Positions 1-64,000 of a stretch of DNA of 64,000 nt are shown here, one piece after another. The notes beneath the pieces are model-generated. The model was given only the letters and a program-made list of their open reading frames with translations. It searched no databases and was not told the DNA's origin. The translations under genes and the position numbers were made by a program. Location of the stretch: NCBI RefSeq assembly GCF_002959895.1, contig NZ_PPDD01000004.1:1-64000 (forward strand), read 5' to 3'. This DNA comes from Veillonella infantium. Lineage in GTDB: Bacteria; Bacillota; Negativicutes; Veillonellales; Veillonellaceae. Position 1 is the first letter of the stretch. The number at the start of each line of letters is the position of its first letter.

Positions 1-190
1 GTCAAAGACGATTCACTATAACTATTAATTAGTAGCACTTAAAACAGTTGAACTTTCAAATATATGTACTAATAAACTATAGAGAATATATATGCTATAA
101 AGTGGATAGGATATATTATTGCTTTAGCTGACTAAAGAATATATAATAAAAGTATCTTTCATGAAAATTTCACATAAAGAAGGGGAGACT

Positions 191-1405
191 ATGGTTAGTA
201 AAAAGGTTATTATCAAATCTTTAGTATGTACAGCGTTGACATGTAGTTTTGCTACATGCGCAATAGCAGCAGATAAAGATACTGGGGAAAACGTTCAATC
301 AAGCTGGATGGATCGTACTGATATTGGTATTGGTTTTAAAGGAAGCCAAGAAGATTCCTATCATGATTATGCAATGCCTAATAAGCAAATGACGGATAAT
401 AATTTAACGTATGATACACGATTCCATTACCGGAATCATAACTCCAACCATAAAGTGAATACACAGTATTTTATAGAAACATTACAACCCATAAAACAAT
501 ATGGTAAAGATGGCAAATCCATGGTGTTTGTACAAGGTCGATTAGATGGTAATGGTGGTGAAAAAATTTCCACTAGTGCATATTGGAATGGTCCTGACGC
601 ATATGGGAGCCTGGCTGATGTTCAACAGTATTATATTGATAAAGGTGAAGTAGTAAAACATGATACTCTTGGTCTTGTCGGTACTGCTGGTGTTGGTTAT
701 CGTCGCCTTAGTATAAATGAACACGCTTACGTCGGAGCCAATGTATTCTATGACTATGCTTTTAAAGATAAATTTTCCCGGGTTAGTGCAGGTTTAGAAT
801 ATGTAGCTGGTCTAAATACGATTAGTGTCAATGTATACCGTGGACTATCAGAAAAAAAGGTGGGTCCATATCAATTTAATACACCTTTACGTCAAGTGCC
901 GCGGGCAATAGATTTTCATGATAGCTTTAGTACACCACCTGATGGTATTCATACAACACCTCGATATTCTTATGAACATGTATTGGATGGCTTTGATATA
1001 CGATATACACGTGATTATAAGAATGCTCGTTGGCTATCTAGTTATGTGGAAGGATATCACTGGAAAACAAAGGCACCAGGAGAACAGCCAACAGAGATGT
1101 TCTATATTGACCAACATAAGTGGCAATCTATACATGGATTAAAGGTAGGCGCTAAAATGAATGTGACGCCTCATATCTCTGTAGACTTAGGAATTGGTAA
1201 AAGCAATATTAGTTCTGTAGAACCTTATGTATCTGTTATGTATACTTTAGGTAAGTCTAGATATGCGTACTTTGGTGGTAAACATAGTGAAAATGTGATG
1301 ACTTCGGCACGTTCTAAGATGTTTGATAAGGTTAAACGCAGTGATATGAAGGTTGAGTATTATTGGGAACAAGACTTGCGTGACGGTCCTTGGGATCATT
1401 TATAA
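191..1405 (+). CDS. Outer-membrane beta-barrel protein, inverse-autotransporter beta-domain type
   Basis: The predicted product has 404 residues: a signal peptide (about residues 1-26, ending AIAA) followed by a domain rich in alternating beta-strand patterns. The segment GVGYRRLSINEHAYVGANVF and the following FYDY stretch resemble the inverse autotransporter (intimin/invasin type) barrel, which would sit in the outer membrane. No passenger domain follows the barrel. An in-frame ATG lies 30 bases upstream, but AGGGGAG directly precedes the ATG at 191, so that start is chosen. The gene is monocistronic and ends before a strong terminator. The family assignment is from pattern memory. A generic Negativicutes porin-like protein is the alternative. 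Confidence 0.72.
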   Translation: MVSKKVIIKSLVCTALTCSFATCAIAADKDTGENVQSSWMDRTDIGIGFKGSQEDSYHDYAMPNKQMTDNNLTYDTRFHYRNHNSNHKVNTQYFIETLQPIKQYGKDGKSMVFVQGRLDGNGGEKISTSAYWNGPDAYGSLADVQQYYIDKGEVVKHDTLGLVGTAGVGYRRLSINEHAYVGANVFYDYAFKDKFSRVSAGLEYVAGLNTISVNVYRGLSEKKVGPYQFNTPLRQVPRAIDFHDSFSTPPDGIHTTPRYSYEHVLDGFDIRYTRDYKNARWLSSYVEGYHWKTKAPGEQPTEMFYIDQHKWQSIHGLKVGAKMNVTPHISVDLGIGKSNISSVEPYVSVMYTLGKSRYAYFGGKHSENVMTSARSKMFDKVKRSDMKVEYYWEQDLRDGPWDHL

Positions 1406-1455
1406 TTAGAATCGTATTAATTATGATTGTTTATAGTTCTTAATAAATCTTAATG

Positions 1456-1500
1456 AATTGGTATCTATCTATTATTTAGAATAGGTGGATACCAATTTTA
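1456..1500 (+). terminator. Intrinsic terminator of the outer-membrane protein gene
   Basis: A long stem pairs AATTGGTATC with GATACCAATT, with further pairing inside, and is followed by a T-rich tract (TTTTATTTTA). It lies about 50 bases after the stop codon. Confidence 0.75.
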
Positions 1501-1632
1501 TTTTATAGTTCTATGAAATATTGCGTATAAATGAGCATTTGAAATATAAATGGTAAATCTATATGATTTTTGCTAGATAATTCTTAATTTCATATATTTT
1601 GGAAAAATTCATCAAAAATTAGAAAAAAGTAC

Positions 1633-1662
1633 TTGCATTAGCAGGTTACCTCATGTTAATAT
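1633..1662 (+). promoter_or_regulatory. Promoter of the Asp-Phe-Leu tRNA cluster
   Basis: TTGCAT at 1633-1638 and TAATAT at 1657-1662 are 18 bases apart and lie about 30 bases before the first tRNA. This is a plausible sigma-70-type promoter inferred from sequence. Confidence 0.55.
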
Positions 1663-1691
1663 ATACGAGTAGTCAACGAGAGTTGATACGC

Positions 1692-1767
1692 GGCCCCGTG
1701 GTGTAGCGGTTAACATGTCGCCCTGTCACGGCGAAGATCGTCAGTTCAAATCTGATCGGGGTCGCCA
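1692..1767 (+). tRNA. tRNA-Asp (GTC)
   Basis: The acceptor stem GGCCCCG/CGGGGTC, anticodon loop CTGTCAC (anticodon GTC), T-loop TTCAAAT, discriminator G and encoded CCA are all visible. It is the first of three closely spaced tRNAs. Confidence 0.95.
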
Positions 1768-1788
1768 TTTTTTTTTACAAAAAAACGT

Positions 1789-1864
<76 letters not shown>

Positions 1865-1876
1865 TTTGTATTCCAT

Positions 1877-1962
1877 GCGGTTGTGGTGGAATGGCAGACA
1901 CGCCATCTTGAGGGGGTGGTGAGCGTACGCTCGTGAGGGTTCAAGTCCCTCCAACCGCACCA
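1877..1962 (+). tRNA. tRNA-Leu (GAG)
   Basis: This is a class II tRNA with a long variable arm (GAGCGTACGCTC). The acceptor stem GCGGTTG/CAACCGC, anticodon loop TTGAGGG (GAG) and encoded CCA are visible. It is the last tRNA of the cluster. Confidence 0.93.
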
Positions 1963-1969
1963 AAATATA

Positions 1970-1999
1970 AGGACCTACAGTTTACTGTAGGTCCTTTTT
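1970..1999 (+). terminator. Terminator of the tRNA cluster
   Basis: The perfect stem AGGACCTACAG/CTGTAGGTCCT with a TTTA loop is followed by a T-run, eight bases after tRNA-Leu. Confidence 0.9.
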
Positions 2000-2085
2000 G
2001 CTATATCCATCTAGGCAGAATTTCATATTATGTGTACAATCATAGTAATTAATAATATATATTGTTTTGGGAATGAGAGTGTTTT

Positions 2086-2607
2086 ATGAAATTTAACTAT
2101 GGCGATACATTGCGTATCCGAAATGAGTTATATACGATCCTAGGCAAAATTCGTTACATTGATACTCATAGGAGAATTTGGTATAAGTATAAGCTTGTTA
2201 AACACAAGAATAATGCTGAGTTTTGGATCAGTTGGAATGAAAAGCGTGATGTATATCAGTTTACAAAGTTATGTGGCAAAGTAATACCATCTGATATGAA
2301 CGTAGTTCATCGAAGTTATCAGATGGCAATAGGTACAAGAGGGGATATAGATACAGATATAGATATTGGTGCTTTCTCTCGTTATGAAGAGTATGAAGAT
2401 GATAAGGGTACTCATATACTTACTATTGAAAAACGGGTTCATACGACAGAGTATTCCAAAGGCGTTTATGTTGATAAAAAATATGTGTTGCTTGAAAGCA
2501 ATGCAGAGATAACTAAGCCTATTCTAGATAAAATGGATACTGTTAAGAAGGTGAGATTCATAGGGCCAATTATTTGGTTTTTGGCAAATTTTTTTAAGAA
2601 TAAATAA
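2086..2607 (+). CDS. DUF4178-like hypothetical protein
   Basis: The product has 173 residues. The N-terminal half (GDTLRIRNELYTILGKIRYI, then a WYKYKLV and WISW pattern) resembles the DUF4178 fold, whose function is unknown. The C-terminal end has one hydrophobic segment (about residues 153-168, IGPIIWFLANFF) followed by lysines, which could be a tail anchor. It is a single gene between the tRNA terminator and a shared terminator. The DUF4178 link is moderate, made by eye. The role is not known. Confidence 0.6.
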   Translation: MKFNYGDTLRIRNELYTILGKIRYIDTHRRIWYKYKLVKHKNNAEFWISWNEKRDVYQFTKLCGKVIPSDMNVVHRSYQMAIGTRGDIDTDIDIGAFSRYEEYEDDKGTHILTIEKRVHTTEYSKGVYVDKKYVLLESNAEITKPILDKMDTVKKVRFIGPIIWFLANFFKNK

Positions 2608-2640
2608 AAGGTAGCAACAATATATGTTGCTACCTTTTGG
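2607..2640. terminator. Bidirectional terminator
   Basis: The stem AAAGGTAGCAAC/GTTGCTACCTTT lies between two convergent genes, the DUF4178-like gene and the antiporter. A-rich and T-rich flanks let it serve both strands. Confidence 0.85.
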
Positions 2641-2660
2641 TTTGCTCTAGAATTTAGTTG

Positions 2661-4034
2661 TTAGCTGTTTGCTTCAGCTGGTTGTAATTGTTCAAGTTCT
2701 GCTTCTTTAGCATCTAATTCTTTTGCGCCGAAGTGTGCAAGTACACAGAATGTAATGCAAAGAACACATGCTACTAATAAGAGGTAGAAACCTGCATTCC
2801 AACCAAATTTGTCTGCCAAAACACCAAATAGAGTTGTACCAAGGTTGGCACCTACGATGTAACTCATGAAGCCACGAAGACCAACGGCAGAGCCTACAGC
2901 GAATGGCGGTACAATATCCATAGTTTGTACAGATGCTAAGAATTGAGGAATGTAGATTAGGCAACCTACGACAGCAGCAAAGAATGTAACCCACAAGAGG
3001 GATTCACTTTGCCAATAGCCAAAGATACAGAAGAAGATAATACTTACTGCAATGATTGCTGGTGGCATACGATAACCTTTAAAGAATTTATCGGAAATAT
3101 AACCTGCAAAAATTGTTGAAGGAATGGCTGCCCATTCAAAGAATAAGAATGCGATAGACATTTCTGCTTTAGAGAAGCCTTTCACTTGTAATAAGTAAAT
3201 AGGCAACCATGTAAGCATACCGAAACGAATCATGTAAACGAATGTATCAACTAGAGACACATACCAAGCATTTTTATTTTTTAATACATATTGTACAAAA
3301 ATTTGTCTTGTGCTTAGGTGAGGTGCTTCTGCACTTCTATGTGCTTTATGAGATGTATCGGCAATGATTTCACTAGTTGGTGGTAAGCCTTCTCGTTCTG
3401 GACTTTCTTTAATCAAGAAGCCAATAATAACAGCTACTACAATCGCAATAATTGCAGGAATACCATAGCTACCTAATTGCCAGTGATCAGTAGTGGTGAA
3501 GTATAACGCAGCAGCTACGATTGGTGCTACGATACCGCCACCAAGATTATGGGAGATATTCCAAATTGCTCCAAAGCGACCACGTTCTTGTTTTGGATAC
3601 CATTTAGCGAGTGTGATGAAGGATGGGCCTACACCAAAGCCTTGGAAGAAACCATTAAGAACTACTAATACTAAGAAGAAAGCGAGGCTATCGGCAAAGC
3701 TCATAAAAATATTGATGATTGCACAGCAAATAAGACCGAAAGCCATAAATTTTGCAGGACTTGCTTTGTCAGCAAGACTACTCATGAAGCCTTTACTTAG
3801 ACCGTAGGCGATAAGCATACCACTAGATAGCAAACCGATTTCCGTTTTGCTCATGTGTAAGATATCTGATAAAAAATGAGTTGATAAGGCAAAGTTGTTA
3901 CGAACGATATAGTACGCAGCGTAACCAATAAATATACCGGCTAGAGATTGAAATCTATATTTGTAATATAGATTCATAATCATATTCTGTGGAACCGATG
4001 GTTTTGCCTCTTTTGGTTGTAGAAATGAAAACAT
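2661..4034 (-). CDS. Organophosphate:phosphate antiporter family transporter (GlpT/UhpT/PgtP-like MFS)
   Basis: The product has 457 residues and about 12 membrane segments. In this family (glycerol-3-phosphate, hexose-6-phosphate or phosphoglycerate taken up in exchange for phosphate), two arginines bind the phosphate group. Both appear here, in AAYYIVRNNFAL (near residue 46) and VYMIRFGMLTWLPIYL (near residue 268). The signature NISHNLGGG is also present. Substrate cannot be settled: the middle resembles UhpT/UhpC (IFVQYVLKNK) while the length fits GlpT. The start has an upstream AAAGGT site. The gene stands alone on the minus strand, 300 bases from the divergent pst operon, which also handles phosphate. 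Confidence 0.85.
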   Translation of the reverse strand: MFSFLQPKEAKPSVPQNMIMNLYYKYRFQSLAGIFIGYAAYYIVRNNFALSTHFLSDILHMSKTEIGLLSSGMLIAYGLSKGFMSSLADKASPAKFMAFGLICCAIINIFMSFADSLAFFLVLVVLNGFFQGFGVGPSFITLAKWYPKQERGRFGAIWNISHNLGGGIVAPIVAAALYFTTTDHWQLGSYGIPAIIAIVVAVIIGFLIKESPEREGLPPTSEIIADTSHKAHRSAEAPHLSTRQIFVQYVLKNKNAWYVSLVDTFVYMIRFGMLTWLPIYLLQVKGFSKAEMSIAFLFFEWAAIPSTIFAGYISDKFFKGYRMPPAIIAVSIIFFCIFGYWQSESLLWVTFFAAVVGCLIYIPQFLASVQTMDIVPPFAVGSAVGLRGFMSYIVGANLGTTLFGVLADKFGWNAGFYLLLVACVLCITFCVLAHFGAKELDAKEAELEQLQPAEANS

Positions 4035-4340
4035 AGTAATTACCTTTCTTTCATAATAACCAAATTCTAGTGCACTGCTAATACTACCATTTTTAGACGA
4101 TTTATGTAAATGATTAATGGTACTAAATTAAGCGTTAGAATTATAAAATTAATTGATATATGATTATTTTACAAAAAAATGTTATTTATATGTATATAGC
4201 AGGATTAGGATATAGTAACATGTGGTAGAAATACTACATTCTATAGGTGCTGAAATTTGTTGTAATGATGATTTAGAATTTGGTATAATTATACGGATGT
4301 TAAATAGCTCTTAGTTATTGTTATTTTAAGGAGATTGTAT
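4035..4340. other. Divergent regulatory region between antiporter and pstS
   Basis: About 300 AT-rich bases without an ORF separate two divergent phosphate-related genes. It should hold both promoters. Only the pstS promoter core can be recognised with any confidence. No clear Pho box could be assigned by eye. Confidence 0.5.
4260..4289 (+). promoter_or_regulatory. Likely pst promoter
   Basis: TATAAT at 4284-4289 is preceded by a weak TTGTAA at 4260-4265 (18-base spacing). A poor -35 fits an activated, phosphate-starvation promoter, but that is inference. Confidence 0.5.
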
Positions 4341-5231
4341 ATGAAAGGTTTTACTAAACGTGCTATCCTCGCTGCTTGTGTTGGTGCAGCCATGCTTATT
4401 ACTGTAGGTTGTGGTTCTAATCAAAGTTCTCAATCTACTCAATTGACTTATAATGGTTCCTCCACGTTGGCACCAGTTATTTCTAAAATCGCTACAGATT
4501 TCACAGAGAAAAATAAAACTTGGAATCATGCAGATAGCTCCTTGCCAGATAAAGATATTACTATTTATGTATCTTCTGGTGGTTCTGGCACTGGCATTAA
4601 AGCCGTTATCGATGGTACTGCGGACTTCGGTTTAGTTGCACGGGAAGTAAAAGACAGCGAAAAAGCAAAAATTAAAGATTACAACGAAATCAAAGTAGGT
4701 ATTGATGCGTTGACAATTGCCGTAAATCCTGAAAACCCTTTATACGCAGTAAAAGATAATCTCAGTAAAGAAGAAATTATTAAAATCTTCTCTGGCGAGT
4801 ATAAGACTTGGAATCAAGTAGATCCATCCTTGCCTAACCAAGAAATTATCGTAGTAACACGTGACCTTGGTGGCGGTGCTCATGAAGTATTCCAACAAAA
4901 AATCATGGGTTCTGTAGAGGTAACTAAAGACGCTATTCAAGCTCCATCCATGGGTGCTCTTGTAACTAAAGTTAAAGAAAACCCATATGCTATTGGTTAT
5001 GCATCTTATGGCATGTTGATTCAAAACAAAGGCCAAATCGTTGCTTTCAAAGTTAATGGTGTAGCACCAACAGATGAAACGATTACTGATGGTTCTTACA
5101 TAATTCAACGTCCACTTCTCATCGTAGGTAAAGGTAATATGGGTGGCGTAGCAGACGCTTTCACAAAATACTTGAAGTCTGAAGAAGGCCGTAAAGTTAT
5201 TCATAAAATGGGCTTTGTTCCTGTAAACTAA
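4341..5231 (+). CDS. pstS: Phosphate ABC transporter substrate-binding lipoprotein PstS
   Basis: This is the high-affinity phosphate receptor of the Pst importer. The 296-residue product has a lipoprotein signal peptide with lipobox ITVGC (Cys24), so it is tethered to the outer face of the inner membrane. Phosphate-binding loops typical of PstS are visible: SSTLAP near residue 40 and SSGGSGTG near residue 78. AAGGAG lies 7 bases before the ATG at 4341. A TTG six bases upstream is in frame but badly spaced. It leads pstSCAB and is separated from pstC by a hairpin that should lower expression of the permease genes. Confidence 0.93.
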   Translation: MKGFTKRAILAACVGAAMLITVGCGSNQSSQSTQLTYNGSSTLAPVISKIATDFTEKNKTWNHADSSLPDKDITIYVSSGGSGTGIKAVIDGTADFGLVAREVKDSEKAKIKDYNEIKVGIDALTIAVNPENPLYAVKDNLSKEEIIKIFSGEYKTWNQVDPSLPNQEIIVVTRDLGGGAHEVFQQKIMGSVEVTKDAIQAPSMGALVTKVKENPYAIGYASYGMLIQNKGQIVAFKVNGVAPTDETITDGSYIIQRPLLIVGKGNMGGVADAFTKYLKSEEGRKVIHKMGFVPVN

Positions 5232-5242
5232 TCAGATAGAAT

Positions 5243-5270
5243 AAAAGCAAGGCTGCGGCCTTGCTTTTTT
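5243..5270 (+). terminator. Attenuating terminator between pstS and pstC
   Basis: The stem AAGCAAGG/CCTTGCTT is followed by six Ts, directly after pstS and 19 bases before pstC. It looks like a partial terminator that gives more receptor than permease, as is common in binding-protein operons. Confidence 0.8.
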
Positions 5271-5288
5271 CTTATGAAAGGAGAGTCT

Positions 5289-6170
5289 ATGCATTTATCA
5301 GATCGTTTTACATCTGGCATAGTACCGATTATGGCGGTGTCTGTTCTCGCCTTATATATAGGGCTCGTGCTCTATATGGCGATAGAGGCGTGGCCTGCTT
5401 TAATACATATGTCTTGGATGGATATTATAACCGGTACAGTCTGGAAGCCTATGGCGCAAAGCCCTGTATTAGGTCTTTCCTATATTATTTCGGCTAGCAT
5501 TTATGTGTCGCTGTTATCTTTGCTATGGGCGTTGCCCTTAGGGATTGGTACTTCTATAGGCCTGAGTCTAGGCGTATCGCCACGTATTCGCCAATTCTGT
5601 TTATCTACTATCGATATGATTGCCGGTATACCATCTGTTATTGTTGGTTTTATCGGTCTTGCCGTAGTGGTTCCAGCCGTTCAATCCATGTTTTCTTTGT
5701 CTACTGGTGAGTCTATTTTATCGGCTAGTCTCGTATTAGCCTTTATGATTTTGCCTTATATTGTGACTCACTGTACAGAATCTATCGAAACCTATCGTCT
5801 GCGCTATGAAGAAACGGCTTTGGGCCTTGGCATATCGCCGTGGCATACTATGAAAGCGATAGTATTACCTAGTGCTAAAGGTTCAATCATTCTTAGTTCT
5901 GTTTTAGCCTTCTCCCGTGCTATGGGCGAGACCATGGCCGTTATGATGGTTGTCGGTAATGCGCCTATCTTGCCTAGCTTATTAGGTAAGGCTGAGCCGA
6001 TTCCATCTCTTATTGCCCTTGAAATGGGTAGTGTAGAGTACAACAGTTTGCATTATAGCGGTTTATATGTAGCAGCGTTAGTATTGTTAATGATTTTGAT
6101 ACTGACTAATGTTCTAGTCTATATGTATTCTTGGAAAACTAGAAAGGACGGTCATCATGAAGTTATCTAA
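5289..6170 (+). CDS. pstC: Phosphate ABC transporter permease PstC
   Basis: The 293-residue membrane protein has about six hydrophobic segments and the ABC-permease coupling motif EETALGLGISPWHTMKAIVL, which contacts the ATPase. Together with PstA it forms the phosphate channel. AAAGGAGAG precedes the ATG at 5289, whereas the upstream ATG at 5274 lacks a site. It overlaps pstA by 14 bases, implying coupled translation. Confidence 0.92.
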   Translation: MHLSDRFTSGIVPIMAVSVLALYIGLVLYMAIEAWPALIHMSWMDIITGTVWKPMAQSPVLGLSYIISASIYVSLLSLLWALPLGIGTSIGLSLGVSPRIRQFCLSTIDMIAGIPSVIVGFIGLAVVVPAVQSMFSLSTGESILSASLVLAFMILPYIVTHCTESIETYRLRYEETALGLGISPWHTMKAIVLPSAKGSIILSSVLAFSRAMGETMAVMMVVGNAPILPSLLGKAEPIPSLIALEMGSVEYNSLHYSGLYVAALVLLMILILTNVLVYMYSWKTRKDGHHEVI

Positions 6171-6975
6171 TCTTGCATTAGCTACTTGGGCTTATGGCAG
6201 TCTAGTCCTAGTTATGGCAATACTCATCGCTGCTTGCGCCTATATTGTGTATCATGGTGGACCGTTAATAACTGTTGATTTCCTCTGGCTCTATCCAGCG
6301 GGCATGCCTCTCGGTGTAGAAGGAGGCATATTCCCTGCCATAATCGGCAGTATTCTCGAGGGCTTATTAACGGCTTCTATGGCGGCTATTGTAAGTATTC
6401 CTTGTGCTCTTTACATGGTATATGGCAATATTTCCAGATGGAAATCAGAATGCTTTTTATTCACTCTACGCTGTATGTCCGGATTGCCATCTGTTTTGAT
6501 TGGCTTATTCGGCTATAGTGTGCTGATTTTATATTTAGGTATCGATAAAAGCTTATTATCTGCGTCGATTACGTTAACGGTAATGGTTATACCTTTTATT
6601 ACGTTGCGCCTTGTGAAAGTATTCCACGAGTTTCCTCGTGAAACGTATGAGGCAGCTCTCAATATGGGGCTTTCACCAAGTTATATATGGATGCATATGG
6701 TCATACCTAGTGCCATGCGCGACGGATTGAGCGCTATAGCCCTTGGGGCGGCCTATGCGATGGGGGCCACCGCACCGATTATGTACACTGGCGCCGTATT
6801 ATATACGCGGTCCATACCGAATATAACGGATCCATTTATGGCCTTGCCATACCATTTGTACATTTTAGTCAACGAAGGTTATTCCGTAGATTTAGCCTAT
6901 GCTACAGCCTTCGTGTTGATGGTTATATTACTTTGCATTAATATCATTTGTCGCTGGATAGGAGGGCGGTCTTGA
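6157..6975 (+). CDS. pstA: Phosphate ABC transporter permease PstA
   Basis: This is the second Pst permease (272 residues, about six membrane segments). Its coupling motif YEAALNMGLSPSYIWMHMVI mirrors that of PstC. It starts inside the end of pstC and its stop codon overlaps the pstB start (TGATG). Order and spacing match standard Pst operons. Confidence 0.92.
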   Translation: MKLSNLALATWAYGSLVLVMAILIAACAYIVYHGGPLITVDFLWLYPAGMPLGVEGGIFPAIIGSILEGLLTASMAAIVSIPCALYMVYGNISRWKSECFLFTLRCMSGLPSVLIGLFGYSVLILYLGIDKSLLSASITLTVMVIPFITLRLVKVFHEFPRETYEAALNMGLSPSYIWMHMVIPSAMRDGLSAIALGAAYAMGATAPIMYTGAVLYTRSIPNITDPFMALPYHLYILVNEGYSVDLAYATAFVLMVILLCINIICRWIGGRS

Positions 6976-7718
6976 TGAGCACAATATTAGATATTAAAAA
7001 TATAGAGGTGTCCATTGGTGAGCATCCTATTTTGCAACACATAACCTTGCCTATTACAGAATGTGCAATTACTGCAGTCATTGGCCCGTCTGGTTGTGGT
7101 AAAAGTACATTGCTCGCTTCGCTTAACGGTAGTTTGCAGGCACCAAAAAAAGTTACTAATGGACAAATCATTTATGATGGTCTATCTGTAGACTCAATAA
7201 ATCCGCAAATGTTACGTCGCCAAATCGGTCTCATCGGACAACACCCGACCGTATTTCCTGGTACCATTGAAGACAATATGTTATTTGCTCTAAATTATTA
7301 TAAAGAGTTATCCTCTACAGACAGAAAGGCTAAAGCGATACAATGTTTAGAGCAGGCTGGATTATATAGCGAAATTAATGGTGATGTAAAGCGTTTGGCA
7401 AGTTCTTTATCTGGTGGTCAACAACAGCGCCTGTGTATTGCACGAAGCTTGACCGTAGATCCTCGCGTAATACTCTTTGATGAACCATGCTCTGCTTTAG
7501 ATATAAAAAATAGCTTGCATATTGAGGCCTTGCTAACAGAGTTAAAAGCAAAACAAACGATTGTCATTGTTACTCACAATTTACAACAAGCTAGACGTAT
7601 TGCAGACTACACTGTCTTTATGAATGATGGCCGAGTGGTAGAGTGGGGTGCTACAGAGCAAATATTCTCTGATCCACAACAAGAATTAACTCGTGATTAT
7701 TTGGCTTTTGGTGGATAA
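6975..7718 (+). CDS. pstB: Phosphate ABC transporter ATPase PstB
   Basis: The 247-residue ATPase drives phosphate import. Walker A GPSGCGKS is at about residues 37-44, the ABC signature LSGGQ at 145-149, Walker B VILFDE at 165-170 and the H-loop VTHN near 193. The ATG overlaps the pstA stop, and the longer in-frame start at 6948 would lie deep in pstA. The sequence is a divergent PstB. No phoU follows, unlike many pst operons; the next element is an independently promoted RNA. Confidence 0.88.
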   Translation: MSTILDIKNIEVSIGEHPILQHITLPITECAITAVIGPSGCGKSTLLASLNGSLQAPKKVTNGQIIYDGLSVDSINPQMLRRQIGLIGQHPTVFPGTIEDNMLFALNYYKELSSTDRKAKAIQCLEQAGLYSEINGDVKRLASSLSGGQQQRLCIARSLTVDPRVILFDEPCSALDIKNSLHIEALLTELKAKQTIVIVTHNLQQARRIADYTVFMNDGRVVEWGATEQIFSDPQQELTRDYLAFGG

Positions 7719-7772
7719 TCTTAAAAATTTTATATTTTCTAAAAATATTAAAGATAAAATTTCTATAAACTG

Positions 7773-7801
7773 TTGACAAAGTTATTTTATAATCGTATAT
7801 T
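7773..7801 (+). promoter_or_regulatory. Consensus promoter of a candidate small RNA
   Basis: TTGACA at 7773-7778 is a perfect -35 box, followed after 17 bases by TATATT at 7796-7801. Transcription should begin near 7808. No ORF follows before the terminator at 7938. Confidence 0.75.
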
Positions 7802-7807
7802 AAAGGT

Positions 7808-7938
7808 GACATACTGGCGTGTCAAAAAGGGACTTAGAGAGAGTTTAGCCAGACTGACATACGATATAGTTCGAGAGTAACTATATACATAAAAAGGCAT
7901 GCCGCTGAGAGACGAGAGAAGGGTGGTGTGCCTTTTTT
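7808..7938 (+). ncRNA. Candidate small RNA with GAGAG-bearing loops
   Basis: About 130 bases lie between a strong promoter and an intrinsic terminator, without a coding frame. Three stem-loops can be drawn: CTGGC (7814-7818) with GCCAG (7848-7852), enclosing AGAGAGAG; a perfect 8-bp stem ATATAGTT/AACTATAT (7864-7871 with 7879-7886) whose loop is CGAGAGT; and the terminator stem (7896-7905 with 7923-7932), whose loop contains GAGAGACGAGAG followed by a T-run. An alternative 5' hairpin TGACA/TGTCA competes with the first. It does not match an RNA family I recognise. Function is unknown. Confidence 0.68.
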
Positions 7939-8057
7939 GTGTGTGAAATAGGGGCTAATCAGTTTTTATATAATCTAATAAGCAATGTAAATTATTAATA
8001 TTATAAATATAAAATTTTGTTAAAATAATAATGATTGCGAGTTTAAAATATGGACTA

Positions 8058-8100
8058 AGCACCTCCTTATGTAATACAATGTATTACATAAGGAGGTGCT
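8058..8100. promoter_or_regulatory. 43-bp perfect palindrome at the toxin-antitoxin promoter
   Basis: Two 21-bp arms are exact inverted repeats around a single central base. The right arm includes the AAGGAGG ribosome-binding site of the antitoxin gene. A possible promoter, TGGACT (8051-8056) and TACAAT (8075-8080), overlaps it. It is probably the operator for the ribbon-helix-helix antitoxin. If transcription starts upstream, it would also form an RNA hairpin hiding the ribosome-binding site. Confidence 0.75.
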
Positions 8101-8105
8101 TTTAT

Positions 8106-8327
8106 ATGGCAAATATTTCAGTCCGTCTAAATGAACAAGAAGAAGAGTTATTTAAAACCTATGCTGAATTTATGGATGAAACACTTTCTACCCTCTTTAA
8201 GAAGGCTTTACTAGAAAAGATTGAAGATGAATTTGACCTTAAGGTAGGTCAAAAAGCATTAGCAGAATACAAGCAAGATCCAGTTACCTATTCTGTGGCG
8301 GAAATGCGTGCAAAATATGGATTATAA
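8106..8327 (+). CDS. RelB/DUF6290-type ribbon-helix-helix antitoxin
   Basis: The 73-residue product starts with a ribbon-helix-helix pattern (NISVRLNEQEEELFKTYAEF), the DNA-binding and dimerisation fold of RelB-like antitoxins. The acidic and hydrophobic C-terminus (TYSVAEMRAKYGL) should wrap the toxin. The ATG at 8106 follows AAGGAGG with good spacing, whereas the longer frame from 8031 starts before the operator and has no site. It overlaps the toxin gene by 11 bases, the usual coupling in such modules. Autorepression through the palindrome upstream is likely. Confidence 0.85.
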   Translation: MANISVRLNEQEEELFKTYAEFMDETLSTLFKKALLEKIEDEFDLKVGQKALAEYKQDPVTYSVAEMRAKYGL

Positions 8328-8583
8328 ACTTGAGTTTTCTAAACGGTTTGACAATCAATTTTCTAAATTAGATAAATCAACGCAACGCTATCTTTTTAAT
8401 TGGCTCATAAAGAATGTAGATAATGTAGAAAACCCTAGGTACTCAGGAAAATCATTGACGGGTAATAAAACAGGGCTGTGGCGTTATCGCATTGGTAATT
8501 ATAGAGTCATTGCTGATATTAATGACAATAGATGCATTATTTTAGCCTTAGAAGTTGGTCATAGAAAAGATATTTACAAATAG
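8317..8583 (+). CDS. RelE/ParE-superfamily toxin
   Basis: The 88-residue basic protein has the family pattern: MDYKLEFSKRFDNQFSKLDK at the start, then GLWRYRIGNYRVIADI and a final LEVGHRKDIYK. RelE-type members cut mRNA in the ribosome, while ParE-type members poison gyrase; the GHRKDIY ending is typical of the RelE side. Its start lies inside the antitoxin gene. An in-frame GTG at 8308 is an alternative start, but ATG at 8317 fits the family's N-terminus better. Confidence 0.85.
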   Translation: MDYKLEFSKRFDNQFSKLDKSTQRYLFNWLIKNVDNVENPRYSGKSLTGNKTGLWRYRIGNYRVIADINDNRCIILALEVGHRKDIYK

Positions 8584-8593
8584 AGGATATATT

Positions 8594-8806
8594 ATGAAAT
8601 ACTTACGTCGTGAACTTAATCAAGTAGAAAAAGAATACTTAAAACAATTTGGTGAAGGCTCTTTAAACCGTGTCATTCTACACGACCCAAATACAAAGGA
8701 TAAACAAGAAGTACAAGATACCATTGATATCCTAAAAGAAGCTATGGCAAAAAATAAACCTCTAGAACAAGTTCCAGAGGAAATGTGGAAACTTATTGAG
8801 TTTTAA
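8594..8806 (+). CDS. Small hypothetical protein, third gene of the toxin-antitoxin operon
   Basis: This 70-residue, highly charged and probably helical protein is not one I recognise. It starts 10 bases after the toxin stop with its own GAGG site before the ATG at 8594. A longer frame from 8555 would lie inside the toxin gene. No DNA-binding motif or membrane segment is visible. Its position suggests co-transcription with the toxin pair, so an accessory or chaperone role is possible but unproven. Confidence 0.6.
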   Translation: MKYLRRELNQVEKEYLKQFGEGSLNRVILHDPNTKDKQEVQDTIDILKEAMAKNKPLEQVPEEMWKLIEF

Positions 8807-8895
8807 AGTATGGCCGGTAATCCGGAACAAACTAGAGTAATTTATTTCCTCCATACAGTACAATAAAAATAAAACAAAAGAAAACAAAACAAAAC

Positions 8896-8962
8896 TAAAG
8901 GCACATTGTTAAATGAATGCTTTTCCTAATATAAGGAGAAATTCAATAACAACGTGCCTTTA
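8896..8962 (-). terminator. Long-loop inverted repeat after the amidase gene
   Basis: Sixteen-base arms (8896-8911 and 8947-8962) are complementary except for one mismatch, around a 35-base loop. On the minus strand a T-rich tract (GTTTTGTTTTG) follows, so it may end the amidase transcript. The long loop is unusual for a terminator. Confidence 0.5.
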
Positions 8963-8964
8963 TG

Positions 8965-9756
8965 TTATAGGTTGTAGAGTTCCGGTTTGCGATCTCTAAA
9001 GATATTAATTTTGTTACGGATATCTTCGACTACAGCGAGGTCGATGTCTATGGAAGCAATGCCTTCCTTAGTGTCCATTTCGAGTAGGTTGGTACCCCAT
9101 GGATCATAGACGGCAGAGTGACCTGTACTTTGAACTCGACCTACTGTGCCACAGCCATTTACGGCACAGACGAAGAGTTGGTTTTCTATAGCTCGTACTT
9201 CATTGAGTACTTGCCAGTGACGTAAACGCATCGTAGGCCATTGTGCCGGTACGAATAGTAGTTCAGTACCTGGTAATGCAGCCATTCTCACCAGTTCAGG
9301 GAAACGAATGTCGTAACAGATGACCGTGCTACAAGGGATCCCATCGAGTTCAAAATGAGTCGTATGAGTACCGCTAGCAAAGTATTTGTCTTCTTTGGCA
9401 GGGCTAAAGCCATGCATCTTGGAATATTCTCCTACAAGTTCACCGCTTCGGTTGTAAACATAGGATGTATTGAATACCAAATCATCTTTCGCTACAGCCA
9501 CAGAACCGCCTACGATATTCACCTTGTTCTCTTTTGCAAAGGTACAGAGCAATAATTTTGTTCTTTCCCCATTTCTGTCGGCAATGGTAATTAAATCATC
9601 TGATGGATGAAAGCCTGTATTCCAAGTTTCAGGTAAAACAATAATATCAGGATTTTCTGTAAGTGATCGAGTGAGTAACTCTTGAACGCGATTGTAGTTG
9701 TATTCTACGTCATTTACGTGAACGTCCATTTGAATAATGGTTATGCGCTTTTTCAT
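8965..9756 (-). CDS. Carbon-nitrogen hydrolase (nitrilase superfamily, omega-amidase-like)
   Basis: The product has 263 residues. Nitrilase-superfamily amidases use a Glu-Lys-Cys triad; here these are Glu43 (VLPETWNTGF), Lys113 (YSKMHGF) and Cys147 (VICYDIRFPE). Length and the CYDIRFPE motif fit the Nit2/YafV omega-amidase group, which hydrolyses 2-oxoglutaramate or 2-oxosuccinamate as metabolite repair. Substrate is inferred only. It is a single cytosolic gene on the minus strand with an AAGGA site before the ATG. Confidence 0.85.
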   Translation of the reverse strand: MKKRITIIQMDVHVNDVEYNYNRVQELLTRSLTENPDIIVLPETWNTGFHPSDDLITIADRNGERTKLLLCTFAKENKVNIVGGSVAVAKDDLVFNTSYVYNRSGELVGEYSKMHGFSPAKEDKYFASGTHTTHFELDGIPCSTVICYDIRFPELVRMAALPGTELLFVPAQWPTMRLRHWQVLNEVRAIENQLFVCAVNGCGTVGRVQSTGHSAVYDPWGTNLLEMDTKEGIASIDIDLAVVEDIRNKINIFRDRKPELYNL

Positions 9757-9924
9757 AGTACATCCTTTATTTGTTGAAATAGTATCGTTTGTGTGAAATG
9801 TATTATAATTAAAATATTAAAACATTATTGAGTAGATTACAATAATTGCTATAGGTGTTCCGGATGAAGCTATGTACCCAAGGCCTCGAAAATCGATTGA
9901 CGAGGTGCTCGTAGTACGTTAATT

Positions 9925-9953
9925 TTTACTATTCTTCATAGAAATGTTATAAT
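9925..9953 (+). promoter_or_regulatory. Promoter of the envelope gene cluster
   Basis: TTTACT at 9925-9930 and TATAAT at 9948-9953 are 17 bases apart, about 40 bases before the deacetylase start. Confidence 0.6.
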
Positions 9954-9990
9954 ATTCTGTATATAATTGTGTTCTGATAGAGGAGGACCT

Positions 9991-10794
9991 ATGAAACGGA
10001 TTCCGTTAGTAACACTATTAGTTGTGGCCTTGGCGATGCTTGTGGCAGGTTGTGGATTACTTTCACAAAAAACAGAGCCTACTAGTTCAGTGCCACCAGT
10101 AAAAGAAGTCAAGATGGTACATCCATCGGGCATTCCTGTCCTTATGTATCATAAAATCGGCGACGATAAAGATAATGATGCGGTTATTCGGGAGGATTTG
10201 TTCCGAGAGCAAATGAAATTCCTCAAGGATAATGGCTATAATCCACTAACGATGGATCAATTATATGATTATGTTGTAAGTGGTGCTGCAGTGCCAGAGA
10301 AACCAGTTGTATTAACCTTTGATGACGGATATGCTGATACGTATTCTATCGTATATCCACTTATGAAAGAATATGGTTTTGCAGCTACTGTATTTATCAA
10401 TCCTGGCGATGTAGGCACTCGGTTAACTTGGGATCAAATTCGTGAAATGCATAAGAATGGTATGACCATTTCTAATCACGGGTTCCAACATATCGAAATG
10501 GGTCAATTGTCTGAAGCTAAACAAATAGAGAATATCACAAAGGCTCAAGAGGCCCTTGCAAAAGAAGTCGGTATTAAGGATAATCCTTGGTTCTGCTATC
10601 CATATGGAGATAAAAATGCATTCACCGATGCAGCTACTAAAAAAGCGGGCATTAAAATGAGTATGGCTATGAAATCTGGCTGGGCTCATACTGGTGATAA
10701 TCCATATAATATTTTGCGTGTTTGGGTAGGTAATGCGGTAGATATCAAGCATTTTGAAGAACGCATTAGCACCGAGCATTTCACTGATTTATAA
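9991..10794 (+). CDS. Polysaccharide deacetylase lipoprotein
   Basis: The 267-residue product has a lipoprotein signal peptide ending VAGC and a NodB-type deacetylase domain. Motif 1 is LTFDDGYADTY, where the two Asp are catalytic base and metal ligand. The metal-binding His motif is SNHGFQH, and CYPYG is a later motif. Such enzymes remove acetyl groups from cell-wall or exopolysaccharide sugars outside the cytoplasm. AGGAGG precedes the ATG at 9991. It starts a cluster with a NAGPA-type glycosidase five codons downstream, which suggests joint envelope glycan processing. Confidence 0.88.
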   Translation: MKRIPLVTLLVVALAMLVAGCGLLSQKTEPTSSVPPVKEVKMVHPSGIPVLMYHKIGDDKDNDAVIREDLFREQMKFLKDNGYNPLTMDQLYDYVVSGAAVPEKPVVLTFDDGYADTYSIVYPLMKEYGFAATVFINPGDVGTRLTWDQIREMHKNGMTISNHGFQHIEMGQLSEAKQIENITKAQEALAKEVGIKDNPWFCYPYGDKNAFTDAATKKAGIKMSMAMKSGWAHTGDNPYNILRVWVGNAVDIKHFEERISTEHFTDL

Positions 10795-10805
10795 GGAGAA
10801 ATACA

Positions 10806-11744
10806 TTGTTCAAAAAGAATTGGGTAAAGTTCATCATCATGGTGTTCTTATTTACCGTTGTGACCTCACCATTCGTGGTGCTCTTTGGACCATTTAATAA
10901 TGTGAAACGCGCCGTTATCGGTGCTATCTTACAATCTCGTCATCCTCATTACATTACGTGGCTGTTCAATGAAGATGAACTGCAATCTATTTTGGGGACT
11001 GTTGGGGTTGTTAAAAGCCAAGATTTATTCAAGTTTAATGCTCGTGAAGACAAGTCTTTAAATCTTGAGAAAATCCAGTCTGCTCGTTATGTAGGTTATA
11101 TTCTTGAAATTCCAGATCCTCGTCGTATCCAAGTAGGCACAGCGGCTAACATTCAAGAAAAAGGCGATACGACAAGTAATATTGCGAAGATGAATAATGC
11201 TGTAGCCGCTATTAACGGCGGTGGTTTCCATGATCCTAACGGCACAGGTACAGGTCGATTACCTTATGGTTTTATCTTGCATGATGGTGAGTACATTATC
11301 GGTAAGGATGTAGGACCTGATGAAGCCGTTGATTTTGTAGGCTTCTCTAAATCTGGTAACCTTATCGCAGGTAACTATGATAAAACTCAACTTGGGGATA
11401 TGAAAGCCATGGAAGGTATTACCTTTGGTCCGCCTCTTATCGTGGATGGTAAGAAGATGATTACAGAAGGTGATGGTGGTTGGGGTGTAGGCCCACGTAC
11501 TGCTATTGGTCAAAAGAAAGATGGTACAGTACTGTTCCTTGTAATTGATGGTCGTCAACCAGGTTATTCTCTTGGCGCTACATTGCGTGACGTACAAGAT
11601 ATTTTATATGAAAAAGGTTGCTACATTGCAGCAAATTTAGATGGTGGTTCTAGTTCTACACTATACCTCAATGGTAAAGTAGTAAACAAACCAGCCGATT
11701 TGTTAGGGGAACGCATGATCCCAACGGCGTTTATCGTGAAATAG
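10806..11744 (+). CDS. Phosphodiester glycosidase family (NAGPA-domain) exported protein
   Basis: The 312-residue product has one N-terminal membrane segment (about residues 9-27), likely an uncleaved anchor. The remainder matches the NAGPA domain seen in exopolysaccharide-linked proteins: AAINGGGFHDPNGTGTG, then VGPRTAIGQ, FLVIDGRQPGYS and NLDGGSSSTLYLNG. The family cleaves sugar phosphodiesters. The start is TTG at 10806, with AAGGAG 7 bases upstream; there is no suitable ATG. It lies between the deacetylase and an anchored protein in the same operon. Confidence 0.87.
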   Translation: MFKKNWVKFIIMVFLFTVVTSPFVVLFGPFNNVKRAVIGAILQSRHPHYITWLFNEDELQSILGTVGVVKSQDLFKFNAREDKSLNLEKIQSARYVGYILEIPDPRRIQVGTAANIQEKGDTTSNIAKMNNAVAAINGGGFHDPNGTGTGRLPYGFILHDGEYIIGKDVGPDEAVDFVGFSKSGNLIAGNYDKTQLGDMKAMEGITFGPPLIVDGKKMITEGDGGWGVGPRTAIGQKKDGTVLFLVIDGRQPGYSLGATLRDVQDILYEKGCYIAANLDGGSSSTLYLNGKVVNKPADLLGERMIPTAFIVK

Positions 11745-11752
11745 GAGGACAT

Positions 11753-12697
11753 ATGAAACCTTTTACGCGTGTACTGAGCGCCTTTGCGGTAGGTATTCTT
11801 CTGCAAGGTGGGGTGTACCTATACCTTGACCAATATATGTTTGCACCAACTACAGATTTTAATGTGGCTGGTGCTTCAAAGGATGATACTAAGAACTTCC
11901 CAGATGTAAAGGAAGGTACTAAATATGTATCTTATGACCGTCAATTTATGGCGGTTGTTACTGAAAACTCTTTGAAAATTTACAAGGCTAATGAAAGCAA
12001 GCCTACAACGATTGATTTGAAGGGCCGTTCTATTAGTTACTTTAGTTGGATGCCTGACCGTAACTATGCTATCATGGGTCTATATGACTCTAGAGAGGTA
12101 GTTATGGCTCGTCTAAATGCAGATGATCCTGAACATGAAGTAGATACAAAACTTGAAGATTTACCTCGTAATAGTAAAATTGTAGATGCTGCTTACTCTG
12201 AAGCGACGAATGTTGTTTATATGAAGGTAAAAGTTCAAGAAAACGCATATCGTATTTATCGTACCGATGCAAACTATGATACGCGTCGTGTCTATATGCA
12301 AGCTACTGATATTGGACATATTGGTGTATTCTATGATGAAGATCGATTCTTCTACGATAATGTTAAGACCGGCGATATTTTCATGTTTAATGGTATTGAA
12401 GGTGGTTGGCGTGTAATTAATCCACCAGGGCGTTTCCGTTTAATCGGTGTAGATATGGATAAAACTATCTACATTGCTCGTGTTGATGAAGATAATAACG
12501 CCTTAACTGTTTACACTGGTAAACTCGGTGTAGGCTTTAAACCGGTATATAAATACAATCATCCTACTACATTCAATGAATTGACATTGTCCGACGTAAA
12601 AGACATTATCAAGAATGGTAGTGATGAAACTACGAAGGTAACAGAAGATGATACATCTTCTAAATCTTCCAGTAGTGACAGTAAAAAGAAATCTTAA
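11753..12697 (+). CDS. Membrane-anchored exported protein of unknown function
   Basis: The 314-residue product has an N-terminal hydrophobic segment (about residues 8-28) and then repeated short beta-strand motifs (YDRQFMAVV, ISYFSWMPDRNYAIMGLYD, YRIYRTD, IFMFNGIEGGW) that read like a beta-propeller. The C-terminus is Ser/Lys/Asp-rich and low in complexity. No catalytic motif is recognised. It starts 9 bases after the NAGPA gene with AGGAGG, and a terminator follows. A scaffolding or sensory role with the two preceding glycan enzymes is inferred only from position. Confidence 0.65.
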   Translation: MKPFTRVLSAFAVGILLQGGVYLYLDQYMFAPTTDFNVAGASKDDTKNFPDVKEGTKYVSYDRQFMAVVTENSLKIYKANESKPTTIDLKGRSISYFSWMPDRNYAIMGLYDSREVVMARLNADDPEHEVDTKLEDLPRNSKIVDAAYSEATNVVYMKVKVQENAYRIYRTDANYDTRRVYMQATDIGHIGVFYDEDRFFYDNVKTGDIFMFNGIEGGWRVINPPGRFRLIGVDMDKTIYIARVDEDNNALTVYTGKLGVGFKPVYKYNHPTTFNELTLSDVKDIIKNGSDETTKVTEDDTSSKSSSSDSKKKS

Positions 12698-12700
12698 GAA

Positions 12701-12733
12701 AAAGCCTTTATAATGATTCATTATAAAGGCTTT
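12701..12733 (+). terminator. Terminator of the deacetylase-glycosidase operon
   Basis: A 13-bp perfect stem AAAGCCTTTATAA/TTATAAAGGCTTT with a 7-base loop follows the stop codon. The T-tail is short (TTTATT). Confidence 0.75.
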
Positions 12734-12766
12734 ATTCCTATACTCGTTTGTACTATAAGGATATCT

Positions 12767-13939
12767 ATGAATATATTATTTGTACGACTCAGCTACATAG
12801 GCGATATACTACATGCTACACCTGCAGCACGCTGGATTAAAGAACACTATCCAGAGTCAAAGCTCCATTGGATTGTAACACCTAGCATGGTAGAACTTTT
12901 AAAGGGAAATCCTTATGTAGATGAAATCATTCCGTGGGAACGGGATGAATACGAAGCACATTCTAAAAAACTACATATTCCAACGATGTGGCGCATGTGG
13001 TGGGAACTTAGAGACAAGTTGAAACCCTATAAATTTGATGTGGCTGTCGATGTACAAGGGCGACTCATAACAGGGCTCGTTTTATTAGCATCAGGTGCAC
13101 CTATTCGCCTTGGCCTTGGTGGTACAAAAGAACTAAATTGGCTGTTTACAAACTACAAAGCAAAGCCGAGTACGGATCATGTTATCAAGCGATATATAGA
13201 GGTAGCAGAATTACTGAATACTGCCGTTACAGAGCATAGTGACCTAAATGTATCCAGTGCTGTTTCTGAGGATGATGTAAAACCTTGTATAGCAAATGGG
13301 GTAACTGGTAAAAAGCTATACCATATGGACTTTTTTGTGCCATCTGATTTGCATGTTTGGGCAGAAGAACAGTGGAAATCAATTAGTTATGACACATCTT
13401 TGGAGCGTAGCGGAGTAGAAAAGCCACTACGCGTAGGTCTTGTGTTAGGCACGTCTTGGGCGACGAAAGAGTGGCCTCAAGAGAAATGGTATTCTCTTAT
13501 TAAATCCCTTCAGTATAGAGCTAATTTTGTTTGTTTAGGTGGTCCAAAGGAGGCTACTCAATACAAACCATTGATGGATTCCTTAACAGCTGATGGCCTT
13601 GATAAAATTATGCTAAATATGCTGGGGAAAACTACACTTCAAGAGGTAGGGGCTTTAATTGAAAATAGCGATGTAGTAGTGACTGCTGATACAGGATCAT
13701 TACATATTGCATTGGCTTTAAATAAACCAGTAGTGGCATTATTTGGCCCTACGGATTCTAAGTTATGGGGGCCACTAACGGGAAACTTTAAGGTTCTTGT
13801 TAATGATGAGTTAGATTGCTTAGGTTGTCGTAAACGACGTTGTCCTAAGCCTGATCAATATTGTATGTCTGGTATTGACTCAGTACGAGTGAAAAAGGCG
13901 ATTTTCGAATTGATAGGAGATAAATATGGCAAAGTTTAA
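12767..13939 (+). CDS. Glycosyltransferase family 9 (LPS heptosyltransferase-like)
   Basis: GT9 enzymes add heptose to the lipopolysaccharide inner core at the cytoplasmic face of the inner membrane. The 390-residue product starts MNILFVRLSYIGDILHATPA, the GT9 N-terminal signature. It has the C-terminal donor-site block VTADTGSLHIALALNKPVVA followed by LFGPTDSKLWGP, and a Cys-rich tail (CLGCRKRRCPKPDQYC) also seen in heptosyltransferases. The chosen ATG at 12767 follows TAAGGA; the frame from 12713 would start inside the terminator. It supports a diderm envelope. It overlaps the next gene by 14 bases. Confidence 0.88.
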   Translation: MNILFVRLSYIGDILHATPAARWIKEHYPESKLHWIVTPSMVELLKGNPYVDEIIPWERDEYEAHSKKLHIPTMWRMWWELRDKLKPYKFDVAVDVQGRLITGLVLLASGAPIRLGLGGTKELNWLFTNYKAKPSTDHVIKRYIEVAELLNTAVTEHSDLNVSSAVSEDDVKPCIANGVTGKKLYHMDFFVPSDLHVWAEEQWKSISYDTSLERSGVEKPLRVGLVLGTSWATKEWPQEKWYSLIKSLQYRANFVCLGGPKEATQYKPLMDSLTADGLDKIMLNMLGKTTLQEVGALIENSDVVVTADTGSLHIALALNKPVVALFGPTDSKLWGPLTGNFKVLVNDELDCLGCRKRRCPKPDQYCMSGIDSVRVKKAIFELIGDKYGKV

Positions 13940-14252
13940 AATTCAAAAAGGTTTATCTGATGCGGATATGATGAAAAACTTTAAAGATACTGAAAATTTT
14001 GAAGATACTATGCTAGATATGGAACGTTCTGCAAAGAAACCTGTAGTACATCAAAGTCCCAAACAGAAGGAAGATGCATTTTATCGTGAATTCCTTACAG
14101 ATAAGGTAGAAACATTAATTGGTAAAATGTTGCTCGACATTAAGATGGAATACTTTAAAGAAGGTGAAGGTGCTTTCTCTATTCAAGTAAAACGAGATGG
14201 TAAGAATATCGTTCTTGAAACGGCGCCTAAAAAGGTAAAACCTGAAAAATAA
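13926..14252 (+). CDS. Hypothetical protein coupled to the GT9 gene
   Basis: The 108-residue, hydrophilic, Lys/Glu-rich product has no membrane segment or motif that I recognise. It starts inside the end of the GT9 gene with a good AGGAG site. A terminator follows. Its overlap with GT9 suggests linked expression only. Confidence 0.6.
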   Translation: MAKFKIQKGLSDADMMKNFKDTENFEDTMLDMERSAKKPVVHQSPKQKEDAFYREFLTDKVETLIGKMLLDIKMEYFKEGEGAFSIQVKRDGKNIVLETAPKKVKPEK

Positions 14253-14273
14253 TATGATAAAGAACATTTAGTC

Positions 14274-14305
14274 AAAGAACCTACCTATAAAAGGTAGGTT
14301 CTTTT
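14274..14305 (+). terminator. Terminator after the GT9 operon
   Basis: The stem AAAGAACCTACCT/AGGTAGGTTCTTT ends in TTTT, 20 bases after the stop codon. Confidence 0.85.
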
Positions 14306-14610
14306 GTATATTTATAAAACATAAGAATTCGGGGATCTTATCAATAAAATTGATGAGGTTATAAGTGTACCGATGATTATCGAATTACTAGATTTATAAA
14401 TACCGATATACTTTGAAGGCTGATAAATAATAACTAAAAATTATTACGATATAAATTTCTATTTCTCATTAAAAAGAGCAATTAATAAGAAGAGCGTTTG
14501 ATTAAAAATACACGTTAAACTCTAGCTTTTTAGCACTTTATTGTGAGTTTCATCACGAAAAAATCATAAAAGAATACATGAAATTATGAGAAAATTGCAT
14601 AATGTGGTTG
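14306..14610. other. AT-rich intergenic stretch without a gene
   Basis: About 300 bases without a plausible ORF or RNA motif precede the carboxyltransferase promoter. Nothing further could be assigned. Confidence 0.4.
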
Positions 14611-14641
14611 TTGACAAAGAATTCTATAAGTAGTCTAATAT
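14611..14641 (+). promoter_or_regulatory. Promoter of the carboxyltransferase gene
   Basis: A perfect TTGACA is at 14611-14616, with TCTAAT (14634-14639, 17-base spacing) or TAATAT (14636-14641, 19 bases) as -10 box. Confidence 0.6.
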
Positions 14642-14653
14642 AAGTATGTCTTA

Positions 14654-14761
14654 ACGATTTGTAGAGTATTTGCTTGTGTGAGCAAGTGCTATAAAAATCG
14701 TAAAAAAATAGGTATGAGATAGTTGTGTGGTGGATGTATAAAATTACATACACAAAACTAT
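14654..14761 (+). promoter_or_regulatory. Structured 5' leader of the carboxyltransferase mRNA
   Basis: Two stem-loops fill the leader. ACGATTT (14654-14660) pairs with AAATCGT (14695-14701) around an inner CTTG/CAAG hairpin. ATAGTT (14719-14724) pairs with AACTAT (14756-14761), extended by TGTG/CACA and ATGTA/TACAT. The ribosome-binding site GGAGG stays free. No terminator or known riboswitch is seen, so mRNA stabilisation is the simplest reading. Confidence 0.5.
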
Positions 14762-14780
14762 TTCGATTTGGAGGATTAAC

Positions 14781-16133
14781 ATGGCTAAAAAATTAAGAAT
14801 CTGCGAAACCGTTCTTCGTGACGGTCATCAATCTATTTTGGCAACACGCATGCGTTATGAACAAATGGAACCAGTGCTTGGCCTTTTAGATGAAATTGGT
14901 TATGAAGCTCTTGAATGTTGGGGCGGCGCTACTTATGATAGCTGTCTTCGTTTCTTGAATGAAGATCCATGGGAACGCCTTCGCAAATTAAAAGCTAATG
15001 TAAAAAATACACCACTACAAATGTTACTTCGTGGTCAAAACTTGTTGGGCTACAAACATTACTCTGATGATGTAGTAGAAGCATTCTGTAAAGCTGCTGT
15101 AAAAAATGGTATCGACCGTATCCGTATTTTTGACGCATTGAACGACCCTCGTAACATGGAAGCTGCTATTAAGTACTCCAAAAAAGCAGGCGCACACGTT
15201 CAATCCGCTATGGTATACACTATTTCTCCAGTTCATACAACTGAAAGCTTCTTGAAAGTAGCTGAAACTTTGGTTGAAATGGGTACTGATTCCCTTTGCA
15301 TTAAAGATATGTCCGGTTTGTTAGGACCTGCTGATGCATTCGATTTAGTTTCCACATTCAAAAAACGTTTTGGCGATTTGCCAATCGACTTGCACAGCCA
15401 TTTCACTTGCGGTCTTGCAAGCACTACATACTGGGAAGCTGCTAAAGCTGGCGTAGATATCATCGATACTGCTATCTCTCCATTCGCTCATGCAACTAGC
15501 CAACCAGCTACTGAAACTATGATCGAAATGTTCAAAGGTACTGAATGGGATCTTGGTCTTGACCTTGATAAATACATTCCATTAGTTGACCACTTCCGTA
15601 AAGTAAAACAACAAATCGCTGAAGAATTCAACTTGAAACCAGCTAGCGATGTAATCCCAGCTGTTCGTCGTTACCAAATTCCTGGCGGTATGTTGTCCAA
15701 TACTCAAAACCAATTGAACGAAATGGGTATGGGCGATCGCTTCTTCGACGTTATGGATGAAATGCCACGCGTTCGTGAAGACTTGGGTTATCCTCCATTG
15801 GTAACTCCAACATCCCAAATCGTTGGTACAATGGCTATGATGAACGTTATGATGGGCGACCGTTACAAAATGGTTCCTAACGAAGTTAAAGACCTTGTAC
15901 GCGGTAAATATGGTGCGTTGCCTGGTAAAATTTCTGACGAAATTCGTCACACTATCATCGGCGATGAAGAACCTATTACTTGCCGTCCAGCAGATCTTAT
16001 CGAACCTGAATTGGCAGGTTACACTGAAGACTTGAACTCCAAAGGTTACACTGGCATCACTGAAGAAGACGTATTAACATACGCTATGTTCCCAGAAGTT
16101 GCTATTAACTTCTTTGAAGCTAACCGTCGTTAA
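14781..16133 (+). CDS. Pyruvate carboxylase / oxaloacetate decarboxylase carboxyltransferase subunit
   Basis: The 450-residue product is the TIM-barrel carboxyltransferase of biotin enzymes (oxaloacetate decarboxylase alpha, pyruvate carboxylase B, transcarboxylase 5S). It starts with the motif CETVLRDGHQS, has the metal-ligand segment DLHSHFTCG and the catalytic-lysine block SLCIKDMSGLL. It transfers carboxyl between biotin and pyruvate/oxaloacetate. There is no C-terminal biotinyl domain, and no biotin carrier or Na-pump genes are adjacent, so these must lie elsewhere. The codons are strongly biased, as in highly expressed genes. In lactate fermenters this feeds the oxaloacetate-malate-succinate route to propionate. 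Confidence 0.88.
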   Translation: MAKKLRICETVLRDGHQSILATRMRYEQMEPVLGLLDEIGYEALECWGGATYDSCLRFLNEDPWERLRKLKANVKNTPLQMLLRGQNLLGYKHYSDDVVEAFCKAAVKNGIDRIRIFDALNDPRNMEAAIKYSKKAGAHVQSAMVYTISPVHTTESFLKVAETLVEMGTDSLCIKDMSGLLGPADAFDLVSTFKKRFGDLPIDLHSHFTCGLASTTYWEAAKAGVDIIDTAISPFAHATSQPATETMIEMFKGTEWDLGLDLDKYIPLVDHFRKVKQQIAEEFNLKPASDVIPAVRRYQIPGGMLSNTQNQLNEMGMGDRFFDVMDEMPRVREDLGYPPLVTPTSQIVGTMAMMNVMMGDRYKMVPNEVKDLVRGKYGALPGKISDEIRHTIIGDEEPITCRPADLIEPELAGYTEDLNSKGYTGITEEDVLTYAMFPEVAINFFEANRR

Positions 16134-16143
16134 TCTAAAAAGT

Positions 16144-16175
16144 AAAAGAGGATTCCTTAGGAATCCTCTTTTTTT
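16144..16175 (+). terminator. Terminator of the carboxyltransferase gene
   Basis: The stem AAAAGAGGATTCC/GGAATCCTCTTTT with a short loop is followed by a T-run. Confidence 0.92.
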
Positions 16176-16584
16176 ATGCCAAAATAAGGCAATTAGATTA
16201 TGTATGTGAATAGTGCATTTATTATGATGATCATATTATGATGTAAAAAATTATTTTTATAGACTTAGTATTTATATTTAGAGTTTTTATAAAAAATATA
16301 GAGGCTATTGTATTGATAGATATTTGTCACTAGCTTTGATGTACTAAAAATTACTTGTAGTATATATCTATAGATTACCCGGATGCGTGTAAGTTATATT
16401 AAAAACTGAAAAATAGTAGGTAATAAAAGGCATATAGACCTTATGTAATATCTAGTAATTATAAACTGACAATGAAGAAAATATGAAGGTTAAATCATTT
16501 TTTTACTCTTTTTACTTGCTTTAAGTATTAAAAATAGCGTAAACTATAAGAAGTATCTACTATTTATGATATTGAGGTAACCCT
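16176..16584. other. AT-rich intergenic stretch before the kinase gene
   Basis: About 400 bases hold no supportable ORF. The only candidate signal is TTGCTT (16516-16521) and TAAACT (16540-16545), 18 bases apart, about 40 bases before the kinase start. It may be that gene's promoter. Confidence 0.4.
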
Positions 16585-17925
16585 GTGAATTTACAAATAC
16601 GGATTTGGATATCCAATGTTGTGCTCTTTGTAGTGCCTATTTTGATAGCAATTATCTTATTTTTGCTATACTTTACAGGTCTGCGCATATTGGCTAATGC
16701 CGGTTACTATTTGCGTATTGAGCAGGAACAACAGTTTAAAAGTGTCAGTCGAATCACTGAAACAATTACCTTTTATGGTTTAGAAAACAACTTAATAGAT
16801 ACCTTAGTAAAGCCTAGCTATAGTCTACTCGATCCGAAGGAAGTATATGTAGAGGTACTAGATCAAGGTAATATGGTGTACAGCTATGGTAATCCTCAAA
16901 TCTATAGCGCTTCTGCTATTGTTGGTCTTATTGATGTAAACCCTGAATTACAAGGTATTGTATATCAGTCCAATAATACGTTCGTATATGAAATGCGGAA
17001 ATACGATGGGCGTCATGCTTACGTATATCATATTGCTATAAAGCGCGCTACTCATGGTAGTGATAGCTTAATGGAATCAGTTTCCTTCTATATTATTGTA
17101 GTGGCTATATTACTCTTTATTGTTACATTCTTTGCTATTAACCGATTTGTTACACGCTTTATCATGATTCATGTTAAGAATATGACAAAATCCTTAGAAA
17201 TGGCTAATCGTCAGATTGAAATGGAGCAGGAGCAACAAAAAGAGTTACTAGCAGGGATATCCCATGATATTCGAACGCCGTTAACAGCTATTAAAGCGTA
17301 TGCAGAAGGTGTTCGTGATGGTATTGCACCAACAGAAGAACAACAAAAACGCTACATGGGAATTATTTTAAAACGAGCTAATGATTTAGATTCGATGTTA
17401 GAGGAGTTATTCCTCATTACAACTTTGAATTATAAAAAAGAGTCGCGTCCATCTGAACGAATTGAACTTGGTCAATATGTACGTGATTTTGTAGAAGATC
17501 ATTTGGCTCCTTATCAAACAAGAGGTCTAGAAATTAAATTCCGTATAGCAGCGGAAAATGCTTTCATTAATGCAAACCCACAATTGTTACAGCGGGTTTT
17601 ACAAAATGTGTTGAACAATAGTGCTAAGTATAAAATGGCCGATGTTGGTCATTGTGTTATTGATGTAACTAGTGATGATGATTTTGTATACTGTGTTATC
17701 AGTGATGATGGCCCAGGGGTACCACCAGAATCTCTAGAACGTCTAATGCGTCCATTCTACCGTGTAGATTCATCTCGTACGAATCCACAAGAAGGTAGTG
17801 GTCTTGGATTGTCGATTATTCGTCGAATTATGGAAATCTTTGAAGGCCGAGTTGTGATTGAAAATGTAAGACCACATGGTCTACGTATTATATTAGAATT
17901 TCCTAAACAAGGAGAAGAATCATGA
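16585..17925 (+). CDS. Sensor histidine kinase
   Basis: The 446-residue membrane kinase senses an unknown signal and phosphorylates the downstream regulator. There is an N-terminal membrane segment (about 10-30), an extracytoplasmic domain of about 130 residues, a second membrane segment (about 166-186) and a HAMP-like linker. The H-box GISHDIRTPL has phospho-acceptor His227. ATP-binding N and G boxes follow (NVLNNSAKY, DDGPGVP, GSGLGLS). The start is GTG with a GAGG site. The kinase precedes the regulator, and their genes overlap by four bases (ATGA). Confidence 0.9.
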   Translation: MNLQIRIWISNVVLFVVPILIAIILFLLYFTGLRILANAGYYLRIEQEQQFKSVSRITETITFYGLENNLIDTLVKPSYSLLDPKEVYVEVLDQGNMVYSYGNPQIYSASAIVGLIDVNPELQGIVYQSNNTFVYEMRKYDGRHAYVYHIAIKRATHGSDSLMESVSFYIIVVAILLFIVTFFAINRFVTRFIMIHVKNMTKSLEMANRQIEMEQEQQKELLAGISHDIRTPLTAIKAYAEGVRDGIAPTEEQQKRYMGIILKRANDLDSMLEELFLITTLNYKKESRPSERIELGQYVRDFVEDHLAPYQTRGLEIKFRIAAENAFINANPQLLQRVLQNVLNNSAKYKMADVGHCVIDVTSDDDFVYCVISDDGPGVPPESLERLMRPFYRVDSSRTNPQEGSGLGLSIIRRIMEIFEGRVVIENVRPHGLRIILEFPKQGEES

Positions 17926-18611
17926 GTGAACATATCTTAATTATTGAAGACGATTTGGATATCGCCAATATTGAGCGTGATTATTTGATGGTGGCAGGTT
18001 ATGATGTAACTATTATGACTAATGGTACTGAGGGTATTGAGGCTGCCTTAAATACTCCTGTAGACCTTATCATCCTTGATGTTATGTTGCCAGAAATGGA
18101 TGGTTTTGAAGTTTGCCGCCAAATTCGTGACAAGGTTCGTGTACCAATTGTTATGGTAACAGCTCGTCTCGATGATATCGATAAAATCCGTGGTCTCGGC
18201 GTAGGTGCTGATGACTATATTGAAAAACCATTCTCTCCATCTGTATTGATTGCAAAAATTAAAGCTATGTTGGCACAATATAAACGCTTAACAGAGCGCG
18301 ATGCAATGGAAACTAATGCGATTCAATCTGGAGAAATCCGTCTTGATCCTAAGATGATGAAAGTTTGGGTAAACGAAAAAGAAGTTCACCTTAAAAAGAA
18401 AGAATTCCAGTTATTAGAATTCTTGATGCGCAACCGTGATATCGTATTTAGTAAAGAAGAATTATATTCTCGCGTATGGGGTCTTGACTCTTACGGTGAT
18501 TATGCAACTGTAGCGGTTCATATCAACCGTTTACGTGAAGAAATTGAAGATAATCCATCCGATAGTAAGCACATCATTACTGTATGGGGTGTTGGTTATA
18601 AATTTGTTTAA
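17922..18611 (+). CDS. OmpR-family response regulator
   Basis: The 229-residue product has a receiver domain with acidic pocket EDD (10-12) and phospho-acceptor Asp53 (LIILDVMLPEMDG). It ends in a winged-helix DNA-binding domain (HLKKKEFQLLEFLMRN and VAVHINRLREEIE). It is translationally coupled to the kinase gene. The neighbouring htrA suggests an envelope-stress role, but no operator was identified. Confidence 0.92.
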   Translation: MSEHILIIEDDLDIANIERDYLMVAGYDVTIMTNGTEGIEAALNTPVDLIILDVMLPEMDGFEVCRQIRDKVRVPIVMVTARLDDIDKIRGLGVGADDYIEKPFSPSVLIAKIKAMLAQYKRLTERDAMETNAIQSGEIRLDPKMMKVWVNEKEVHLKKKEFQLLEFLMRNRDIVFSKEELYSRVWGLDSYGDYATVAVHINRLREEIEDNPSDSKHIITVWGVGYKFV

Positions 18612-18731
18612 TGACTGAAAAAAGGTTTCATTTTTAATTCACGTATTTGTTGGCTGTTGATAAAATATGTGTTTGTAGAGAGTTATTATATAGATATAAT
18701 CAAAGGTTTAAAAAATGTTTATATACTTCCT

Positions 18732-18759
18732 TTGATAGTTTAGATATTCCGTGTATACT
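18732..18759 (+). promoter_or_regulatory. Promoter of a second candidate small RNA
   Basis: TTGATA at 18732-18737 and TATACT at 18754-18759 are 16 bases apart. Transcription would start near 18766, exactly at the base of the predicted closing stem. Confidence 0.6.
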
Positions 18760-18765
18760 TATCTA

Positions 18766-18939
18766 GGTAAGGCTGACAATTGATTCTAGATAAAAAATAA
18801 CTAAACTTCTCTCTCTTAATAAGTTCTCTCTCAAACTTATCTAGATCACATATACTCTCTCTCAACAGTCCTTACACTCTCAAACTATATGCATAAAGGG
18901 CATTCCTAGCGACGGCTAGTGAATGCCCTTTATGTTTTT
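18766..18939 (+). ncRNA. Candidate small RNA with three CUCUCUC tracts
   Basis: About 175 bases run from a plausible promoter to a strong terminator with no coding frame. Nested stems are visible: GTAAGG+CTG (18767-18775) with CAG+CCTTAC (18866-18875, one bulged T); a perfect 9-bp TCTAGATAA (18785-18793) with TTATCTAGA (18837-18845); and an inner AACTT/AAGTT hairpin. CTCTCTCT lies in the inner loop, TCTCTCTC between inner stems, and CTCTCTC between outer stems, so all three tracts are unpaired. The terminator is AAAGGGCATTC/GAATGCCCTTT (18895-18931). I recognise no known RNA family. Confidence 0.68.
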
Positions 18940-19188
18940 CTATAGTTGTGTATTTATTATTTAGTCATCATATTTTTATTGTTTTAATATTTTGTTATCT
19001 TGCATTGTAAAAGAATGAGTACTATAATAGTTTTATCACAATTGATTTTATAAAATTTATTGTGATGAAAGTAGATATAACATGATATTACATTGTTGTT
19101 AACGTGTTTATTTTATTCCGATTAGTATTCGAGATAATAATGAATATGGCTCGAAGAGATTAATAAGAAATAATATAAGGAGAGATTA

Positions 19189-20283
19189 ATGAATTTTTCA
19201 AAACATAAGAAATCAATTATTGCCTGTGTGCTCGCACTTGGAATTGGCATAGGTGGTGGATACTATTTCTTTGGTAATCCTGTTACACATCAAGCTACTG
19301 TGAGAGAACAAACGAAACAGACAAAGCCAATTACAGATACACGTAATACGTACGTGGTTCAAGCTGCTAAAGAATCTGGCCCAGCTGTAGTAGGTATTAC
19401 TACGCAAGTTTTCCAAAAGGATATTTTTAATCGTACTATCTATGCTGGAGAAGGTGTAGGATCTGGTGTACTTATTGATAATGATGGACATATTGTAACT
19501 AATAACCATGTTGTAGCGGGCGCTAAAAATGGAGAGGTGACAGTATCTTTGTCTAATGGTTCCACCGTAACAGGTACAGTTATCGGTACAGATGCTCAAA
19601 CAGATTTGGCTGTTGTTAAAATCAATCCTCCAAAGGATATTCAACCAATTAAAATTGGTGACTCTGACTCCTTACAAGTAGGTGAACCTGCTATCGCGAT
19701 TGGCAATCCTTTAGGTCTAGAATTTAAAGGTTCTGTTACATCTGGTGTAATTAGTGCTTTGGCGCGTACTATTGATGATCAAGGGCAGCGATTCCCATTG
19801 ATTCAAACTGATGCAGCTATTAATCCTGGTAATTCTGGTGGTGCTCTCATTAATGCAGATGGTGAGTTAATCGGTATCAATAGCTCTAAGATTTCCAAAG
19901 AAGGCGTTGAAGGTATGGGTTTTGCCATTCCAATCAATTCAGCTATGACAGTTGTAGATTCTATTATTAAAAATGGTAAGGTTGTTCGCCCATATATCGG
20001 TGTATGGGCGGTAGATCGTCAAACAGCAGCACGCAATAATGTAAGTTATGAAGGAGAAGGTCTTCTTATTGTACAATTAGATTCTAATGGTCCTGCATCT
20101 AAAGCAGGGTTAGTAGAAGGTGATACAATCGCTCAAATTGATGGCAAAGATATCACTACATTACTTGAATTAAAAGAGCAAATTGATGCTAAGAGCCCTG
20201 GCGATACAATTTTAGTATCTTATACCCATAATGGTAAAATGAAGAGCGCACAGATTAAATTAGGACAAGCATCTTCAAAATAA
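19189..20283 (+). CDS. htrA: HtrA/DegP-like serine protease
   Basis: The 364-residue envelope protease degrades misfolded exported proteins. It has an N-terminal membrane anchor (about residues 9-28), a trypsin-like domain with triad His107 (VTNNHVV), Asp139 (QTDLAVV) and Ser216 (NPGNSGGAL), and one C-terminal PDZ domain (about 270-360). One PDZ and an uncleaved anchor fit the Gram-positive HtrA/DegS layout rather than two-PDZ DegP. It is a single gene with an AAGGAGAG site and a following terminator. It lies near a two-component system. Confidence 0.92.
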   Translation: MNFSKHKKSIIACVLALGIGIGGGYYFFGNPVTHQATVREQTKQTKPITDTRNTYVVQAAKESGPAVVGITTQVFQKDIFNRTIYAGEGVGSGVLIDNDGHIVTNNHVVAGAKNGEVTVSLSNGSTVTGTVIGTDAQTDLAVVKINPPKDIQPIKIGDSDSLQVGEPAIAIGNPLGLEFKGSVTSGVISALARTIDDQGQRFPLIQTDAAINPGNSGGALINADGELIGINSSKISKEGVEGMGFAIPINSAMTVVDSIIKNGKVVRPYIGVWAVDRQTAARNNVSYEGEGLLIVQLDSNGPASKAGLVEGDTIAQIDGKDITTLLELKEQIDAKSPGDTILVSYTHNGKMKSAQIKLGQASSK

Positions 20284-20287
20284 ATAG

Positions 20288-20318
20288 AAAATCCTCATCT
20301 TTGATGAGGATTTTTTTT
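20288..20318 (+). terminator. Terminator of htrA
   Basis: The stem AAATCCTCATC/GATGAGGATTT with a 3-base loop is followed by eight Ts. Confidence 0.95.
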
Positions 20319-20444
20319 GATTTTCTTCATTTTAGATCATTACCATATAAATTTCAAAAATTTTTTTGGTTAAATAAACATAGTGTTTATCTGCCTTTTG
20401 GGTGATTTTCTATCTAAAAAAATAGAAAAAGTAAATATTTTTAA

Positions 20445-20482
20445 CAAGGTACCTTGCAAACCAAGGTACCTTATGTTATTAT
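20445..20482 (+). promoter_or_regulatory. PadR operator-promoter, copy 1
   Basis: Two 12-bp palindromic boxes, CAAGGTACCTTG (20445-20456) and CAAGGTACCTTA (20462-20473), flank and overlap a promoter: TTGCAA (20454-20459), 17 bases, TATTAT (20477-20482). Binding of a PadR dimer here would block RNA polymerase. The same arrangement recurs at 22051, upstream of the second PadR gene, which supports autoregulation. Confidence 0.8.
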
Positions 20483-20558
20483 GTATTTGTCAGTACAAGA
20501 TAGTGACAGTAAGAGAGCTTTTAAGTTGGCAGGCAAGCACAGCCTAAAAGGAGGAACT

Positions 20559-20873
20559 ATGCAAGTTCAATTAAAAAAAGGTGTTATGGACATGCTAGTA
20601 TTAGCGTTACTAACACAAAATGATCGCTATGGGTACGAAATAGTCAGTAAAATCTCCGAATATATAGAACTCTCGGAAGGTACTATTTATCCACTTTTTA
20701 ACAGATTAAAAAAAGAAAAATATGTAGAAACATATTTGCTGGAATCGCAAACTGGACCATCGCGAAAATATTACAAAATAACTCCCAATGGTACAGTCGC
20801 TTATAATCAGATGCGACAAGAATGGGATGGATTTTCTGGCGTTGTTGATATGCTCTTGAAAGGGGTAGACTAA
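20559..20873 (+). CDS. PadR-family transcriptional regulator, copy 1
   Basis: The 104-residue winged-helix repressor has the PadR features LKKGVMDMLVLALL, DRYGYEIV, SEGTIYPLFNRLKKE and SRKYYKIT. AGGAGG precedes the ATG at 20559. The longer frame from 20454 would begin inside the operator. It is followed by a HAAS-type membrane protein, a common partner. Its close relative at 22186 shares the same operator sequence, so each may control both operons. Confidence 0.92.
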   Translation: MQVQLKKGVMDMLVLALLTQNDRYGYEIVSKISEYIELSEGTIYPLFNRLKKEKYVETYLLESQTGPSRKYYKITPNGTVAYNQMRQEWDGFSGVVDMLLKGVD

Positions 20874-20874
20874 A

Positions 20875-21429
20875 ATGAATAAACAAGAATTTTTGAACAC
20901 ATTACGTATTATTTTTAAAAAAGCAAATGTTTTAGATGTAGAAAGTATCATTGATGTATACGAAGAACATTTTGCTGTAGGGTATGAGAAAGGTCTTGAT
21001 GATGAACAAATCATTAAATCATTAGGTACTCCAAAAGAAATTTATACATCCTATGTAGAGGCAGGTATCATCACTGATGAAATCGGACAAGAAGGTACTA
21101 AAAGAACAGTTAACATGCAAGCAATATATAAACGACTTGAAGATTATAAAGCCCTTTTGTTACCACAGTTACCAGGGGTGGCTAAAAAAGCATCTCATAC
21201 ATTATTAACAGTAGCTAGTGCTCTTACCTATATTGTTGGGGTATTACTATTTATCGTGACACCAGCGATTTTATTTTTGTTAAGTGGTTCATGGCAACCA
21301 TTAGCAAATGTTACACCACTTCCTGCTGTATCGATTGTTACTATGGCGGGAATTGCGGGATTAGGTTTATTTGGTGGCTTGACATGCATCTATGCTGGCA
21401 GTGAGCTTAATAATGTATGTAAGCGTTAA
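20875..21429 (+). CDS. HAAS/DUF1700 membrane protein, copy 1
   Basis: The 184-residue product has a cytoplasmic helical N-terminal domain (MNKQEFLNTLRIIFKKA, SIIDVYEEHFAVGYEKG, SLGTPKEIYTSY), typical of the DUF1700/HAAS domain that is usually paired with PadR. Two membrane segments follow (about 106-128 and 145-170). It probably senses or responds to an envelope state together with PadR, but the ligand is unknown. It starts one base after the PadR stop codon. Confidence 0.85.
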   Translation: MNKQEFLNTLRIIFKKANVLDVESIIDVYEEHFAVGYEKGLDDEQIIKSLGTPKEIYTSYVEAGIITDEIGQEGTKRTVNMQAIYKRLEDYKALLLPQLPGVAKKASHTLLTVASALTYIVGVLLFIVTPAILFLLSGSWQPLANVTPLPAVSIVTMAGIAGLGLFGGLTCIYAGSELNNVCKR

Positions 21430-21473
21430 TTTGATACATTGAAATATTAGATAGAATGAACTAAGGAGATACT

Positions 21474-21980
21474 ATGAAACGGATTATAATTACAGCAATT
21501 TTAGCAGCTATTTGCACAGTAGGGGGCGCAACTTCTTTTGTTATGAATGATTTACCAAGCTATACTGCATGGAAACAAGATAATGCGCAACAATTTAAGC
21601 ATACATCAAAACACGATGGTATAGATCAACAAAATGATAAACAATTTGACAACGATAAAGATCATAAGAATGTAAAAGATTATAAGGACCATAAAGATCA
21701 TAAGGATCAAAAGGACCGTAAGGACCATAAGGATCAAAAGGACCGTAAGGACCATAAGGATCAAAAAGATCATAAAGACCATAAAGACCATAGAGACTAT
21801 GACCACGAAATGAATAATATGCCTAATACACCAACTCAACCACAAGGTCAAATGCCTGCAACAGGTTCTGTACCAGCATCAGAACAAGCAGCTCAACCAG
21901 CTCAACCGGTTCAACAACCTGCTAATGGAGTAACTCAAGCACCTAATATGCAATCAAGTGCCGACCAAAGTGGGCAATAA
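21474..21980 (+). CDS. Small secreted low-complexity protein, Lys/Asp/His repeat type
   Basis: The 168-residue product has a signal peptide (about 1-24) followed by a conserved short segment (NDLPSYTAWKQDNAQQF). It then has a highly charged repeat of KDHKDQKDR-type units (about residues 62-104), encoded by a nearly exact 27-bp DNA repeat, and a Gln/Pro/Ala-rich tail. The repeats may bind metal or anions, but no family was recognised. It shares N-terminal pattern and position with the proteins at 23087 and 23567. Confidence 0.75.
   Translation: MKRIIITAILAAICTVGGATSFVMNDLPSYTAWKQDNAQQFKHTSKHDGIDQQNDKQFDNDKDHKNVKDYKDHKDHKDQKDRKDHKDQKDRKDHKDQKDHKDHKDHRDYDHEMNNMPNTPTQPQGQMPATGSVPASEQAAQPAQPVQQPANGVTQAPNMQSSADQSGQ
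21675..21785 (+). repeat. Coding tandem repeat with 27-bp unit
   Basis: The unit AAGGACCATAAGGATCAA plus AAGGACCGT recurs almost exactly and then degenerates. It encodes KDHKDQKDR. Such exact DNA repeats predict length variation between strains. Confidence 0.8.
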
Positions 21981-21991
21981 AGTACATATAT

Positions 21992-22024
21992 AAAAAGAGT
22001 AATTAATTATAATTACTCTTTTAT
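21992..22024 (+). terminator. Terminator of PadR cassette 1
   Basis: The stem AAAAGAGTAATT/AATTACTCTTTT lies just after the stop codon and separates the two cassettes. Confidence 0.8.
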
Positions 22025-22050
22025 AATAGAAAACTAATTTATTTTTTTTG

Positions 22051-22088
22051 CAAGGTACCTTGCAATTCAAGGTACCTTATGTTATTAT
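22051..22088 (+). promoter_or_regulatory. PadR operator-promoter, copy 2
   Basis: CAAGGTACCTTG (22051-22062) and CAAGGTACCTTA (22068-22079) overlap TTGCAA (22060-22065) and TATTAT (22083-22088, 17-base spacing). The layout is nearly the same as at 20445, including the following GTCAGTAC-N-GATAGTGAC segment. Confidence 0.8.
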
Positions 22089-22185
22089 GTATATGTCAGT
22101 ACATGATAGTGACCGTAAAAGTTTTTGATTAACTTGAATCGGAGGTTCACAAGAATAAGCCTGATGGTATTAAACAGGAGGAACT

Positions 22186-22509
22186 ATGCAAGTTCAGTTA
22201 AAAAAAGGTGTTATGGACATGCTTGTACTAGCATTATTAACACAAAGTGATCGCTATGGATATGAAATTGTTAGCACCATTTCAGAATATATTGAAATTT
22301 CGGAAGGAACTATATATCCATTATTTAATAGATTGAAAAAAGAAAAGTATGTTGAAACGTATTTAAAGGAGTCCTCTTCGGGACCATCTCGAAAATACTA
22401 TCATATTACAGATGATGGGCGTGCAGCATACAATCAGATGCGTCGAGAATGGAATGAGTTTTCTGGCGTTGTAAATATCCTGTTGAAAGGAGTCGACTAT
22501 AATGAATAA
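22186..22509 (+). CDS. PadR-family transcriptional regulator, copy 2
   Basis: This 107-residue paralogue of the PadR at 20559 is nearly identical through the DNA-binding helix (SEGTIYPLFNRLKKEKYVET), so both should read the same operator. They differ mainly near the C-terminus, which ends VDYNE here. AGGAGG precedes the ATG. It overlaps the next gene by eight bases. Confidence 0.92.
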   Translation: MQVQLKKGVMDMLVLALLTQSDRYGYEIVSTISEYIEISEGTIYPLFNRLKKEKYVETYLKESSSGPSRKYYHITDDGRAAYNQMRREWNEFSGVVNILLKGVDYNE

Positions 22510-23077
22510 GAATAGCTTTTTAGAAGCACTACGTAATATCTTCAAAAAGGCACATGTTGCTGATGTTGAAAGTATTATAGAGGTTTATGAAGAACACTTT
22601 GCAGTAGGGTATGAAAGAGGTCTTTCAGATAGTGAAATTATTAAAGCATTAGGGACCCCAGAGGAAATCTATGCGTCTTATGTAGATGCAGGTATCATTA
22701 CAGAGACTTTGACTCAAGATGGTAGTAAAAGTAAATCTGTTAATATGGAAGCTATCTATGCAAGATTTGAAGATTACAAAGAGCGCTTGTTACCTCAGTT
22801 ACCAGGAATGGCAAAAAAAGCATCCAAAACATTACTATCTATTGGTAGTGCTTTATCATATATCGTAGGGGTTCTGCTGTTTATTATTACGCCAGCAATC
22901 CTGTATCTATTGGGGAGCTCTTGGCAACCATTTGAGAATGTAACAGCATTTCCGGCATTATCTTTAATAACATTAGTGGCGCTTGGCGGCGTAGGGCTTT
23001 TCGGAGGCCTTGTATGTATCTTTGTTGGCATTGAGCTTCGCGGCGTACGTGAGCGTTACTTTCAAAATATAGATTAA
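22502..23077 (+). CDS. HAAS/DUF1700 membrane protein, copy 2
   Basis: The 191-residue paralogue of the protein at 20875 has the same helical N-terminal domain (VESIIEVYEEHFAVGYERG, ALGTPEEIYASY) and two membrane segments (about 108-130 and 150-172). It is translationally coupled to PadR copy 2. The conserved domain but diverged flanks suggest that the duplicate systems are insulated at the protein-protein level. Confidence 0.85.
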   Translation: MNKNSFLEALRNIFKKAHVADVESIIEVYEEHFAVGYERGLSDSEIIKALGTPEEIYASYVDAGIITETLTQDGSKSKSVNMEAIYARFEDYKERLLPQLPGMAKKASKTLLSIGSALSYIVGVLLFIITPAILYLLGSSWQPFENVTAFPALSLITLVALGGVGLFGGLVCIFVGIELRGVRERYFQNID

Positions 23078-23086
23078 GGAGGACCT

Positions 23087-23443
23087 ATGAGACGAATTAT
23101 AATTGCTGCCATTCTAACAGTAATCTGTGCTGTTGGGGCAGGTACATCATTTGCTGTAAATGATCTACCAAATTTTGGCGAATGGATGAAAACGAATGAA
23201 CAACAGTTCAGAAAACCACATAGACATGATGGTCCTAATATGCATATGGATAAACATATGATGGATGGAAATAATCAAATGATGCCTCAAGGCGGTATGG
23301 GGCCAAACAATGGTGGACATATGCACTCAAATGGTCAAATGTCTCCACAAGGCCAACCACCTCAAGGTCAACCACCTCAAGGTTCGCAACCTAATGGTAA
23401 TGCTCCACAACAAGCACCTAATGGTGAGACACAAGCTCAATAA
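23087..23443 (+). CDS. Small secreted Met/His/Pro/Gln-rich protein
   Basis: The 118-residue product has a signal peptide (about 1-23), then a NDLPNFGEWMKTNEQQF segment shared with the protein at 21474. A Met/His-rich stretch (HRHDGPNMHMDKHMMDG) and Pro/Gln/Gly repeats (SPQGQPPQGQPPQG) follow. Met/His clusters often bind copper or other soft metals in exported proteins; that is inference here. It is the last gene of cassette 2. Confidence 0.75.
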   Translation: MRRIIIAAILTVICAVGAGTSFAVNDLPNFGEWMKTNEQQFRKPHRHDGPNMHMDKHMMDGNNQMMPQGGMGPNNGGHMHSNGQMSPQGQPPQGQPPQGSQPNGNAPQQAPNGETQAQ

Positions 23444-23566
23444 AATATATAAAACTATTAATATAGATTGAGCCGTATATTTTAAGATATTAATAGATAT
23501 AGAGTTAGATCTATCTGAGGATATTGTTGTTTTAATCGTATTTGAATATTAGGTAAAGGTGAAAAT

Positions 23567-24022
23567 ATTAAAAAACTTTTAATTGCTACAGTATTAACCG
23601 CAGCATGTGGGATTGGCGGGGTAACATTTGCTTCTGCTAATGATGTACAAAATAATAATGAACCTATCAAAATGAACTTATTGGTAGAACGAAATCGTGA
23701 TGTAAACCATTTCCAAGATAAAAAAGGTGATATGCCATCAGAATGTCAAAATAATCAAATGCATGGTCAACATCGAATGGGGCATATGCAAATGAATCAT
23801 CAAGATGATAATATGCCTCCACATGTTGATGGTGACCAAATGAGACCAGAAGGTCAACATCACCAAATGAGACCAGATGGCCAAAATCATCAAATGAGAC
23901 CACAAGGTCATAATCATCAAATGCCACCACAAGGCCAACCACCTCAAGGTGGTCAGTCTAATGGCAATGCTCCACAACCACCAATGGAGCAAGGCGCATC
24001 ACAAACTACACAACACCAATAA
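23567..24022 (+). CDS. Third secreted Met/His/Gln-rich paralogue, apparent AUU start
   Basis: The only ATG (23672) would remove the signal peptide, but the frame stays open upstream to a stop at 23543. Starting at ATT 23567 gives (M)KKLLIATVLTAACGIGG, then VTFASA and NDVQ, a clear signal peptide that aligns with the two paralogues (MKRIIITAILAAICTVGG, MRRIIIAAILTVICAVG). AAAGGTG lies six bases before the ATT. No ATG, GTG or TTG is available in frame. The mature part has repeats such as HHQMRPDGQN and HQMPPQGQ. It is either a rare AUU-initiated gene or a recently silenced copy. Product 151 residues. Confidence 0.6.
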   Translation: MKKLLIATVLTAACGIGGVTFASANDVQNNNEPIKMNLLVERNRDVNHFQDKKGDMPSECQNNQMHGQHRMGHMQMNHQDDNMPPHVDGDQMRPEGQHHQMRPDGQNHQMRPQGHNHQMPPQGQPPQGGQSNGNAPQPPMEQGASQTTQHQ

Positions 24023-24198
24023 TACTCTTATTGGATTCTCTCTCTGAACACTAAATAGAGAGCGTGGTCATGAAAGTGCATTCATGGCCACTGTAGAGCC
24101 ACACACTCTACGTGATACATTCGTATCAGAATCTCTCTCTTACACACAATAACTACACACAAACAAAAAGAGCTCCTCAGTGTGAAGGAGCTCTTTTT
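24023..24198 (+). ncRNA. Multi-hairpin 3' region with CUCUCUC tracts
   Basis: After the third secreted-protein gene come a hairpin over the stop codon (CCAATAA/TTATTGG), CTCTCTCT, then perfect or near-perfect hairpins: GTGGTCATGAA/TTCATGGCCAC (24064-24091), GTAGAG/CTCTAC (24093-24111) and TGATAC/GTATCA (24113-24128). A second CTCTCTCT (about 24132-24140) and the terminator follow. The first tract can also pair with a nearby GAGAG. No separate promoter was found, so it may be a 3'-UTR-derived RNA. Confidence 0.5.
24165..24198. terminator. Bidirectional terminator before pyrE
   Basis: A perfect 12-bp stem AAAAAGAGCTCC/GGAGCTCTTTTT has A- and T-runs on both sides. It ends the secreted-protein transcript on plus and pyrE on minus. 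Confidence 0.92.
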
Positions 24199-24214
24199 GT
24201 ATCTGTTTATAATT

Positions 24215-24802
24215 TTATTTGATGTGTTTAGAACCACGTTCTGTCATAGCTACGCCGTCTTTGCAAAGAGGGCATTCTTCAGGTTTGTATGTAGGAACTT
24301 CGAGGTTAAGCAATGCTTGTACTTTTTCGTGAGGCACGCCGAATTCTGCTTTACCACCAGAGCGGTTAACGAGCAAACCTACACCTACGATTTCACCACC
24401 AGATTGGTTTACAACATTTACTACTTCTTGTACAGAGCCACCAGTAGTTACGATATCTTCAACGATAAGTACGCGTGTGCCTGGCTCAATTTTGAAGCCA
24501 CGACGCAATGTCATAACACCTTTTTCGCGTTCAGTGAAAATCGCACGTGTGCCAAGAGCTTTACCTACTTCGTGAGCAAGTAAGATACCGCCAGTCATAG
24601 GTCCAATAACGAGTTCTACATTTTGGTCGCGGAAGCGTTCAGCTAATTCTTTACAAAGTGTTTCAGTGTATTTAGGATGTTGCAACACATTGAATTTTTC
24701 AACGTACATTGGGCTGTGGAGTCCAGATGTCAAAAGGAAGTGACCTTCTAAAATAGCTTGAGTGTCGATAAGTAATTGTTTTACTTCTTGTTCTGTCATC
24801 AT
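24215..24802 (-). CDS. pyrE: Orotate phosphoribosyltransferase
   Basis: PyrE joins orotate to PRPP to give orotidine 5'-phosphate, the fifth step of pyrimidine synthesis. The 195-residue product carries the PRPP-binding motif RVLIVEDIVTTGG, and FTEREKG is the flexible catalytic loop. The C-terminal CPLCKDG segment is an extension with two Cys. The start overlaps the pyrF stop (ATGATGA), with two possible adjacent Met codons. It is co-transcribed with pyrF. Confidence 0.93.
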   Translation of the reverse strand: MMTEQEVKQLLIDTQAILEGHFLLTSGLHSPMYVEKFNVLQHPKYTETLCKELAERFRDQNVELVIGPMTGGILLAHEVGKALGTRAIFTEREKGVMTLRRGFKIEPGTRVLIVEDIVTTGGSVQEVVNVVNQSGGEIVGVGLLVNRSGGKAEFGVPHEKVQALLNLEVPTYKPEECPLCKDGVAMTERGSKHIK

Positions 24803-25518
24803 TTGGATACATTCTCCATTTCTTCAATAATTAAACGAACTGCTTCACGAGGATTTTCAGCCTGTGTAATAGGGCGGCCAATAACGAGGCGAGATGCGCC
24901 ATCTTGTAATGCACTAGCAGGAGTAGCAATACGTTTTTGGTCATTTGTTGCTGCAAAGGAAGGGCGAATACCAGGTGTTACGATGAGGAAATCATCACCA
25001 CATGCTTCACGGATCATCTTAGCTTCTAATGCGGAACATACAACGCCATCCATACCACATTCTTTAGCGAGTTTTGCTAAACGAATAACTTGGTCGGAAA
25101 TAGGCAATTGTCCACCAGTAGATGTCCACGCTTCATCATCAAAGCTAGTTAACACAGTAATTGCCAACAATTTAGTTCTTTCAACACCTAATTGTTCAGC
25201 TGTTTCATGAGCGGCTTTTACAGCTGCTTTCATCATAACAGGACCACCTTGACCATGCATAGTGATCAAGTTAGCACCCAAACGTGTTAGGGAAGATACG
25301 CCATGTGCTACTGTGTTTGGAATATCATGCAATTTCAAATCAAGAAATACTTGTTTGTTTTGCTCTTGTAAAAAGCGAACTGTTTGCTCTCCTTCGGCGT
25401 AGAATAGTTCCATACCGACCTTGTAAAAGCTAACCGCATCACCAAGGGATGTTACGATTTCTTTCATGTCATCCATTGTGGATACATCAAGGGCAACGAT
25501 TAATCTGTCATCTGCCAT
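24799..25518 (-). CDS. pyrF: Orotidine 5'-phosphate decarboxylase
   Basis: PyrF decarboxylates OMP to UMP, the step after PyrE. The 239-residue TIM barrel has the catalytic motif FLDLKLHDIPNT, the N-terminal LIVALDV strand and the phosphate-binding GIRPS and VIGRPIT segments. GGAGG precedes the ATG. It is the first gene of a pyrF-pyrE pair; the rest of the pyrimidine pathway is not in this window. Confidence 0.94.
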   Translation of the reverse strand: MADDRLIVALDVSTMDDMKEIVTSLGDAVSFYKVGMELFYAEGEQTVRFLQEQNKQVFLDLKLHDIPNTVAHGVSSLTRLGANLITMHGQGGPVMMKAAVKAAHETAEQLGVERTKLLAITVLTSFDDEAWTSTGGQLPISDQVIRLAKLAKECGMDGVVCSALEAKMIREACGDDFLIVTPGIRPSFAATNDQKRIATPASALQDGASRLVIGRPITQAENPREAVRLIIEEMENVSK

Positions 25519-25601
25519 CTTGCAACCTCCATACTACATATATATCTAAATAATTTTCACATACAGAGGGCCTATCTGTCAATTAAATTTGATGTGAAAG
25601 C

Positions 25602-25618
25602 GGTGACTATTAGTCACC
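25602..25618. promoter_or_regulatory. 17-bp perfect palindrome between pyrF and the exonuclease gene
   Basis: GGTGACTATTAGTCACC lies in the divergent promoter region, about 100 bases from each gene. TATAAT at 25650-25655 follows it on plus. It could be an operator for either gene. Confidence 0.4.
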
Positions 25619-25721
25619 CTTGAATAGTAGATTATAGACTGTTTCATGCTATAATAAATGGAGAAAATGAATATAATTCTTATATATAAATTTTGAAACA
25701 TATAGATTTGAAAGGAGTCCT

Positions 25722-26351
25722 ATGTTAGATTTTGTTGCATTAGACTTTGAAACAGCTAATAAATTTAAAAATAGTGCGTGCTCCTTGGCGGTTATTACCG
25801 TAAAGGACGGACAGATTACAAAAAAGGCATACAGCCTTATTAAGCCACCATTCATGAGCTTTGATGATGAATGTATTGAAATTCATGGCATTCAACCAAA
25901 GGATGTTATTCACGAGAAAACATTTGATCAATTGTGGAATGCTATCTACGAAAATCACTTAAAAGGCAATATCATGGTAGCTCACAATGCAAAATTCGAT
26001 ATGAATGTATTGCGTGCTACACTGGATTACTATAAAATCCCTTGGCCTGATCTTGATTATGCATGTACGGTGAAACTTTCACGTGCAGTATGGCCAGATT
26101 TAGTAAACCATAAGCTAAATACAATGGCTGCATACATCGGAGTCGAGTTTAAACATCACTACGCATTAGATGATGCGGAAACATGTGCTAAGGTTGTATT
26201 AGAGGCGGCTAAAGCTAAGGGTGTTAATAGCTTACCAGATTTATTGAAGGCTACAGGTGTACCACTAGAACCATTTATTGATGACAAAAATCGCGCTGCT
26301 CAAGAGGCTTTACATAAAGAGCCTGAGCCAGAGCAAATGTCATTTTTTTAG
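25722..26351 (+). CDS. DEDDh-family 3'-5' exonuclease (DNA polymerase III epsilon-like)
   Basis: The 209-residue product has Exo I VALDFETAN, Exo II MVAHNAKFDMNVL and Exo III HYALDDAETCAKV. These carry the acidic metal ligands and catalytic His of the DEDDh class. The C-terminal PEPEQMSFF resembles a beta-clamp-binding tail (Q-x-x-F-F type), so it may act at replication or repair sites. It lies 14 bases before deoC with an AAAGGAG site. Confidence 0.88.
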   Translation: MLDFVALDFETANKFKNSACSLAVITVKDGQITKKAYSLIKPPFMSFDDECIEIHGIQPKDVIHEKTFDQLWNAIYENHLKGNIMVAHNAKFDMNVLRATLDYYKIPWPDLDYACTVKLSRAVWPDLVNHKLNTMAAYIGVEFKHHYALDDAETCAKVVLEAAKAKGVNSLPDLLKATGVPLEPFIDDKNRAAQEALHKEPEPEQMSFF

Positions 26352-26365
26352 TAAGGAGAGACATT

Positions 26366-27028
26366 ATGTTAGGTAAAGAATTATTATCCTATGTGGACCA
26401 TACACTATTGCGGCCCACAGCTACATGGGATGATATTAAAGAAATTTGTGACGCTGGCGTAGCCTATAAAACAGCATCTGTATGTATTCCACCAGATTTT
26501 GTGGCTTCTGCCCATGAAGCATATCCAGGCCTCAATGTATGTACTGTTATTGGGTTCCCTTTAGGGTATGAAACGACAGAGGTGAAGGTAGCTGAAACAA
26601 AGCAAGCCCTTGTAGAAGGCGCCTCTGAAATTGATATGGTCATAAACCTTGGCAATGTAAAACAAGGCGATTTTGAGGCTGTTACATCTGAAATTAAGGC
26701 ATTAAAAGAGGCTTGTGGAGATAAAATTTTAAAGGTTATCATCGAAACCTGTTATCTAACTAATGCTGAAAAGGTAGCCCTATGTAAATGTGTTACAGAC
26801 GGTGGTGCTGACTATATCAAGACATCTACAGGTTTTGGTAGCAGTGGAGCTAGTATTGAAGATATTCAACTCTTTAAGAAACACATCGGCCCTAATGTAA
26901 AAATTAAGGCTGCCGGTGGTATTCGTTCTATCTCTGACATGAAAGCCTATATTGCAGAAGGTTGTAGCCGTATCGGCGCCAGTGCAGCAGTAGAACTACT
27001 TAAAGATCATTTAGACGAAGAAGTATAA
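26366..27028 (+). CDS. deoC: Deoxyribose-phosphate aldolase
   Basis: DeoC splits 2-deoxyribose 5-phosphate into glyceraldehyde 3-phosphate and acetaldehyde, which lets cells use deoxynucleosides. The 220-residue TIM barrel has Schiff-base Lys152 (YIKTSTGF), the proton-relay Lys181 (KIKAAGGIRS) and Asp90 (SEIDMVINLG). Length is normal for the family. The following pdp and cdd complete a pyrimidine-nucleoside salvage path. Confidence 0.95.
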   Translation: MLGKELLSYVDHTLLRPTATWDDIKEICDAGVAYKTASVCIPPDFVASAHEAYPGLNVCTVIGFPLGYETTEVKVAETKQALVEGASEIDMVINLGNVKQGDFEAVTSEIKALKEACGDKILKVIIETCYLTNAEKVALCKCVTDGGADYIKTSTGFGSSGASIEDIQLFKKHIGPNVKIKAAGGIRSISDMKAYIAEGCSRIGASAAVELLKDHLDEEV

Positions 27029-27032
27029 TAGA

Positions 27033-27064
27033 AAACCACCTAGGCTGTGCTTAGGTGGTTTCTT
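27033..27064 (+). terminator. Hairpin between deoC and pdp
   Basis: The stem AAACCACCTA/TTAGGTGGTTT has a weak T-tail (TTTCTT). It may partly uncouple the two genes. Confidence 0.65.
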
Positions 27065-27081
27065 AGAATGGCGGTATAACC

Positions 27082-28383
27082 ATGCGCATGTATGATATTA
27101 TTCTAAAAAAGCGATCTAATTTACCCTTAACAGATGAGGAAATTCGTTTTGTCATCTCTGGCTATGTGAATGGCGAAATTCCAGACTACCAGGTGAGCGC
27201 CTTGTTGATGACCATTGTATTTAATGGGATGAATGCACGTGAACTCGGCACATTGACCATGGCGATGGCACAATCGGGGCACATGGTAGATTTGTCCAAT
27301 ATTGATGGTATAACAGTAGATAAGCATAGTACCGGTGGCGTAGGCGACAAGACTACGCTTATCATAGGACCTTTGGTAGCTGCTTGTGGAGGCAAGGTAG
27401 CGAAAATGTCGGGCCGTGGCTTAGGTCATACGGGAGGCACTATCGACAAGATGGAATCCATACCAAATCTAAAGGTGTCATTGGACCAAGAGGCATTTAT
27501 TAATCAAGTCAATACAATAGGTCTTGCCGTTATCGGACAATCTGAAGGACTGGCACCTGCAGACAAGAAGCTATATGCTTTGCGTGATGTAACAGGCACC
27601 GTCGATAGTATCCCTCTAATTGCATCCTCTGTAATGAGTAAAAAATTAGCCTCTGGGGCACAAGCCATTTTGCTGGATGTAAAGGTTGGTAGTGGCGCCT
27701 TTATGAAAACCATAGATGATGCTCGCGCATTAGCAAAAGCTATGGTAGATATTGGTAAGGAAAATGGTCGTTCTGTTAAGGCTGTTTTAACCGATATGGA
27801 CCGACCACTAGGTCACGCCATTGGTAATGCTTTGGAAATTCGTGAGGTTATTGACACCTTGAAAGGTCATGGCCCAGAGGATTTAACTCATGAATGTCTT
27901 ATCATGGCAGCCCATATGCTTGTGTTGAGCCAAATTTGTGATTATGAAACAGCTCTTAGTCGCGTACAAGAGGCCCTTAATTCGGGAGCTGCTCTTGAAC
28001 GATTGCATATGATGATTGATGCCCAAGGTGGAGATAGCCGAGTTCTTGATGATGAAAGCTTATTAGTTATCGGAAAATTTACTTATGATGTTACAGCGCC
28101 TCTAGACGGTTATATTACACATATGAATACAGAACAATGTGGTATTGCATCTGTTATGCTTGGAGCTGGTCGCACCATTAAGGATGGACCTATCGATTAT
28201 AGTGCAGGCATAGTAATGCATAAGAAAACCGGTGATGCTATTACAGCTGGTGAAAGTATTGCTACCTTGTATGCTTCTGATGAAAGCTTGCTCGTAAATG
28301 CAGCCAAAACATATTTAGAGGCCATTACATTTGGTAAAACAGCACCAGTGGTGGTAGATACGATTCTTGATATGGTGGAATAA
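27082..28383 (+). CDS. pdp: Pyrimidine-nucleoside phosphorylase
   Basis: The enzyme cleaves thymidine, deoxyuridine or uridine with phosphate, and its deoxyribose product feeds deoC. The 433-residue product carries the family block VDKHSTGGVGDKTTLI and KMSGRGLGHTGGT, with a C-terminal glycine-rich domain. It resembles Bacillus Pdp closely from memory. Start at 27082 has a weak GGCGGT site; ATG 27088 is an alternative. Confidence 0.92.
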   Translation: MRMYDIILKKRSNLPLTDEEIRFVISGYVNGEIPDYQVSALLMTIVFNGMNARELGTLTMAMAQSGHMVDLSNIDGITVDKHSTGGVGDKTTLIIGPLVAACGGKVAKMSGRGLGHTGGTIDKMESIPNLKVSLDQEAFINQVNTIGLAVIGQSEGLAPADKKLYALRDVTGTVDSIPLIASSVMSKKLASGAQAILLDVKVGSGAFMKTIDDARALAKAMVDIGKENGRSVKAVLTDMDRPLGHAIGNALEIREVIDTLKGHGPEDLTHECLIMAAHMLVLSQICDYETALSRVQEALNSGAALERLHMMIDAQGGDSRVLDDESLLVIGKFTYDVTAPLDGYITHMNTEQCGIASVMLGAGRTIKDGPIDYSAGIVMHKKTGDAITAGESIATLYASDESLLVNAAKTYLEAITFGKTAPVVVDTILDMVE

Positions 28384-28393
28384 GGAGATCCAT

Positions 28394-28789
28394 ATGACGG
28401 AACAAGAAATTCAAAATCTTATTGACCATGCTATAGTAGCGCGTGAGAAGACCTATAGCCCTTATTCCCATTTTGGAGTAGGTGCAGCCCTTCTGTGTGA
28501 GGATGGGGGAATCTATGAAGGTTGCAATATAGAAAATGCCTCCTATGGTCTCACTAACTGCGCTGAGCGTACTACTATCTTTAAGGCTGTATCGGAAGGG
28601 CGTACAAAATTTAAAGCCCTTGCGGTAGTAGCTGATACAGAAGGGCCTTGTTCGCCTTGTGGGGCTTGTCGTCAAGTAATATCTGAATTTGAAATACCTT
28701 ATATTATTATGGCAAATCTAAAAGGAGATTATACAGTAGTTGAACTAGATGAACTATTACCTTTTAGATTTGGTGCACATAGCATGTAG
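28394..28789 (+). CDS. cdd: Cytidine deaminase
   Basis: Cdd converts cytidine and deoxycytidine to uridine and deoxyuridine, supplying Pdp. The 131-residue product has the zinc-binding motif NCAERT (Cys56, catalytic Glu58) and PCGAC (Cys89, Cys92), the tetrameric small-enzyme pattern. AAGGAG precedes the ATG at 28394; the frame from 28367 overlaps pdp. It is the last gene of the salvage group. Confidence 0.95.
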   Translation: MTEQEIQNLIDHAIVAREKTYSPYSHFGVGAALLCEDGGIYEGCNIENASYGLTNCAERTTIFKAVSEGRTKFKALAVVADTEGPCSPCGACRQVISEFEIPYIIMANLKGDYTVVELDELLPFRFGAHSM

Positions 28790-28858
28790 TTACACGTTAA
28801 GACAATAAGCTAAAACAACAAGGTTAGACTATAAGTTAAGGCGACAAGCTAAGACAAT

Positions 28859-28890
28859 AAAAAAGAGACCACTTATGTGGTCTCTCTTTA
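28859..28890. terminator. Bidirectional terminator between cdd and metQ
   Basis: The stem AAAGAGACCAC/GTGGTCTCTCTTT lies between convergent genes. Before it, 28795-28858 carries degenerate AAGCTAA-ACAA repeats of no clear role. Confidence 0.85.
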
Positions 28891-28897
28891 GTATACC

Positions 28898-29719
28898 TTA
28901 GAATGCAGGAACAACTGCACCTTTGTATTTTTCTTCAATGAATTTTTTGATTTCAGGGGTATGAAGAGCTTCCATCAATTTTTTGATGCGAGGATCGTTT
29001 TCATTGCCTTTAAGTACAGTTACGATGTTTACGTAAGGGGAATCTTTAGATTCGATTGCCAATGCATCTTTACTAGGGTTTAGACCTGCATTTAATGCAT
29101 AGTTAGTGTTAATAGCTGCTAAAGCTACATCGTCAAGAGAACGAGGTACTTGAGCTGCTTCCAATTCAACGAATTGGTAATCATTAGGGTTGGAAGTGAT
29201 ATCCTGAATTGTAGACAAGATATTGCTGGAGTCTTTCAATGTGATAAGACCTTCTTTTTGCAATAACAATAATGCACGACCACCATTTGTAGGGTCATTA
29301 GGGATAGCGATTTTAGCGCCTTTAGGAAGATCTTTCAAATCTTTGATTTGACGGGAATATAAGCCCATTGGTTCAAGGTGAACACCACCAGCAGATACTA
29401 GTGGAAGGTTGTGAGCTTTTGCAAATTCATCCATGTAAGGTACATGTTGGAAGAAGTTTGCATCGATTTCTTTATCACCTAACGCAAGGTTTGGTGTGTT
29501 GTAATCAGTGAATTCAGTGATTTGTAAATCAATACCATCTTTTGCCAAGATAGGTTTAACTTGTTCCAAAATTTCTGCGTGAGGTACTGCAGTAGCACCA
29601 ATTTTTAATACTTGTTTACCGTTGTTAGCAGCTTGTTTATTATTGTCATTACCACAACCAGCGATCAATAAAGCACCGCCAAGGATTACAGTAGCTGCTA
29701 ATGCTAAAAATTTTCTCAT
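28898..29719 (-). CDS. metQ: Methionine ABC transporter substrate-binding lipoprotein
   Basis: MetQ/NlpA captures methionine for the MetNI importer. The 273-residue product has lipobox IAGC in its signal peptide, then the family motifs LKIGATAVPHAEIL, FFQHVPYMDEF and KIAIPNDPTNGGRALLLLQ. AAGGAG precedes the start at 29719; the frame from 29743 runs upstream without a site. It stands alone with its own promoter, while metNI is 12 kb away at 41369 and has no adjacent metQ. Confidence 0.92.
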   Translation of the reverse strand: MRKFLALAATVILGGALLIAGCGNDNNKQAANNGKQVLKIGATAVPHAEILEQVKPILAKDGIDLQITEFTDYNTPNLALGDKEIDANFFQHVPYMDEFAKAHNLPLVSAGGVHLEPMGLYSRQIKDLKDLPKGAKIAIPNDPTNGGRALLLLQKEGLITLKDSSNILSTIQDITSNPNDYQFVELEAAQVPRSLDDVALAAINTNYALNAGLNPSKDALAIESKDSPYVNIVTVLKGNENDPRIKKLMEALHTPEIKKFIEEKYKGAVVPAF

Positions 29720-29764
29720 TAGATACACTCCTTTTACAATCATTTCATATAAAATATTACACTT

Positions 29765-29793
29765 ATAGTACTAAATTATTTCCTATCTATCAA
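29765..29793 (-). promoter_or_regulatory. metQ promoter
   Basis: On the minus strand TTGATA (29793-29788) and TACTAT (29770-29765) are 17 bases apart, 45 bases before metQ. No SAM riboswitch or T-box could be seen in this short leader. Confidence 0.6.
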
Positions 29794-29834
29794 GAAGGAA
29801 TTATTATGAGTTCTCCATAGCTTGAAGTTATATC

Positions 29835-29894
29835 AAAAAGAGATTTCCAAACTAGTATCTATAAATAGTTGATAGTGTTTGGAAATCTCTCTTT
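29835..29894 (-). terminator. menA terminator
   Basis: A long stem (AAAGAGATTTCCAAAC with its complement, one bulge) followed on the minus strand by TTTTT lies downstream of menA. Confidence 0.85.
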
Positions 29895-29938
29895 ATTTTA
29901 TGAACTTGCAATTAGATTCTGTACATACTGGAAAACAC

Positions 29939-30835
29939 TTATTTACCGATAATCAAACCAATGGACCACATGATTTGGTAAATCATTGCAGCCCCTGCAG
30001 TTGTACCCATAGCTTTGTCGAGTAGGAACTCATCTGTTTTAGTACTTAAGGTATGTACAGTTTTGAAAGCTAATGGTGCTGCGAGAAAGGCGAAGAGGGA
30101 GAACCATGTCATATGACCTACAATGATCCATGCAAGGATCCAAATGAAATTGAATAGGTAAGTAATGCTCATTAAACTGAGGGCCCGTTCACGACCCAAT
30201 ACGATTGGTAATGTACGACGACCGTGGCTTTCATCATTTCGAATATCACGAATGTTATTCGTGAGCATGATGGAACCAACGAGCAATGTAGATGGAATAG
30301 CAGGGATTAATAATGCTAAAGATAAGTCTCGCGTCCATGCATAGCCCGTAATGAGGACGATGGCAAAACCCATAGCGATACCAGAGGAAATTTCACCAAA
30401 TGGTGTGCGAGAAATTGGTTTTGGCCCACCAGAGTAGAGAAAACTAATGAGAATGCAAAGAAAACCAGCTGGAATATAGTACCAGGTGATGGTTGCTGAT
30501 AGGTAAAGACCGATGATGATAGGTACAACCATGAGTACCTTAATCATGGTAACGATGAGCTCTGGTGTAATGGCACCACGGGTGATAGAACCAGCATTGC
30601 CGACCTTTTGCCCCGCATCGAGACCAGATTTAAAATCTTTATATTCATTCCATAAGTTAGCAACAATTTGAGCTGTTACAACAGCTAAAAATATTAAAAT
30701 CGTATGGAAAATGGCGAGACCTGTACCATGTGCGGCACCAAACGCGTAATAACTAAAGGCAGCGCCTAAAATAGTAGGCCCTAGAGCGGCCGCTAATGTA
30801 CGAGGCCTAGTGAGTGGAATTATTTCTTGTATCAT
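29939..30835 (-). CDS. menA: UbiA-family prenyltransferase, probably MenA
   Basis: MenA attaches the polyprenyl tail to 1,4-dihydroxy-2-naphthoate to form demethylmenaquinone in the inner membrane. The 298-residue product has about eight membrane segments and both Asp-rich motifs: NLWNEYKDFKSGLD near residue 66 and NNIRDIRNDESHGRRTLP near residue 190. NAGSITRG is typical of MenA. GTG at 30859 overlaps the AAAGGAG site and cannot be used; the ATG at 30835 is chosen, with the site brought near by a hairpin. Confidence 0.88.
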   Translation of the reverse strand: MIQEIIPLTRPRTLAAALGPTILGAAFSYYAFGAAHGTGLAIFHTILIFLAVVTAQIVANLWNEYKDFKSGLDAGQKVGNAGSITRGAITPELIVTMIKVLMVVPIIIGLYLSATITWYYIPAGFLCILISFLYSGGPKPISRTPFGEISSGIAMGFAIVLITGYAWTRDLSLALLIPAIPSTLLVGSIMLTNNIRDIRNDESHGRRTLPIVLGRERALSLMSITYLFNFIWILAWIIVGHMTWFSLFAFLAAPLAFKTVHTLSTKTDEFLLDKAMGTTAGAAMIYQIMWSIGLIIGK

Positions 30836-30865
30836 AATAAAAGCACACCAAGTGTGCACTCCTTT
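30836..30865 (-). promoter_or_regulatory. Hairpin-bridged ribosome-binding site of menA
   Basis: On the minus strand, AAAGGAG (30865-30859) is followed by a hairpin GCACAC-TTG-GTGTGC (30857-30843) and then TTTTATT before the ATG. Linear spacing is 23 bases, too long, but with the hairpin folded it becomes about 8. Confidence 0.6.
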
Positions 30866-31075
30866 CTATTTCTCATACTCTATGTTTACATATCTATTTA
30901 AGTATTGTATAGCAGAACTGAAAGGTTGTAAATTACACTATACAGTTATACATCTCTATATAGTATAATAATTAGTATATGCAGTATAGATTATCTTTTT
31001 AAAATCTTATAGATGCAGTACAGGTTATGAATATAATCTGTATACATAGTGTATTGTTAAATCGTGAGGTGTCTT

Positions 31076-32020
31076 ATGAGAGCTCTCAATAAAAAATTGA
31101 TGACATTGGCTTGTGCGACGTGCTTGACTGTTGGCATCGGTGCAGTGGCATATGCCGATACAGTAGATTTAGGCTATGGTTTATATGGCAGTACATCTCC
31201 TACAGTGAAGGCTGTAGAAGTTGTGCGTGTTCCTACGGATGCTAAGTTGCGTAATAATGAGCAAAGCCAAATGATTTCAGTTGCAAATAAAGCGGCTGTC
31301 GATGCTGTTAATGCTCATTTTAAAATGCATGCTCCAGTTTCTGTCGCACCTATGAAGGGCGATGTTTTAGATGGGTTTTCCTACTATCAATTACAAGGAA
31401 CTGACAAACAAGGTCACCATGTAGGGCAGTTAGTTGTTGTAGACTATTCTAAAAATGCCATTGATCAAGTGATTAATATGAATAAAACTATTTTAGAAAA
31501 GGTTCCAGACGCAGAAAAAGCTAAAATAAAAAGCTCTATCTCTAAATATGTAGATTCCTACTCTAAAGAGAAGGCTCAACAACAATTACAAGCCTTGAAG
31601 GGCAATACTATTGAAGGTGCTAAATTAGCGAAAGATTTGAAGATGCTAAATGACAAGTTACCTACTCACATTATGGGTGCCTTTGATAAAATGCTTGCCA
31701 CAGATAAGAATATATCTCCTAAAAGTATAGAAGAGGTCCGTTCTTATGTAGATTTTATGGCGAAACAAGTGAGCCTAGATGCAACGCATGTGGCTTATAA
31801 ACCTGTTCAAACACGTTATGGTACGGCTGTAACAGGCGATTTGCGTGGTGGTCTTAAATATGATGGTTTTAGAAATTCTTATGCTTTGATTGGTTATGCT
31901 GTTCCTACCGATAAAGGTGTATCTTTACAGCTTTTAATGTCTGATGATTCTAGCCATGATTATTGGGCTAATGAGTTAAATCATATGTATCAAACGCAAT
32001 CTCTCAAGGGAGGTAAATAA
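31076..32020 (+). CDS. Secreted protein of unknown function
   Basis: The 314-residue product has a signal peptide (about 1-27, ending AYA) and a mostly helical mature part with a YYQLQGTDKQGHHVGQLVVV segment. No enzyme motif was recognised. A TGAGGTG site favours the ATG at 31076 over the GTG at 31064. The next gene, two bases downstream, encodes a protein with a matching YQLQGNDKTGQ segment, so the two are likely diverged duplicates working in the periplasm or envelope. Confidence 0.7.
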   Translation: MRALNKKLMTLACATCLTVGIGAVAYADTVDLGYGLYGSTSPTVKAVEVVRVPTDAKLRNNEQSQMISVANKAAVDAVNAHFKMHAPVSVAPMKGDVLDGFSYYQLQGTDKQGHHVGQLVVVDYSKNAIDQVINMNKTILEKVPDAEKAKIKSSISKYVDSYSKEKAQQQLQALKGNTIEGAKLAKDLKMLNDKLPTHIMGAFDKMLATDKNISPKSIEEVRSYVDFMAKQVSLDATHVAYKPVQTRYGTAVTGDLRGGLKYDGFRNSYALIGYAVPTDKGVSLQLLMSDDSSHDYWANELNHMYQTQSLKGGK

Positions 32021-32021
32021 T

Positions 32022-32798
32022 ATGAAATCTTTGAAAGTATTGGCTTGTGCAGCTTGCTTATTGGGAACCGTATCTGGTGTAGGTTTCGCTAAGGATGTAC
32101 AAACCATTGCAGGTTCTATGGTAGTGCCTAACAATGTCAATGTTGTTTCTGCATCTAAAACAAATACACGTGATTTTGTAGCGAAACAATTAGATGAGAA
32201 CCCTTCAAAATCATCAATGGCAAACATGATGGCTAAGGAGTTTCTTCAAAATCTAGGTACTAACTTTGATGTATATCAATTACAAGGAAATGATAAAACA
32301 GGTCAAAAGGATGCATTCCTAGTAGCGGTAGATGTTAAACAAATAGCGCAGCAAGTGGCTAAGGACAAAGCTAATGATCCTATGTTTGTAGCGGCTATGG
32401 CGGCTCTAGATAAAGGTCAAATTGACCCTGTTACAGAACAACTCATGTTAGGTGCTATTAACAAGCAAATTCCAACTACTACAACTGTAGTACCTTTAAA
32501 TGATCCGAAACGCTATGCTAATCTTAAGACTCGGTCAGGTGAACTGCTTATAAAACCTAGAACGCTTACCGTAGAAAATGCGGAACAAGTACATCCTGTG
32601 GCTGGTACAAAATATCAAACTTATGCAGCAAGTTCTCGCTTGTTATATGCAGATGGAAATGTACAAACTCCGCTTTATGCAAATGCTGCATTTGTGTTAA
32701 AGCCAGGTAAACCGGTACTATACGTAGGTGTAACAACTGATGTACAGCGGGATTATTTCAAAACGATATTTGACAATGCCTTCAAATCTATTAAATAA
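32022..32798 (+). CDS. Secreted protein, paralogue of the preceding gene
   Basis: The 258-residue product has a signal peptide (about 1-24, ending GFA). It shares the VYQLQGNDKTGQKDAFLVAV block and the end-of-protein arrangement with the previous protein, but is otherwise divergent. AAGGGAGG lies inside the end of the upstream gene. The function is not known; neither gene has a lipobox. Confidence 0.7.
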   Translation: MKSLKVLACAACLLGTVSGVGFAKDVQTIAGSMVVPNNVNVVSASKTNTRDFVAKQLDENPSKSSMANMMAKEFLQNLGTNFDVYQLQGNDKTGQKDAFLVAVDVKQIAQQVAKDKANDPMFVAAMAALDKGQIDPVTEQLMLGAINKQIPTTTTVVPLNDPKRYANLKTRSGELLIKPRTLTVENAEQVHPVAGTKYQTYAASSRLLYADGNVQTPLYANAAFVLKPGKPVLYVGVTTDVQRDYFKTIFDNAFKSIK

Positions 32799-32915
32799 TT
32801 TGTTATAGATATACTTTCACAGAGTATGTCATATACAAGGTAATTACTAATGTGAGTATGTCGGCATTAGCATGATTTATATTATTTTTTATTATATTTT
32901 TAAAGGAGAATTATT

Positions 32916-33287
32916 ATGAACACAATTCACACAGACAAAGCTCCAGCAGCAGTAGGTCCTTACTCTCAAGCTAAAGTAGTAGGCGGTTTATTATTCGCTT
33001 CTGGTCAAATTCCACTCGATCCTAAGACTGGTTCCATTGTTGCAAGCGGTATCGTAGAGCAAACTGAACAAGTATGCAAAAACATTGATGCTGTATTGGC
33101 TGCAGCAGGTTCTGACTTCTCTGAAGTTATTAAAACTACTTGTTTCTTGGCTGATATTGCTGACTTCAAAGCATTTAACGAAGTGTATGCTAAATACTTC
33201 ACTTCTAAACCAGCTCGTTCTTGCGTAGCAGTAAAAGACCTTCCATTGGGTGCTTTGGTAGAAGTGGAAATTATTGCGGAAGTATAA
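32916..33287 (+). CDS. ridA: RidA (YjgF/YER057c/UK114) enamine/imine deaminase
   Basis: RidA hydrolyses reactive 2-aminoacrylate and related imines to keto acids. The 123-residue product has the family motifs GPYSQAKVVGGLLFASGQIP and, at the C-terminus, PARSCVAVKDLPLGALVEVE, with the catalytic Arg in PARS. AAAGGAG precedes the ATG. It sits one base before an L-cysteine desulfidase gene, whose reaction releases 2-aminoacrylate, which fits its role. Confidence 0.93.
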   Translation: MNTIHTDKAPAAVGPYSQAKVVGGLLFASGQIPLDPKTGSIVASGIVEQTEQVCKNIDAVLAAAGSDFSEVIKTTCFLADIADFKAFNEVYAKYFTSKPARSCVAVKDLPLGALVEVEIIAEV

Positions 33288-33288
33288 G

Positions 33289-34536
33289 ATGGATTATATT
33301 TCCTTATTACAATCAGAGATGCGTCCTGCCTTCGGGTGCACTGAGCCGATTGCATTGGCTTATGCGGCTGCGAAGGCAGTCTCTGTTTTAGATGAGTTTC
33401 CTAATCATATTCACGCACGATGCAGCGCGAATATTATTAAAAATGTAAAATCCGTAGTAATTCCTAACTCTGGTGGGCGAAAGGGCCTTCAAGCGGCTGC
33501 CACCCTTGGTGCCATCGTAGGTCATCCTGAGCGTGAGCTAGAGGTACTAGAATCTGCTACAGATGAAGATCGTAAATGGCTTGGCACATTGTTGGATGCT
33601 AACTTCTGTACGGTCTCACTCGCTGAAGGTGTAGATAATCTTTATATCGAAATCACTGCTGAAACAGATGAACATACAGCGGTGGTTCGCATTGAAAATG
33701 ACCATACGAATGTAACCTATGTAGCCGTAGATGGTGAGATTGTCTCTGAAACAACTAATGAAATTAAGAAGGCTGCAAAAACTAAATATGCTATGACTTT
33801 TGATAGCATTTACGAATTTGCTAAAACGGCAGATATTTCTGGCATCATTCCTCAAATCAAACAGCAAGTAGAATATAATACGGCTATTTCTAGAGAAGGT
33901 TTATCTAATGACTATGGATCCAACATAGGACAGCTATTACTATTGGATGAAGAAAATCCTTCCCTTGAAACGAAATGTAAAGCTCGTGCAGCGGCTGGAT
34001 CCGATGCGCGCATGAGCGGTTGTCCATTGCCTGTAGTTATCTGCTCTGGCTCTGGTAACCAAGGCTTAACCGTATCTGTACCAATTATTACGACTGCCGA
34101 GGAACTTGGTAAAAGTGATGATGAACTTTATCGAGCGCTAGTCTTTGCTAACTTGTTAACACTGTACGTTAAATCTGGTATTGGTAAATTGTCCGCCTAC
34201 TGCGGCGTTGTATCTGCCGGTGTGGTAAGTGTAGCAGGTATTGCCTTCTTGAAAGGTGATAGTAAGGATATCATCGAGAATACCCTTGTAAATGGTCTTG
34301 CCAGCTTATCTGGTATTGTATGTGATGGTGCAAAACCATCCTGCGCAGGTAAAATTGCAATCTCCCTTGATGGCGCCTTTATGGGATATAAACAAGCTCG
34401 CCTTAATAAGAACTACCAAAAAGGTGATGGCCTTGTAGCCTACTCCGTTGATGATACTATTCGTAGTATCGGTGCTGTGGCTCAAGGTATGAAAGAAACG
34501 GACGTAGTTATCTTGAATGAAATGCTAAAACACTAA
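33289..34536 (+). CDS. L-cysteine desulfidase (CyuA/UPF0597 family)
   Basis: The family splits L-cysteine into sulfide, ammonia and pyruvate through an Fe-S cluster. The 415-residue product has RPAFGCTEPIALAYAAAKA at its start (Cys17) and the cluster-type cysteines in KLSAYCGVVSAG and GIVCDGAKPSC. The product list fits H2S formation by oral or gut Veillonella. The start at 33289 is just after the ridA stop codon, with a weak GGAAG site inside ridA, implying coupling. Confidence 0.87.
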   Translation: MDYISLLQSEMRPAFGCTEPIALAYAAAKAVSVLDEFPNHIHARCSANIIKNVKSVVIPNSGGRKGLQAAATLGAIVGHPERELEVLESATDEDRKWLGTLLDANFCTVSLAEGVDNLYIEITAETDEHTAVVRIENDHTNVTYVAVDGEIVSETTNEIKKAAKTKYAMTFDSIYEFAKTADISGIIPQIKQQVEYNTAISREGLSNDYGSNIGQLLLLDEENPSLETKCKARAAAGSDARMSGCPLPVVICSGSGNQGLTVSVPIITTAEELGKSDDELYRALVFANLLTLYVKSGIGKLSAYCGVVSAGVVSVAGIAFLKGDSKDIIENTLVNGLASLSGIVCDGAKPSCAGKIAISLDGAFMGYKQARLNKNYQKGDGLVAYSVDDTIRSIGAVAQGMKETDVVILNEMLKH

Positions 34537-34550
34537 TTTAGCTAAAAATA

Positions 34551-34575
34551 AAAGCCCCCGTAAGGGGGCTTTTTT
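34551..34575. terminator. Bidirectional terminator
   Basis: The stem AAAGCCCCC/GGGGGCTTT with A/T flanks serves the convergent desulfidase and exporter genes. It overlaps the last codon of the exporter. Confidence 0.9.
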
Positions 34576-35761
34576 ACTGTAATTTTTTAGGATCTTTGAG
34601 TATCAATGATGCCCCAAGACCCATTACGAGGAATGGCACGAGTGTCATCATAGCTACCGGTAGGGAGTAGGTATCTGCTAGGTTACCTACTACAGGTGCG
34701 ATGACACCACCGATAGTTTGGCTCACGCCGAGGGTGATACCCGATGCAAAGCCGATACTTTTGGCTAGATATGTTTGGCCTAGTACGATAACTGGGCTGT
34801 AGCTAATTGCTTTAGCAGCACCAATCATGAGTAGTAGCAAGTAGGCTACAGGCATCATGATGAGTGGTGAGAAGGTTGGCACCTCTGTTAATAGGAACAT
34901 AGCAGGTAACCAAACTAATAGGGATAGTCTGATAATCTTGATAGGACCATATTTATCGCCCAATAGACCGCCAATATAGGTCATGAAGATGCCGATACTA
35001 AAGAATACAGTCAAGGCAAAGCTACCTTGTTCTGGGCTTGTACCGAGCTCGCGAGTCCAGAAAATCGGAATAAACGCATTGATAACGCGGAAGTTTACTG
35101 ATTGGCTCAAGATAATGATGAACAAGATGCCAAAGTATTTCCAGTAGTTCTTCAGCGGTTTTGCTGCCACTGTTGGATTTTCAGTAGCTACTGCTTGGTC
35201 GATAGTACGTGCATGAGCTACGATGCGAGGCATGAGTACGAACAATATAGTAGATATAATAATACCTACTACAGTGAAAGCCGCTAATCCATGTGGGCCC
35301 ACTGTATAGGCGATAGCACCTGCAAAGAGTGGGCCAAAGGCGAAGCCTGAGCTGCCGCCGATAGCAAAGGTGCCCATGGCCTTACCTTTCTTGCCTCCGC
35401 CGAGACGGTTCATAATCTTCGCGCCTTCAGGATGGAAGACGGAAGAGCCAACGCCCGCTAATGTGGCACAAACGAGGAGGCTTTCATAAGAGGTAACAAA
35501 GCCCATCATACCTGTACTACATGCAGATAATAAAACGCCGAAGGCAATGAGCCGGGGCTGATTGATCTTGTCTGAAATATAGCCTAGTAAAGGCTGTAAT
35601 AATGATGATAATGCTGTATTAGCTAAGATGAGAAAACCTGCTTGCTCTAAGCTCAGTCCATAGGTATAAATGAACAGAGGTAAGAGGGCAGGCAACACAC
35701 TTTGACAGGAGTCGTTAATCATATGACTCACTGTAATGAGATAAGGGTAATATTTTTTCAT
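34574..35761 (-). CDS. MFS exporter, fosmidomycin-resistance (Fsr)-like
   Basis: The 395-residue transporter has about 12 membrane segments. ISHMxND-type N-terminal motif (VSHMINDSCQSVLPALLPLF) and GVGSSVFHPEGAKI are typical of the Fsr group of drug or metabolite exporters. True substrate is unknown. AGGGGA precedes the start codon on the minus strand. It is a single gene. Confidence 0.83.
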   Translation of the reverse strand: MKKYYPYLITVSHMINDSCQSVLPALLPLFIYTYGLSLEQAGFLILANTALSSLLQPLLGYISDKINQPRLIAFGVLLSACSTGMMGFVTSYESLLVCATLAGVGSSVFHPEGAKIMNRLGGGKKGKAMGTFAIGGSSGFAFGPLFAGAIAYTVGPHGLAAFTVVGIIISTILFVLMPRIVAHARTIDQAVATENPTVAAKPLKNYWKYFGILFIIILSQSVNFRVINAFIPIFWTRELGTSPEQGSFALTVFFSIGIFMTYIGGLLGDKYGPIKIIRLSLLVWLPAMFLLTEVPTFSPLIMMPVAYLLLLMIGAAKAISYSPVIVLGQTYLAKSIGFASGITLGVSQTIGGVIAPVVGNLADTYSLPVAMMTLVPFLVMGLGASLILKDPKKLQ

Positions 35762-35854
35762 AGTAGTGTCCCCTTGAGTCTATTTAATAGCAGTAATTAT
35801 ATCTTGTGTATATTATAACTCATAAAGTTACTAAAGTATTGATAAATATAGATA

Positions 35855-35885
35855 CAAAAAAAGCGCTAACCACAGTTAGCGCTTT
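35855..35885 (-). terminator. Terminator of the tadA-tRNA-Ser transcript
   Basis: The stem AAAGCGCTAAC/GTTAGCGCTTT is followed on the minus strand by a T-run, 13 bases after the tRNA 3' end. Confidence 0.9.
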
Positions 35886-35897
35886 ATATAGTTCAGT

Positions 35898-35988
35898 TGG
35901 CAGAGGAGGAGGGATTTGAACCCCCGCGCCGGTTGCCCGACCTACCGCATTTCGAGTGCGGACCCTTCAGCCTCTTGGGTACTCCTCC
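35898..35988 (-). tRNA. tRNA-Ser (CGA)
   Basis: This 91-base class II tRNA has acceptor GGAGGAG/CTCCTCT (one G-U), anticodon CGA in the loop of GCACTCGAAATGC, a long variable arm, T-loop TTCAAAT, discriminator G and encoded CCA. Its 5' half overlaps the last 47 bases of tadA on the same strand. Confidence 0.92.
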
Positions 35989-36487
35989 GTGCTTTTCGGC
36001 GCTCTTTAAAGAAGTCTTTCATAATTTGGCTGCATTCATCACCAAGCACACCAGATGCTAGTTCTGGTTCATGATTTAAACCAGGATGAGAGAGCACATT
36101 GAATAGCGATTCTACAGCGCCTCCTTTGTAATCACTTGCACCATATACGACACGATCAATACGACTGTTAATAATGGCTCCAGCGCACATCGGACACGGC
36201 TCTATCGTAACATACAGGGTACAACCAGTCAACCGCCAGCGCTTGAGAACATCGCATGCTTCGCGGATGACGAGGACCTCTGCATGAGCCGTTGCATCAT
36301 GATCAAGTTCACGACGATTGTGGTGGCGTGACACGATTGTATTATCTTCTACGAGAATGGCACCAATAGGGATTTCTCCAAGTTCATAAGCCTTGCGAGC
36401 TTCTTCCATGGCGATAGCCATGAAATACTCATCCCGTGTGCGTTCATCCATATTTTCAATATCGATAGGTGTAATGTCTTTTGTCAT
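35942..36487 (-). CDS. tadA: tRNA-specific adenosine deaminase
   Basis: TadA deaminates A34 to inosine in tRNA-Arg(ACG). The 181-residue product has zinc-binding DATAHAE (His68, catalytic Glu70) and PCPMCAGA (Cys98, Cys101). ATG 36487 fits the AGAGGT site better than ATG 36493, which nearly abuts it. The last 15 or so codons (STQEAEGSALEMR) are encoded by the 5' half of the tRNA-Ser gene, and the stop TAG falls inside the tRNA near the anticodon arm. Confidence 0.93.
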   Translation of the reverse strand: MTKDITPIDIENMDERTRDEYFMAIAMEEARKAYELGEIPIGAILVEDNTIVSRHHNRRELDHDATAHAEVLVIREACDVLKRWRLTGCTLYVTIEPCPMCAGAIINSRIDRVVYGASDYKGGAVESLFNVLSHPGLNHEPELASGVLGDECSQIMKDFFKERRKARRSTQEAEGSALEMR

Positions 36488-36570
36488 TGGCATACCTCTT
36501 CATGTATAATATCTTACATAAAGTCTATCATAGTGTACGCAGTTATGCGAATAGATTATTTGGGGGAAAT

Positions 36571-37218
36571 ATGGACATTATTTGGTATATATTTGATATG
36601 ATTGGCACTATTGCCTTTGCTGTATCCGGTGCACTCGTTGGGGTAGCCCGAAAGATGGATATATTTGGGATGACTGTTCTTGCATTGGCTACTGCCATTG
36701 GTGGTGGTATTGTACGGGACGTGTTGCTCGGCTATTTTCCGCCGAATTCATTGCGAAATGTAGTGTATGTTACCGTTGTTTTAGTGGTAACTGTTATCGT
36801 GTTCTTGATTTATAACAGTCGATATCGCAAGCATGCTATGGGGCCTCGTAGTCGAGCTAGTTACTTGTTAGCTGATGCATTAGGGCTAGCATCATTTACA
36901 GTAACAGGTGCCTCTGCAGGTTTTAAACTCTATCCAGAGTTGCCTATCTTTATTGTATTGCTCGGTACAATCACTGCTGTTGGTGGCGGTATTATCCGCG
37001 ATATGTTGGCGCAACGCATCCCATCTGTTTTGAAAGAGGATGTATATGCCTTGCCTAGTATTATTGGAGGCATCGTTTATTATCTTATGGTCACATCGAG
37101 TTGGGACAGTATGGCCGTATATGGTGCTTTCACAGTGGTACTCGTTATCCGTCTGCTAGCCATCAAGTACAATTGGAGTCTACCTAAGGTAGGAAAGTCC
37201 AAGCCGGTTGCGAAATAA
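36571..37218 (+). CDS. TRIC channel / UPF0126 family membrane protein
   Basis: The 215-residue product has about six to seven membrane segments in two repeated halves, each with a glycine-rich GGGI(V/I)RD motif (ATAIGGGIVRDVLLG and TAVGGGIIRDMLAQ). This is the bacterial TRIC/UPF0126 fold (YicG/YadS), reported as cation or small-molecule channels. GGGGGAA precedes the ATG at 36571. The frame from 36481 would run into the tadA promoter. Confidence 0.88.
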   Translation: MDIIWYIFDMIGTIAFAVSGALVGVARKMDIFGMTVLALATAIGGGIVRDVLLGYFPPNSLRNVVYVTVVLVVTVIVFLIYNSRYRKHAMGPRSRASYLLADALGLASFTVTGASAGFKLYPELPIFIVLLGTITAVGGGIIRDMLAQRIPSVLKEDVYALPSIIGGIVYYLMVTSSWDSMAVYGAFTVVLVIRLLAIKYNWSLPKVGKSKPVAK

Positions 37219-37346
37219 TGGTCAAATGATATAATTATACTATTGAGCATATGAACATTTCATAAAAGTGTCAGAAAAAGAGAGTATTATATAACAGTTC
37301 ATTTTGCGAGTCGGGAGTACTCGCTACACAGAAGGAGATTTGATTT

Positions 37347-39152
37347 ATGACGAATAAATGGTTGAAAGTAGCACTTATGGCTGCAGCCATCGCTACTGGT
37401 ACATCTATTAAAATTGATGCGGAAACCGTATTGTACGTACCTCAAGATGATCGCCCTGTAAGTTTACAATATACTGTAGATACAGCTCGTGAAGCAGGTA
37501 TGACTATATTGACGCCACCTCAAAATTTGATTTCAGGTAAGACCTATCAAGGTCAAGCAGATCAAATTATGGCTTGGGTTGAACAAAATGCAGGTCGTGC
37601 TGATGTGATGGTATTGAGTACAGATACACTTATTTATGGTGGTCTTGTAGACTCTCGTAAACATAATATTCCACTTTCAACATTGGAAAGTCGTTTGAAA
37701 CGTATTGAAGCCTTAAAAGCTCGTAATAAAAAGGTTCGTATCTATGGCTTTGGCACTGTAATGCGTTCTCCACGTGCTAGTGGTGGCGGTACTGAGCCAG
37801 CTTACTATGCTGAATACGGTCCTACTATCTTCCAAATTGCAGCATTACAAGATAAATTAGATTCTGGGTCCTTAACACAAGAGGAAACTCAAAAATTGAT
37901 GAGCTTGCAAGCCTCTGTTCCTGTAGAATATCTACAAGATTGGTTTGACCGCCGTCAAAAAAATATGAAAATCAACAAAGAATTAATCGATGAAACTCGT
38001 AGCGGTGTATTCGATTACTTTGCATTGGGTCATGATGATACATCTCAATTGTCTCAATCTGCATTAGAAGGTCGTTACTTAAGTAAATACTCTAAGGATA
38101 TTCCTGCTGAGAAATATGGTAGCTTCCCTGGTGCCGACCAACTTGGTCTATTGTTGATGGCTCGTTCTCGTACAGATGAAAGTACAGAAAAACCTACATT
38201 CTCCGTAATTTACCCACTCGGTGGTGGCGGTAAAACTTTGCCAGGTTACGAAGACCAAACAGTTGATAAAACGATTGCACAACACGTTGAGGCCGTAGGT
38301 GGCACTATGGTGACACAAGGTAAACCAACTGTGTTGTTAGCCGTGAATACACCACTTACTACAAGTACTGGTGAATCTGAAAGCTTCGAGAACTTCCCGA
38401 TGATTTCTAATTCTACTAATGCTTTCGTAGATCGCATTCAACAAGCTGTTGATTCTGGTGTAAACGTCAGTGTTGCTGATATTGCTTATAACAATGGTGC
38501 TGATAATACATTGGTATCTGCTATGTATAAGCGCGATTTGCTATACAAAATCGGTGCGTATAATGGTTGGAATACAGCAAGTAATACGATAGGCTATGCC
38601 ATTGCTCAAGGCGTATTGCTCAAAACTATGAGCCCAGAAGGTCACCGTAAGATGTTGACTCAACAATACTTAGATAACTGGGCGTACCAAGCAAATATCC
38701 GTAAAGATATTTACCGTATGCAAGACTCTATTCGCACAGATAATGTACGTTACTCTGGCGAGTTGAATGAACGTCTTGAAAGTTATTTAGGCGAACGTAT
38801 CCAAGACTTTGCTGAAAAATACCTTAAAGTTGACCCTCGTACAGTAAAAGCTACATTCCCTTGGGGCCGTCTATTCGAAACAGATATTACAATCTATGAT
38901 AAACCTGTAGTGCCTCTTGAAAAAGAATTGCGCTTGAAACGTGAAGCAGAGGCAAAAGCTAAAGCCGAAGCGGAAGCTAAGGCTAAGGCAGAAGCTGCAG
39001 CTAAGGCTAATGGTCAAGCTGTGCCAGTCAAACCAGCAAAGACTCAAACTGAACTCTCTACAGTATCTGTAATTCCAGTAGTAAAACAACCAGCTACTAC
39101 ATCTCAAGGTCTACGCATTGTGCCAACACCTGCCGTTGTACCTGGTCAATAA
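37347..39152 (+). CDS. Exported DUF4127 family protein
   Basis: The 601-residue product starts with a signal peptide (about 1-25). The mature start LYVPQDDRPVSLQYTVDTA and later STDTLIYGGLVDSRKH, GTVMRSPRASGGGTEPAYY and ALGHDDTSQLS are characteristic of DUF4127, whose function is unknown. The C-terminal part adds an AEAKAKAEAEAKAKAEA coiled or helical repeat and a Pro/Thr-rich tail, likely for wall or membrane contact. GAAGGAGA precedes the ATG. It lies just upstream of an acyltransferase. Confidence 0.85.
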   Translation: MTNKWLKVALMAAAIATGTSIKIDAETVLYVPQDDRPVSLQYTVDTAREAGMTILTPPQNLISGKTYQGQADQIMAWVEQNAGRADVMVLSTDTLIYGGLVDSRKHNIPLSTLESRLKRIEALKARNKKVRIYGFGTVMRSPRASGGGTEPAYYAEYGPTIFQIAALQDKLDSGSLTQEETQKLMSLQASVPVEYLQDWFDRRQKNMKINKELIDETRSGVFDYFALGHDDTSQLSQSALEGRYLSKYSKDIPAEKYGSFPGADQLGLLLMARSRTDESTEKPTFSVIYPLGGGGKTLPGYEDQTVDKTIAQHVEAVGGTMVTQGKPTVLLAVNTPLTTSTGESESFENFPMISNSTNAFVDRIQQAVDSGVNVSVADIAYNNGADNTLVSAMYKRDLLYKIGAYNGWNTASNTIGYAIAQGVLLKTMSPEGHRKMLTQQYLDNWAYQANIRKDIYRMQDSIRTDNVRYSGELNERLESYLGERIQDFAEKYLKVDPRTVKATFPWGRLFETDITIYDKPVVPLEKELRLKREAEAKAKAEAEAKAKAEAAAKANGQAVPVKPAKTQTELSTVSVIPVVKQPATTSQGLRIVPTPAVVPGQ

Positions 39153-39168
39153 TGAATAGGGAATGGCT

Positions 39169-40284
39169 ATGAAAAAAGCATTTTTACCGGAAATTACTTA
39201 TATGCGTGGCCTCTGTATGCTCGGTGTTATCGGCATTCATGTAGGCTCCTATGCATTGCAAAATCCTTTTGTAAATTTAGAACTTATTAGCGTCTTAGAA
39301 ATTCTATCGCGCTTTGGAGTGCCGGCATTTTTCTTCCTCTCTGCATTTGGCTTGTTTTATCATACATCTGTAGAGGGACCATTCTCATATAAGGAATTTA
39401 TGCACCGCCGTATTCAGGTGGTGCTATTTCCATATATTACGTGGTCTTTATTTTACTTGCTCTATACGGGGCTGACGGCACATAATCTAGGCAATTTACA
39501 TCCCGGGCCATTGGCGGTAAATCTATTGTTTGGTACGTCTATGTATCATTTATACTTTATGGTTATCCTCTTATGGTTCTACGTGATGATGCCGCTATGG
39601 CGAGCTATGGTGAAAGTTATCTTAAAACGACCTGTATTTTGGATGATCTTACTATTTATTATCCAAGTTGCTATCGATTATGTCTCGTCTTACATACTCG
39701 GCCGTTGGGTAACAGAACATCTTAGTAATAACCCTGTGTTGAAATATCTCTTTGATATGAGACTTAACTATTGGGTCATCCATTATGTGTGGATATTCCT
39801 GTTGGGGGCTGTATGTGCTGAACGATATGAAACGGTATGCGAATACATGTGGCGTTATCGTTACTTGTTAGGTGCTAGTGCAGTAGGCTCTATATTGTTG
39901 ATGCTCGGATCCTACTACTATGTCATGGACGTATGGCATTATACAGTGCTAGAAGCAATTTATACAGTTCATCAAATGAGTCCAATGGGTGTCCTCTATA
40001 CTGGACTGGGAACACTATTTAGTTTGTTCCTATTCCAAACCTTACCAATGAATGCGACTATGGAATCTACTTGGTCAGAAATAGGGGATAAGTCCTACGG
40101 TATTTATTTAGCACATCCATTCTGGTTGTTGATCATCTCTGGCGTGATGGCTAAATATAATCTCCTCTATACAGTGGTCAATGTACTTGCCATGTATGCT
40201 ATGGCGCTAGGACTGTCTTATTTGACTACAGTTGCTCTCAATTATGTGCCTAAACCAATTCGTAAATTTATATTGGGACATTAG
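39169..40284 (+). CDS. Acyltransferase 3 family membrane protein
   Basis: The 371-residue product has about ten membrane segments and the acyltransferase-3 start: EITYMRGLCMLGVIGIHVGS with conserved R and H, then RFGVPAFFFLSAFGLF. Members O-acylate surface glycans with acetyl or other groups. AGGGA favours ATG 39169 over 39163. It is placed 16 bases after the DUF4127 gene, suggesting surface-polymer modification as a shared job. Confidence 0.87.
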   Translation: MKKAFLPEITYMRGLCMLGVIGIHVGSYALQNPFVNLELISVLEILSRFGVPAFFFLSAFGLFYHTSVEGPFSYKEFMHRRIQVVLFPYITWSLFYLLYTGLTAHNLGNLHPGPLAVNLLFGTSMYHLYFMVILLWFYVMMPLWRAMVKVILKRPVFWMILLFIIQVAIDYVSSYILGRWVTEHLSNNPVLKYLFDMRLNYWVIHYVWIFLLGAVCAERYETVCEYMWRYRYLLGASAVGSILLMLGSYYYVMDVWHYTVLEAIYTVHQMSPMGVLYTGLGTLFSLFLFQTLPMNATMESTWSEIGDKSYGIYLAHPFWLLIISGVMAKYNLLYTVVNVLAMYAMALGLSYLTTVALNYVPKPIRKFILGH

Positions 40285-40288
40285 TAGT

Positions 40289-40335
40289 AATCCGCTAGGA
40301 TATAGTTTTTAACTATGGCATCCTAGCGGATTTTT
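40289..40335 (+). terminator. Terminator of the acyltransferase gene
   Basis: The long stem AATCCGCTAGGAT/ATCCTAGCGGATT with a 20-base loop is followed by TTTTT. Confidence 0.9.
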
Positions 40336-40455
40336 GTATATCTAAATTGTATCTTTCACAAAGTAAAGTGTGAAAATTTGAAAGTAATTGTGATATAATA
40401 AGTCCATGATGATTACTACTTGATAGAGTAACGATATAGAAAAAGAGGTGCTCCT

Positions 40456-41313
40456 ATGCAAGAATTAACATATTTTAATGGCGAGTTCGTTGAACCAGGT
40501 GCCAAAGTTATCAGTATTGATGACCGTGGTTATTTGTTTGGTGACTCTGTATACGAAGTGGTACGTGTCGTAAAAGGCCGTTGCTTCGCATTGTCCTACC
40601 ATCAAGATCGCTTGTATCGCTCTATGCGTGAAATGGATATTCCAGTAAAAATGACCCCAGATGATTTAACTGAATTGCACGAAATTCTAATCGAGCAAAG
40701 TGAAATTAAAGAGGGTTATATTTATTTGCAAATCTCTCGTGGTGTAGCACCACGTCATCATGCATATGATCGCTCTAAACTAGAACCACAAATGCTCATG
40801 TCTATCCGCAATCTAGATATGGATGCGGTTAATAAATTGGGCGAAGGTGTTAAAGCAATTGCATTGCCTGATGAACGTTGGGACCATGTAGATATTAAGA
40901 CTACTAACTTGATTCCGAATATCTTGGCACAAACTAAAGCGGAAAAGAAATTTGCTTATACTGCAATCTTATTCCGAGATGGTATTTGTACAGAGGGCGC
41001 TACATCTAATGTATTTGCTATCAAAGATGGTATCTTGTATACGCACCCGGCCGACAATCATATCTTAAAAGGTATTACGCGCCAAATGATTTTGACCCGC
41101 GTAGCACCATCTCTAGGTATTACAGTTATTGAAAAAGAATTTGATCGTGCCTTTGTAGATGATGCGGACGAATTATTCTTTACCGATACAATTGGTGGTG
41201 TCATCCCAATTACTAAGCTAGATAGAAATCCAGTATCTGGTGGCAAACCAGGTGCTATTACACTTCGTCTACGCGAAGCACTAGAAAAATTGATGGAAGA
41301 AGGTTTGCCTTAA
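40456..41313 (+). CDS. dat: D-amino-acid transaminase (class IV aminotransferase)
   Basis: The enzyme makes D-glutamate or D-alanine for peptidoglycan. The 285-residue product has the PLP-binding Lys148 in DIKTTNLIPNILAQTKA, and the D-transaminase-specific QISRGVAPRHH segment. EGATSNVFA and LKGITRQMIL are further class IV motifs. It stands between a terminator and metNI, with GAGGTG at the start. A separate glutamate racemase-like gene is found at 46878. Confidence 0.88.
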   Translation: MQELTYFNGEFVEPGAKVISIDDRGYLFGDSVYEVVRVVKGRCFALSYHQDRLYRSMREMDIPVKMTPDDLTELHEILIEQSEIKEGYIYLQISRGVAPRHHAYDRSKLEPQMLMSIRNLDMDAVNKLGEGVKAIALPDERWDHVDIKTTNLIPNILAQTKAEKKFAYTAILFRDGICTEGATSNVFAIKDGILYTHPADNHILKGITRQMILTRVAPSLGITVIEKEFDRAFVDDADELFFTDTIGGVIPITKLDRNPVSGGKPGAITLRLREALEKLMEEGLP

Positions 41314-41368
41314 TAGGTAATCGACTTTCATTACATGGTAAACTTTTCCCTTAAGAAAGGACATTATT

Positions 41369-42415
41369 TTGATTCAATTACAACACATTAGTAAAGTCTA
41401 TGAAGGTGCTACTCGTGTGGAAGCTTTAAAAGATATTAGCCTTGACGTTAAGGAAGGTGAAATCTTTGGCATTATCGGTCAATCTGGGGCCGGCAAATCC
41501 ACATTGATTCGATGCATTAATATGCTCGAAGCTCCTACTTCTGGCTCTGTTATCGTCAATGGTACAGATTTAACAACACTTAGCAAATCCGATTTGCGTA
41601 AAGCACGCAAAGATATTGGTATGATTTTCCAACATTTTAATTTATTGTCATCTCGTACAGTATATGATAATGTGGCATTTCCGTTGGAATTACAAGGAAT
41701 GAGCAAATCTGAAATCAAGGAACGCATTACGCCAATCCTTGATATCGTAGGTCTTACTGAGCGTATGAACAATTATCCATCCCAATTATCCGGTGGTCAA
41801 AAACAACGTGTTGGTATCGCTCGTGCCTTAGCGTCTAATCCAAAGGTTCTTCTTTGTGATGAAGCTACATCTGCGCTTGATCCGCAAACAACAGAATCCA
41901 TTTTGAAATTGTTGAAAGATATCAACGAAAAGATGGGCCTTACTATCGTTCTCATCACTCATGAAATGCACGTAATCCGTGAAATTTGTGATCGTGTAGC
42001 GGTTATCGAAGGCGGTGTAATCTTAGAAGAAGGTAGCACTGTTGAAGTGTTTACACATCCTCGTGAAAATACTACAAAAGAATTCATTAGTTCTGTAGTA
42101 AGTGAGAACTTACCGCCAGAAGCGTTAGAGCATTTAGAATTACATGACCAATGGATTGCAGGTACAGCTCCATTAGTACGTCTTAAATTTACAGGCCAAG
42201 CTACGGATGAACCTGTAGTAGCAGGCCTTGTACGACGCTTTAACCTCGATGTAAGTATCCTCTTTGGTGGCATCGACTATATCCAAAATACATGCGTTGG
42301 TCGCCTTATCGTTATCTTGAATGGTGACCCTGAAAATGCTCAAGAGGGCTTAGATTACATCAAAACATTACCAATTGAAAGCGAGGTGATCGGTTATGTC
42401 AGAGCAAATCATTAA
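41369..42415 (+). CDS. metN: Methionine ABC transporter ATPase MetN
   Basis: The 348-residue ATPase powers methionine import. Walker A GQSGAGKST, signature LSGGQKQRVGIARAL, Walker B VLLCDEATSALD and the H-loop LITHEMH are present, followed by a C-terminal NIL regulatory domain (about 265-348) that binds methionine and inhibits transport. The start is TTG at 41369, 8 bases after AAAGGA, with no ATG nearby. metI overlaps its end. The receptor metQ is 12 kb upstream at 28898. Confidence 0.93.
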   Translation: MIQLQHISKVYEGATRVEALKDISLDVKEGEIFGIIGQSGAGKSTLIRCINMLEAPTSGSVIVNGTDLTTLSKSDLRKARKDIGMIFQHFNLLSSRTVYDNVAFPLELQGMSKSEIKERITPILDIVGLTERMNNYPSQLSGGQKQRVGIARALASNPKVLLCDEATSALDPQTTESILKLLKDINEKMGLTIVLITHEMHVIREICDRVAVIEGGVILEEGSTVEVFTHPRENTTKEFISSVVSENLPPEALEHLELHDQWIAGTAPLVRLKFTGQATDEPVVAGLVRRFNLDVSILFGGIDYIQNTCVGRLIVILNGDPENAQEGLDYIKTLPIESEVIGYVRANH

Positions 42416-43049
42416 TCTTCTCATAACTGGGACCCTTGATACATTGCAAATGACCATCATCTCTACAGTCATGGCTATGTTATTTGGTATTCCTCTCGGT
42501 GTTATTTTGGTAGTAACCTCTAAGGGTCATATCTTAGAAAATGTAGCGCTTAATAAGGTGCTAGGTGCTATCGTGAATGCAACGCGTTCCATACCATTTA
42601 TCATCTTGATGGTAGCTATCATTCCATTTACTCGTATGGTGGCAGGCACATCTATTGGTACAACTGCAGCTTGTGTACCTTTAACAATTGCAGCAATACC
42701 ATTCTTAGCGCGCCTTGTGGAAACATCTATTAAAGATATTAACTTTGGTGTTATTGAGGCAGCTCAATCTATGGGGGCAAGTCCACTCCAAATTATTTGG
42801 AAAGTATTATTACCTGAAGCATTGCCTACGATTATCGACAATGTAACGGTTCTAATCGTTAATCTCATCAGTTATTCTGCGATGGCAGGTGCAATCGGCG
42901 GCGGTGGCCTTGGTGATATTGCTATCCGATATGGTTATCAACGCTTCCAAGCTGATATTATGATTGCTACCATCATTATCTTGGTCATTTTGGTACAATT
43001 AGTACAAATGATTGGTGATGCATGGTCTAAAGCGATGAATAAGAAGTAG
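42396..43049 (+). CDS. metI: Methionine ABC transporter permease MetI
   Basis: The 217-residue permease has five membrane segments and the coupling motif EAAQSMGASPLQIIWKVLLP. ISYSAMAGAIGGGGLGDIAIRYGYQRF is the conserved C-terminal MetI stretch; it is translated from within the last 20 bases of metN. Confidence 0.94.
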   Translation: MSEQIINLLITGTLDTLQMTIISTVMAMLFGIPLGVILVVTSKGHILENVALNKVLGAIVNATRSIPFIILMVAIIPFTRMVAGTSIGTTAACVPLTIAAIPFLARLVETSIKDINFGVIEAAQSMGASPLQIIWKVLLPEALPTIIDNVTVLIVNLISYSAMAGAIGGGGLGDIAIRYGYQRFQADIMIATIIILVILVQLVQMIGDAWSKAMNKK

Positions 43050-43058
43050 GAGGCTCCT

Positions 43059-43355
43059 ATGAGTATCAATGAAAAATTGAGAAGTCAACAAAACGATGAG
43101 TTATTCACCGCTATTTTAACGCTTGAAAATACTGAGGAATGCTATGCATTTTTTGAAGATATTTGTACGATTAATGAATTAAAAGCCTTATCTCAACGCT
43201 TGCAAGTAGCAAAAATGTTACGCGCAGGGGATAGCTATGAAAAAATCGTAGAAGAAACAGGCGCCAGTACGGCAACGATTAGCCGTGTAAAACGATGCCT
43301 AGTTTATGGTGCTGATGGCTATACATTAGCGCTAGATCGTTTAGGTGCAAAATAA
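43059..43355 (+). CDS. TrpR/YerC-like DNA-binding protein
   Basis: The 98-residue product has the TrpR-superfamily helix-turn-helix: LSQRLQVAKMLRAGDSYEKI, then ETGASTATISRVKRC. YerC-type members are known in Firmicutes; their targets are unclear. It starts 9 bases after metI with AGGAGG, so it may regulate the met genes, but no operator was found. The Trp-binding pocket was not assessed. Confidence 0.85.
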   Translation: MSINEKLRSQQNDELFTAILTLENTEECYAFFEDICTINELKALSQRLQVAKMLRAGDSYEKIVEETGASTATISRVKRCLVYGADGYTLALDRLGAK

Positions 43356-43420
43356 TATAAACTAGCATGACAACGGTGGCCCTTTGGCGACCGTTGATGT
43401 GCTATCTGTAGGAGGTTTAT

Positions 43421-44215
43421 ATGGAGTGGCTCATTGAGGTAACAGGTTTACCATTTGATATCCTTATACTCATTTTGCTCGCTATAGCAGGTGCTTTTGC
43501 AGGCTTTGTAGACTCCATTGTGGGCGGCGGTGGACTCATTTCGGTTCCGGCCATGTTATTAACAAATCTTCCGCCTAGTATGGCCTTGGGCAGTAATAAA
43601 TTATCCAGTATTTTTGGTGCTGGCAGTGCATCTATTACGTTCTTGCGAAATCATATGGTTGATTTTTCGTTAGTTCGTAAACTATTGCCATTTACCTTTA
43701 TTGGTTCTATGATTGGTACATTAGCGGTTGTATCGTTGCCACCATTATATGTGAAGCCAATTATAATCATCCTGCTCGTTTGTGTCACACTTTTTGTGGT
43801 ATTCAAAAAGGACTGGGGTGAGGTGAACCGCACTTCTGCAGTGGCAGGAAAAGCATTGTATATTTGCATGGCTTTTGCTCTTGGTATTGGTATTTATGAT
43901 GGTTTTATTGGCCCTGGTACAGGTACATTTTTGATTATGGGCTTTATCTTTACTGGTTTTGATTTTTTACATGCTTCTGCAAATGCAAAAATATTGAATT
44001 TTACTAGTAATTTAGCATCGTTAATCGTTTTTTTGTATTTAGGTCACGTCAATATTAAGTACGGTCTAGCCACAGGTGTTGGACAAATTATAGGTGCTTA
44101 TTTAGGCTCTCATTTAGCTATTGCTAAAGGATCGTCGTTGGTACGTGTTGTATTCTTGTCGGTAACGACAGTTATGTTGTTGAAATTAGTCTATGATTAT
44201 GTTTCAACATTATAG
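43421..44215 (+). CDS. TauE/SafE family sulfite/organosulfur exporter-like protein
   Basis: The 264-residue membrane protein has about eight segments in two halves. The first half carries GAFAGFVDSIVGGGGLISVPA and the second GIYDGFIGPGTGTFLIMGF, the family's paired motifs. TauE/SafE proteins export sulfite, sulfoacetate or related anions. AGGAGG precedes the ATG. It is followed 11 bases later by an SDR gene. Confidence 0.9.
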   Translation: MEWLIEVTGLPFDILILILLAIAGAFAGFVDSIVGGGGLISVPAMLLTNLPPSMALGSNKLSSIFGAGSASITFLRNHMVDFSLVRKLLPFTFIGSMIGTLAVVSLPPLYVKPIIIILLVCVTLFVVFKKDWGEVNRTSAVAGKALYICMAFALGIGIYDGFIGPGTGTFLIMGFIFTGFDFLHASANAKILNFTSNLASLIVFLYLGHVNIKYGLATGVGQIIGAYLGSHLAIAKGSSLVRVVFLSVTTVMLLKLVYDYVSTL

Positions 44216-44226
44216 GAGGGCAAGGT

Positions 44227-44994
44227 ATGCCTCATAAAAGTGATGTACAAGTGGCATTGATTAGTGGTGGCACATCAGGAATTGGCTTTGCTACTGCGAA
44301 ACTACTTCTAAAAGAAGGTTGGTGTGTCGTCATCAATGGTCGTGATGAAAAGTCAGGACAAAAAGCTAAGATGAAATTGCGTCGCTATTCTTCAAGGGTA
44401 CAGTATGTACAAGGGGATGTATCTAAGATTGAAGATTGCCAGCGTATTGTAAAAGAAACTGTCAAATTATTTGGTGGTGTATCTGCTCTCGTAACAGCGG
44501 CAGGCTATTATGAGGAAGAGCTTCTAGCAGATGTGACAGAGGCGGCCTTTGATGAAATGTTTGGCACCAATGTGAAAGGTACGGTTTTCTTGTGCCAAGC
44601 GGCATTGCCTTATTTGCGCGCTACAAAGGGCAGCATTGTAACAGTAGCCAGTGATGCAGGATTGCAAGGTAACGTAGCTTGTTCTGTATACGGCGCTTCG
44701 AAAGGGGCGGTGGTAAGCTTTACGAAGTCTTTATCGCTAGAAATGGCACCCCATAATGTACGCGTTAACTGCGTGTGTCCAGGTGATGTAGATACCTCCT
44801 TAGTAGATAAGCAAATTGCAAATGCTCAACAAGATGCAGAGGCTGCCAAGGCTGAAATGGGGCAACATTATCCACTAGGTCGGATTGGCCAACCTCATGA
44901 GATTGGAGAGGTAATTGTATTTTTATTGAGTAGTAAAGCTTCTTTTGTAACGGGCGCTGCTTGGACTATTGATGGTGGTCTCACTAGTTGGTAA
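44227..44994 (+). CDS. Short-chain dehydrogenase/reductase
   Basis: The 255-residue Rossmann-fold enzyme has the cofactor motif SGGTSGIG near residue 13, structural AAGYY, catalytic Ser in TVASDAG and YGASKGAV (Tyr/Lys). The NGRDE basic residue after the second strand hints at NADP(H) use. It resembles FabG-type reductases but its substrate is unknown. AGGAGG precedes the ATG. It may form an operon with the TauE-like gene. Confidence 0.88.
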   Translation: MPHKSDVQVALISGGTSGIGFATAKLLLKEGWCVVINGRDEKSGQKAKMKLRRYSSRVQYVQGDVSKIEDCQRIVKETVKLFGGVSALVTAAGYYEEELLADVTEAAFDEMFGTNVKGTVFLCQAALPYLRATKGSIVTVASDAGLQGNVACSVYGASKGAVVSFTKSLSLEMAPHNVRVNCVCPGDVDTSLVDKQIANAQQDAEAAKAEMGQHYPLGRIGQPHEIGEVIVFLLSSKASFVTGAAWTIDGGLTSW

Positions 44995-45131
44995 TATTGA
45001 AAATCTTAGATGATATTTTACTTTTTAAAACTTGGAATAATTGTAAAAATTCATTCCCCTTATATCAATAGAATGGTATAATAATACTAATAATATGACC
45101 TATAGTTGGTTCACAACAAAGGAGAATACTT

Positions 45132-45983
45132 ATGGCAGAATATAATGGCGTAACACTTGAGCCACTTATGGATGGTTCTCAAGATCGTGACTATCAAGTT
45201 GAACAATTTATTTTCTGGGGCGCAAGTCGTGCAGCAGCATTGGCTTTGTCTCCTAAATTCAGCAGTGTTGCTTTGTGCGCCAATGCAACGTATATGGTAA
45301 CTCGCATTGCACATCTTTACGAAGTAGAATTGCAATCTGGTGCCGTAGTGGGTCTAGTTGGTGGTCTTAGCACAGCTGTAGGTACAGCGGCTATTTCTCT
45401 TCTTATTCCTCTAAAAGCAGTTCGCGTTCCTGTAGCAGTTGGTTTAACATATGCTATTGGTAAAATTGCTCACATTTGGATCCAAGATGGTATGCCTTCT
45501 GATATCGAACGTTATAAACCAATGGTTGCTGAATTCCTTGAAAGCGGTAAAGCTATAGCAGGTGATATCATCCGTGATGCAGGCGCTAGCATTCCTTTCA
45601 CACAAGGTCAACGCGACGTTTGGGCTGGTATTGCTAATGAAACAGGTCTTGCTAAAGAAACTTTGAAACAAGTTTACGAAGAAAAAGTAACACCTGCTAT
45701 CGATAAATGGAATAACGAAACAAAATATCAAATCCATGACAATGCAGCAGAAGTTGTGGCGAAAGTAACCGATGCGGCAAAAGAGAAAATTGATGTTGCT
45801 AAAGAAAATATTGATGTAGCTAAAGAATTAGCTAAAGGTGGCGTAGAAGTAGCTAAAGCTTCTGCACAAGCTGCAGTAGAAACTGCAAAAACTAAAGCTA
45901 ATGATGCTGTTGAAACAGCAAAAGATGTTGCTACAAACACTGTTAATACAGCAAAAGATAAAATTGGTGGTTTGCGCAAATAG
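45132..45983 (+). CDS. Hypothetical protein with membrane core and amphipathic 11-mer helix tail
   Basis: The 283-residue product has no signal peptide. Residues about 70-120 are hydrophobic (VVGLVGGLSTAVGTAAISLL and VPVAVGLTYAIGKIAHI), loosely like DUF697-type membrane proteins. The C-terminal third is an Ala/Lys/Val/Thr helix (VAKENIDVAKELAKGGVEVA and similar) with LEA- or phasin-like 11-residue periodicity. It could coat membranes, lipid or polymer. Co-directional with a DUF1232 gene 19 bases later. Family not recognised. Confidence 0.65.
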   Translation: MAEYNGVTLEPLMDGSQDRDYQVEQFIFWGASRAAALALSPKFSSVALCANATYMVTRIAHLYEVELQSGAVVGLVGGLSTAVGTAAISLLIPLKAVRVPVAVGLTYAIGKIAHIWIQDGMPSDIERYKPMVAEFLESGKAIAGDIIRDAGASIPFTQGQRDVWAGIANETGLAKETLKQVYEEKVTPAIDKWNNETKYQIHDNAAEVVAKVTDAAKEKIDVAKENIDVAKELAKGGVEVAKASAQAAVETAKTKANDAVETAKDVATNTVNTAKDKIGGLRK

Positions 45984-46002
45984 GCGCTAAAGGATTATGA
46001 AG

Positions 46003-46347
46003 ATGAATCCATTAAAAATTATTACATATGGTAAGTATTTTAACGAATCTAAATTTGCCGCTTTCTTAGGGCGATATGGGAAGAAACTTGCCTTTGTACA
46101 ACGAGCAGTGACCTTGTTCCTTTGTATGCGTGATAAGGACACTCCAAAATATGTAAAAGCAGTCATTGCTGGTGCCTTAGGGTATCTTGTATTACCTATT
46201 GATATTGTACCGGATACAATTCCCGTATTAGGTTGGATAGATGATGTAGCGGTGCTTGGCCTTGCTTTTAAGGTGGCCAATCGCTATATTAAAACTAGTC
46301 ATCAAGAAGAGGCCAAAAAATACTTCCCATTTGGTGGCAGTAACTAG
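46003..46347 (+). CDS. YkvA/DUF1232 family protein
   Basis: The 114-residue product has the DUF1232 core VKAVIAGALGYLVLPIDIVP followed by DTIPVLGWIDDVAVLGLAF, with one or two membrane-associated helices. Function is unknown. AAAGGA lies 8 bases before ATG 46003 and only 2 before ATG 45997, so the former is preferred. It is probably co-transcribed with the preceding amphipathic-helix protein. Confidence 0.85.
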   Translation: MNPLKIITYGKYFNESKFAAFLGRYGKKLAFVQRAVTLFLCMRDKDTPKYVKAVIAGALGYLVLPIDIVPDTIPVLGWIDDVAVLGLAFKVANRYIKTSHQEEAKKYFPFGGSN

Positions 46348-46359
46348 CTTTTAACCATT

Positions 46360-46398
46360 AAGGCAGTTTGATCCGTTGCGGTTGAACTGCCTTTATTT
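46360..46398 (+). terminator. Terminator after the DUF1232 gene
   Basis: The stem AAGGCAGTT/AACTGCCTT with a 16-base loop has a TTATTTATTT tail. Confidence 0.75.
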
Positions 46399-46465
46399 AT
46401 TTGACACACTAAAGTAATAGAGATACAATGAAGATTGTATTCTATGAAAAAAGAAGGAAAAATTT

Positions 46466-46885
46466 ATGCATATTGCTTCAGTAAATGTACGCTTTTACGA
46501 AACCGATATGATGGGCATTGCGCACCATAGTAATCATTTTAGATGGTTTGAAATGGCACGTATTGAATTCCTTCGTCAAATCGGTGTAACCCTGTGGGAT
46601 ATGATGAATGAGGATATTGTATTTCCCATTATGAACGTATCTTGCAATTATAAAGAACCAGCAAATTTTGATGATGAGCTTCATATTGAAACGTATCTAG
46701 TTAAGATGACACGTGCACAGATGGTATTTCGTTATCGTATGCGCCGTGCCAGTGATGGTGCTCTCCTAGCTACGGGAGAGACTAAGAATGCATTTATGTC
46801 AAAATCAACAGGTAAAATTGTGCGATTAGACGATACTTTTTATCAGCCAATGTTAGCAGCTGTTGAGGAGATGCCTAATGAGTAA
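46466..46885 (+). CDS. Acyl-CoA thioesterase, 4-hydroxybenzoyl-CoA thioesterase (YbgC-like) family
   Basis: The 139-residue hotdog-fold protein starts VNVRFYETDMMGIAHHSNHF, with the catalytic Asp and the hotdog helix, as in YbgC/4HBT enzymes. It hydrolyses acyl-CoA thioesters; its substrate is unknown. GAAGGAA precedes the ATG. Its last eight bases overlap the racemase gene, so translation is coupled. Confidence 0.88.
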   Translation: MHIASVNVRFYETDMMGIAHHSNHFRWFEMARIEFLRQIGVTLWDMMNEDIVFPIMNVSCNYKEPANFDDELHIETYLVKMTRAQMVFRYRMRRASDGALLATGETKNAFMSKSTGKIVRLDDTFYQPMLAAVEEMPNE

Positions 46886-47681
46886 TGTACAACAATTGCC
46901 TATCGGTGTATTCGACTCCGGTGTGGGTGGGCTATCTGTTTTAAAGGTTTTACAAGAACAATTTCCTAATGAAGATTTTATCTATATTGGCGATAACGCG
47001 AACAATCCTGTGGGAAATCGCAGTGATGATGAAATTACATATTTAGCTTGTCATATTGCAGAGGCTCTTGAAAAACAGCCTGTAAAATTGATGGTTATTG
47101 CTTGTAATACGTTTACTGTTGTAGCACTTGATGCGGTACGAGAACGCGTGTCTGTACCCGTTATTGGTGTGTCACAAGGCGTGAAAACAGCGATTAGTCA
47201 AAGTAAAAGTAAGACCATTGGTATCATGGCGACGGTGGCGACTGTGAATAGCCATATTCATAAACACGTAGCCCTCGAAGTTGATCATGAAGTTCTTGTT
47301 TGGGAACAACCTTGTCCTGAATTGGCAGGTCTCATTGAGCAAGGCCATTTAGATGATTATTTTGTACGTGATGTATGTACTGACTATTTAGAGCCTTTAT
47401 TATCTCGAGAAATTGAGGTCGTAGTTTTGGGCTGTACTCATTTCCCATTTGTACAACCTTTGCTAGAGGAACTGACGTCAGGGCGTATTCAATTTATTGA
47501 CCCTGCTTTTGAAACGAGTGAATTGGTTCGCCGTAGATTAGAGAGTAAAGATTTGTTTAATCCTCAAAAATCTGCAGGTACTGTAACATTGTATTTTACA
47601 AAGGATATTGAGCTTGGTGATACGCTGAGTGCCTCTTTCCTTGATACAAGTCGTCGCAGCATTGAACATATTACATTATAA
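46878..47681 (+). CDS. murI: Glutamate racemase
   Basis: MurI converts L- to D-glutamate for peptidoglycan. The 267-residue product has both catalytic cysteines, Cys76 (VIACNTFT) and Cys186 (VVLGCTHFP), and the N-terminal IGVFDSGVGGLSV. The usual GD-x-AR-x-PYG-(x)-(K/R)S loop is altered to GDNANNPVGNRS, so its substrate range may differ; aspartate/glutamate racemase is the alternative. Start ATG 46878 lies inside the thioesterase gene; frame from 46863 is less likely. Confidence 0.82.
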   Translation: MSNVQQLPIGVFDSGVGGLSVLKVLQEQFPNEDFIYIGDNANNPVGNRSDDEITYLACHIAEALEKQPVKLMVIACNTFTVVALDAVRERVSVPVIGVSQGVKTAISQSKSKTIGIMATVATVNSHIHKHVALEVDHEVLVWEQPCPELAGLIEQGHLDDYFVRDVCTDYLEPLLSREIEVVVLGCTHFPFVQPLLEELTSGRIQFIDPAFETSELVRRRLESKDLFNPQKSAGTVTLYFTKDIELGDTLSASFLDTSRRSIEHITL

Positions 47682-47693
47682 AGGAGATGCCCT

Positions 47694-48233
47694 ATGTGGT
47701 TTTATAACATCCTAAGTTTTGTAATAGCTATTATTGTGGCTATTGCAGCTTTGTATTTATTATTCCGTTTATTTGTATTGAAACAAGGTAATGAAAAGAT
47801 TATCTTAATACCAAAACGAGCAACAAACTTCCAAGTATCTGATCGTAATTTTGAATCTATTACTTTGTTCTGTGATATTCCGTTTGTAAACAAAGGTCGT
47901 CAACTTGGTACAATTATGGATTTATTCCCACGTCCATTGTTACCTGAGGAACATTTTGATGCTGTGAAAGTCAATGCATGGGCTATGGATATTAACCGCC
48001 CTCGTCATGATGGTTATTTTGAAGCTGTTATTATCAAACCTCGAAAAGGCGGTACGATTCGTGTATTCGTTACATTGACAGGTAAAAATGGGAATATTCG
48101 TGAAGATATTAAGGGCTTCCCTTATATGGACATCGATATTTACTATCAAATCGTAGGTCGTACAGATTATCATATTGATAAACAACGTATTCGTTTGACT
48201 GCTGAAGAAGTGCAAGCAGCATTGGTTCAATAA
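47694..48233 (+). CDS. Membrane-anchored hypothetical protein
   Basis: The 179-residue product has one N-terminal membrane segment (about 5-27) and a soluble domain of about 145 residues with mixed strand patterns (FESITLFCDIPFVNKGRQ, GTIRVFVTLTG, MDIDIYYQIVGRTDYHI). I recognise no family. It lies 12 bases after murI and 12 bases before a CofE-like gene, all with strong ribosome-binding sites, so one operon is likely. Confidence 0.65.
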   Translation: MWFYNILSFVIAIIVAIAALYLLFRLFVLKQGNEKIILIPKRATNFQVSDRNFESITLFCDIPFVNKGRQLGTIMDLFPRPLLPEEHFDAVKVNAWAMDINRPRHDGYFEAVIIKPRKGGTIRVFVTLTGKNGNIREDIKGFPYMDIDIYYQIVGRTDYHIDKQRIRLTAEEVQAALVQ

Positions 48234-48245
48234 GGAGGCATAACA

Positions 48246-48896
48246 ATGGCAGAATTAGAGTTAGTATGTGTGCCAACACGTATTCTTACAGATAATGATG
48301 ACATCGTGGATGCTATCGTTGAATTTGGCGGTCATAATATTGGACCTGAAGATATCGTATGTGTAGCTGAATCTGTAGTAGCTATTACACAAGGTCGTTT
48401 TACTCGTCCTGAAGAGTTAAATGTTTGCTGGCAAGCTCGTTTAATCAATCGTTTTATCCATCCAGATGGCTCTATGGCGTCCATTTATGGCATGCAATCC
48501 GCTATGAATCTAGATGGTAAATGGAAAGTATTGGGTGCCTTCATTTTAGGTGCTATTGCTAAAATTTTCCGCAAACCAGGTGTATTCTATGCAATTGCTC
48601 GCGCTGCATCCTTAACTGATGATGTAACTGGTACAATGCCTCCATTTGACAAGCACATCGTATTTGGTCCAAAGGACCCAGATAAAGTAGCTGAGAAAAT
48701 CGTATCTCGCACAGGCTGTTATGGCGCTGTTGTAGCTGACGTTAATGATTTGAAACGTTCCGCTGTGTTAGGTACAAGCCGTGGCATTGACGGTAATAAA
48801 ATTGCACAATTGTTGATTGACAATCCATTTGGTAATGATAGCCAAATGACTCCGATTGTTATCATTAAAAATTACGCATCTGTATCTGGTAAATAA
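48246..48896 (+). CDS. Coenzyme F420-0:gamma-glutamyl ligase-like (CofE family) protein
   Basis: The 216-residue product has CofE-fold motifs: VCVAESVVAITQGRF near the start, SLTDDVTGTMPPFDKHIVFG in the middle and GAVVADVNDLKRSAVLGTSRG. CofE adds glutamate to F420, but no F420 genes are seen in this window and Negativicutes are not known F420 producers, so a different amide ligation is more likely. It is last in the murI group. Confidence 0.8.
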   Translation: MAELELVCVPTRILTDNDDIVDAIVEFGGHNIGPEDIVCVAESVVAITQGRFTRPEELNVCWQARLINRFIHPDGSMASIYGMQSAMNLDGKWKVLGAFILGAIAKIFRKPGVFYAIARAASLTDDVTGTMPPFDKHIVFGPKDPDKVAEKIVSRTGCYGAVVADVNDLKRSAVLGTSRGIDGNKIAQLLIDNPFGNDSQMTPIVIIKNYASVSGK

Positions 48897-48898
48897 CA

Positions 48899-48941
48899 GA
48901 AGGCTGTACTCATCACATAGAGATGGGGACAGCCTTTTTTT
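48899..48941 (+). terminator. Terminator of the murI-CofE-like operon
   Basis: The two-part stem AAGGCTGT/ACAGCCTT, with inner CTCATC/GATGGG, is followed by a run of Ts. Confidence 0.88.
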
Positions 48942-49044
48942 ATGTTGCGTGGATAAATGGGATTTATATGTTAAATTGATGGAGCCCATTTAGTTCAATA
49001 ATTGAGTTTGTAAGGGACTCTATAAATTCTAATAAGGAGGTTTT

Positions 49045-50775
49045 ATGTTACTCGGTTTAGACGTAGGTGGTACGTTCACAGATGCCGTTATCATAGACGG
49101 TCATCGCGTAGTAGCATCCGCCAAAAGACGGACTACAAAGGACAATCTAATGCAGGGCATAGGCGAGGCTTTAGATGCAGTCCTAGATAGTTGTGATACA
49201 TCTAATGTTGAACAAGTAACCTTATCTACTACTGTTGTGACAAATACAATCGTAGAAGAAAAGGAGCAGGTTGTAGATTTGTATGTAGTGACTGGGCCTG
49301 GTCGAAATGTGGATGATATTTTTCCTGTGCAGCCTATATATCTTCAAGGCTATACAGATCATAGAGGTATTGTTGTAGAGCGTACCTCTACTGATGCAGT
49401 GTGTGACATAGCGCGTATGGTACAAGAGCGAAGTGGTACTGACTTGGCCGCTGTATCTGCAAAATTTGGTGTTCGTAATCCTCAAGAGGAATTATCTATA
49501 ACAGAAGCATTACAAGAAACGTATAATACTATATCTAATGGTAGCTTGTTAAGCGGTTCCTTGAACTTTCCACGTCGCACCATTAGTGCTTATTTTAATA
49601 GCGCTGTAATGCCAGTATTTTCAGTGTTTAAGAAAAATGTAGAAGATGCGCTGAGTGCACGAAATATTAACGCCCCACTTCATATATTAAAGGCCGATGG
49701 GGGCTCTCTTCCTATGGCGCACATGGTAAGTCGACCTGTAGAAACTGCTTTCACGGGACCTGCCGCAACTGTGCTTGGTTTATCGGCTCTAGGTACCATT
49801 GGTGAGTCACATACAGTGGCACTAGACATTGGGGGGACTACAACAGATATTTCCCTGTGGAAATATGGGAAACCATTGATGACAAAGAATGGCGTATCCA
49901 TTCGTGAATATCCAAGTGCAGTGCGATCCTTTGCCGTTACCTCCGTCGGTATTGGCGGTGAGTCGGTAGTTCGCATAGTAGATGGTGAAATCACGGTAGG
50001 CCCTGAACGTGTAGGGCCATCAGCGGCTTTAGGTGGCAATGAACCTACTTTAGGGGATGCTCTCATCGTATTAGGGCACGCAAGTTATGGTGATACTGAA
50101 CATGCGACACAATCCTTACAACAGTTAGCTCGTGTGTTACAGACTAATTGGAAAGAGGCGGACTGTGAAGATTCATTTACAAAGCACAATGCTGAAAAGC
50201 AATGTAATCATAATATGTCAGCTTTAGATGTGGCAAAGCTTATTGTTGAAAAGGCATTAGAAATAATTCAACATGGTATCGATGAAGTGGTACAGGCAGA
50301 AAACAAACGACCTGTGTATGTCGTAGCAGATATTGTAAATCCCGATGTCTTTGTGCCTGCTCAAATCGTCGTAGTGGGCGGTACAGCGCCTAGCTTAGGG
50401 CCAAGTATCGGCGAGTTTTTAAACTTACCCGTTACCATTCCTGACAATGCAGCTGTAGCAAATGCTATAGGTGCAGCATTAGCACTATCTACCATTGAAC
50501 TTACCGTTCACGTCGATACAAAACGTCGCTTGCTTGTTATTCCTGAGTTAGGTATTAAGCAGCAAACCTGTACCTTAAAACGAGCTGAACAAGTAGTAGA
50601 GCGCGCAAAAGAGGCTCTTATTGAAGAGGCATTACGCTTGGGTCTGGATAAAACGCAAGAGGTCGAGGTTATTAGCATTGAAGACTTTCCTGTTGTCGAG
50701 GGCTGGCAATCTATGGAACGTCTAATTACGGTGAAAGTACAACTAGAAGCGGGGGTGAAATACTATGTGGAATAA
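49045..50775 (+). CDS. Hydantoinase/oxoprolinase family protein (HyuA-like)
   Basis: The 576-residue product has the ASKHA ATPase start LGLDVGGTFTDAVIIDGHRV and the central LDIGGTTTDISLWKYG, typical of HyuA/oxoprolinase A subunits. Such enzymes couple ATP to opening of cyclic amides such as 5-oxoproline or hydantoin, usually with a B subunit. No HyuB is adjacent. It is shorter than fused oxoprolinases. AAGGAGG precedes the ATG. The end overlaps an HDAC-like gene by 11 bases, which implies linked function. Confidence 0.85.
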   Translation: MLLGLDVGGTFTDAVIIDGHRVVASAKRRTTKDNLMQGIGEALDAVLDSCDTSNVEQVTLSTTVVTNTIVEEKEQVVDLYVVTGPGRNVDDIFPVQPIYLQGYTDHRGIVVERTSTDAVCDIARMVQERSGTDLAAVSAKFGVRNPQEELSITEALQETYNTISNGSLLSGSLNFPRRTISAYFNSAVMPVFSVFKKNVEDALSARNINAPLHILKADGGSLPMAHMVSRPVETAFTGPAATVLGLSALGTIGESHTVALDIGGTTTDISLWKYGKPLMTKNGVSIREYPSAVRSFAVTSVGIGGESVVRIVDGEITVGPERVGPSAALGGNEPTLGDALIVLGHASYGDTEHATQSLQQLARVLQTNWKEADCEDSFTKHNAEKQCNHNMSALDVAKLIVEKALEIIQHGIDEVVQAENKRPVYVVADIVNPDVFVPAQIVVVGGTAPSLGPSIGEFLNLPVTIPDNAAVANAIGAALALSTIELTVHVDTKRRLLVIPELGIKQQTCTLKRAEQVVERAKEALIEEALRLGLDKTQEVEVISIEDFPVVEGWQSMERLITVKVQLEAGVKYYVE

Positions 50776-52183
50776 GGGTCTATCCTATCGTGAGCGTCAT
50801 GGCATTCTAAATATGGATATTAAACAGGATGAGGCTACGAGCTCAGCTACTAATAAAGCTAACTATCATCACAGTTTAGGTCTAGTATTTTTCCCTGCTT
50901 TCGACTGGAAAATTTCAGAAACTCACCCTGAACGACAGGAGCGTTTGCTTTATACGCGAGATCAAATCGTAGAGGAAGGTTTATTAGATATACCAAATAT
51001 TAGGGAATACAATCCTATAGTAGCTGATTGGGATACCATAGAGCGTGTTCATGTAGGGGCACCTAACTTAGAGTCTTGGGTAACGGAAGCACATCGTGTA
51101 TCTGCAGGTGGTGCTATTGTGGCTGCTGATGCGGTTATGCGCGGAGAGGTAGACCGTGCCTTTGCCCTCGTTAGACCTCCAGGACATCATGCGATGGCTA
51201 TGGTTCATGGTATTCGTGGGTTCTGTACCATAAATATTGAAGCTGTTATGATTCAACATATGCGCCAAACATATGGTATAAAACGAGTGGCGGTGGTGGA
51301 CACAGACGTGCACCATGGCGATGGTTCTCAAGATGTGTTCTACCACGATCCTGATACTCTATATATTAGTTTCCATCAAGATGGACGCACGCTATATCCA
51401 GGCACTGGCTTTATGGATGAGTTTGGCGGTCCTCAAGCTATTGGTGGTAATATAGACATTCCATTGCCCCCAGGAACTGGTGACGAAGGGTTGATGAAGG
51501 TTATGCGTGAATTAGTATTACCTATATTAGAGGAATTTAATCCGGATATCGTTATCAATTCAGCGGGGCAAGATAATCACTTTAGCGATCCTTTGGCGAA
51601 TATGCAAGTTACCGCAAAAGGCTATGCCGAGCTTGTAGATTTATTGCAAGCAGATATAGCTGTTTTAGAAGGTGGTTACTCTGTACAGGAAGCGTTGCCT
51701 TATGTAAATACAGGTATCATATTATCTATGGCAGGCCTTGATTACAGCAAGGTAGTAGAACCTGCCTTTGACCCTGTTAAATATAAGCAAAGTCAAAATG
51801 TAACCATTTATATTGATGACCTTATCGCTAAGTGGAAGGTACAATGGGCTAACCGTCATAAGATGGCCGAAGAGGAACGCATCAGTGTGGGCGATATATG
51901 GTCGAACCGCTACAATGTGTACTATGATGAAACAGGTGTACAAGAGGAGCGCCTTGAAAAGGTGCGCATGTATGAAGATAAAGTTGGGTGGCATAGCGTA
52001 CTTTCACATGGTCAATATGGACCCTATGGGCCGCAGAGTGTATATGCTATGTTTATCCCTTGGCAAGCCGATGAGGGAACTCGTCAAGATGCCATTACAG
52101 AGGCCAGACGGGCTAAAACAGAAGGTGGTACAAGTCGTTATGTTGTGGTGGATCCACTTGGGGATGGACAATACATAATCTGA
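50765..52183 (+). CDS. Histone-deacetylase-fold amidohydrolase (acetoin-utilisation/AcuC-like)
   Basis: The 472-residue product has a zinc-dependent deacetylase domain: RPPGHHAM (catalytic His pair), VAVVDTDVHHGDGSQDVFY (zinc Asp and His) and NSAGQDNHFSDPL (third ligand region). Bacterial members deacetylate acetylated polyamines or small amides, or acetyl-CoA synthetase. A C-terminal region of about 130 residues beyond the usual domain is unassigned. GGGGGTG precedes the start inside the HyuA-like gene, so the pair is translated together. Confidence 0.87.
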   Translation: MWNKGLSYRERHGILNMDIKQDEATSSATNKANYHHSLGLVFFPAFDWKISETHPERQERLLYTRDQIVEEGLLDIPNIREYNPIVADWDTIERVHVGAPNLESWVTEAHRVSAGGAIVAADAVMRGEVDRAFALVRPPGHHAMAMVHGIRGFCTINIEAVMIQHMRQTYGIKRVAVVDTDVHHGDGSQDVFYHDPDTLYISFHQDGRTLYPGTGFMDEFGGPQAIGGNIDIPLPPGTGDEGLMKVMRELVLPILEEFNPDIVINSAGQDNHFSDPLANMQVTAKGYAELVDLLQADIAVLEGGYSVQEALPYVNTGIILSMAGLDYSKVVEPAFDPVKYKQSQNVTIYIDDLIAKWKVQWANRHKMAEEERISVGDIWSNRYNVYYDETGVQEERLEKVRMYEDKVGWHSVLSHGQYGPYGPQSVYAMFIPWQADEGTRQDAITEARRAKTEGGTSRYVVVDPLGDGQYII

Positions 52184-52214
52184 TTCGTAGTGATAAAAAA
52201 TAGTTAAATTGTGA

Positions 52215-52255
52215 TATAATAGGAAAAGATAACGCCCCTTTGTGTAAGGGGCGTT
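52215..52255 (+). promoter_or_regulatory. Promoter and 5' hairpin of rph mRNA
   Basis: TATAAT at 52215-52220 predicts a start near 52227. Four bases later is the strong stem AACGCCCCTT/AAGGGGCGTT (52231-52255). It lacks a T-run, so it may protect the 5' end rather than terminate. A weak terminator for the upstream gene is the alternative. Confidence 0.5.
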
Positions 52256-52287
52256 CTAATGTTTAGATTTAGAATGGTGAGGTTCCT

Positions 52288-53043
52288 ATGCGCAGCGATA
52301 ATAGAACAGCAGGTCAATTGAGACCTATTAAAATAACACGGAATTTTACAGAGTATGCAGAAGGTTCTGTACTCATTGAGTGTGGCAAGACAAAGGTTAT
52401 CTGTACTGCTACTGTTGAGGATTCTGTGCCGCGCTGGCTCAAAGGTTCTGGCCAAGGCTGGGTAACTGCGGAATACTCCTTGTTGCCACGTTCTACGCAA
52501 ACTCGCGTGAGCCGTGAGGCTGCAAAGGGGAAACAAACGGGCCGTACTGTAGAAATTCAACGCCTTATCGGTCGTGCATTACGTGCTGTTGTAGACCTTG
52601 AAGCGCTAGGAGAACGTTCTATTACTATCGATTGTGACGTTATTCAAGCCGATGGTGGTACGCGTACAGCATCTATTACGGGTGCATTTGTAGCTCTCGT
52701 TGATGCGGTGGATTTCACCTTTGGCGGAGCTGGCAAATTCCCAATTACCGATTTCTGTGCAGCTATTTCCGTAGGGATTGGCCCAGAAGGTCCTATCACG
52801 GATCTTTGCTATGAAGAGGATAGTGCGGCTATCGTTGATATGAATGTGGTGCGTACTGGATCTGGTAATATGGTTGAGGTGCAAGGTACAGGTGAACATG
52901 GTACCTTTAATCGTGATGAACTCAATGCATTACTCGATTTAGCAGAGGCTGCTACAGATGAGCTCATGGCTAAACAACGTGAAGTACTTGGTACAACAGC
53001 AGATAAAGTAGGTAAGGTATATCCTACAGCTCCGGAGGTGTAA
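52288..53043 (+). CDS. rph: Ribonuclease PH
   Basis: RNase PH trims tRNA 3' ends with phosphate. The 251-residue product has [20 protein letters not shown] at the start, then the conserved [20 protein letters not shown] and [36 protein letters not shown] holds the phosphorolytic site. It is followed two bases later by rdgB, the usual order in Firmicutes. Confidence 0.95.
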
Positions 53044-53044
53044 G

Positions 53045-53620
53045 ATGGAACAAATCGTATTAGCTACAGGTAATAAAGGAAAAATTCGTGAATTTTCCGA
53101 GGCTTTTTCCCATTTATCCATCGACTGTGTACCTGTAAAAGAGGTCATTGCCATTGAGGAACCTGAGGAAACAGGGACAACCTTTATGGAGAATGCACGT
53201 TTAAAGGCGCGCTACTACGCAAAGGCTACCAATCGGCCATGCCTTGCTGATGATTCTGGCATCACCGTAGATGCTCTTAATGGGGCACCAGGGGTATATT
53301 CTGCTCGCTATGCAGGTCATCATGGTGATGACCAAGCTAATAATGAAAAATTAATTCGCGAACTGCAAGGTAAAAGCGACCGCACAGCTCATTATGTATG
53401 CGCCTTAGCACTCGTATATCCTGATGGCCGTGAAGTGACAGCTGAAGGCTATTGTGATGGACTTGTTCAAGATGAGCCAAAAGGGGACAATGGTTTTGGC
53501 TATGATCCATACTTTTATGTGCCTGAATTTGAAAAGACAATGGCAGAACTTAGCATTGAAGAAAAGGAAACCATCAGCCATCGTGGCCGTGCTTTACGCA
53601 AATTAATTAACAAGCTTTAA
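53045..53620 (+). CDS. rdgB: XTP/dITP diphosphatase (RdgB/HAM1 family)
   Basis: The enzyme removes deaminated purine nucleotides (ITP, XTP) to keep them out of DNA and RNA. The 191-residue product has VLATGNKGKIREFSEAF, LADDSGITVDALNGAPGVYS and GDNGFGYDPYFYV followed by SHRGRAL, the full family set. It is coupled to rph and forms a nucleotide-housekeeping group with the next phosphoesterase. Confidence 0.95.
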   Translation: MEQIVLATGNKGKIREFSEAFSHLSIDCVPVKEVIAIEEPEETGTTFMENARLKARYYAKATNRPCLADDSGITVDALNGAPGVYSARYAGHHGDDQANNEKLIRELQGKSDRTAHYVCALALVYPDGREVTAEGYCDGLVQDEPKGDNGFGYDPYFYVPEFEKTMAELSIEEKETISHRGRALRKLINKL

Positions 53621-53686
53621 TATTTTCGAACTATATGGTATAGTTCATATAAATATGTAATATAATAGTGTTAGAGAACTTATAAA

Positions 53687-54184
53687 ATGAAACGAATTGG
53701 TATTTTAAGTGATACCCATGGGTATCTAGATGATATAGATCTTGTCTTGGAGGCTACAGCAGACCAAGAAATTGATATGTGGCTTCATGCTGGTGATTAT
53801 GGTGATGATGCACGCTATATGCAGGAACATACTGATATTCCTGTATATGCAGTGCGCGGTAATAATGACCGTGTACAGCCGCTTGAACCGCGAGAACAGT
53901 TGATTCCTCTAGAGGATACCTATATTTACATGACTCATGGTCATGAGGTATCATATTATAATCGAATACAAAAACTGATTGAGTTAGGCACTGATATGGG
54001 GGCGCGACTCATCGTGTCCGGTCATAGTCATCATCATGGTGAGGTTCGAGTTCGTGATGCGGTATTTGTGAATCCCGGCAGTATATCGTTGGCTCGTGAC
54101 CGCTCAGGCGGTACATTTGCTATCGTTACCTACGATAATGGACAGTTTGATGTAGAGTTTGTGTATAAACAAGATATTGTTTAG
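53687..54184 (+). CDS. Metallophosphoesterase, YfcE family
   Basis: The 165-residue product has the metal-binding motifs GILSDTHGYLDD, HAGDYGDD, RGNNDR, MTHGHEV and VSGHSHH in order. YfcE/MJ0936-like enzymes hydrolyse phosphodiesters with Mn ions. It follows rdgB after 66 bases with only a weak ribosome-binding site and possibly has its own promoter. Confidence 0.92.
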   Translation: MKRIGILSDTHGYLDDIDLVLEATADQEIDMWLHAGDYGDDARYMQEHTDIPVYAVRGNNDRVQPLEPREQLIPLEDTYIYMTHGHEVSYYNRIQKLIELGTDMGARLIVSGHSHHHGEVRVRDAVFVNPGSISLARDRSGGTFAIVTYDNGQFDVEFVYKQDIV

Positions 54185-54271
54185 TTATATGGTGAAAGCT
54201 TTGAAACTCGATGGTTCGAAAAGCTTTCAAAAAAATAGTAAGTCTATGCATGGAAAGGGTTATGACATATC

Positions 54272-55054
54272 ATGGATACACCAGTTAAAGCAAAGCCTAA
54301 AATGAAATTATATGGTTTTAATAATCTCACAAAGACATTGAGTTTTAATATTTATGATATTTGTTATACTCGTACAGAAGAAGAGAAAAAACAATACATT
54401 CAATACATTGATGAAGTATACAATGCGGATCGTTTAACAGCTATCTTAACAGAGGTTAGCCATATTATTGGTGCCAACATCCTTAACGTAGCGAAACAAG
54501 ATTATGATCCACAAGGGGCATCTGTTACGATTTTGATTTCTGAAGAGGAAATTGAAAAGGAAGATGTAGTCATGCATCTTGATAAATCTCACCTTACTGT
54601 ACATACATATCCTGAAAGCCATCCGCACAAAGGGGTTAGTACGTTCCGTGCCGATATTGAAGTATCTACATGCGGTCAGATTTCTCCCCTTAAAGCACTT
54701 AACTATTTGATTCAAAGCTTTGATTCCGATATCCTCACATTGGACTACCATGTTCGTGGCTTTACACGTGACGTATCTGGCAAGAAAATTTATATCGATC
54801 ATCGCATCAACTCTATCCAAAACTACATCAATGCAAAAACTCGCAACATGTATAATATGATTGATGTAAACGTATATCAAGAAAATATTTTCCACACAAA
54901 AATGATGTTAAAAGAATTTGATTTAGATAACTATCTCTTTGGTATTACTGAATCTGAATTGAGTGAACGAGAAATCAAACAAATTAAACATCAATTAAAA
55001 CAAGAAATGATGGAAATTTTCTATGGTCGTAATTTGCCATCTGTAAAAGCATAA
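54272..55054 (+). CDS. speD: S-adenosylmethionine decarboxylase proenzyme
   Basis: SpeD makes the aminopropyl donor for spermidine. The 260-residue product is the long (Escherichia coli-type) form. The self-cleavage site is [14 protein letters not shown], between Lys105 and Ser106 (Ser becomes the pyruvoyl group). [20 protein letters not shown] has the catalytic Cys134. No spermidine synthase (speE) is adjacent. It is a single gene with a terminator. Confidence 0.93.
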
Positions 55055-55112
55055 ATAAAAAATATATATTCTGTACGCTATGTGTCCTATCAGATAATAC
55101 GTATATAGTACC

Positions 55113-55148
55113 AAAGTAGATAAGTCGTATATGGCTTATCTACTTTTT
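55113..55148 (+). terminator. Terminator of speD
   Basis: The stem AAAGTAGATAAG/CTTATCTACTTT with a 10-base loop is followed by T-rich TTTAT. Confidence 0.85.
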
Positions 55149-55227
55149 ATTTAGCTATCATTTTTATTACTAAATTAGATTAATAGAATTTAATTCTAAA
55201 ATATTCGGAAAACTATATCGAAAAAAC

Positions 55228-55256
55228 TTGAATTGTTATATATCATTTTGTATAAT
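55228..55256 (+). promoter_or_regulatory. Promoter of the malic enzyme gene
   Basis: TTGAAT (55228-55233) and TATAAT (55251-55256) have the ideal 17-base spacing. A short GACTC-AAAA-GAGTC hairpin lies in the leader at about 55282. Confidence 0.75.
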
Positions 55257-55323
55257 ACAATTAGTTAAAGGTATTAATTACCGACTCAAAAGAGTCCGAG
55301 TTTATCCACAAAGGAGAATTATT

Positions 55324-56529
55324 ATGGACGTACGTGAATTAGCTGTACAAAAGAAACGTGAATTAAAAGGTTTCCTTACTGTAGGAACAAAATATGAATT
55401 AAAAGACGCTCATGATTTATCTGTAGCTTACACACCAGGTGTAGCAGAACCATGCTTGCGTATTAAAGATAATGAAGCAGAATCCTTTGAATTAACTTGC
55501 CGTTCCAACATGGTTGCCGTTGTATCCGACGGTACTCGTGTACTTGGTCTTGGCGATATCGGCGCTGCAGCAGCATTGCCTGTAATGGAAGGTAAATCTT
55601 TATTATTCAAAAAATTCGGCGATGTAGATTGCATTCCATTGGTTGTAGATACAAAAGATGCTGATACTTTGATCAACACTGTAAAATTATTGCAAAAAAA
55701 CTTTGCTGGCATTAACTTGGAAGATATTTCTTCCCCTAAATGTTATGAAATCGAAAACCGTTTGAAAGAAGAATTGGAAATCCCTGTATTCCATGATGAC
55801 CAACACGGTACAGCTATCGCTTGTTTAGCTGGTGTAAAAGGCGCTCTTCGCCTTGTAAAGAAAGATTTAGCAACTGCTAAAATCGTTGTAAATGGTGCTG
55901 GTGCTGCTGGTGCAAACATCGCTCGTCTGTTGTACCTTGCAGGTGCTCGAGACATTACATTGTTAGTATCCTCCGGCGTATTGCACAAAGACTACAAACG
56001 TCTTGATTCCTTGCAAGCTGAATTGATCGACTTGCTTAAACTTGAAGAAAAACATGGCAACTTGGCTGAAAATGCTAAAGGCGCTGACATTCTTCTTGGC
56101 GTATCTGCTGCAGGTGCTTTCACAAAAGAAATCTTGGAAAACTTGGCTGATGATGCAATTGTATTCGCTATGGCTAACCCTAACCCAGAAGCAACATATG
56201 CTGATATGAAAGCTGCTGGTATTCGTATTGCTGGTACTGGCCGTTCTGACGCTCCTAACCAAATCAACAATGTAGCAGTATTCCCAGGCGTATTCCGCGG
56301 CGCTATCGATGTTCGTGCATCTAAAATTACTGATGAAATGAAATTGGCTGCTGCTGATGCATTGGCTAACTTGATTCCAGACAGCGAATTGAACGAAGAA
56401 AACATTATGCCATCCGTATTCGATCCTCGTGTAGCTCCAGCAGTTGCAAAAGCAGTTGCTGAAGTTGCTGTAAAACAAGGTATTGCAAGAAATCCACAAG
56501 TAGTAGAAGACGGCAGCTACGAAGGTTAA
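55324..56529 (+). CDS. NAD(P)-dependent malic enzyme (malate dehydrogenase, oxaloacetate-decarboxylating)
   Basis: The enzyme interconverts malate and pyruvate plus CO2. The 401-residue bacterial form has VAYTPGVAEPC with catalytic Tyr36, GKSLLFKKFGDVDCIP with Lys91, FHDDQHGTAIA as metal site and the Rossmann motif VVNGAGAAGANIA. AAGGAG precedes ATG 55324; the frame from 55228 starts within the promoter. Codon use is strongly biased, as for the carboxyltransferase gene, which fits central fermentation. Confidence 0.93.
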   Translation: MDVRELAVQKKRELKGFLTVGTKYELKDAHDLSVAYTPGVAEPCLRIKDNEAESFELTCRSNMVAVVSDGTRVLGLGDIGAAAALPVMEGKSLLFKKFGDVDCIPLVVDTKDADTLINTVKLLQKNFAGINLEDISSPKCYEIENRLKEELEIPVFHDDQHGTAIACLAGVKGALRLVKKDLATAKIVVNGAGAAGANIARLLYLAGARDITLLVSSGVLHKDYKRLDSLQAELIDLLKLEEKHGNLAENAKGADILLGVSAAGAFTKEILENLADDAIVFAMANPNPEATYADMKAAGIRIAGTGRSDAPNQINNVAVFPGVFRGAIDVRASKITDEMKLAAADALANLIPDSELNEENIMPSVFDPRVAPAVAKAVAEVAVKQGIARNPQVVEDGSYEG

Positions 56530-56596
56530 TCTAATTGCTATGAGCTTAATGCTTAATAGCCTCTTAAAACCTAAGTAAGATAATATAAACAATACA

Positions 56597-56626
56597 AACA
56601 TGCACCTCGAAAGGGGTGCATGTTTT
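56597..56626 (+). terminator. Terminator of the malic enzyme gene
   Basis: The stem AACATGCACC/GGTGCATGTT, loop CGAAA-like, is followed by a T-run. Confidence 0.92.
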
Positions 56627-56677
56627 TGAATATGAACTAATAAAATTTAAAAAATTAATGAAGTTGTAAAAAAGTAC

Positions 56678-56789
56678 TTGTCACTAATTTGTATCGATGA
56701 TATAATAATTTTCGTTGCAGAGCGATACTCAATAGAGTAAAAACTCAGCAAGAGTAGTGGTTGACATCAACTACCAGGTTTGCTATAAT
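56678..56789 (+). promoter_or_regulatory. Tandem promoters of the Pro-Gly tRNAs
   Basis: P1 is TTGTCA (56678-56683), 17 bases, TATAAT (56701-56706). P2 is a perfect TTGACA (56761-56766), 17 bases, TATAAT (56784-56789), 17 bases before tRNA-Pro. Two near-consensus promoters fit strong tRNA expression. Confidence 0.85.
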
Positions 56790-56806
56790 TAGCAAGTAAT
56801 TAATGA

Positions 56807-56883
56807 CGGGGCATAGCGCAGTTTGGTAGCGCACCTGGCTTGGGACCAGGGGGTCGCAGGTTCGAATCCTGCTGCTCCGACCA
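56807..56883 (+). tRNA. tRNA-Pro (TGG)
   Basis: The acceptor CGGGGCA/TGCTCCG, anticodon loop CTTGGGA (TGG), T-loop TTCGAAT, discriminator A and encoded CCA are visible. Confidence 0.95.
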
Positions 56884-56892
56884 TTTTTTTTT

Positions 56893-56966
56893 GCGGGTGT
56901 AGCTCAATGGTAGAGCCCCAGCCTTCCAAGCTGGTCGCGAGGGTTCGATTCCCTTCACCCGCTCCA
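56893..56966 (+). tRNA. tRNA-Gly (TCC)
   Basis: The acceptor GCGGGTG/CACCCGC, anticodon loop CTTCCAA (TCC), T-loop TTCGATT, discriminator T and encoded CCA are visible. It sits 9 bases after tRNA-Pro. Confidence 0.95.
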
Positions 56967-57013
56967 TTTTTTTTTGCCTTTTTTAGGGTAAACTAAAATA
57001 AAATAGAGCACAG

Positions 57014-57042
57014 TTGACGATATATAGTACATAATTTATACT
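57014..57042 (+). promoter_or_regulatory. Promoter of tRNA-Arg
   Basis: TTGACG (57014-57019) and TATACT (57037-57042) are 17 bases apart, 34 bases before tRNA-Arg. An overlapping TATAAT at 57042 is badly spaced. Confidence 0.6.
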
Positions 57043-57076
57043 ATAATAGATAATTACATATATAGGTAATCCACAT

Positions 57077-57153
<77 letters not shown>

Positions 57154-57160
57154 AAGAAAT

Positions 57161-57194
57161 AAGCGGATAGCTCGTAATGAGCTATCCGCTTTTT
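57161..57194 (+). terminator. Terminator of tRNA-Arg
   Basis: A perfect 13-bp stem AAGCGGATAGCTC/GAGCTATCCGCTT is followed by TTTT. Confidence 0.93.
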
Positions 57195-57234
57195 TGCTAT
57201 TTTAAATTATAAATCAGTAGTTATTTTGTAATAT

Positions 57235-57639
57235 TTAAAGTTTATCTAACTGTATAGTATTATCTCTTAACCACTGTGCTAGTTCTACATTTGTCATATT
57301 TCCTGCGGCCACATTGATAATTAGGTTTTCAACTTCTTGTTGTGAAGCGGTAATATCAAAACCATTGATAATAAGATACACATACATACTGTGTAGTGCA
57401 GTTCGCTTATTGCCATCTGTAAAAGGATGGTTATTGGCGATACCATAACATAATTGTGCTGCTTTGTCATAGAGAGAGGGATATAAGTCGCTCCCCATAA
57501 ATGTTTGAAATGGGGTATTTACAGCTGATACTAAAAGATTCTTATCTCGCACTCCTGAAGAGAGGACAAATGCATCTTCTAATTCTCTGTGCAGTTCGTA
57601 GATATCTTGTACAGTGAGTTGAATATTAGGTGTACTCAT
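57235..57639 (-). CDS. doc: Doc (death-on-curing) family toxin, Fic fold
   Basis: Doc phosphorylates and so inactivates elongation factor Tu. The 134-residue product has the Fic/Doc core NHPFTDGNKRT, where H-x-F-x-D-G-N-K-R is the catalytic loop, and a Doc-like N-terminus (VQDIYELHRELEDAF). Length is right for Doc and too short for full Fic. The start overlaps the stop of a small upstream ORF (ATGA), as in phd-doc, where the antitoxin comes first. Confidence 0.88.
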   Translation of the reverse strand: MSTPNIQLTVQDIYELHRELEDAFVLSSGVRDKNLLVSAVNTPFQTFMGSDLYPSLYDKAAQLCYGIANNHPFTDGNKRTALHSMYVYLIINGFDITASQQEVENLIINVAAGNMTNVELAQWLRDNTIQLDKL

Positions 57640-57797
57640 TTATTCTCCAATGCTTTATATAGGTCATAATTACGCTTTAATACTTGTTGCGAGATGTCTT
57701 TTATCTGCTTTTTTAGCTCTTTATTAGTATCACTAGTTATGATAGAGGGGTTGTTGTTTGTTTTGCAATCGATAATTTTCTGATCTTTTGATATCAT
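57636..57797 (-). CDS. Small Phd-like partner of Doc (putative antitoxin)
   Basis: A 53-residue protein is encoded directly upstream of doc: MISKDQKIIDCKTNNN, then a Ser/Thr stretch and a charged helix ending KRNYDLYKALENK. AAAGGA lies 9 bases before the ATG at 57797. Its stop TGA overlaps the doc ATG. It lacks the usual N-terminal Phd DNA-binding domain of about 50 residues and looks like a toxin-binding helix only. The assignment rests on position, coupling and size, not on sequence similarity. Confidence 0.68.
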   Translation of the reverse strand: MISKDQKIIDCKTNNNPSIITSDTNKELKKQIKDISQQVLKRNYDLYKALENK

Positions 57798-57820
57798 AAA
57801 TTAAATTCCTTTACTGTATT

Positions 57821-57868
57821 TTTGACTTTTATATTTACTATATATTTGACTTTTATATCTATTATATA
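57821..57868. repeat. 24-bp direct repeat upstream of the Phd-like gene
   Basis: Two copies of a 24-base unit begin TTTGACTTTTATAT at 57821 and 57845. On the minus strand each gives AGTCAAA, the same heptad as in the clpL operator. They sit in the putative antitoxin promoter. Confidence 0.6.
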
Positions 57869-57981
57869 GGTAATAAATCAATAAAAACAATCTAATTAAT
57901 AGTAAATATTTTAAAAGTTCAAATTTAATTATCTCTCACAAATCCAGTATTTATCTATATTTTTGCCATATAAATCTAATT

Positions 57982-58042
57982 GGTCAAAATAAAAGTCAAA
58001 AAAAGTCAAAAAATTTATCTTTGACCTATTGACTTTTTGACT
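57982..58042 (+). promoter_or_regulatory. CtsR-type operator array of clpL
   Basis: The CtsR consensus is two RGTCAAA heptads separated by NAN. Here AGTCAAA (57994-58000), AAA, AGTCAAA (58004-58010) match exactly, with GGTCAAA at 57982-57988. On the opposite strand GGTCAAA (58026-58020), AGTCAAT and AGTCAAA (58042-58036) follow. TATAAT at 58055-58060 lies just downstream, so a repressor here would cover the promoter. Another AGTCAAA is in the leader at 58115. Confidence 0.72.
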
Positions 58043-58157
58043 TAATCAGATTATTATAATGTCATAAGGTTGAAGAAACCTAGAAATAAAGCAAGAAATT
58101 AAACAGACTTAAAAAGTCAAATAGATATACTTGTAGTAAAAAAGTGAGGTAATTTAT

Positions 58158-60374
58158 ATGAACAACAACTTCAATAACTTTGGTAGCGACTTCGGTAGCA
58201 TGAATGATTTATTCAATCAATTGATGGGTAACATGGGTGGTTATTCCACAGAAAACCGTCGTTATAAAATTAATGGTCGCGAAGTAACTCCAGAAGAATT
58301 CGCTTATTATCGTCAAACTGGTCGTTTGCCTTCTAACGAAGAAATGCAAGCTGCTCAAGCTGCACAACAAGGTAAAATGAAACAAGATGGTATCCTTGCT
58401 CGTTTGGGTACAAACTTAACTCAACAAGCTCGTGATGGTAAACTTGATCCAGTAATTGGTCGTAATAAAGAAATCCAAGAAACAGCAGAAATCCTTGCAC
58501 GTCGTACTAAAAACAATCCTGTACTCGTAGGTGATGCCGGTGTTGGTAAAACAGCAGTAGTAGAAGGCTTGGCACAAGCTATCGTCAATGGCGATGTTCC
58601 TGCAGCTATTAAAAATAAAGAAATTATTTCCATCGATATTTCCGGTTTGGAAGCTGGTACTCAATACCGTGGTTCCTTCGAAGAAAATATCCAAAACCTT
58701 ATCAAAGAGGTTAAGGCTGCTGGTAATATCATCTTGTTCTTCGACGAAATCCATCAAATCTTGGGCGCTGGTTCCACAGGTGATGGTCAAGGTTCTAAAG
58801 GTTTAGCAGATATCTTGAAACCTGCTTTGTCCCGTGGTGAAATGACTGTTATTGGTGCTACAACACAAGATGAATACCGTAACACAATCATGAAAAACGC
58901 AGCTCTTGCTCGTCGTTTCAATGAAGTTAAGGTAAATGCACCATCTCCAGAAGATACTTTCAAAATTTTACAAGGCATTCGTCCATTGTATGAAGCGCAT
59001 CATAATATCGAATTGCCAGATGCCGTGTTGAAAGCAGCTGTAGATTATTCCGTACAATACATTCCTCAACGTAGCTTGCCAGATAAAGCTATCGACTTGA
59101 TCGATGTAACAGCAGCTCACTTGGCTTCCCAACATCCTGTAACTGATATTAAAACATTAGAAGCAGATATTGCAGAAGCTAAAGCAAAACAAGAAGAGTT
59201 TGCTCAAAAAGAAGATTACGAATCCGCTATTAATGAAAAGATGCGTATTCAAAAATTGCAAGAAGAAATCGATAATCACACTGAAAACCAAAAGGTAGTG
59301 GCTAAGGTTAACGATGTAGCGGAAGCCGTTGAAAGAATGACTGGTATCCCTGTATCTCAAATGGGTGCGTCCGATATTGAACGCTTGAAAGACATGAAAT
59401 CTCGTTTACAAGCTCATGTAATTGGTCAAGATAAAGCAGTAGAAGCTGTATCTAAAGCTATCCGTCGTAACCGTGCAGGCTTTGACGAAGGTAACCGTCC
59501 AATCGGTAGCTTCTTATTCGTAGGTCCTACTGGTGTTGGTAAAACAGAATTGGCTAAACAATTAGCTCTCGATATGTTTGGTAACAAAGATGCTATCATT
59601 CGTTTGGATATGTCCGAATATAGTGATCGCACAGCTGTTTCTAAATTGATTGGTGCTACAGCAGGTTATGTTGGTTACGAAGATAACTCCAACACATTGA
59701 CTGAACGTGTACGTCGTAATCCTTACTCCATCGTATTGTTCGACGAAATCGAAAAAGCAGACCCTCAAGTTATTACATTACTTCTTCAAGTATTGGACGA
59801 TGGCCGCTTAACAGATGGTCAAGGTAACACAGTAAACTTCAAAAACACTGTTATCATTGCTACATCTAACGCAGGCTTTGGTTATGGTCAAAATAATGAC
59901 GATGAAAACAAAGTAGATGTAATGGAACGTATTGCTCCATTCTTCCGTCCAGAATTCTTGAACCGTTTCAATGCAGTAATTGAGTTCAACCAATTAAGCA
60001 AAGACGACTTGAAGAAAATCGTAGACTTGATGCTTGATCAAGTTAACAAAACTTTGGCTAAAAAAGACATCACTCTTGATGTAACTGATGCAGCTAAAGA
60101 ATTATTGATGGAACAAGGTTATGATAAAACTATGGGCGCTCGTCCATTACGTCGTGTTATCGAATCTGAAATCCGTGATAATGTAACTGACTTCTACTTG
60201 GATCACATCGATGCTAAACACTTGCTTGCTGATGTTGTAGATGGTCACATTGTTATCAGTGAGAAAGACGCTGATAAAGATACTGATAAAAAATCTGATG
60301 ATACATCCAGTGATAAAAAATCTGCAGACGACAGCAAACAAGCTGATGATGCTGCATCCAAGGACAATAAATAA
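58158..60374 (+). CDS. clpL: ClpL-type AAA+ chaperone ATPase
   Basis: This 738-residue Hsp100 disaggregase has a short N-terminal region ([37 protein letters not shown]) that is characteristic of ClpL from streptococci and lactobacilli, in place of the ClpB/ClpC N-domain. Two ATPase modules follow: Walker A GDAGVGKT near 125 and GPTGVGKT near 456, with Walker B ILFFDE and IVLFDE. A short coiled middle (about 330-375) and an acidic Asp/Lys/Ser tail are present. It is likely heat-induced through CtsR-type sites. Transfer from a lactic acid bacterium is suspected. Confidence 0.88.
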
Positions 60375-60457
60375 TCAGTAGGCTATTGACACTAACTAAT
60401 GAATCCCTTACAACTCTCTCCATATACAAATAAATAATAATAGTCCTATTGATGGTG

Positions 60458-60490
60458 AAAGCACTCGACAATATGTCGGGTGCTTTTTTT
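60458..60490 (+). terminator. Terminator of clpL
   Basis: The stem AAAGCACTCGACA/TGTCGGGTGCTTT (one G-T) is followed by a T-run, 85 bases after the stop. The 3' UTR contains another CTCTCTC-like tract (ACTCTCTCC). Confidence 0.9.
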
Positions 60491-60636
60491 GTATCAATAG
60501 TTGTGTATTAATAAAAGAATTTTGTATACATGACAAAAATCATTGCTAATACATCGATGTATTTAGTATAATCATATCACTTAATTCAATATTCTATAGA
60601 ATTTAAAAATGAGATGAAGAAAGGGAGGAGATATTG

Positions 60637-61407
60637 ATGTCACATTATGTAGATCTAAATAGCGATTTAGGTGAAAGTTTTGGCAACTACACATTAGGCA
60701 TGGATGGTGAAGTGTTAAATCACGTCACAAGTGCCAATGTTGCTTGTGGATGGCATGCTGGAGATCCTCTCATTATGGATACTACAGTTCGCATGTGCAA
60801 GGAAAAGGGCGTAGCCGTAGGGGCGCATCCTGGATATCCTGATTTAATGGGCTTTGGTCGTCGAGCAATGGCCGTAAATCCAGCAGAGGCAAAAGCGTAT
60901 ATGATATATCAAGTGGGTGCATTGCAAGCCTTCTGTGATAGTTATGGTGTTACATTACAACATATGAAATTACACGGTGCTTTTTATAACACCGCATGTG
61001 TAACTCCTGCATTGGCAGATGCTGTATTAGATGGCTTACAAGCGGTAAACCCTAATATTGCAGCTATGGTGTTGAGCGGTAGCTATATTGCAAAAGAAGC
61101 AGAGCGTCGAGGCATTCCTGTAATTCAGGAGGTATTTGCTGATCGTGGTTATACTGATGAAGGTACATTGGTACCTCGTACAGAACCTGGGGCTTTTATA
61201 AAAGACCCTCAAGAGGCTCTTGAACGAGTACTTATGATGGTTACAGAAGGTAAGGTTGTCACTAATACAGGTAATACTATTGATATTGTAGCTGATTCCG
61301 TATGCGTACACGGCGATAACCCAGAAGCGATAGCTTTCACAAATTACATCCGTGAAGGCCTTACAAAAGCGGGTGTTACAGTGGCTAATTTTCAAAACCG
61401 TAAATAG
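60637..61407 (+). CDS. pxpA: 5-oxoprolinase subunit A (LamB/YcsF family)
   Basis: PxpABC hydrolyses 5-oxoproline (pyroglutamate), a spontaneous glutamine by-product, to glutamate with ATP. The 256-residue product has the family start VDLNSDLGESFGNYTLGMDG, then SANVACGWHAGDP and VGAHPGYPDLMGFGRR. AGGGAGGAG lies 6 bases before ATG 60637. It opens a pxpA / transporter / pxpB / pxpC operon like the Bacillus ycsFG-kipIA locus. Confidence 0.94.
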   Translation: MSHYVDLNSDLGESFGNYTLGMDGEVLNHVTSANVACGWHAGDPLIMDTTVRMCKEKGVAVGAHPGYPDLMGFGRRAMAVNPAEAKAYMIYQVGALQAFCDSYGVTLQHMKLHGAFYNTACVTPALADAVLDGLQAVNPNIAAMVLSGSYIAKEAERRGIPVIQEVFADRGYTDEGTLVPRTEPGAFIKDPQEALERVLMMVTEGKVVTNTGNTIDIVADSVCVHGDNPEAIAFTNYIREGLTKAGVTVANFQNRK

Positions 61408-61455
61408 TAAAACGGTCATTAGAAAATAAGCAATACATAGCAAATACGTAATAAA

Positions 61456-61509
61456 TAGTAATTATGTAGTAAATAGTAAATATGTAGTAAATAGTAAGTA
61501 CATAATAGA
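61456..61509 (+). repeat. 18-bp tandem repeat in the pxpA-transporter gap
   Basis: Three degenerate copies of TAGTAAATATGTAGTAAA start at 61456, 61474 and 61492. They are AT-rich and non-coding, and may vary in copy number. Confidence 0.7.
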
Positions 61510-61539
61510 TCGTTAATAAATTATTGTGTGGAGGTTTTT

Positions 61540-62736
61540 ATGAAACCAATTTCAGGTAAAGCAAGTTTATCTGTCCTCTTGGGGGCAGCTTTCTTGATGG
61601 CCACGTCCTCTATTGGGCCGGGCTTTATGTTACAAACGGCAGCATTTACGAATGATTTAAAAGCAGATTTTGCGTTTGCCATCATTGTGTCTGTTATTTT
61701 TTCAATTATTGCACAGCTTAATGTGTGGACCATCATTGGCATATCTAAAATGCGTGGTCAAGATATTGCCAATAAAGTATTGCCAGGACTTGGCTATTTC
61801 GTAGCATTCTTGATTTCTCTTGGGGGCCTTGCTTTCAATATCGGTAACATTGGGGGCGCGTCTATGGGCCTAAATATTGTATTTGGTATTGATACAACGA
61901 CTGCAGCGGCTATCAGTGGTATCCTTGGTATTCTATTATTCGCCTCTCCAAAAATGGGTGGTGTACTAGACAACACAGCCAAAATTCTTGGTACGGTAAT
62001 GCTTGTATTAATTGGTTATGTGGCGTTTTCTACAAATCCGCCAGTGGCTGAAGCGGCTACTCATGCGGTGGCACCGACGCATTATCCATGGCTTGCAACT
62101 ATTACCCTTATCGGTGGTACCGTAGGTGGTTACATTACATTCTCTGGCGGTCACCGCCTCATTGATGCGGGTATTACTGGTCAAGAACATTTGAAAGATG
62201 TACGTCGTGCAGCCTTCATGGGTATGTCCGTAGATGCAGTGGTTCGTATCTTGTTATTCTTGGCCGTTCTTGGCGTTGTGTCTATGGGCTATGCCTTAGA
62301 TCCTAAGGACCCAGCTGGTTCTGCATTCCTTCTTGGTGCTGGTGAAATCGGTCATAAATTGTTCGGTATCGTGTTCTTCTGCGCAGCCTTAACATCTGTA
62401 GTAGGTGCAGCGTACACATCCGTGTCCTTCTTAAAAACATTATTCAAAGTAGTGGAACGCAATGAAAAATTGACTATTATGACATTCATCTTCGTTTCTA
62501 CATGTATTTTGATCTTTATTGGTAAACCAGCATCCTTGTTGATTTTGGCTGGCTCCGTAAACGGCTTAATCTTGCCGATTACATTAGCAGTAATGCTCTT
62601 TGCTACTCATAAATCTGAAATCGTAGGGGACTACAAACATAATAAACTGTTATACTATACAGGATGGATTGTAGTACTTGTAACAGCTTACATCGGCGTT
62701 ACATCCTTACAAGGCATTGCTAAATTACTTGGTTAA
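61540..62736 (+). CDS. NRAMP-fold transporter, YcsG-like
   Basis: The 398-residue protein has about eleven membrane segments. Its start, SVLLGAAFLMATSSIGPGFM, aligns with NRAMP TM1, but the metal-binding DPGN is replaced by IGPGF, and TM6 lacks the MxH metal ligands (IGGTVGGYITFSGGH instead). Bacillus YcsG in an equivalent operon is the closest recalled relative. Position suggests uptake of 5-oxoproline or a related metabolite, not metal; that is inference. GGAGG precedes ATG 61540. Confidence 0.83.
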   Translation: MKPISGKASLSVLLGAAFLMATSSIGPGFMLQTAAFTNDLKADFAFAIIVSVIFSIIAQLNVWTIIGISKMRGQDIANKVLPGLGYFVAFLISLGGLAFNIGNIGGASMGLNIVFGIDTTTAAAISGILGILLFASPKMGGVLDNTAKILGTVMLVLIGYVAFSTNPPVAEAATHAVAPTHYPWLATITLIGGTVGGYITFSGGHRLIDAGITGQEHLKDVRRAAFMGMSVDAVVRILLFLAVLGVVSMGYALDPKDPAGSAFLLGAGEIGHKLFGIVFFCAALTSVVGAAYTSVSFLKTLFKVVERNEKLTIMTFIFVSTCILIFIGKPASLLILAGSVNGLILPITLAVMLFATHKSEIVGDYKHNKLLYYTGWIVVLVTAYIGVTSLQGIAKLLG

Positions 62737-62810
62737 TTTGATAATTATGAAAGTACCATTATTTTCGTTTGAAGGTAATGGTTCTTTCTGGTTTTAGGAA
62801 GGAGATACCT

Positions 62811-63551
62811 ATGAAACCTATAATTTCACCTGTAGGGGATTGCGCTATCTCTATTGATTTTGGTCAAGTGATCGATCCAAAGATTAATCGACATATACGT
62901 CAAACGATAGAGCGAATTCAAGAGCTGCATCTAGAGGGAATCATTGAATTAGTTCCTACCTATTGTGCATTACTTTTACAATATGATGCTATGCTATATT
63001 CCTATTCGGAATTGTGTAACATCATTGAGCCTACGTTGGAGCAGACCATAACAGATAATGATAATGAGCTTGTTACTGTTGTAGAAATTCCTACCGTGTA
63101 TGGTGGTGAGTTTGGTCCAGACCTTGGCTTTGTGGCCTCTCATAATAACTTAAGCGAAGATGAGGTTGTAGCCATTCATAGTGGTACGGATTACTTGGTA
63201 TATATGCTTGGCTTCATTCCTGGCTTTACCTATTTAGGCGGTATGGACCCACGTATTGCGACGCCTCGTTTGTCCTCTCCAAGAACATTGATACCAGCAG
63301 GTTCTGTAGGTATTGCAGGGGAGCAGACGGGGACGTATCCGTCTGACTCTCCAGGGGGCTGGCAGATTATTGGACGTACACCTGTAACCATGTATGATAT
63401 GTCCAAGGAACAAGCGGCACTATTGAGTGCCGGCGACTATGTACGCTATGTACCAATTGATGAAGCAGAATATAATCGTATTAAAGCATTGGGTTCGGAC
63501 TATGTACCGTCCATGTATAAAGTAGAGGTAGGTGAGTTGCGTGGCTATTAA
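62811..63551 (+). CDS. pxpB: 5-oxoprolinase subunit B
   Basis: The 246-residue product (KipI/PxpB family) has the conserved IPTVYGGEFGPDLGFVA, LVYMLGFIPGFTYLGGMDPR and PAGSVGIAGEQTGTYPSDSPGGWQ blocks. It forms the hydrolase core with PxpC. AGGAAGGAG precedes ATG 62811, and the upstream in-frame Met at 62769 has no site. It overlaps pxpC by 11 bases. Confidence 0.94.
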   Translation: MKPIISPVGDCAISIDFGQVIDPKINRHIRQTIERIQELHLEGIIELVPTYCALLLQYDAMLYSYSELCNIIEPTLEQTITDNDNELVTVVEIPTVYGGEFGPDLGFVASHNNLSEDEVVAIHSGTDYLVYMLGFIPGFTYLGGMDPRIATPRLSSPRTLIPAGSVGIAGEQTGTYPSDSPGGWQIIGRTPVTMYDMSKEQAALLSAGDYVRYVPIDEAEYNRIKALGSDYVPSMYKVEVGELRGY

Positions 63552-64000
63552 TGAATTTAAGAAATCATCAATCTACGTAACTGCACCTGGTATGTATACG
63601 ACAATTCAAGATGAAGGTCGTGTTGGGTTCCAACAATACGGTATGCCTGTAGCAGGTCCTATGGATAGTGAAAGCTACCTCTTGGGTCAAGCTCTCGTAG
63701 GTAATGTAGAAACAGTAGGTGCCTTAGAATGTACCTTATTACCACCTACACTAACCGTGAAAGGCACATGTATCGTTGCTTTCACAGGGGCCGACATGGA
63801 ACCGACAATTAATAATGTACGGGTGCCTCGATATATTCCATTCGTATGTCACGATGGTGATGTTATTTCCGGTGGCTTTAGCCAATGTGGTGTGCGCATG
63901 TACATTTCATTCTCTGGTGGCATCGATGTGCCAAGTATCAACGGCAGTGTTTCTACCCATACAAAGGCAAAAATAGGTGGCCTTGAGGGGCGCCCATTAC
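63541..64000 (+). CDS. pxpC: 5-oxoprolinase subunit C, truncated by the window end
   Basis: The first 153 residues of PxpC/KipA are visible: VTAPGMYTTIQDEGRVGFQQ, YGMPVAGPMDSESYLLG, then VAFTGADMEPTINN, the biotin-dependent-carboxylase-like fold of the family. GTG at 63541 is the likely start, with AGGTGAG inside pxpB. The reading frame is open to the window edge; the remaining part (the family is about 300 residues) is outside. Confidence 0.9.
   Translation, partial: MAINEFKKSSIYVTAPGMYTTIQDEGRVGFQQYGMPVAGPMDSESYLLGQALVGNVETVGALECTLLPPTLTVKGTCIVAFTGADMEPTINNVRVPRYIPFVCHDGDVISGGFSQCGVRMYISFSGGIDVPSINGSVSTHTKAKIGGLEGRPL

What the first reader, a model, noticed from the sequence alone, without database searches (positions are those of the whole stretch)
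18766..18939. Structured RNA presenting three CUCUCUC tracts
Between the two-component system and htrA, a promoter leads into nested stems (closing GTAAGG...CCTTAC, 9-bp TCTAGATAA/TTATCTAGA, inner AACTT/AAGTT) that leave three CUCUCUC tracts unpaired, followed by a strong terminator. The predicted start site falls at the first base of the closing stem, which supports the model. Its neighbours suggest an envelope-stress regulon.
Basis: partly seen in the sequence, partly recalled or inferred. Interest (0 to 1): 0.72.

Follow-up and report, generated by a model that had tools for sequence, protein, structure and literature searches.

The report
Conserved CU-tract small RNA in Veillonella

Summary
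The window is Veillonella. At 18766-18939, between an OmpR-type two-component system and htrA, lies an about 173-nt RNA gene with its own promoter and terminator. It occurs at the same place in 12 of 14 Veillonella species genomes and, beyond weak terminator-like hits, nowhere else in 61 genomes of the order. Its stems covary strongly: 98.2% of cells pair, 19 pairs change on both sides, and 0 of 500 shuffles match. The CU tracts stay essentially invariant and unpaired. The RNA tracks the response regulator (both missing in the same two species), not htrA, which keeps its own promoter. Upstream lies TTTAAR-N5-TTTATA, spaced like the streptococcal CiaR box. No Rfam family fits, and Hfq was found in none of 12 Veillonella genomes. 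A second, sequence-unrelated CU-tract RNA exists in 7 species.

Best model: a response-regulator-controlled, Hfq-independent sRNA whose CU tracts bind AGAGAG-type Shine-Dalgarno sites, working like Listeria LhrC or streptococcal csRNAs but a member of neither. Candidate targets (accessory OmpM porins, exported proteins) are suggestive only; expression, regulation and targets are untested.

The parts
18707..18723 (+). Direct repeat TTTAAA-N5-TTTATA (11-bp period), probable response-regulator box; a further half-site-like TTTAGA lies at 18739-18744
   Evidence: TTTAAR-N5-TTTATA or close variants conserved upstream of the RNA in the related species; same spacing as the CiaR repeat TTTAAG-N5-TTTAAG (PMC3091779). 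Binding inferred.
18732..18759 (+). Promoter: TTGATA (18732-18737), 16 nt, TATACT (18754-18759)
   Evidence: TATACT in all 12 species, -35 degenerate in divergent species
18766..18939 (+). Small RNA, predicted start 18766/18767, predicted end in the U run about 18939
   Evidence: Homologues in 12 of 14 Veillonella genomes; covariation
18767..18875 (+). Closing stem P1: GTAAGG 18767-18772 with CCTTAC 18870-18875, extension CTG 18773-18775 with CAG 18866-18868
   Evidence: outer 6 pairs invariant, 3 inner pairs covary
18781..18848 (+). Stem P2: 18781-18784 with 18845-18848 and 18786-18793 with 18837-18844
   Evidence: 6 of the 8 inner pairs change on both sides across species
18804..18825 (+). 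Inner stem P3 AACTT/AAGTT (18804-18808 with 18821-18825), 12-nt loop
   Evidence: invariant, so not tested by covariation
18809..18816 (+). CU tract 1 (CUCUCUCU), in the loop of P3
   Evidence: invariant, P(unpaired) 0.95
18826..18832 (+). CU tract 2 (CUCUCUC), between P3 and P2
   Evidence: near-invariant (CUCUCU in three species), P(unpaired) 0.99
18855..18863 (+). CU tract 3 (CUCUCUCUC), between P2 and P1
   Evidence: conserved (one CU unit longer in some species), P(unpaired) 0.96
18877..18881 (+).
   Evidence: invariant CUCUCAA in 12 species, P(unpaired) 1.00 in the window
18891..18939 (+). Intrinsic terminator, 20-bp stem, UUAUGUUUUU tail
   Evidence: 9 pairs change on both sides
16585..17925 (+). 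Sensor histidine kinase (HisKA, HATPase_c); no equivalog cut-off reached
17922..18611 (+). OmpR-type response regulator; ortholog (86-100% identical) present in exactly the 12 species that have the RNA
19000..19028 (+). Separate htrA promoter TTGCAT-N17-TATAAT
   Evidence: similar promoter-like sequence upstream of htrA in nearly all species, also in G003, which lacks the RNA
19189..20283 (+). HtrA/Do-family serine protease

Best explanation
This is a genus-wide trans-acting small regulatory RNA of Veillonella. The adjacent OmpR-type response regulator probably switches it on through the TTTAAR-N5-TTTATA repeat. Once made, its covarying stems act as a scaffold that keeps three or four CUCUC(UC) tracts single-stranded. 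Each tract is complementary to AGAGAG/GAGAGAG-type Shine-Dalgarno sequences. The RNA probably blocks translation initiation of a limited set of mRNAs, with candidates including exported and outer-membrane proteins such as accessory OmpM porins. It would work without Hfq, several redundant tracts giving avidity or several targets per molecule. Shown by sequence: RNA gene, structure, conserved tracts predicted unpaired, linkage to the regulator, no detectable Hfq. Inferred: control by the regulator, Shine-Dalgarno binding, identity of the targets.
For: Homologues at the same site in 12 of 14 Veillonella genomes. Covariation: 98.2% paired, 19 pairs with two-sided change, covariation score 0.309 against 0.125 shuffled and at most 0.090 slid. 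Tracts invariant or nearly so while the linkers vary and mostly predicted unpaired. Same phyletic pattern as the response-regulator ortholog, with htrA independent of it. Upstream repeat with CiaR-like spacing. No Hfq in 12 Veillonella genomes while the search rings in order relatives and controls. A GA run of 6 or more occurs in only about 2-3% of Shine-Dalgarno regions, so the complement is selective and not the default Shine-Dalgarno. Accessory OmpM Shine-Dalgarno sites read GAGAGAAGG (4 species), GAGAGTGGG (V. atypica) or GAGAGAGG, complementary to tracts of the RNA, while the main OmpM reads AGAAAGAAGG. A second RNA with the same display of CU tracts exists in 7 species.
Against: No expression data and no mapped 5' end. 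An energy-based target ranking did not enrich exported proteins. The enrichment seen for exact GAGAGAG sites (19 of 41 ortholog clusters against 25.3% background, p 0.003) shrinks against strong-SD controls, which themselves run at 32-34% exported. Within the sampled stretches few targets were conserved across species (nfeD-like is the best). Co-loss with the regulator may simply reflect one deletion of a linked block.
Confidence: 0.62

Rival explanations
1. A protein-binding decoy: the unpaired CU tracts titrate a pyrimidine-tract-binding protein (for example Rho, whose primary site prefers YC dimers, or an unknown RNA chaperone), as CsrA-sponge RNAs do for CsrA.
For: Several identical short motifs held single-stranded on a covarying scaffold is the anatomy of a protein sponge. 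Target signals are weak. A second, sequence-unrelated RNA shows the same motif.
Against: No bacterial protein binding CU repeats was identified here; base pairing to Shine-Dalgarno sites explains the same motif without an unknown protein.
Confidence: 0.2
2. A cis-acting leader or attenuator of htrA: transcription starts upstream and the terminator is conditionally read through.
For: The RNA always lies upstream of htrA on the same strand.
Against: htrA has its own conserved promoter, seen also in a species lacking the RNA. The terminator is a 20-bp stem with no competing antiterminator in any fold. The spacing to htrA varies widely between species.
Confidence: 0.08
3. A 3' UTR-derived or read-through product of the response-regulator mRNA rather than an independent gene.
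For: It lies just downstream of the regulator on the same strand; its absence coincides with absence of the regulator.
Against: A conserved -10 six to nine bases before the closing stem in all 12 species and a conserved upstream repeat.
Confidence: 0.1

Closest known systems
LhrC1-5 of Listeria monocytogenes (LisRK-controlled)
   Same: About 110-nt sRNA with three redundant CU-rich sites in loops and single-stranded parts that block translation of a cell-wall protein; depends on a two-component system for envelope stress; does not need Hfq for that (PMC4132741).
   Different: LhrC uses a UCCC/CUCCC core and five near-identical copies. Here the motif is a strict CU repeat without CCC, nested in one closed domain, in a single copy plus one unrelated RNA. 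No Rfam match.
csRNAs of streptococci (CiaRH-controlled)
   Same: Two-component-controlled sRNAs with an unpaired anti-Shine-Dalgarno region; promoter repeat TTTAAG-N5-TTTAAG (PMC3091779) resembles TTTAAR-N5-TTTATA here.
   Different: csRNAs carry an anti-SD/anti-AUG stretch between two hairpins, in several similar copies. Here several CU tracts lie within nested stems with no anti-AUG, and the box lies further upstream of the -10.
Outer-membrane-protein-repressing envelope-stress sRNAs of Escherichia coli (general knowledge: MicA, RybB)
   Same: Would link envelope sensing to repression of outer-membrane proteins in a diderm.
   Different: Those depend on Hfq and sigma-E. Veillonella has no detectable Hfq and control here would be by a response regulator. 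The target link is only suggestive.

Membership tests
LhrC family | Sequence/structure match to known RNA families (Rfam, LhrC included) | tested here: not met
   No Rfam family at gathering threshold; weak chance hits only
LhrC family | Several redundant unpaired CU-rich sites | tested here: met
   Four conserved tracts, mostly predicted unpaired, but without the UCCC core
LhrC family | Multiple near-identical copies | tested here: not met
   One copy per genome; a second CU-tract RNA is unrelated in sequence
LhrC family | Expression dependent on an envelope-stress two-component system | not testable with these tools
   Only genomic linkage and co-occurrence with the regulator
csRNA (CiaR-dependent) | CiaR repeat TTTAAG-N5-TTTAAG ten bases upstream of the -10 | tested here: not met
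   TTTAAR-N5-TTTATA with the same spacing but about 30 nt upstream of the -10
csRNA (CiaR-dependent) | Anti-Shine-Dalgarno plus anti-start-codon stretch between two hairpins | tested here: not met
   Different architecture: tracts inside nested stems
TCS-controlled anti-Shine-Dalgarno sRNA (functional class) | Base pairing to Shine-Dalgarno regions of mRNAs | tested here: inconclusive
   GAGAGAG-SD genes exist and some are conserved, but target-class enrichment is weak
Hfq-dependent sRNA | Hfq in the genome | tested here: not met
   0 of 12 Veillonella genomes; positive controls ring

The most novel reading that the evidence does not exclude
A new family of CU-repeat display RNAs in a diderm Firmicute: structurally unrelated scaffolds (nested stems in one, a probable pseudoknot in the other) have each come to present single-stranded CUCUCUC tracts, forming an Hfq-free network in which a two-component system silences accessory outer-membrane proteins, or titrates an unknown CU-binding RNA chaperone that stands in for Hfq.
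Probability: 0.25. Interest if true: 0.78.

Novelty: new variant of a known kind. Interest (0 to 1): 0.6.

Why it matters
Veillonella is a diderm Firmicute with genetic tools, an outer membrane tethered by OmpM, and no detectable Hfq; I found no description of its small RNAs in the held literature. A conserved, regulator-linked, multi-tract RNA gives a concrete entry point to how outer-membrane protein synthesis may be controlled after transcription in this lineage. It also shows the LhrC/csRNA kind of circuit (two-component system to pyrimidine-tract sRNA) in another architecture.

Tried and rejected
Rfam scans of the window and of both RNAs: only tRNAs and chance hits. Homologues outside Veillonella: only weak hits; the five places inspected were terminator-like stems or coding DNA. 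Energy-based target ranking against controls: no enrichment of exported proteins. Exact GAGAGAG SD genes: apparent enrichment weakened by the strong-SD control. Main OmpM as target: its SD AGAAAGAAGG fits poorly. htrA as conserved direct target: AAGGAGAGA in some species only. Shared regulator box upstream of the second RNA: score near the 99th percentile of background in three genomes but poor in the other orthologs, so inconclusive. Literature on Veillonella sRNAs: nothing on this RNA.

Full report
What is there. Between an OmpR-type two-component system (histidine kinase 16585-17925, response regulator 17922-18611) and htrA (19189-20283) lies the reported RNA. The described sequence, stems and tracts are present as stated. 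The fold gives -50 kcal/mol (z -8.1) with the terminator and -17.4 (z -3.3) without it.

Is it more than chance? Yes. A DNA search finds it in 12 of 14 Veillonella species genomes, always upstream of htrA and downstream of the regulator. A covariance model finds the same 12 and only weak hits elsewhere in 61 genomes of the order; the five weak places inspected were terminator-like stems or coding DNA. On a structure-guided alignment, 98.2% of cells pair, 19 pairs change on both sides (shuffles 8.0), and sliding the partners drops pairing to 35-48%. That alignment was fitted to the structure, which leans the counts towards it. The middle stem changes most (6 of 8 pairs on both sides), the terminator also (9 pairs), while AACUUCUCUCUCUUAAYAAGUUCUCUCU is invariant and the third and fourth tracts are conserved. 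The tracts are mostly predicted unpaired; in the most divergent species two of them drop to 0.64-0.73. Variable but paired stems holding invariant unpaired tracts suggest that the stems serve as a scaffold to present the CU tracts. The innermost 5-bp stem never varies, so covariation says nothing on it. A fourth tract, CUCUC at 18877-18881, is also invariant.

Transcription unit. TATACT lies 6-9 bases before GTAAGG in all species. The -35 is poor in divergent species, which fits an activated promoter. Upstream sits TTTAAR-N5-TTTATA (18707-18723), with half-sites 11 bp apart and a further TTTAGA 21 bp downstream. The streptococcal CiaR box has the same spacing (TTTAAG-N5-TTTAAG; PMC3091779). 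htrA has its own promoter TTGCAT-N17-TATAAT, with a similar one even in a species lacking the RNA. The two species that lack the RNA (G003, G006) also lack the close regulator ortholog but keep htrA. The RNA therefore belongs with the two-component system rather than with htrA, though one block deletion could also explain this.

A second RNA. Searching for GAGAGAG sites upstream of genes turned up, on the opposite strand, a second CU-tract RNA (G000 contig 7, about 231110-230960, minus strand). It lies next to a DUF554-like gene (name from my own knowledge, not tested), is conserved in 7 species and is unrelated in primary sequence, though the first RNA's model finds it weakly (E about 0.005). 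Its 5' hairpin covaries (two pairs); the hairpin loop AUAGC is invariantly complementary to GCUAU downstream (a probable pseudoknot, not tested by covariation); a CCCGCUU/AAGCGGG stem holds a long CU tract. Two different scaffolds presenting the same tract argue that the tract is the working part.

How it probably works. Veillonella has no detectable Hfq (0 of 12 genomes). The tracts complement AGAGAG. In about 1000 sampled genes of three species such runs of 6 or more occur in about 2-3% of Shine-Dalgarno regions, so the complement is selective. Genes with an exact GAGAGAG Shine-Dalgarno in five species and the window's own genome form 41 ortholog clusters. They include an oligopeptide-permease OppC-like subunit (4 species), an exported 190-aa protein (3), LemA-like proteins, LptC (V. 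atypica), autotransporter-like proteins and accessory OmpM porins. Of these clusters 46% have a hydrophobic N-terminus against 25% in the background (p 0.003), but strong-SD genes in general run at 32-34%, and an energy ranking gave no enrichment. An accessory OmpM carries GAGAGAAGG in four species (tract 1 complement) and GAGAGTGGG in V. atypica (tract 4 complement), whereas the main OmpM does not fit. I regard envelope-protein targeting as suggestive, not shown.

Comparison. It works most like LhrC of Listeria (three redundant CU-rich sites, LisRK control, Hfq not needed; PMC4132741) and like streptococcal csRNAs. It is a member of neither: no Rfam match, no UCCC core, no multiple copies, different architecture and a different position of the upstream box. 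I found no paper describing it, within a library that lacks most subscription journals. It is best called a new variant of a known kind.

Limits. Nothing here shows expression, regulation or a target. Gene calls in the target analysis were made by a simple script on about 15-20% of three genomes, and pattern hits in one genome (G012) were truncated by the listing.

Noticed in passing
G000 contig 7, about 231110-230960 minus strand (L097 about 1640-1489, minus strand); outside the window: Second CU-tract RNA with its own promoter-like -10, covarying 5' hairpin, invariant loop-to-3' complementarity (probable pseudoknot) and terminator; conserved in 7 Veillonella species, no Rfam match.
   Followed up: partly
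L091 1498-1590 (G000 contig 8, about 4815-4907, +): CU tracts (TCTCTCTCATCTCT, CCTCTC) lie between the end of a gene and a terminator-like stem; possible 3' UTR-derived RNA of similar kind.
   Followed up: no
window 20454-21980 and 22186-23443: Tandemly duplicated three-gene cassette: PadR-type regulator, HAAS-domain membrane protein, small exported low-complexity protein (KDHKDQ or His/Met-rich).
   Followed up: no
window 19035-19066: Inverted repeat ATCACAATTGATTTTATAAAATTTATTGTGAT in the htrA leader, similar palindromes in several other species; possible operator or leader hairpin.
   Followed up: no
G002, G013, G000, G005, G008, G011 OmpM loci (L252, L261, L232-L236): Accessory OmpM copies use GAGAGA-type Shine-Dalgarno sites while the main OmpM copies use AGAAAGAAGG.
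   Followed up: partly
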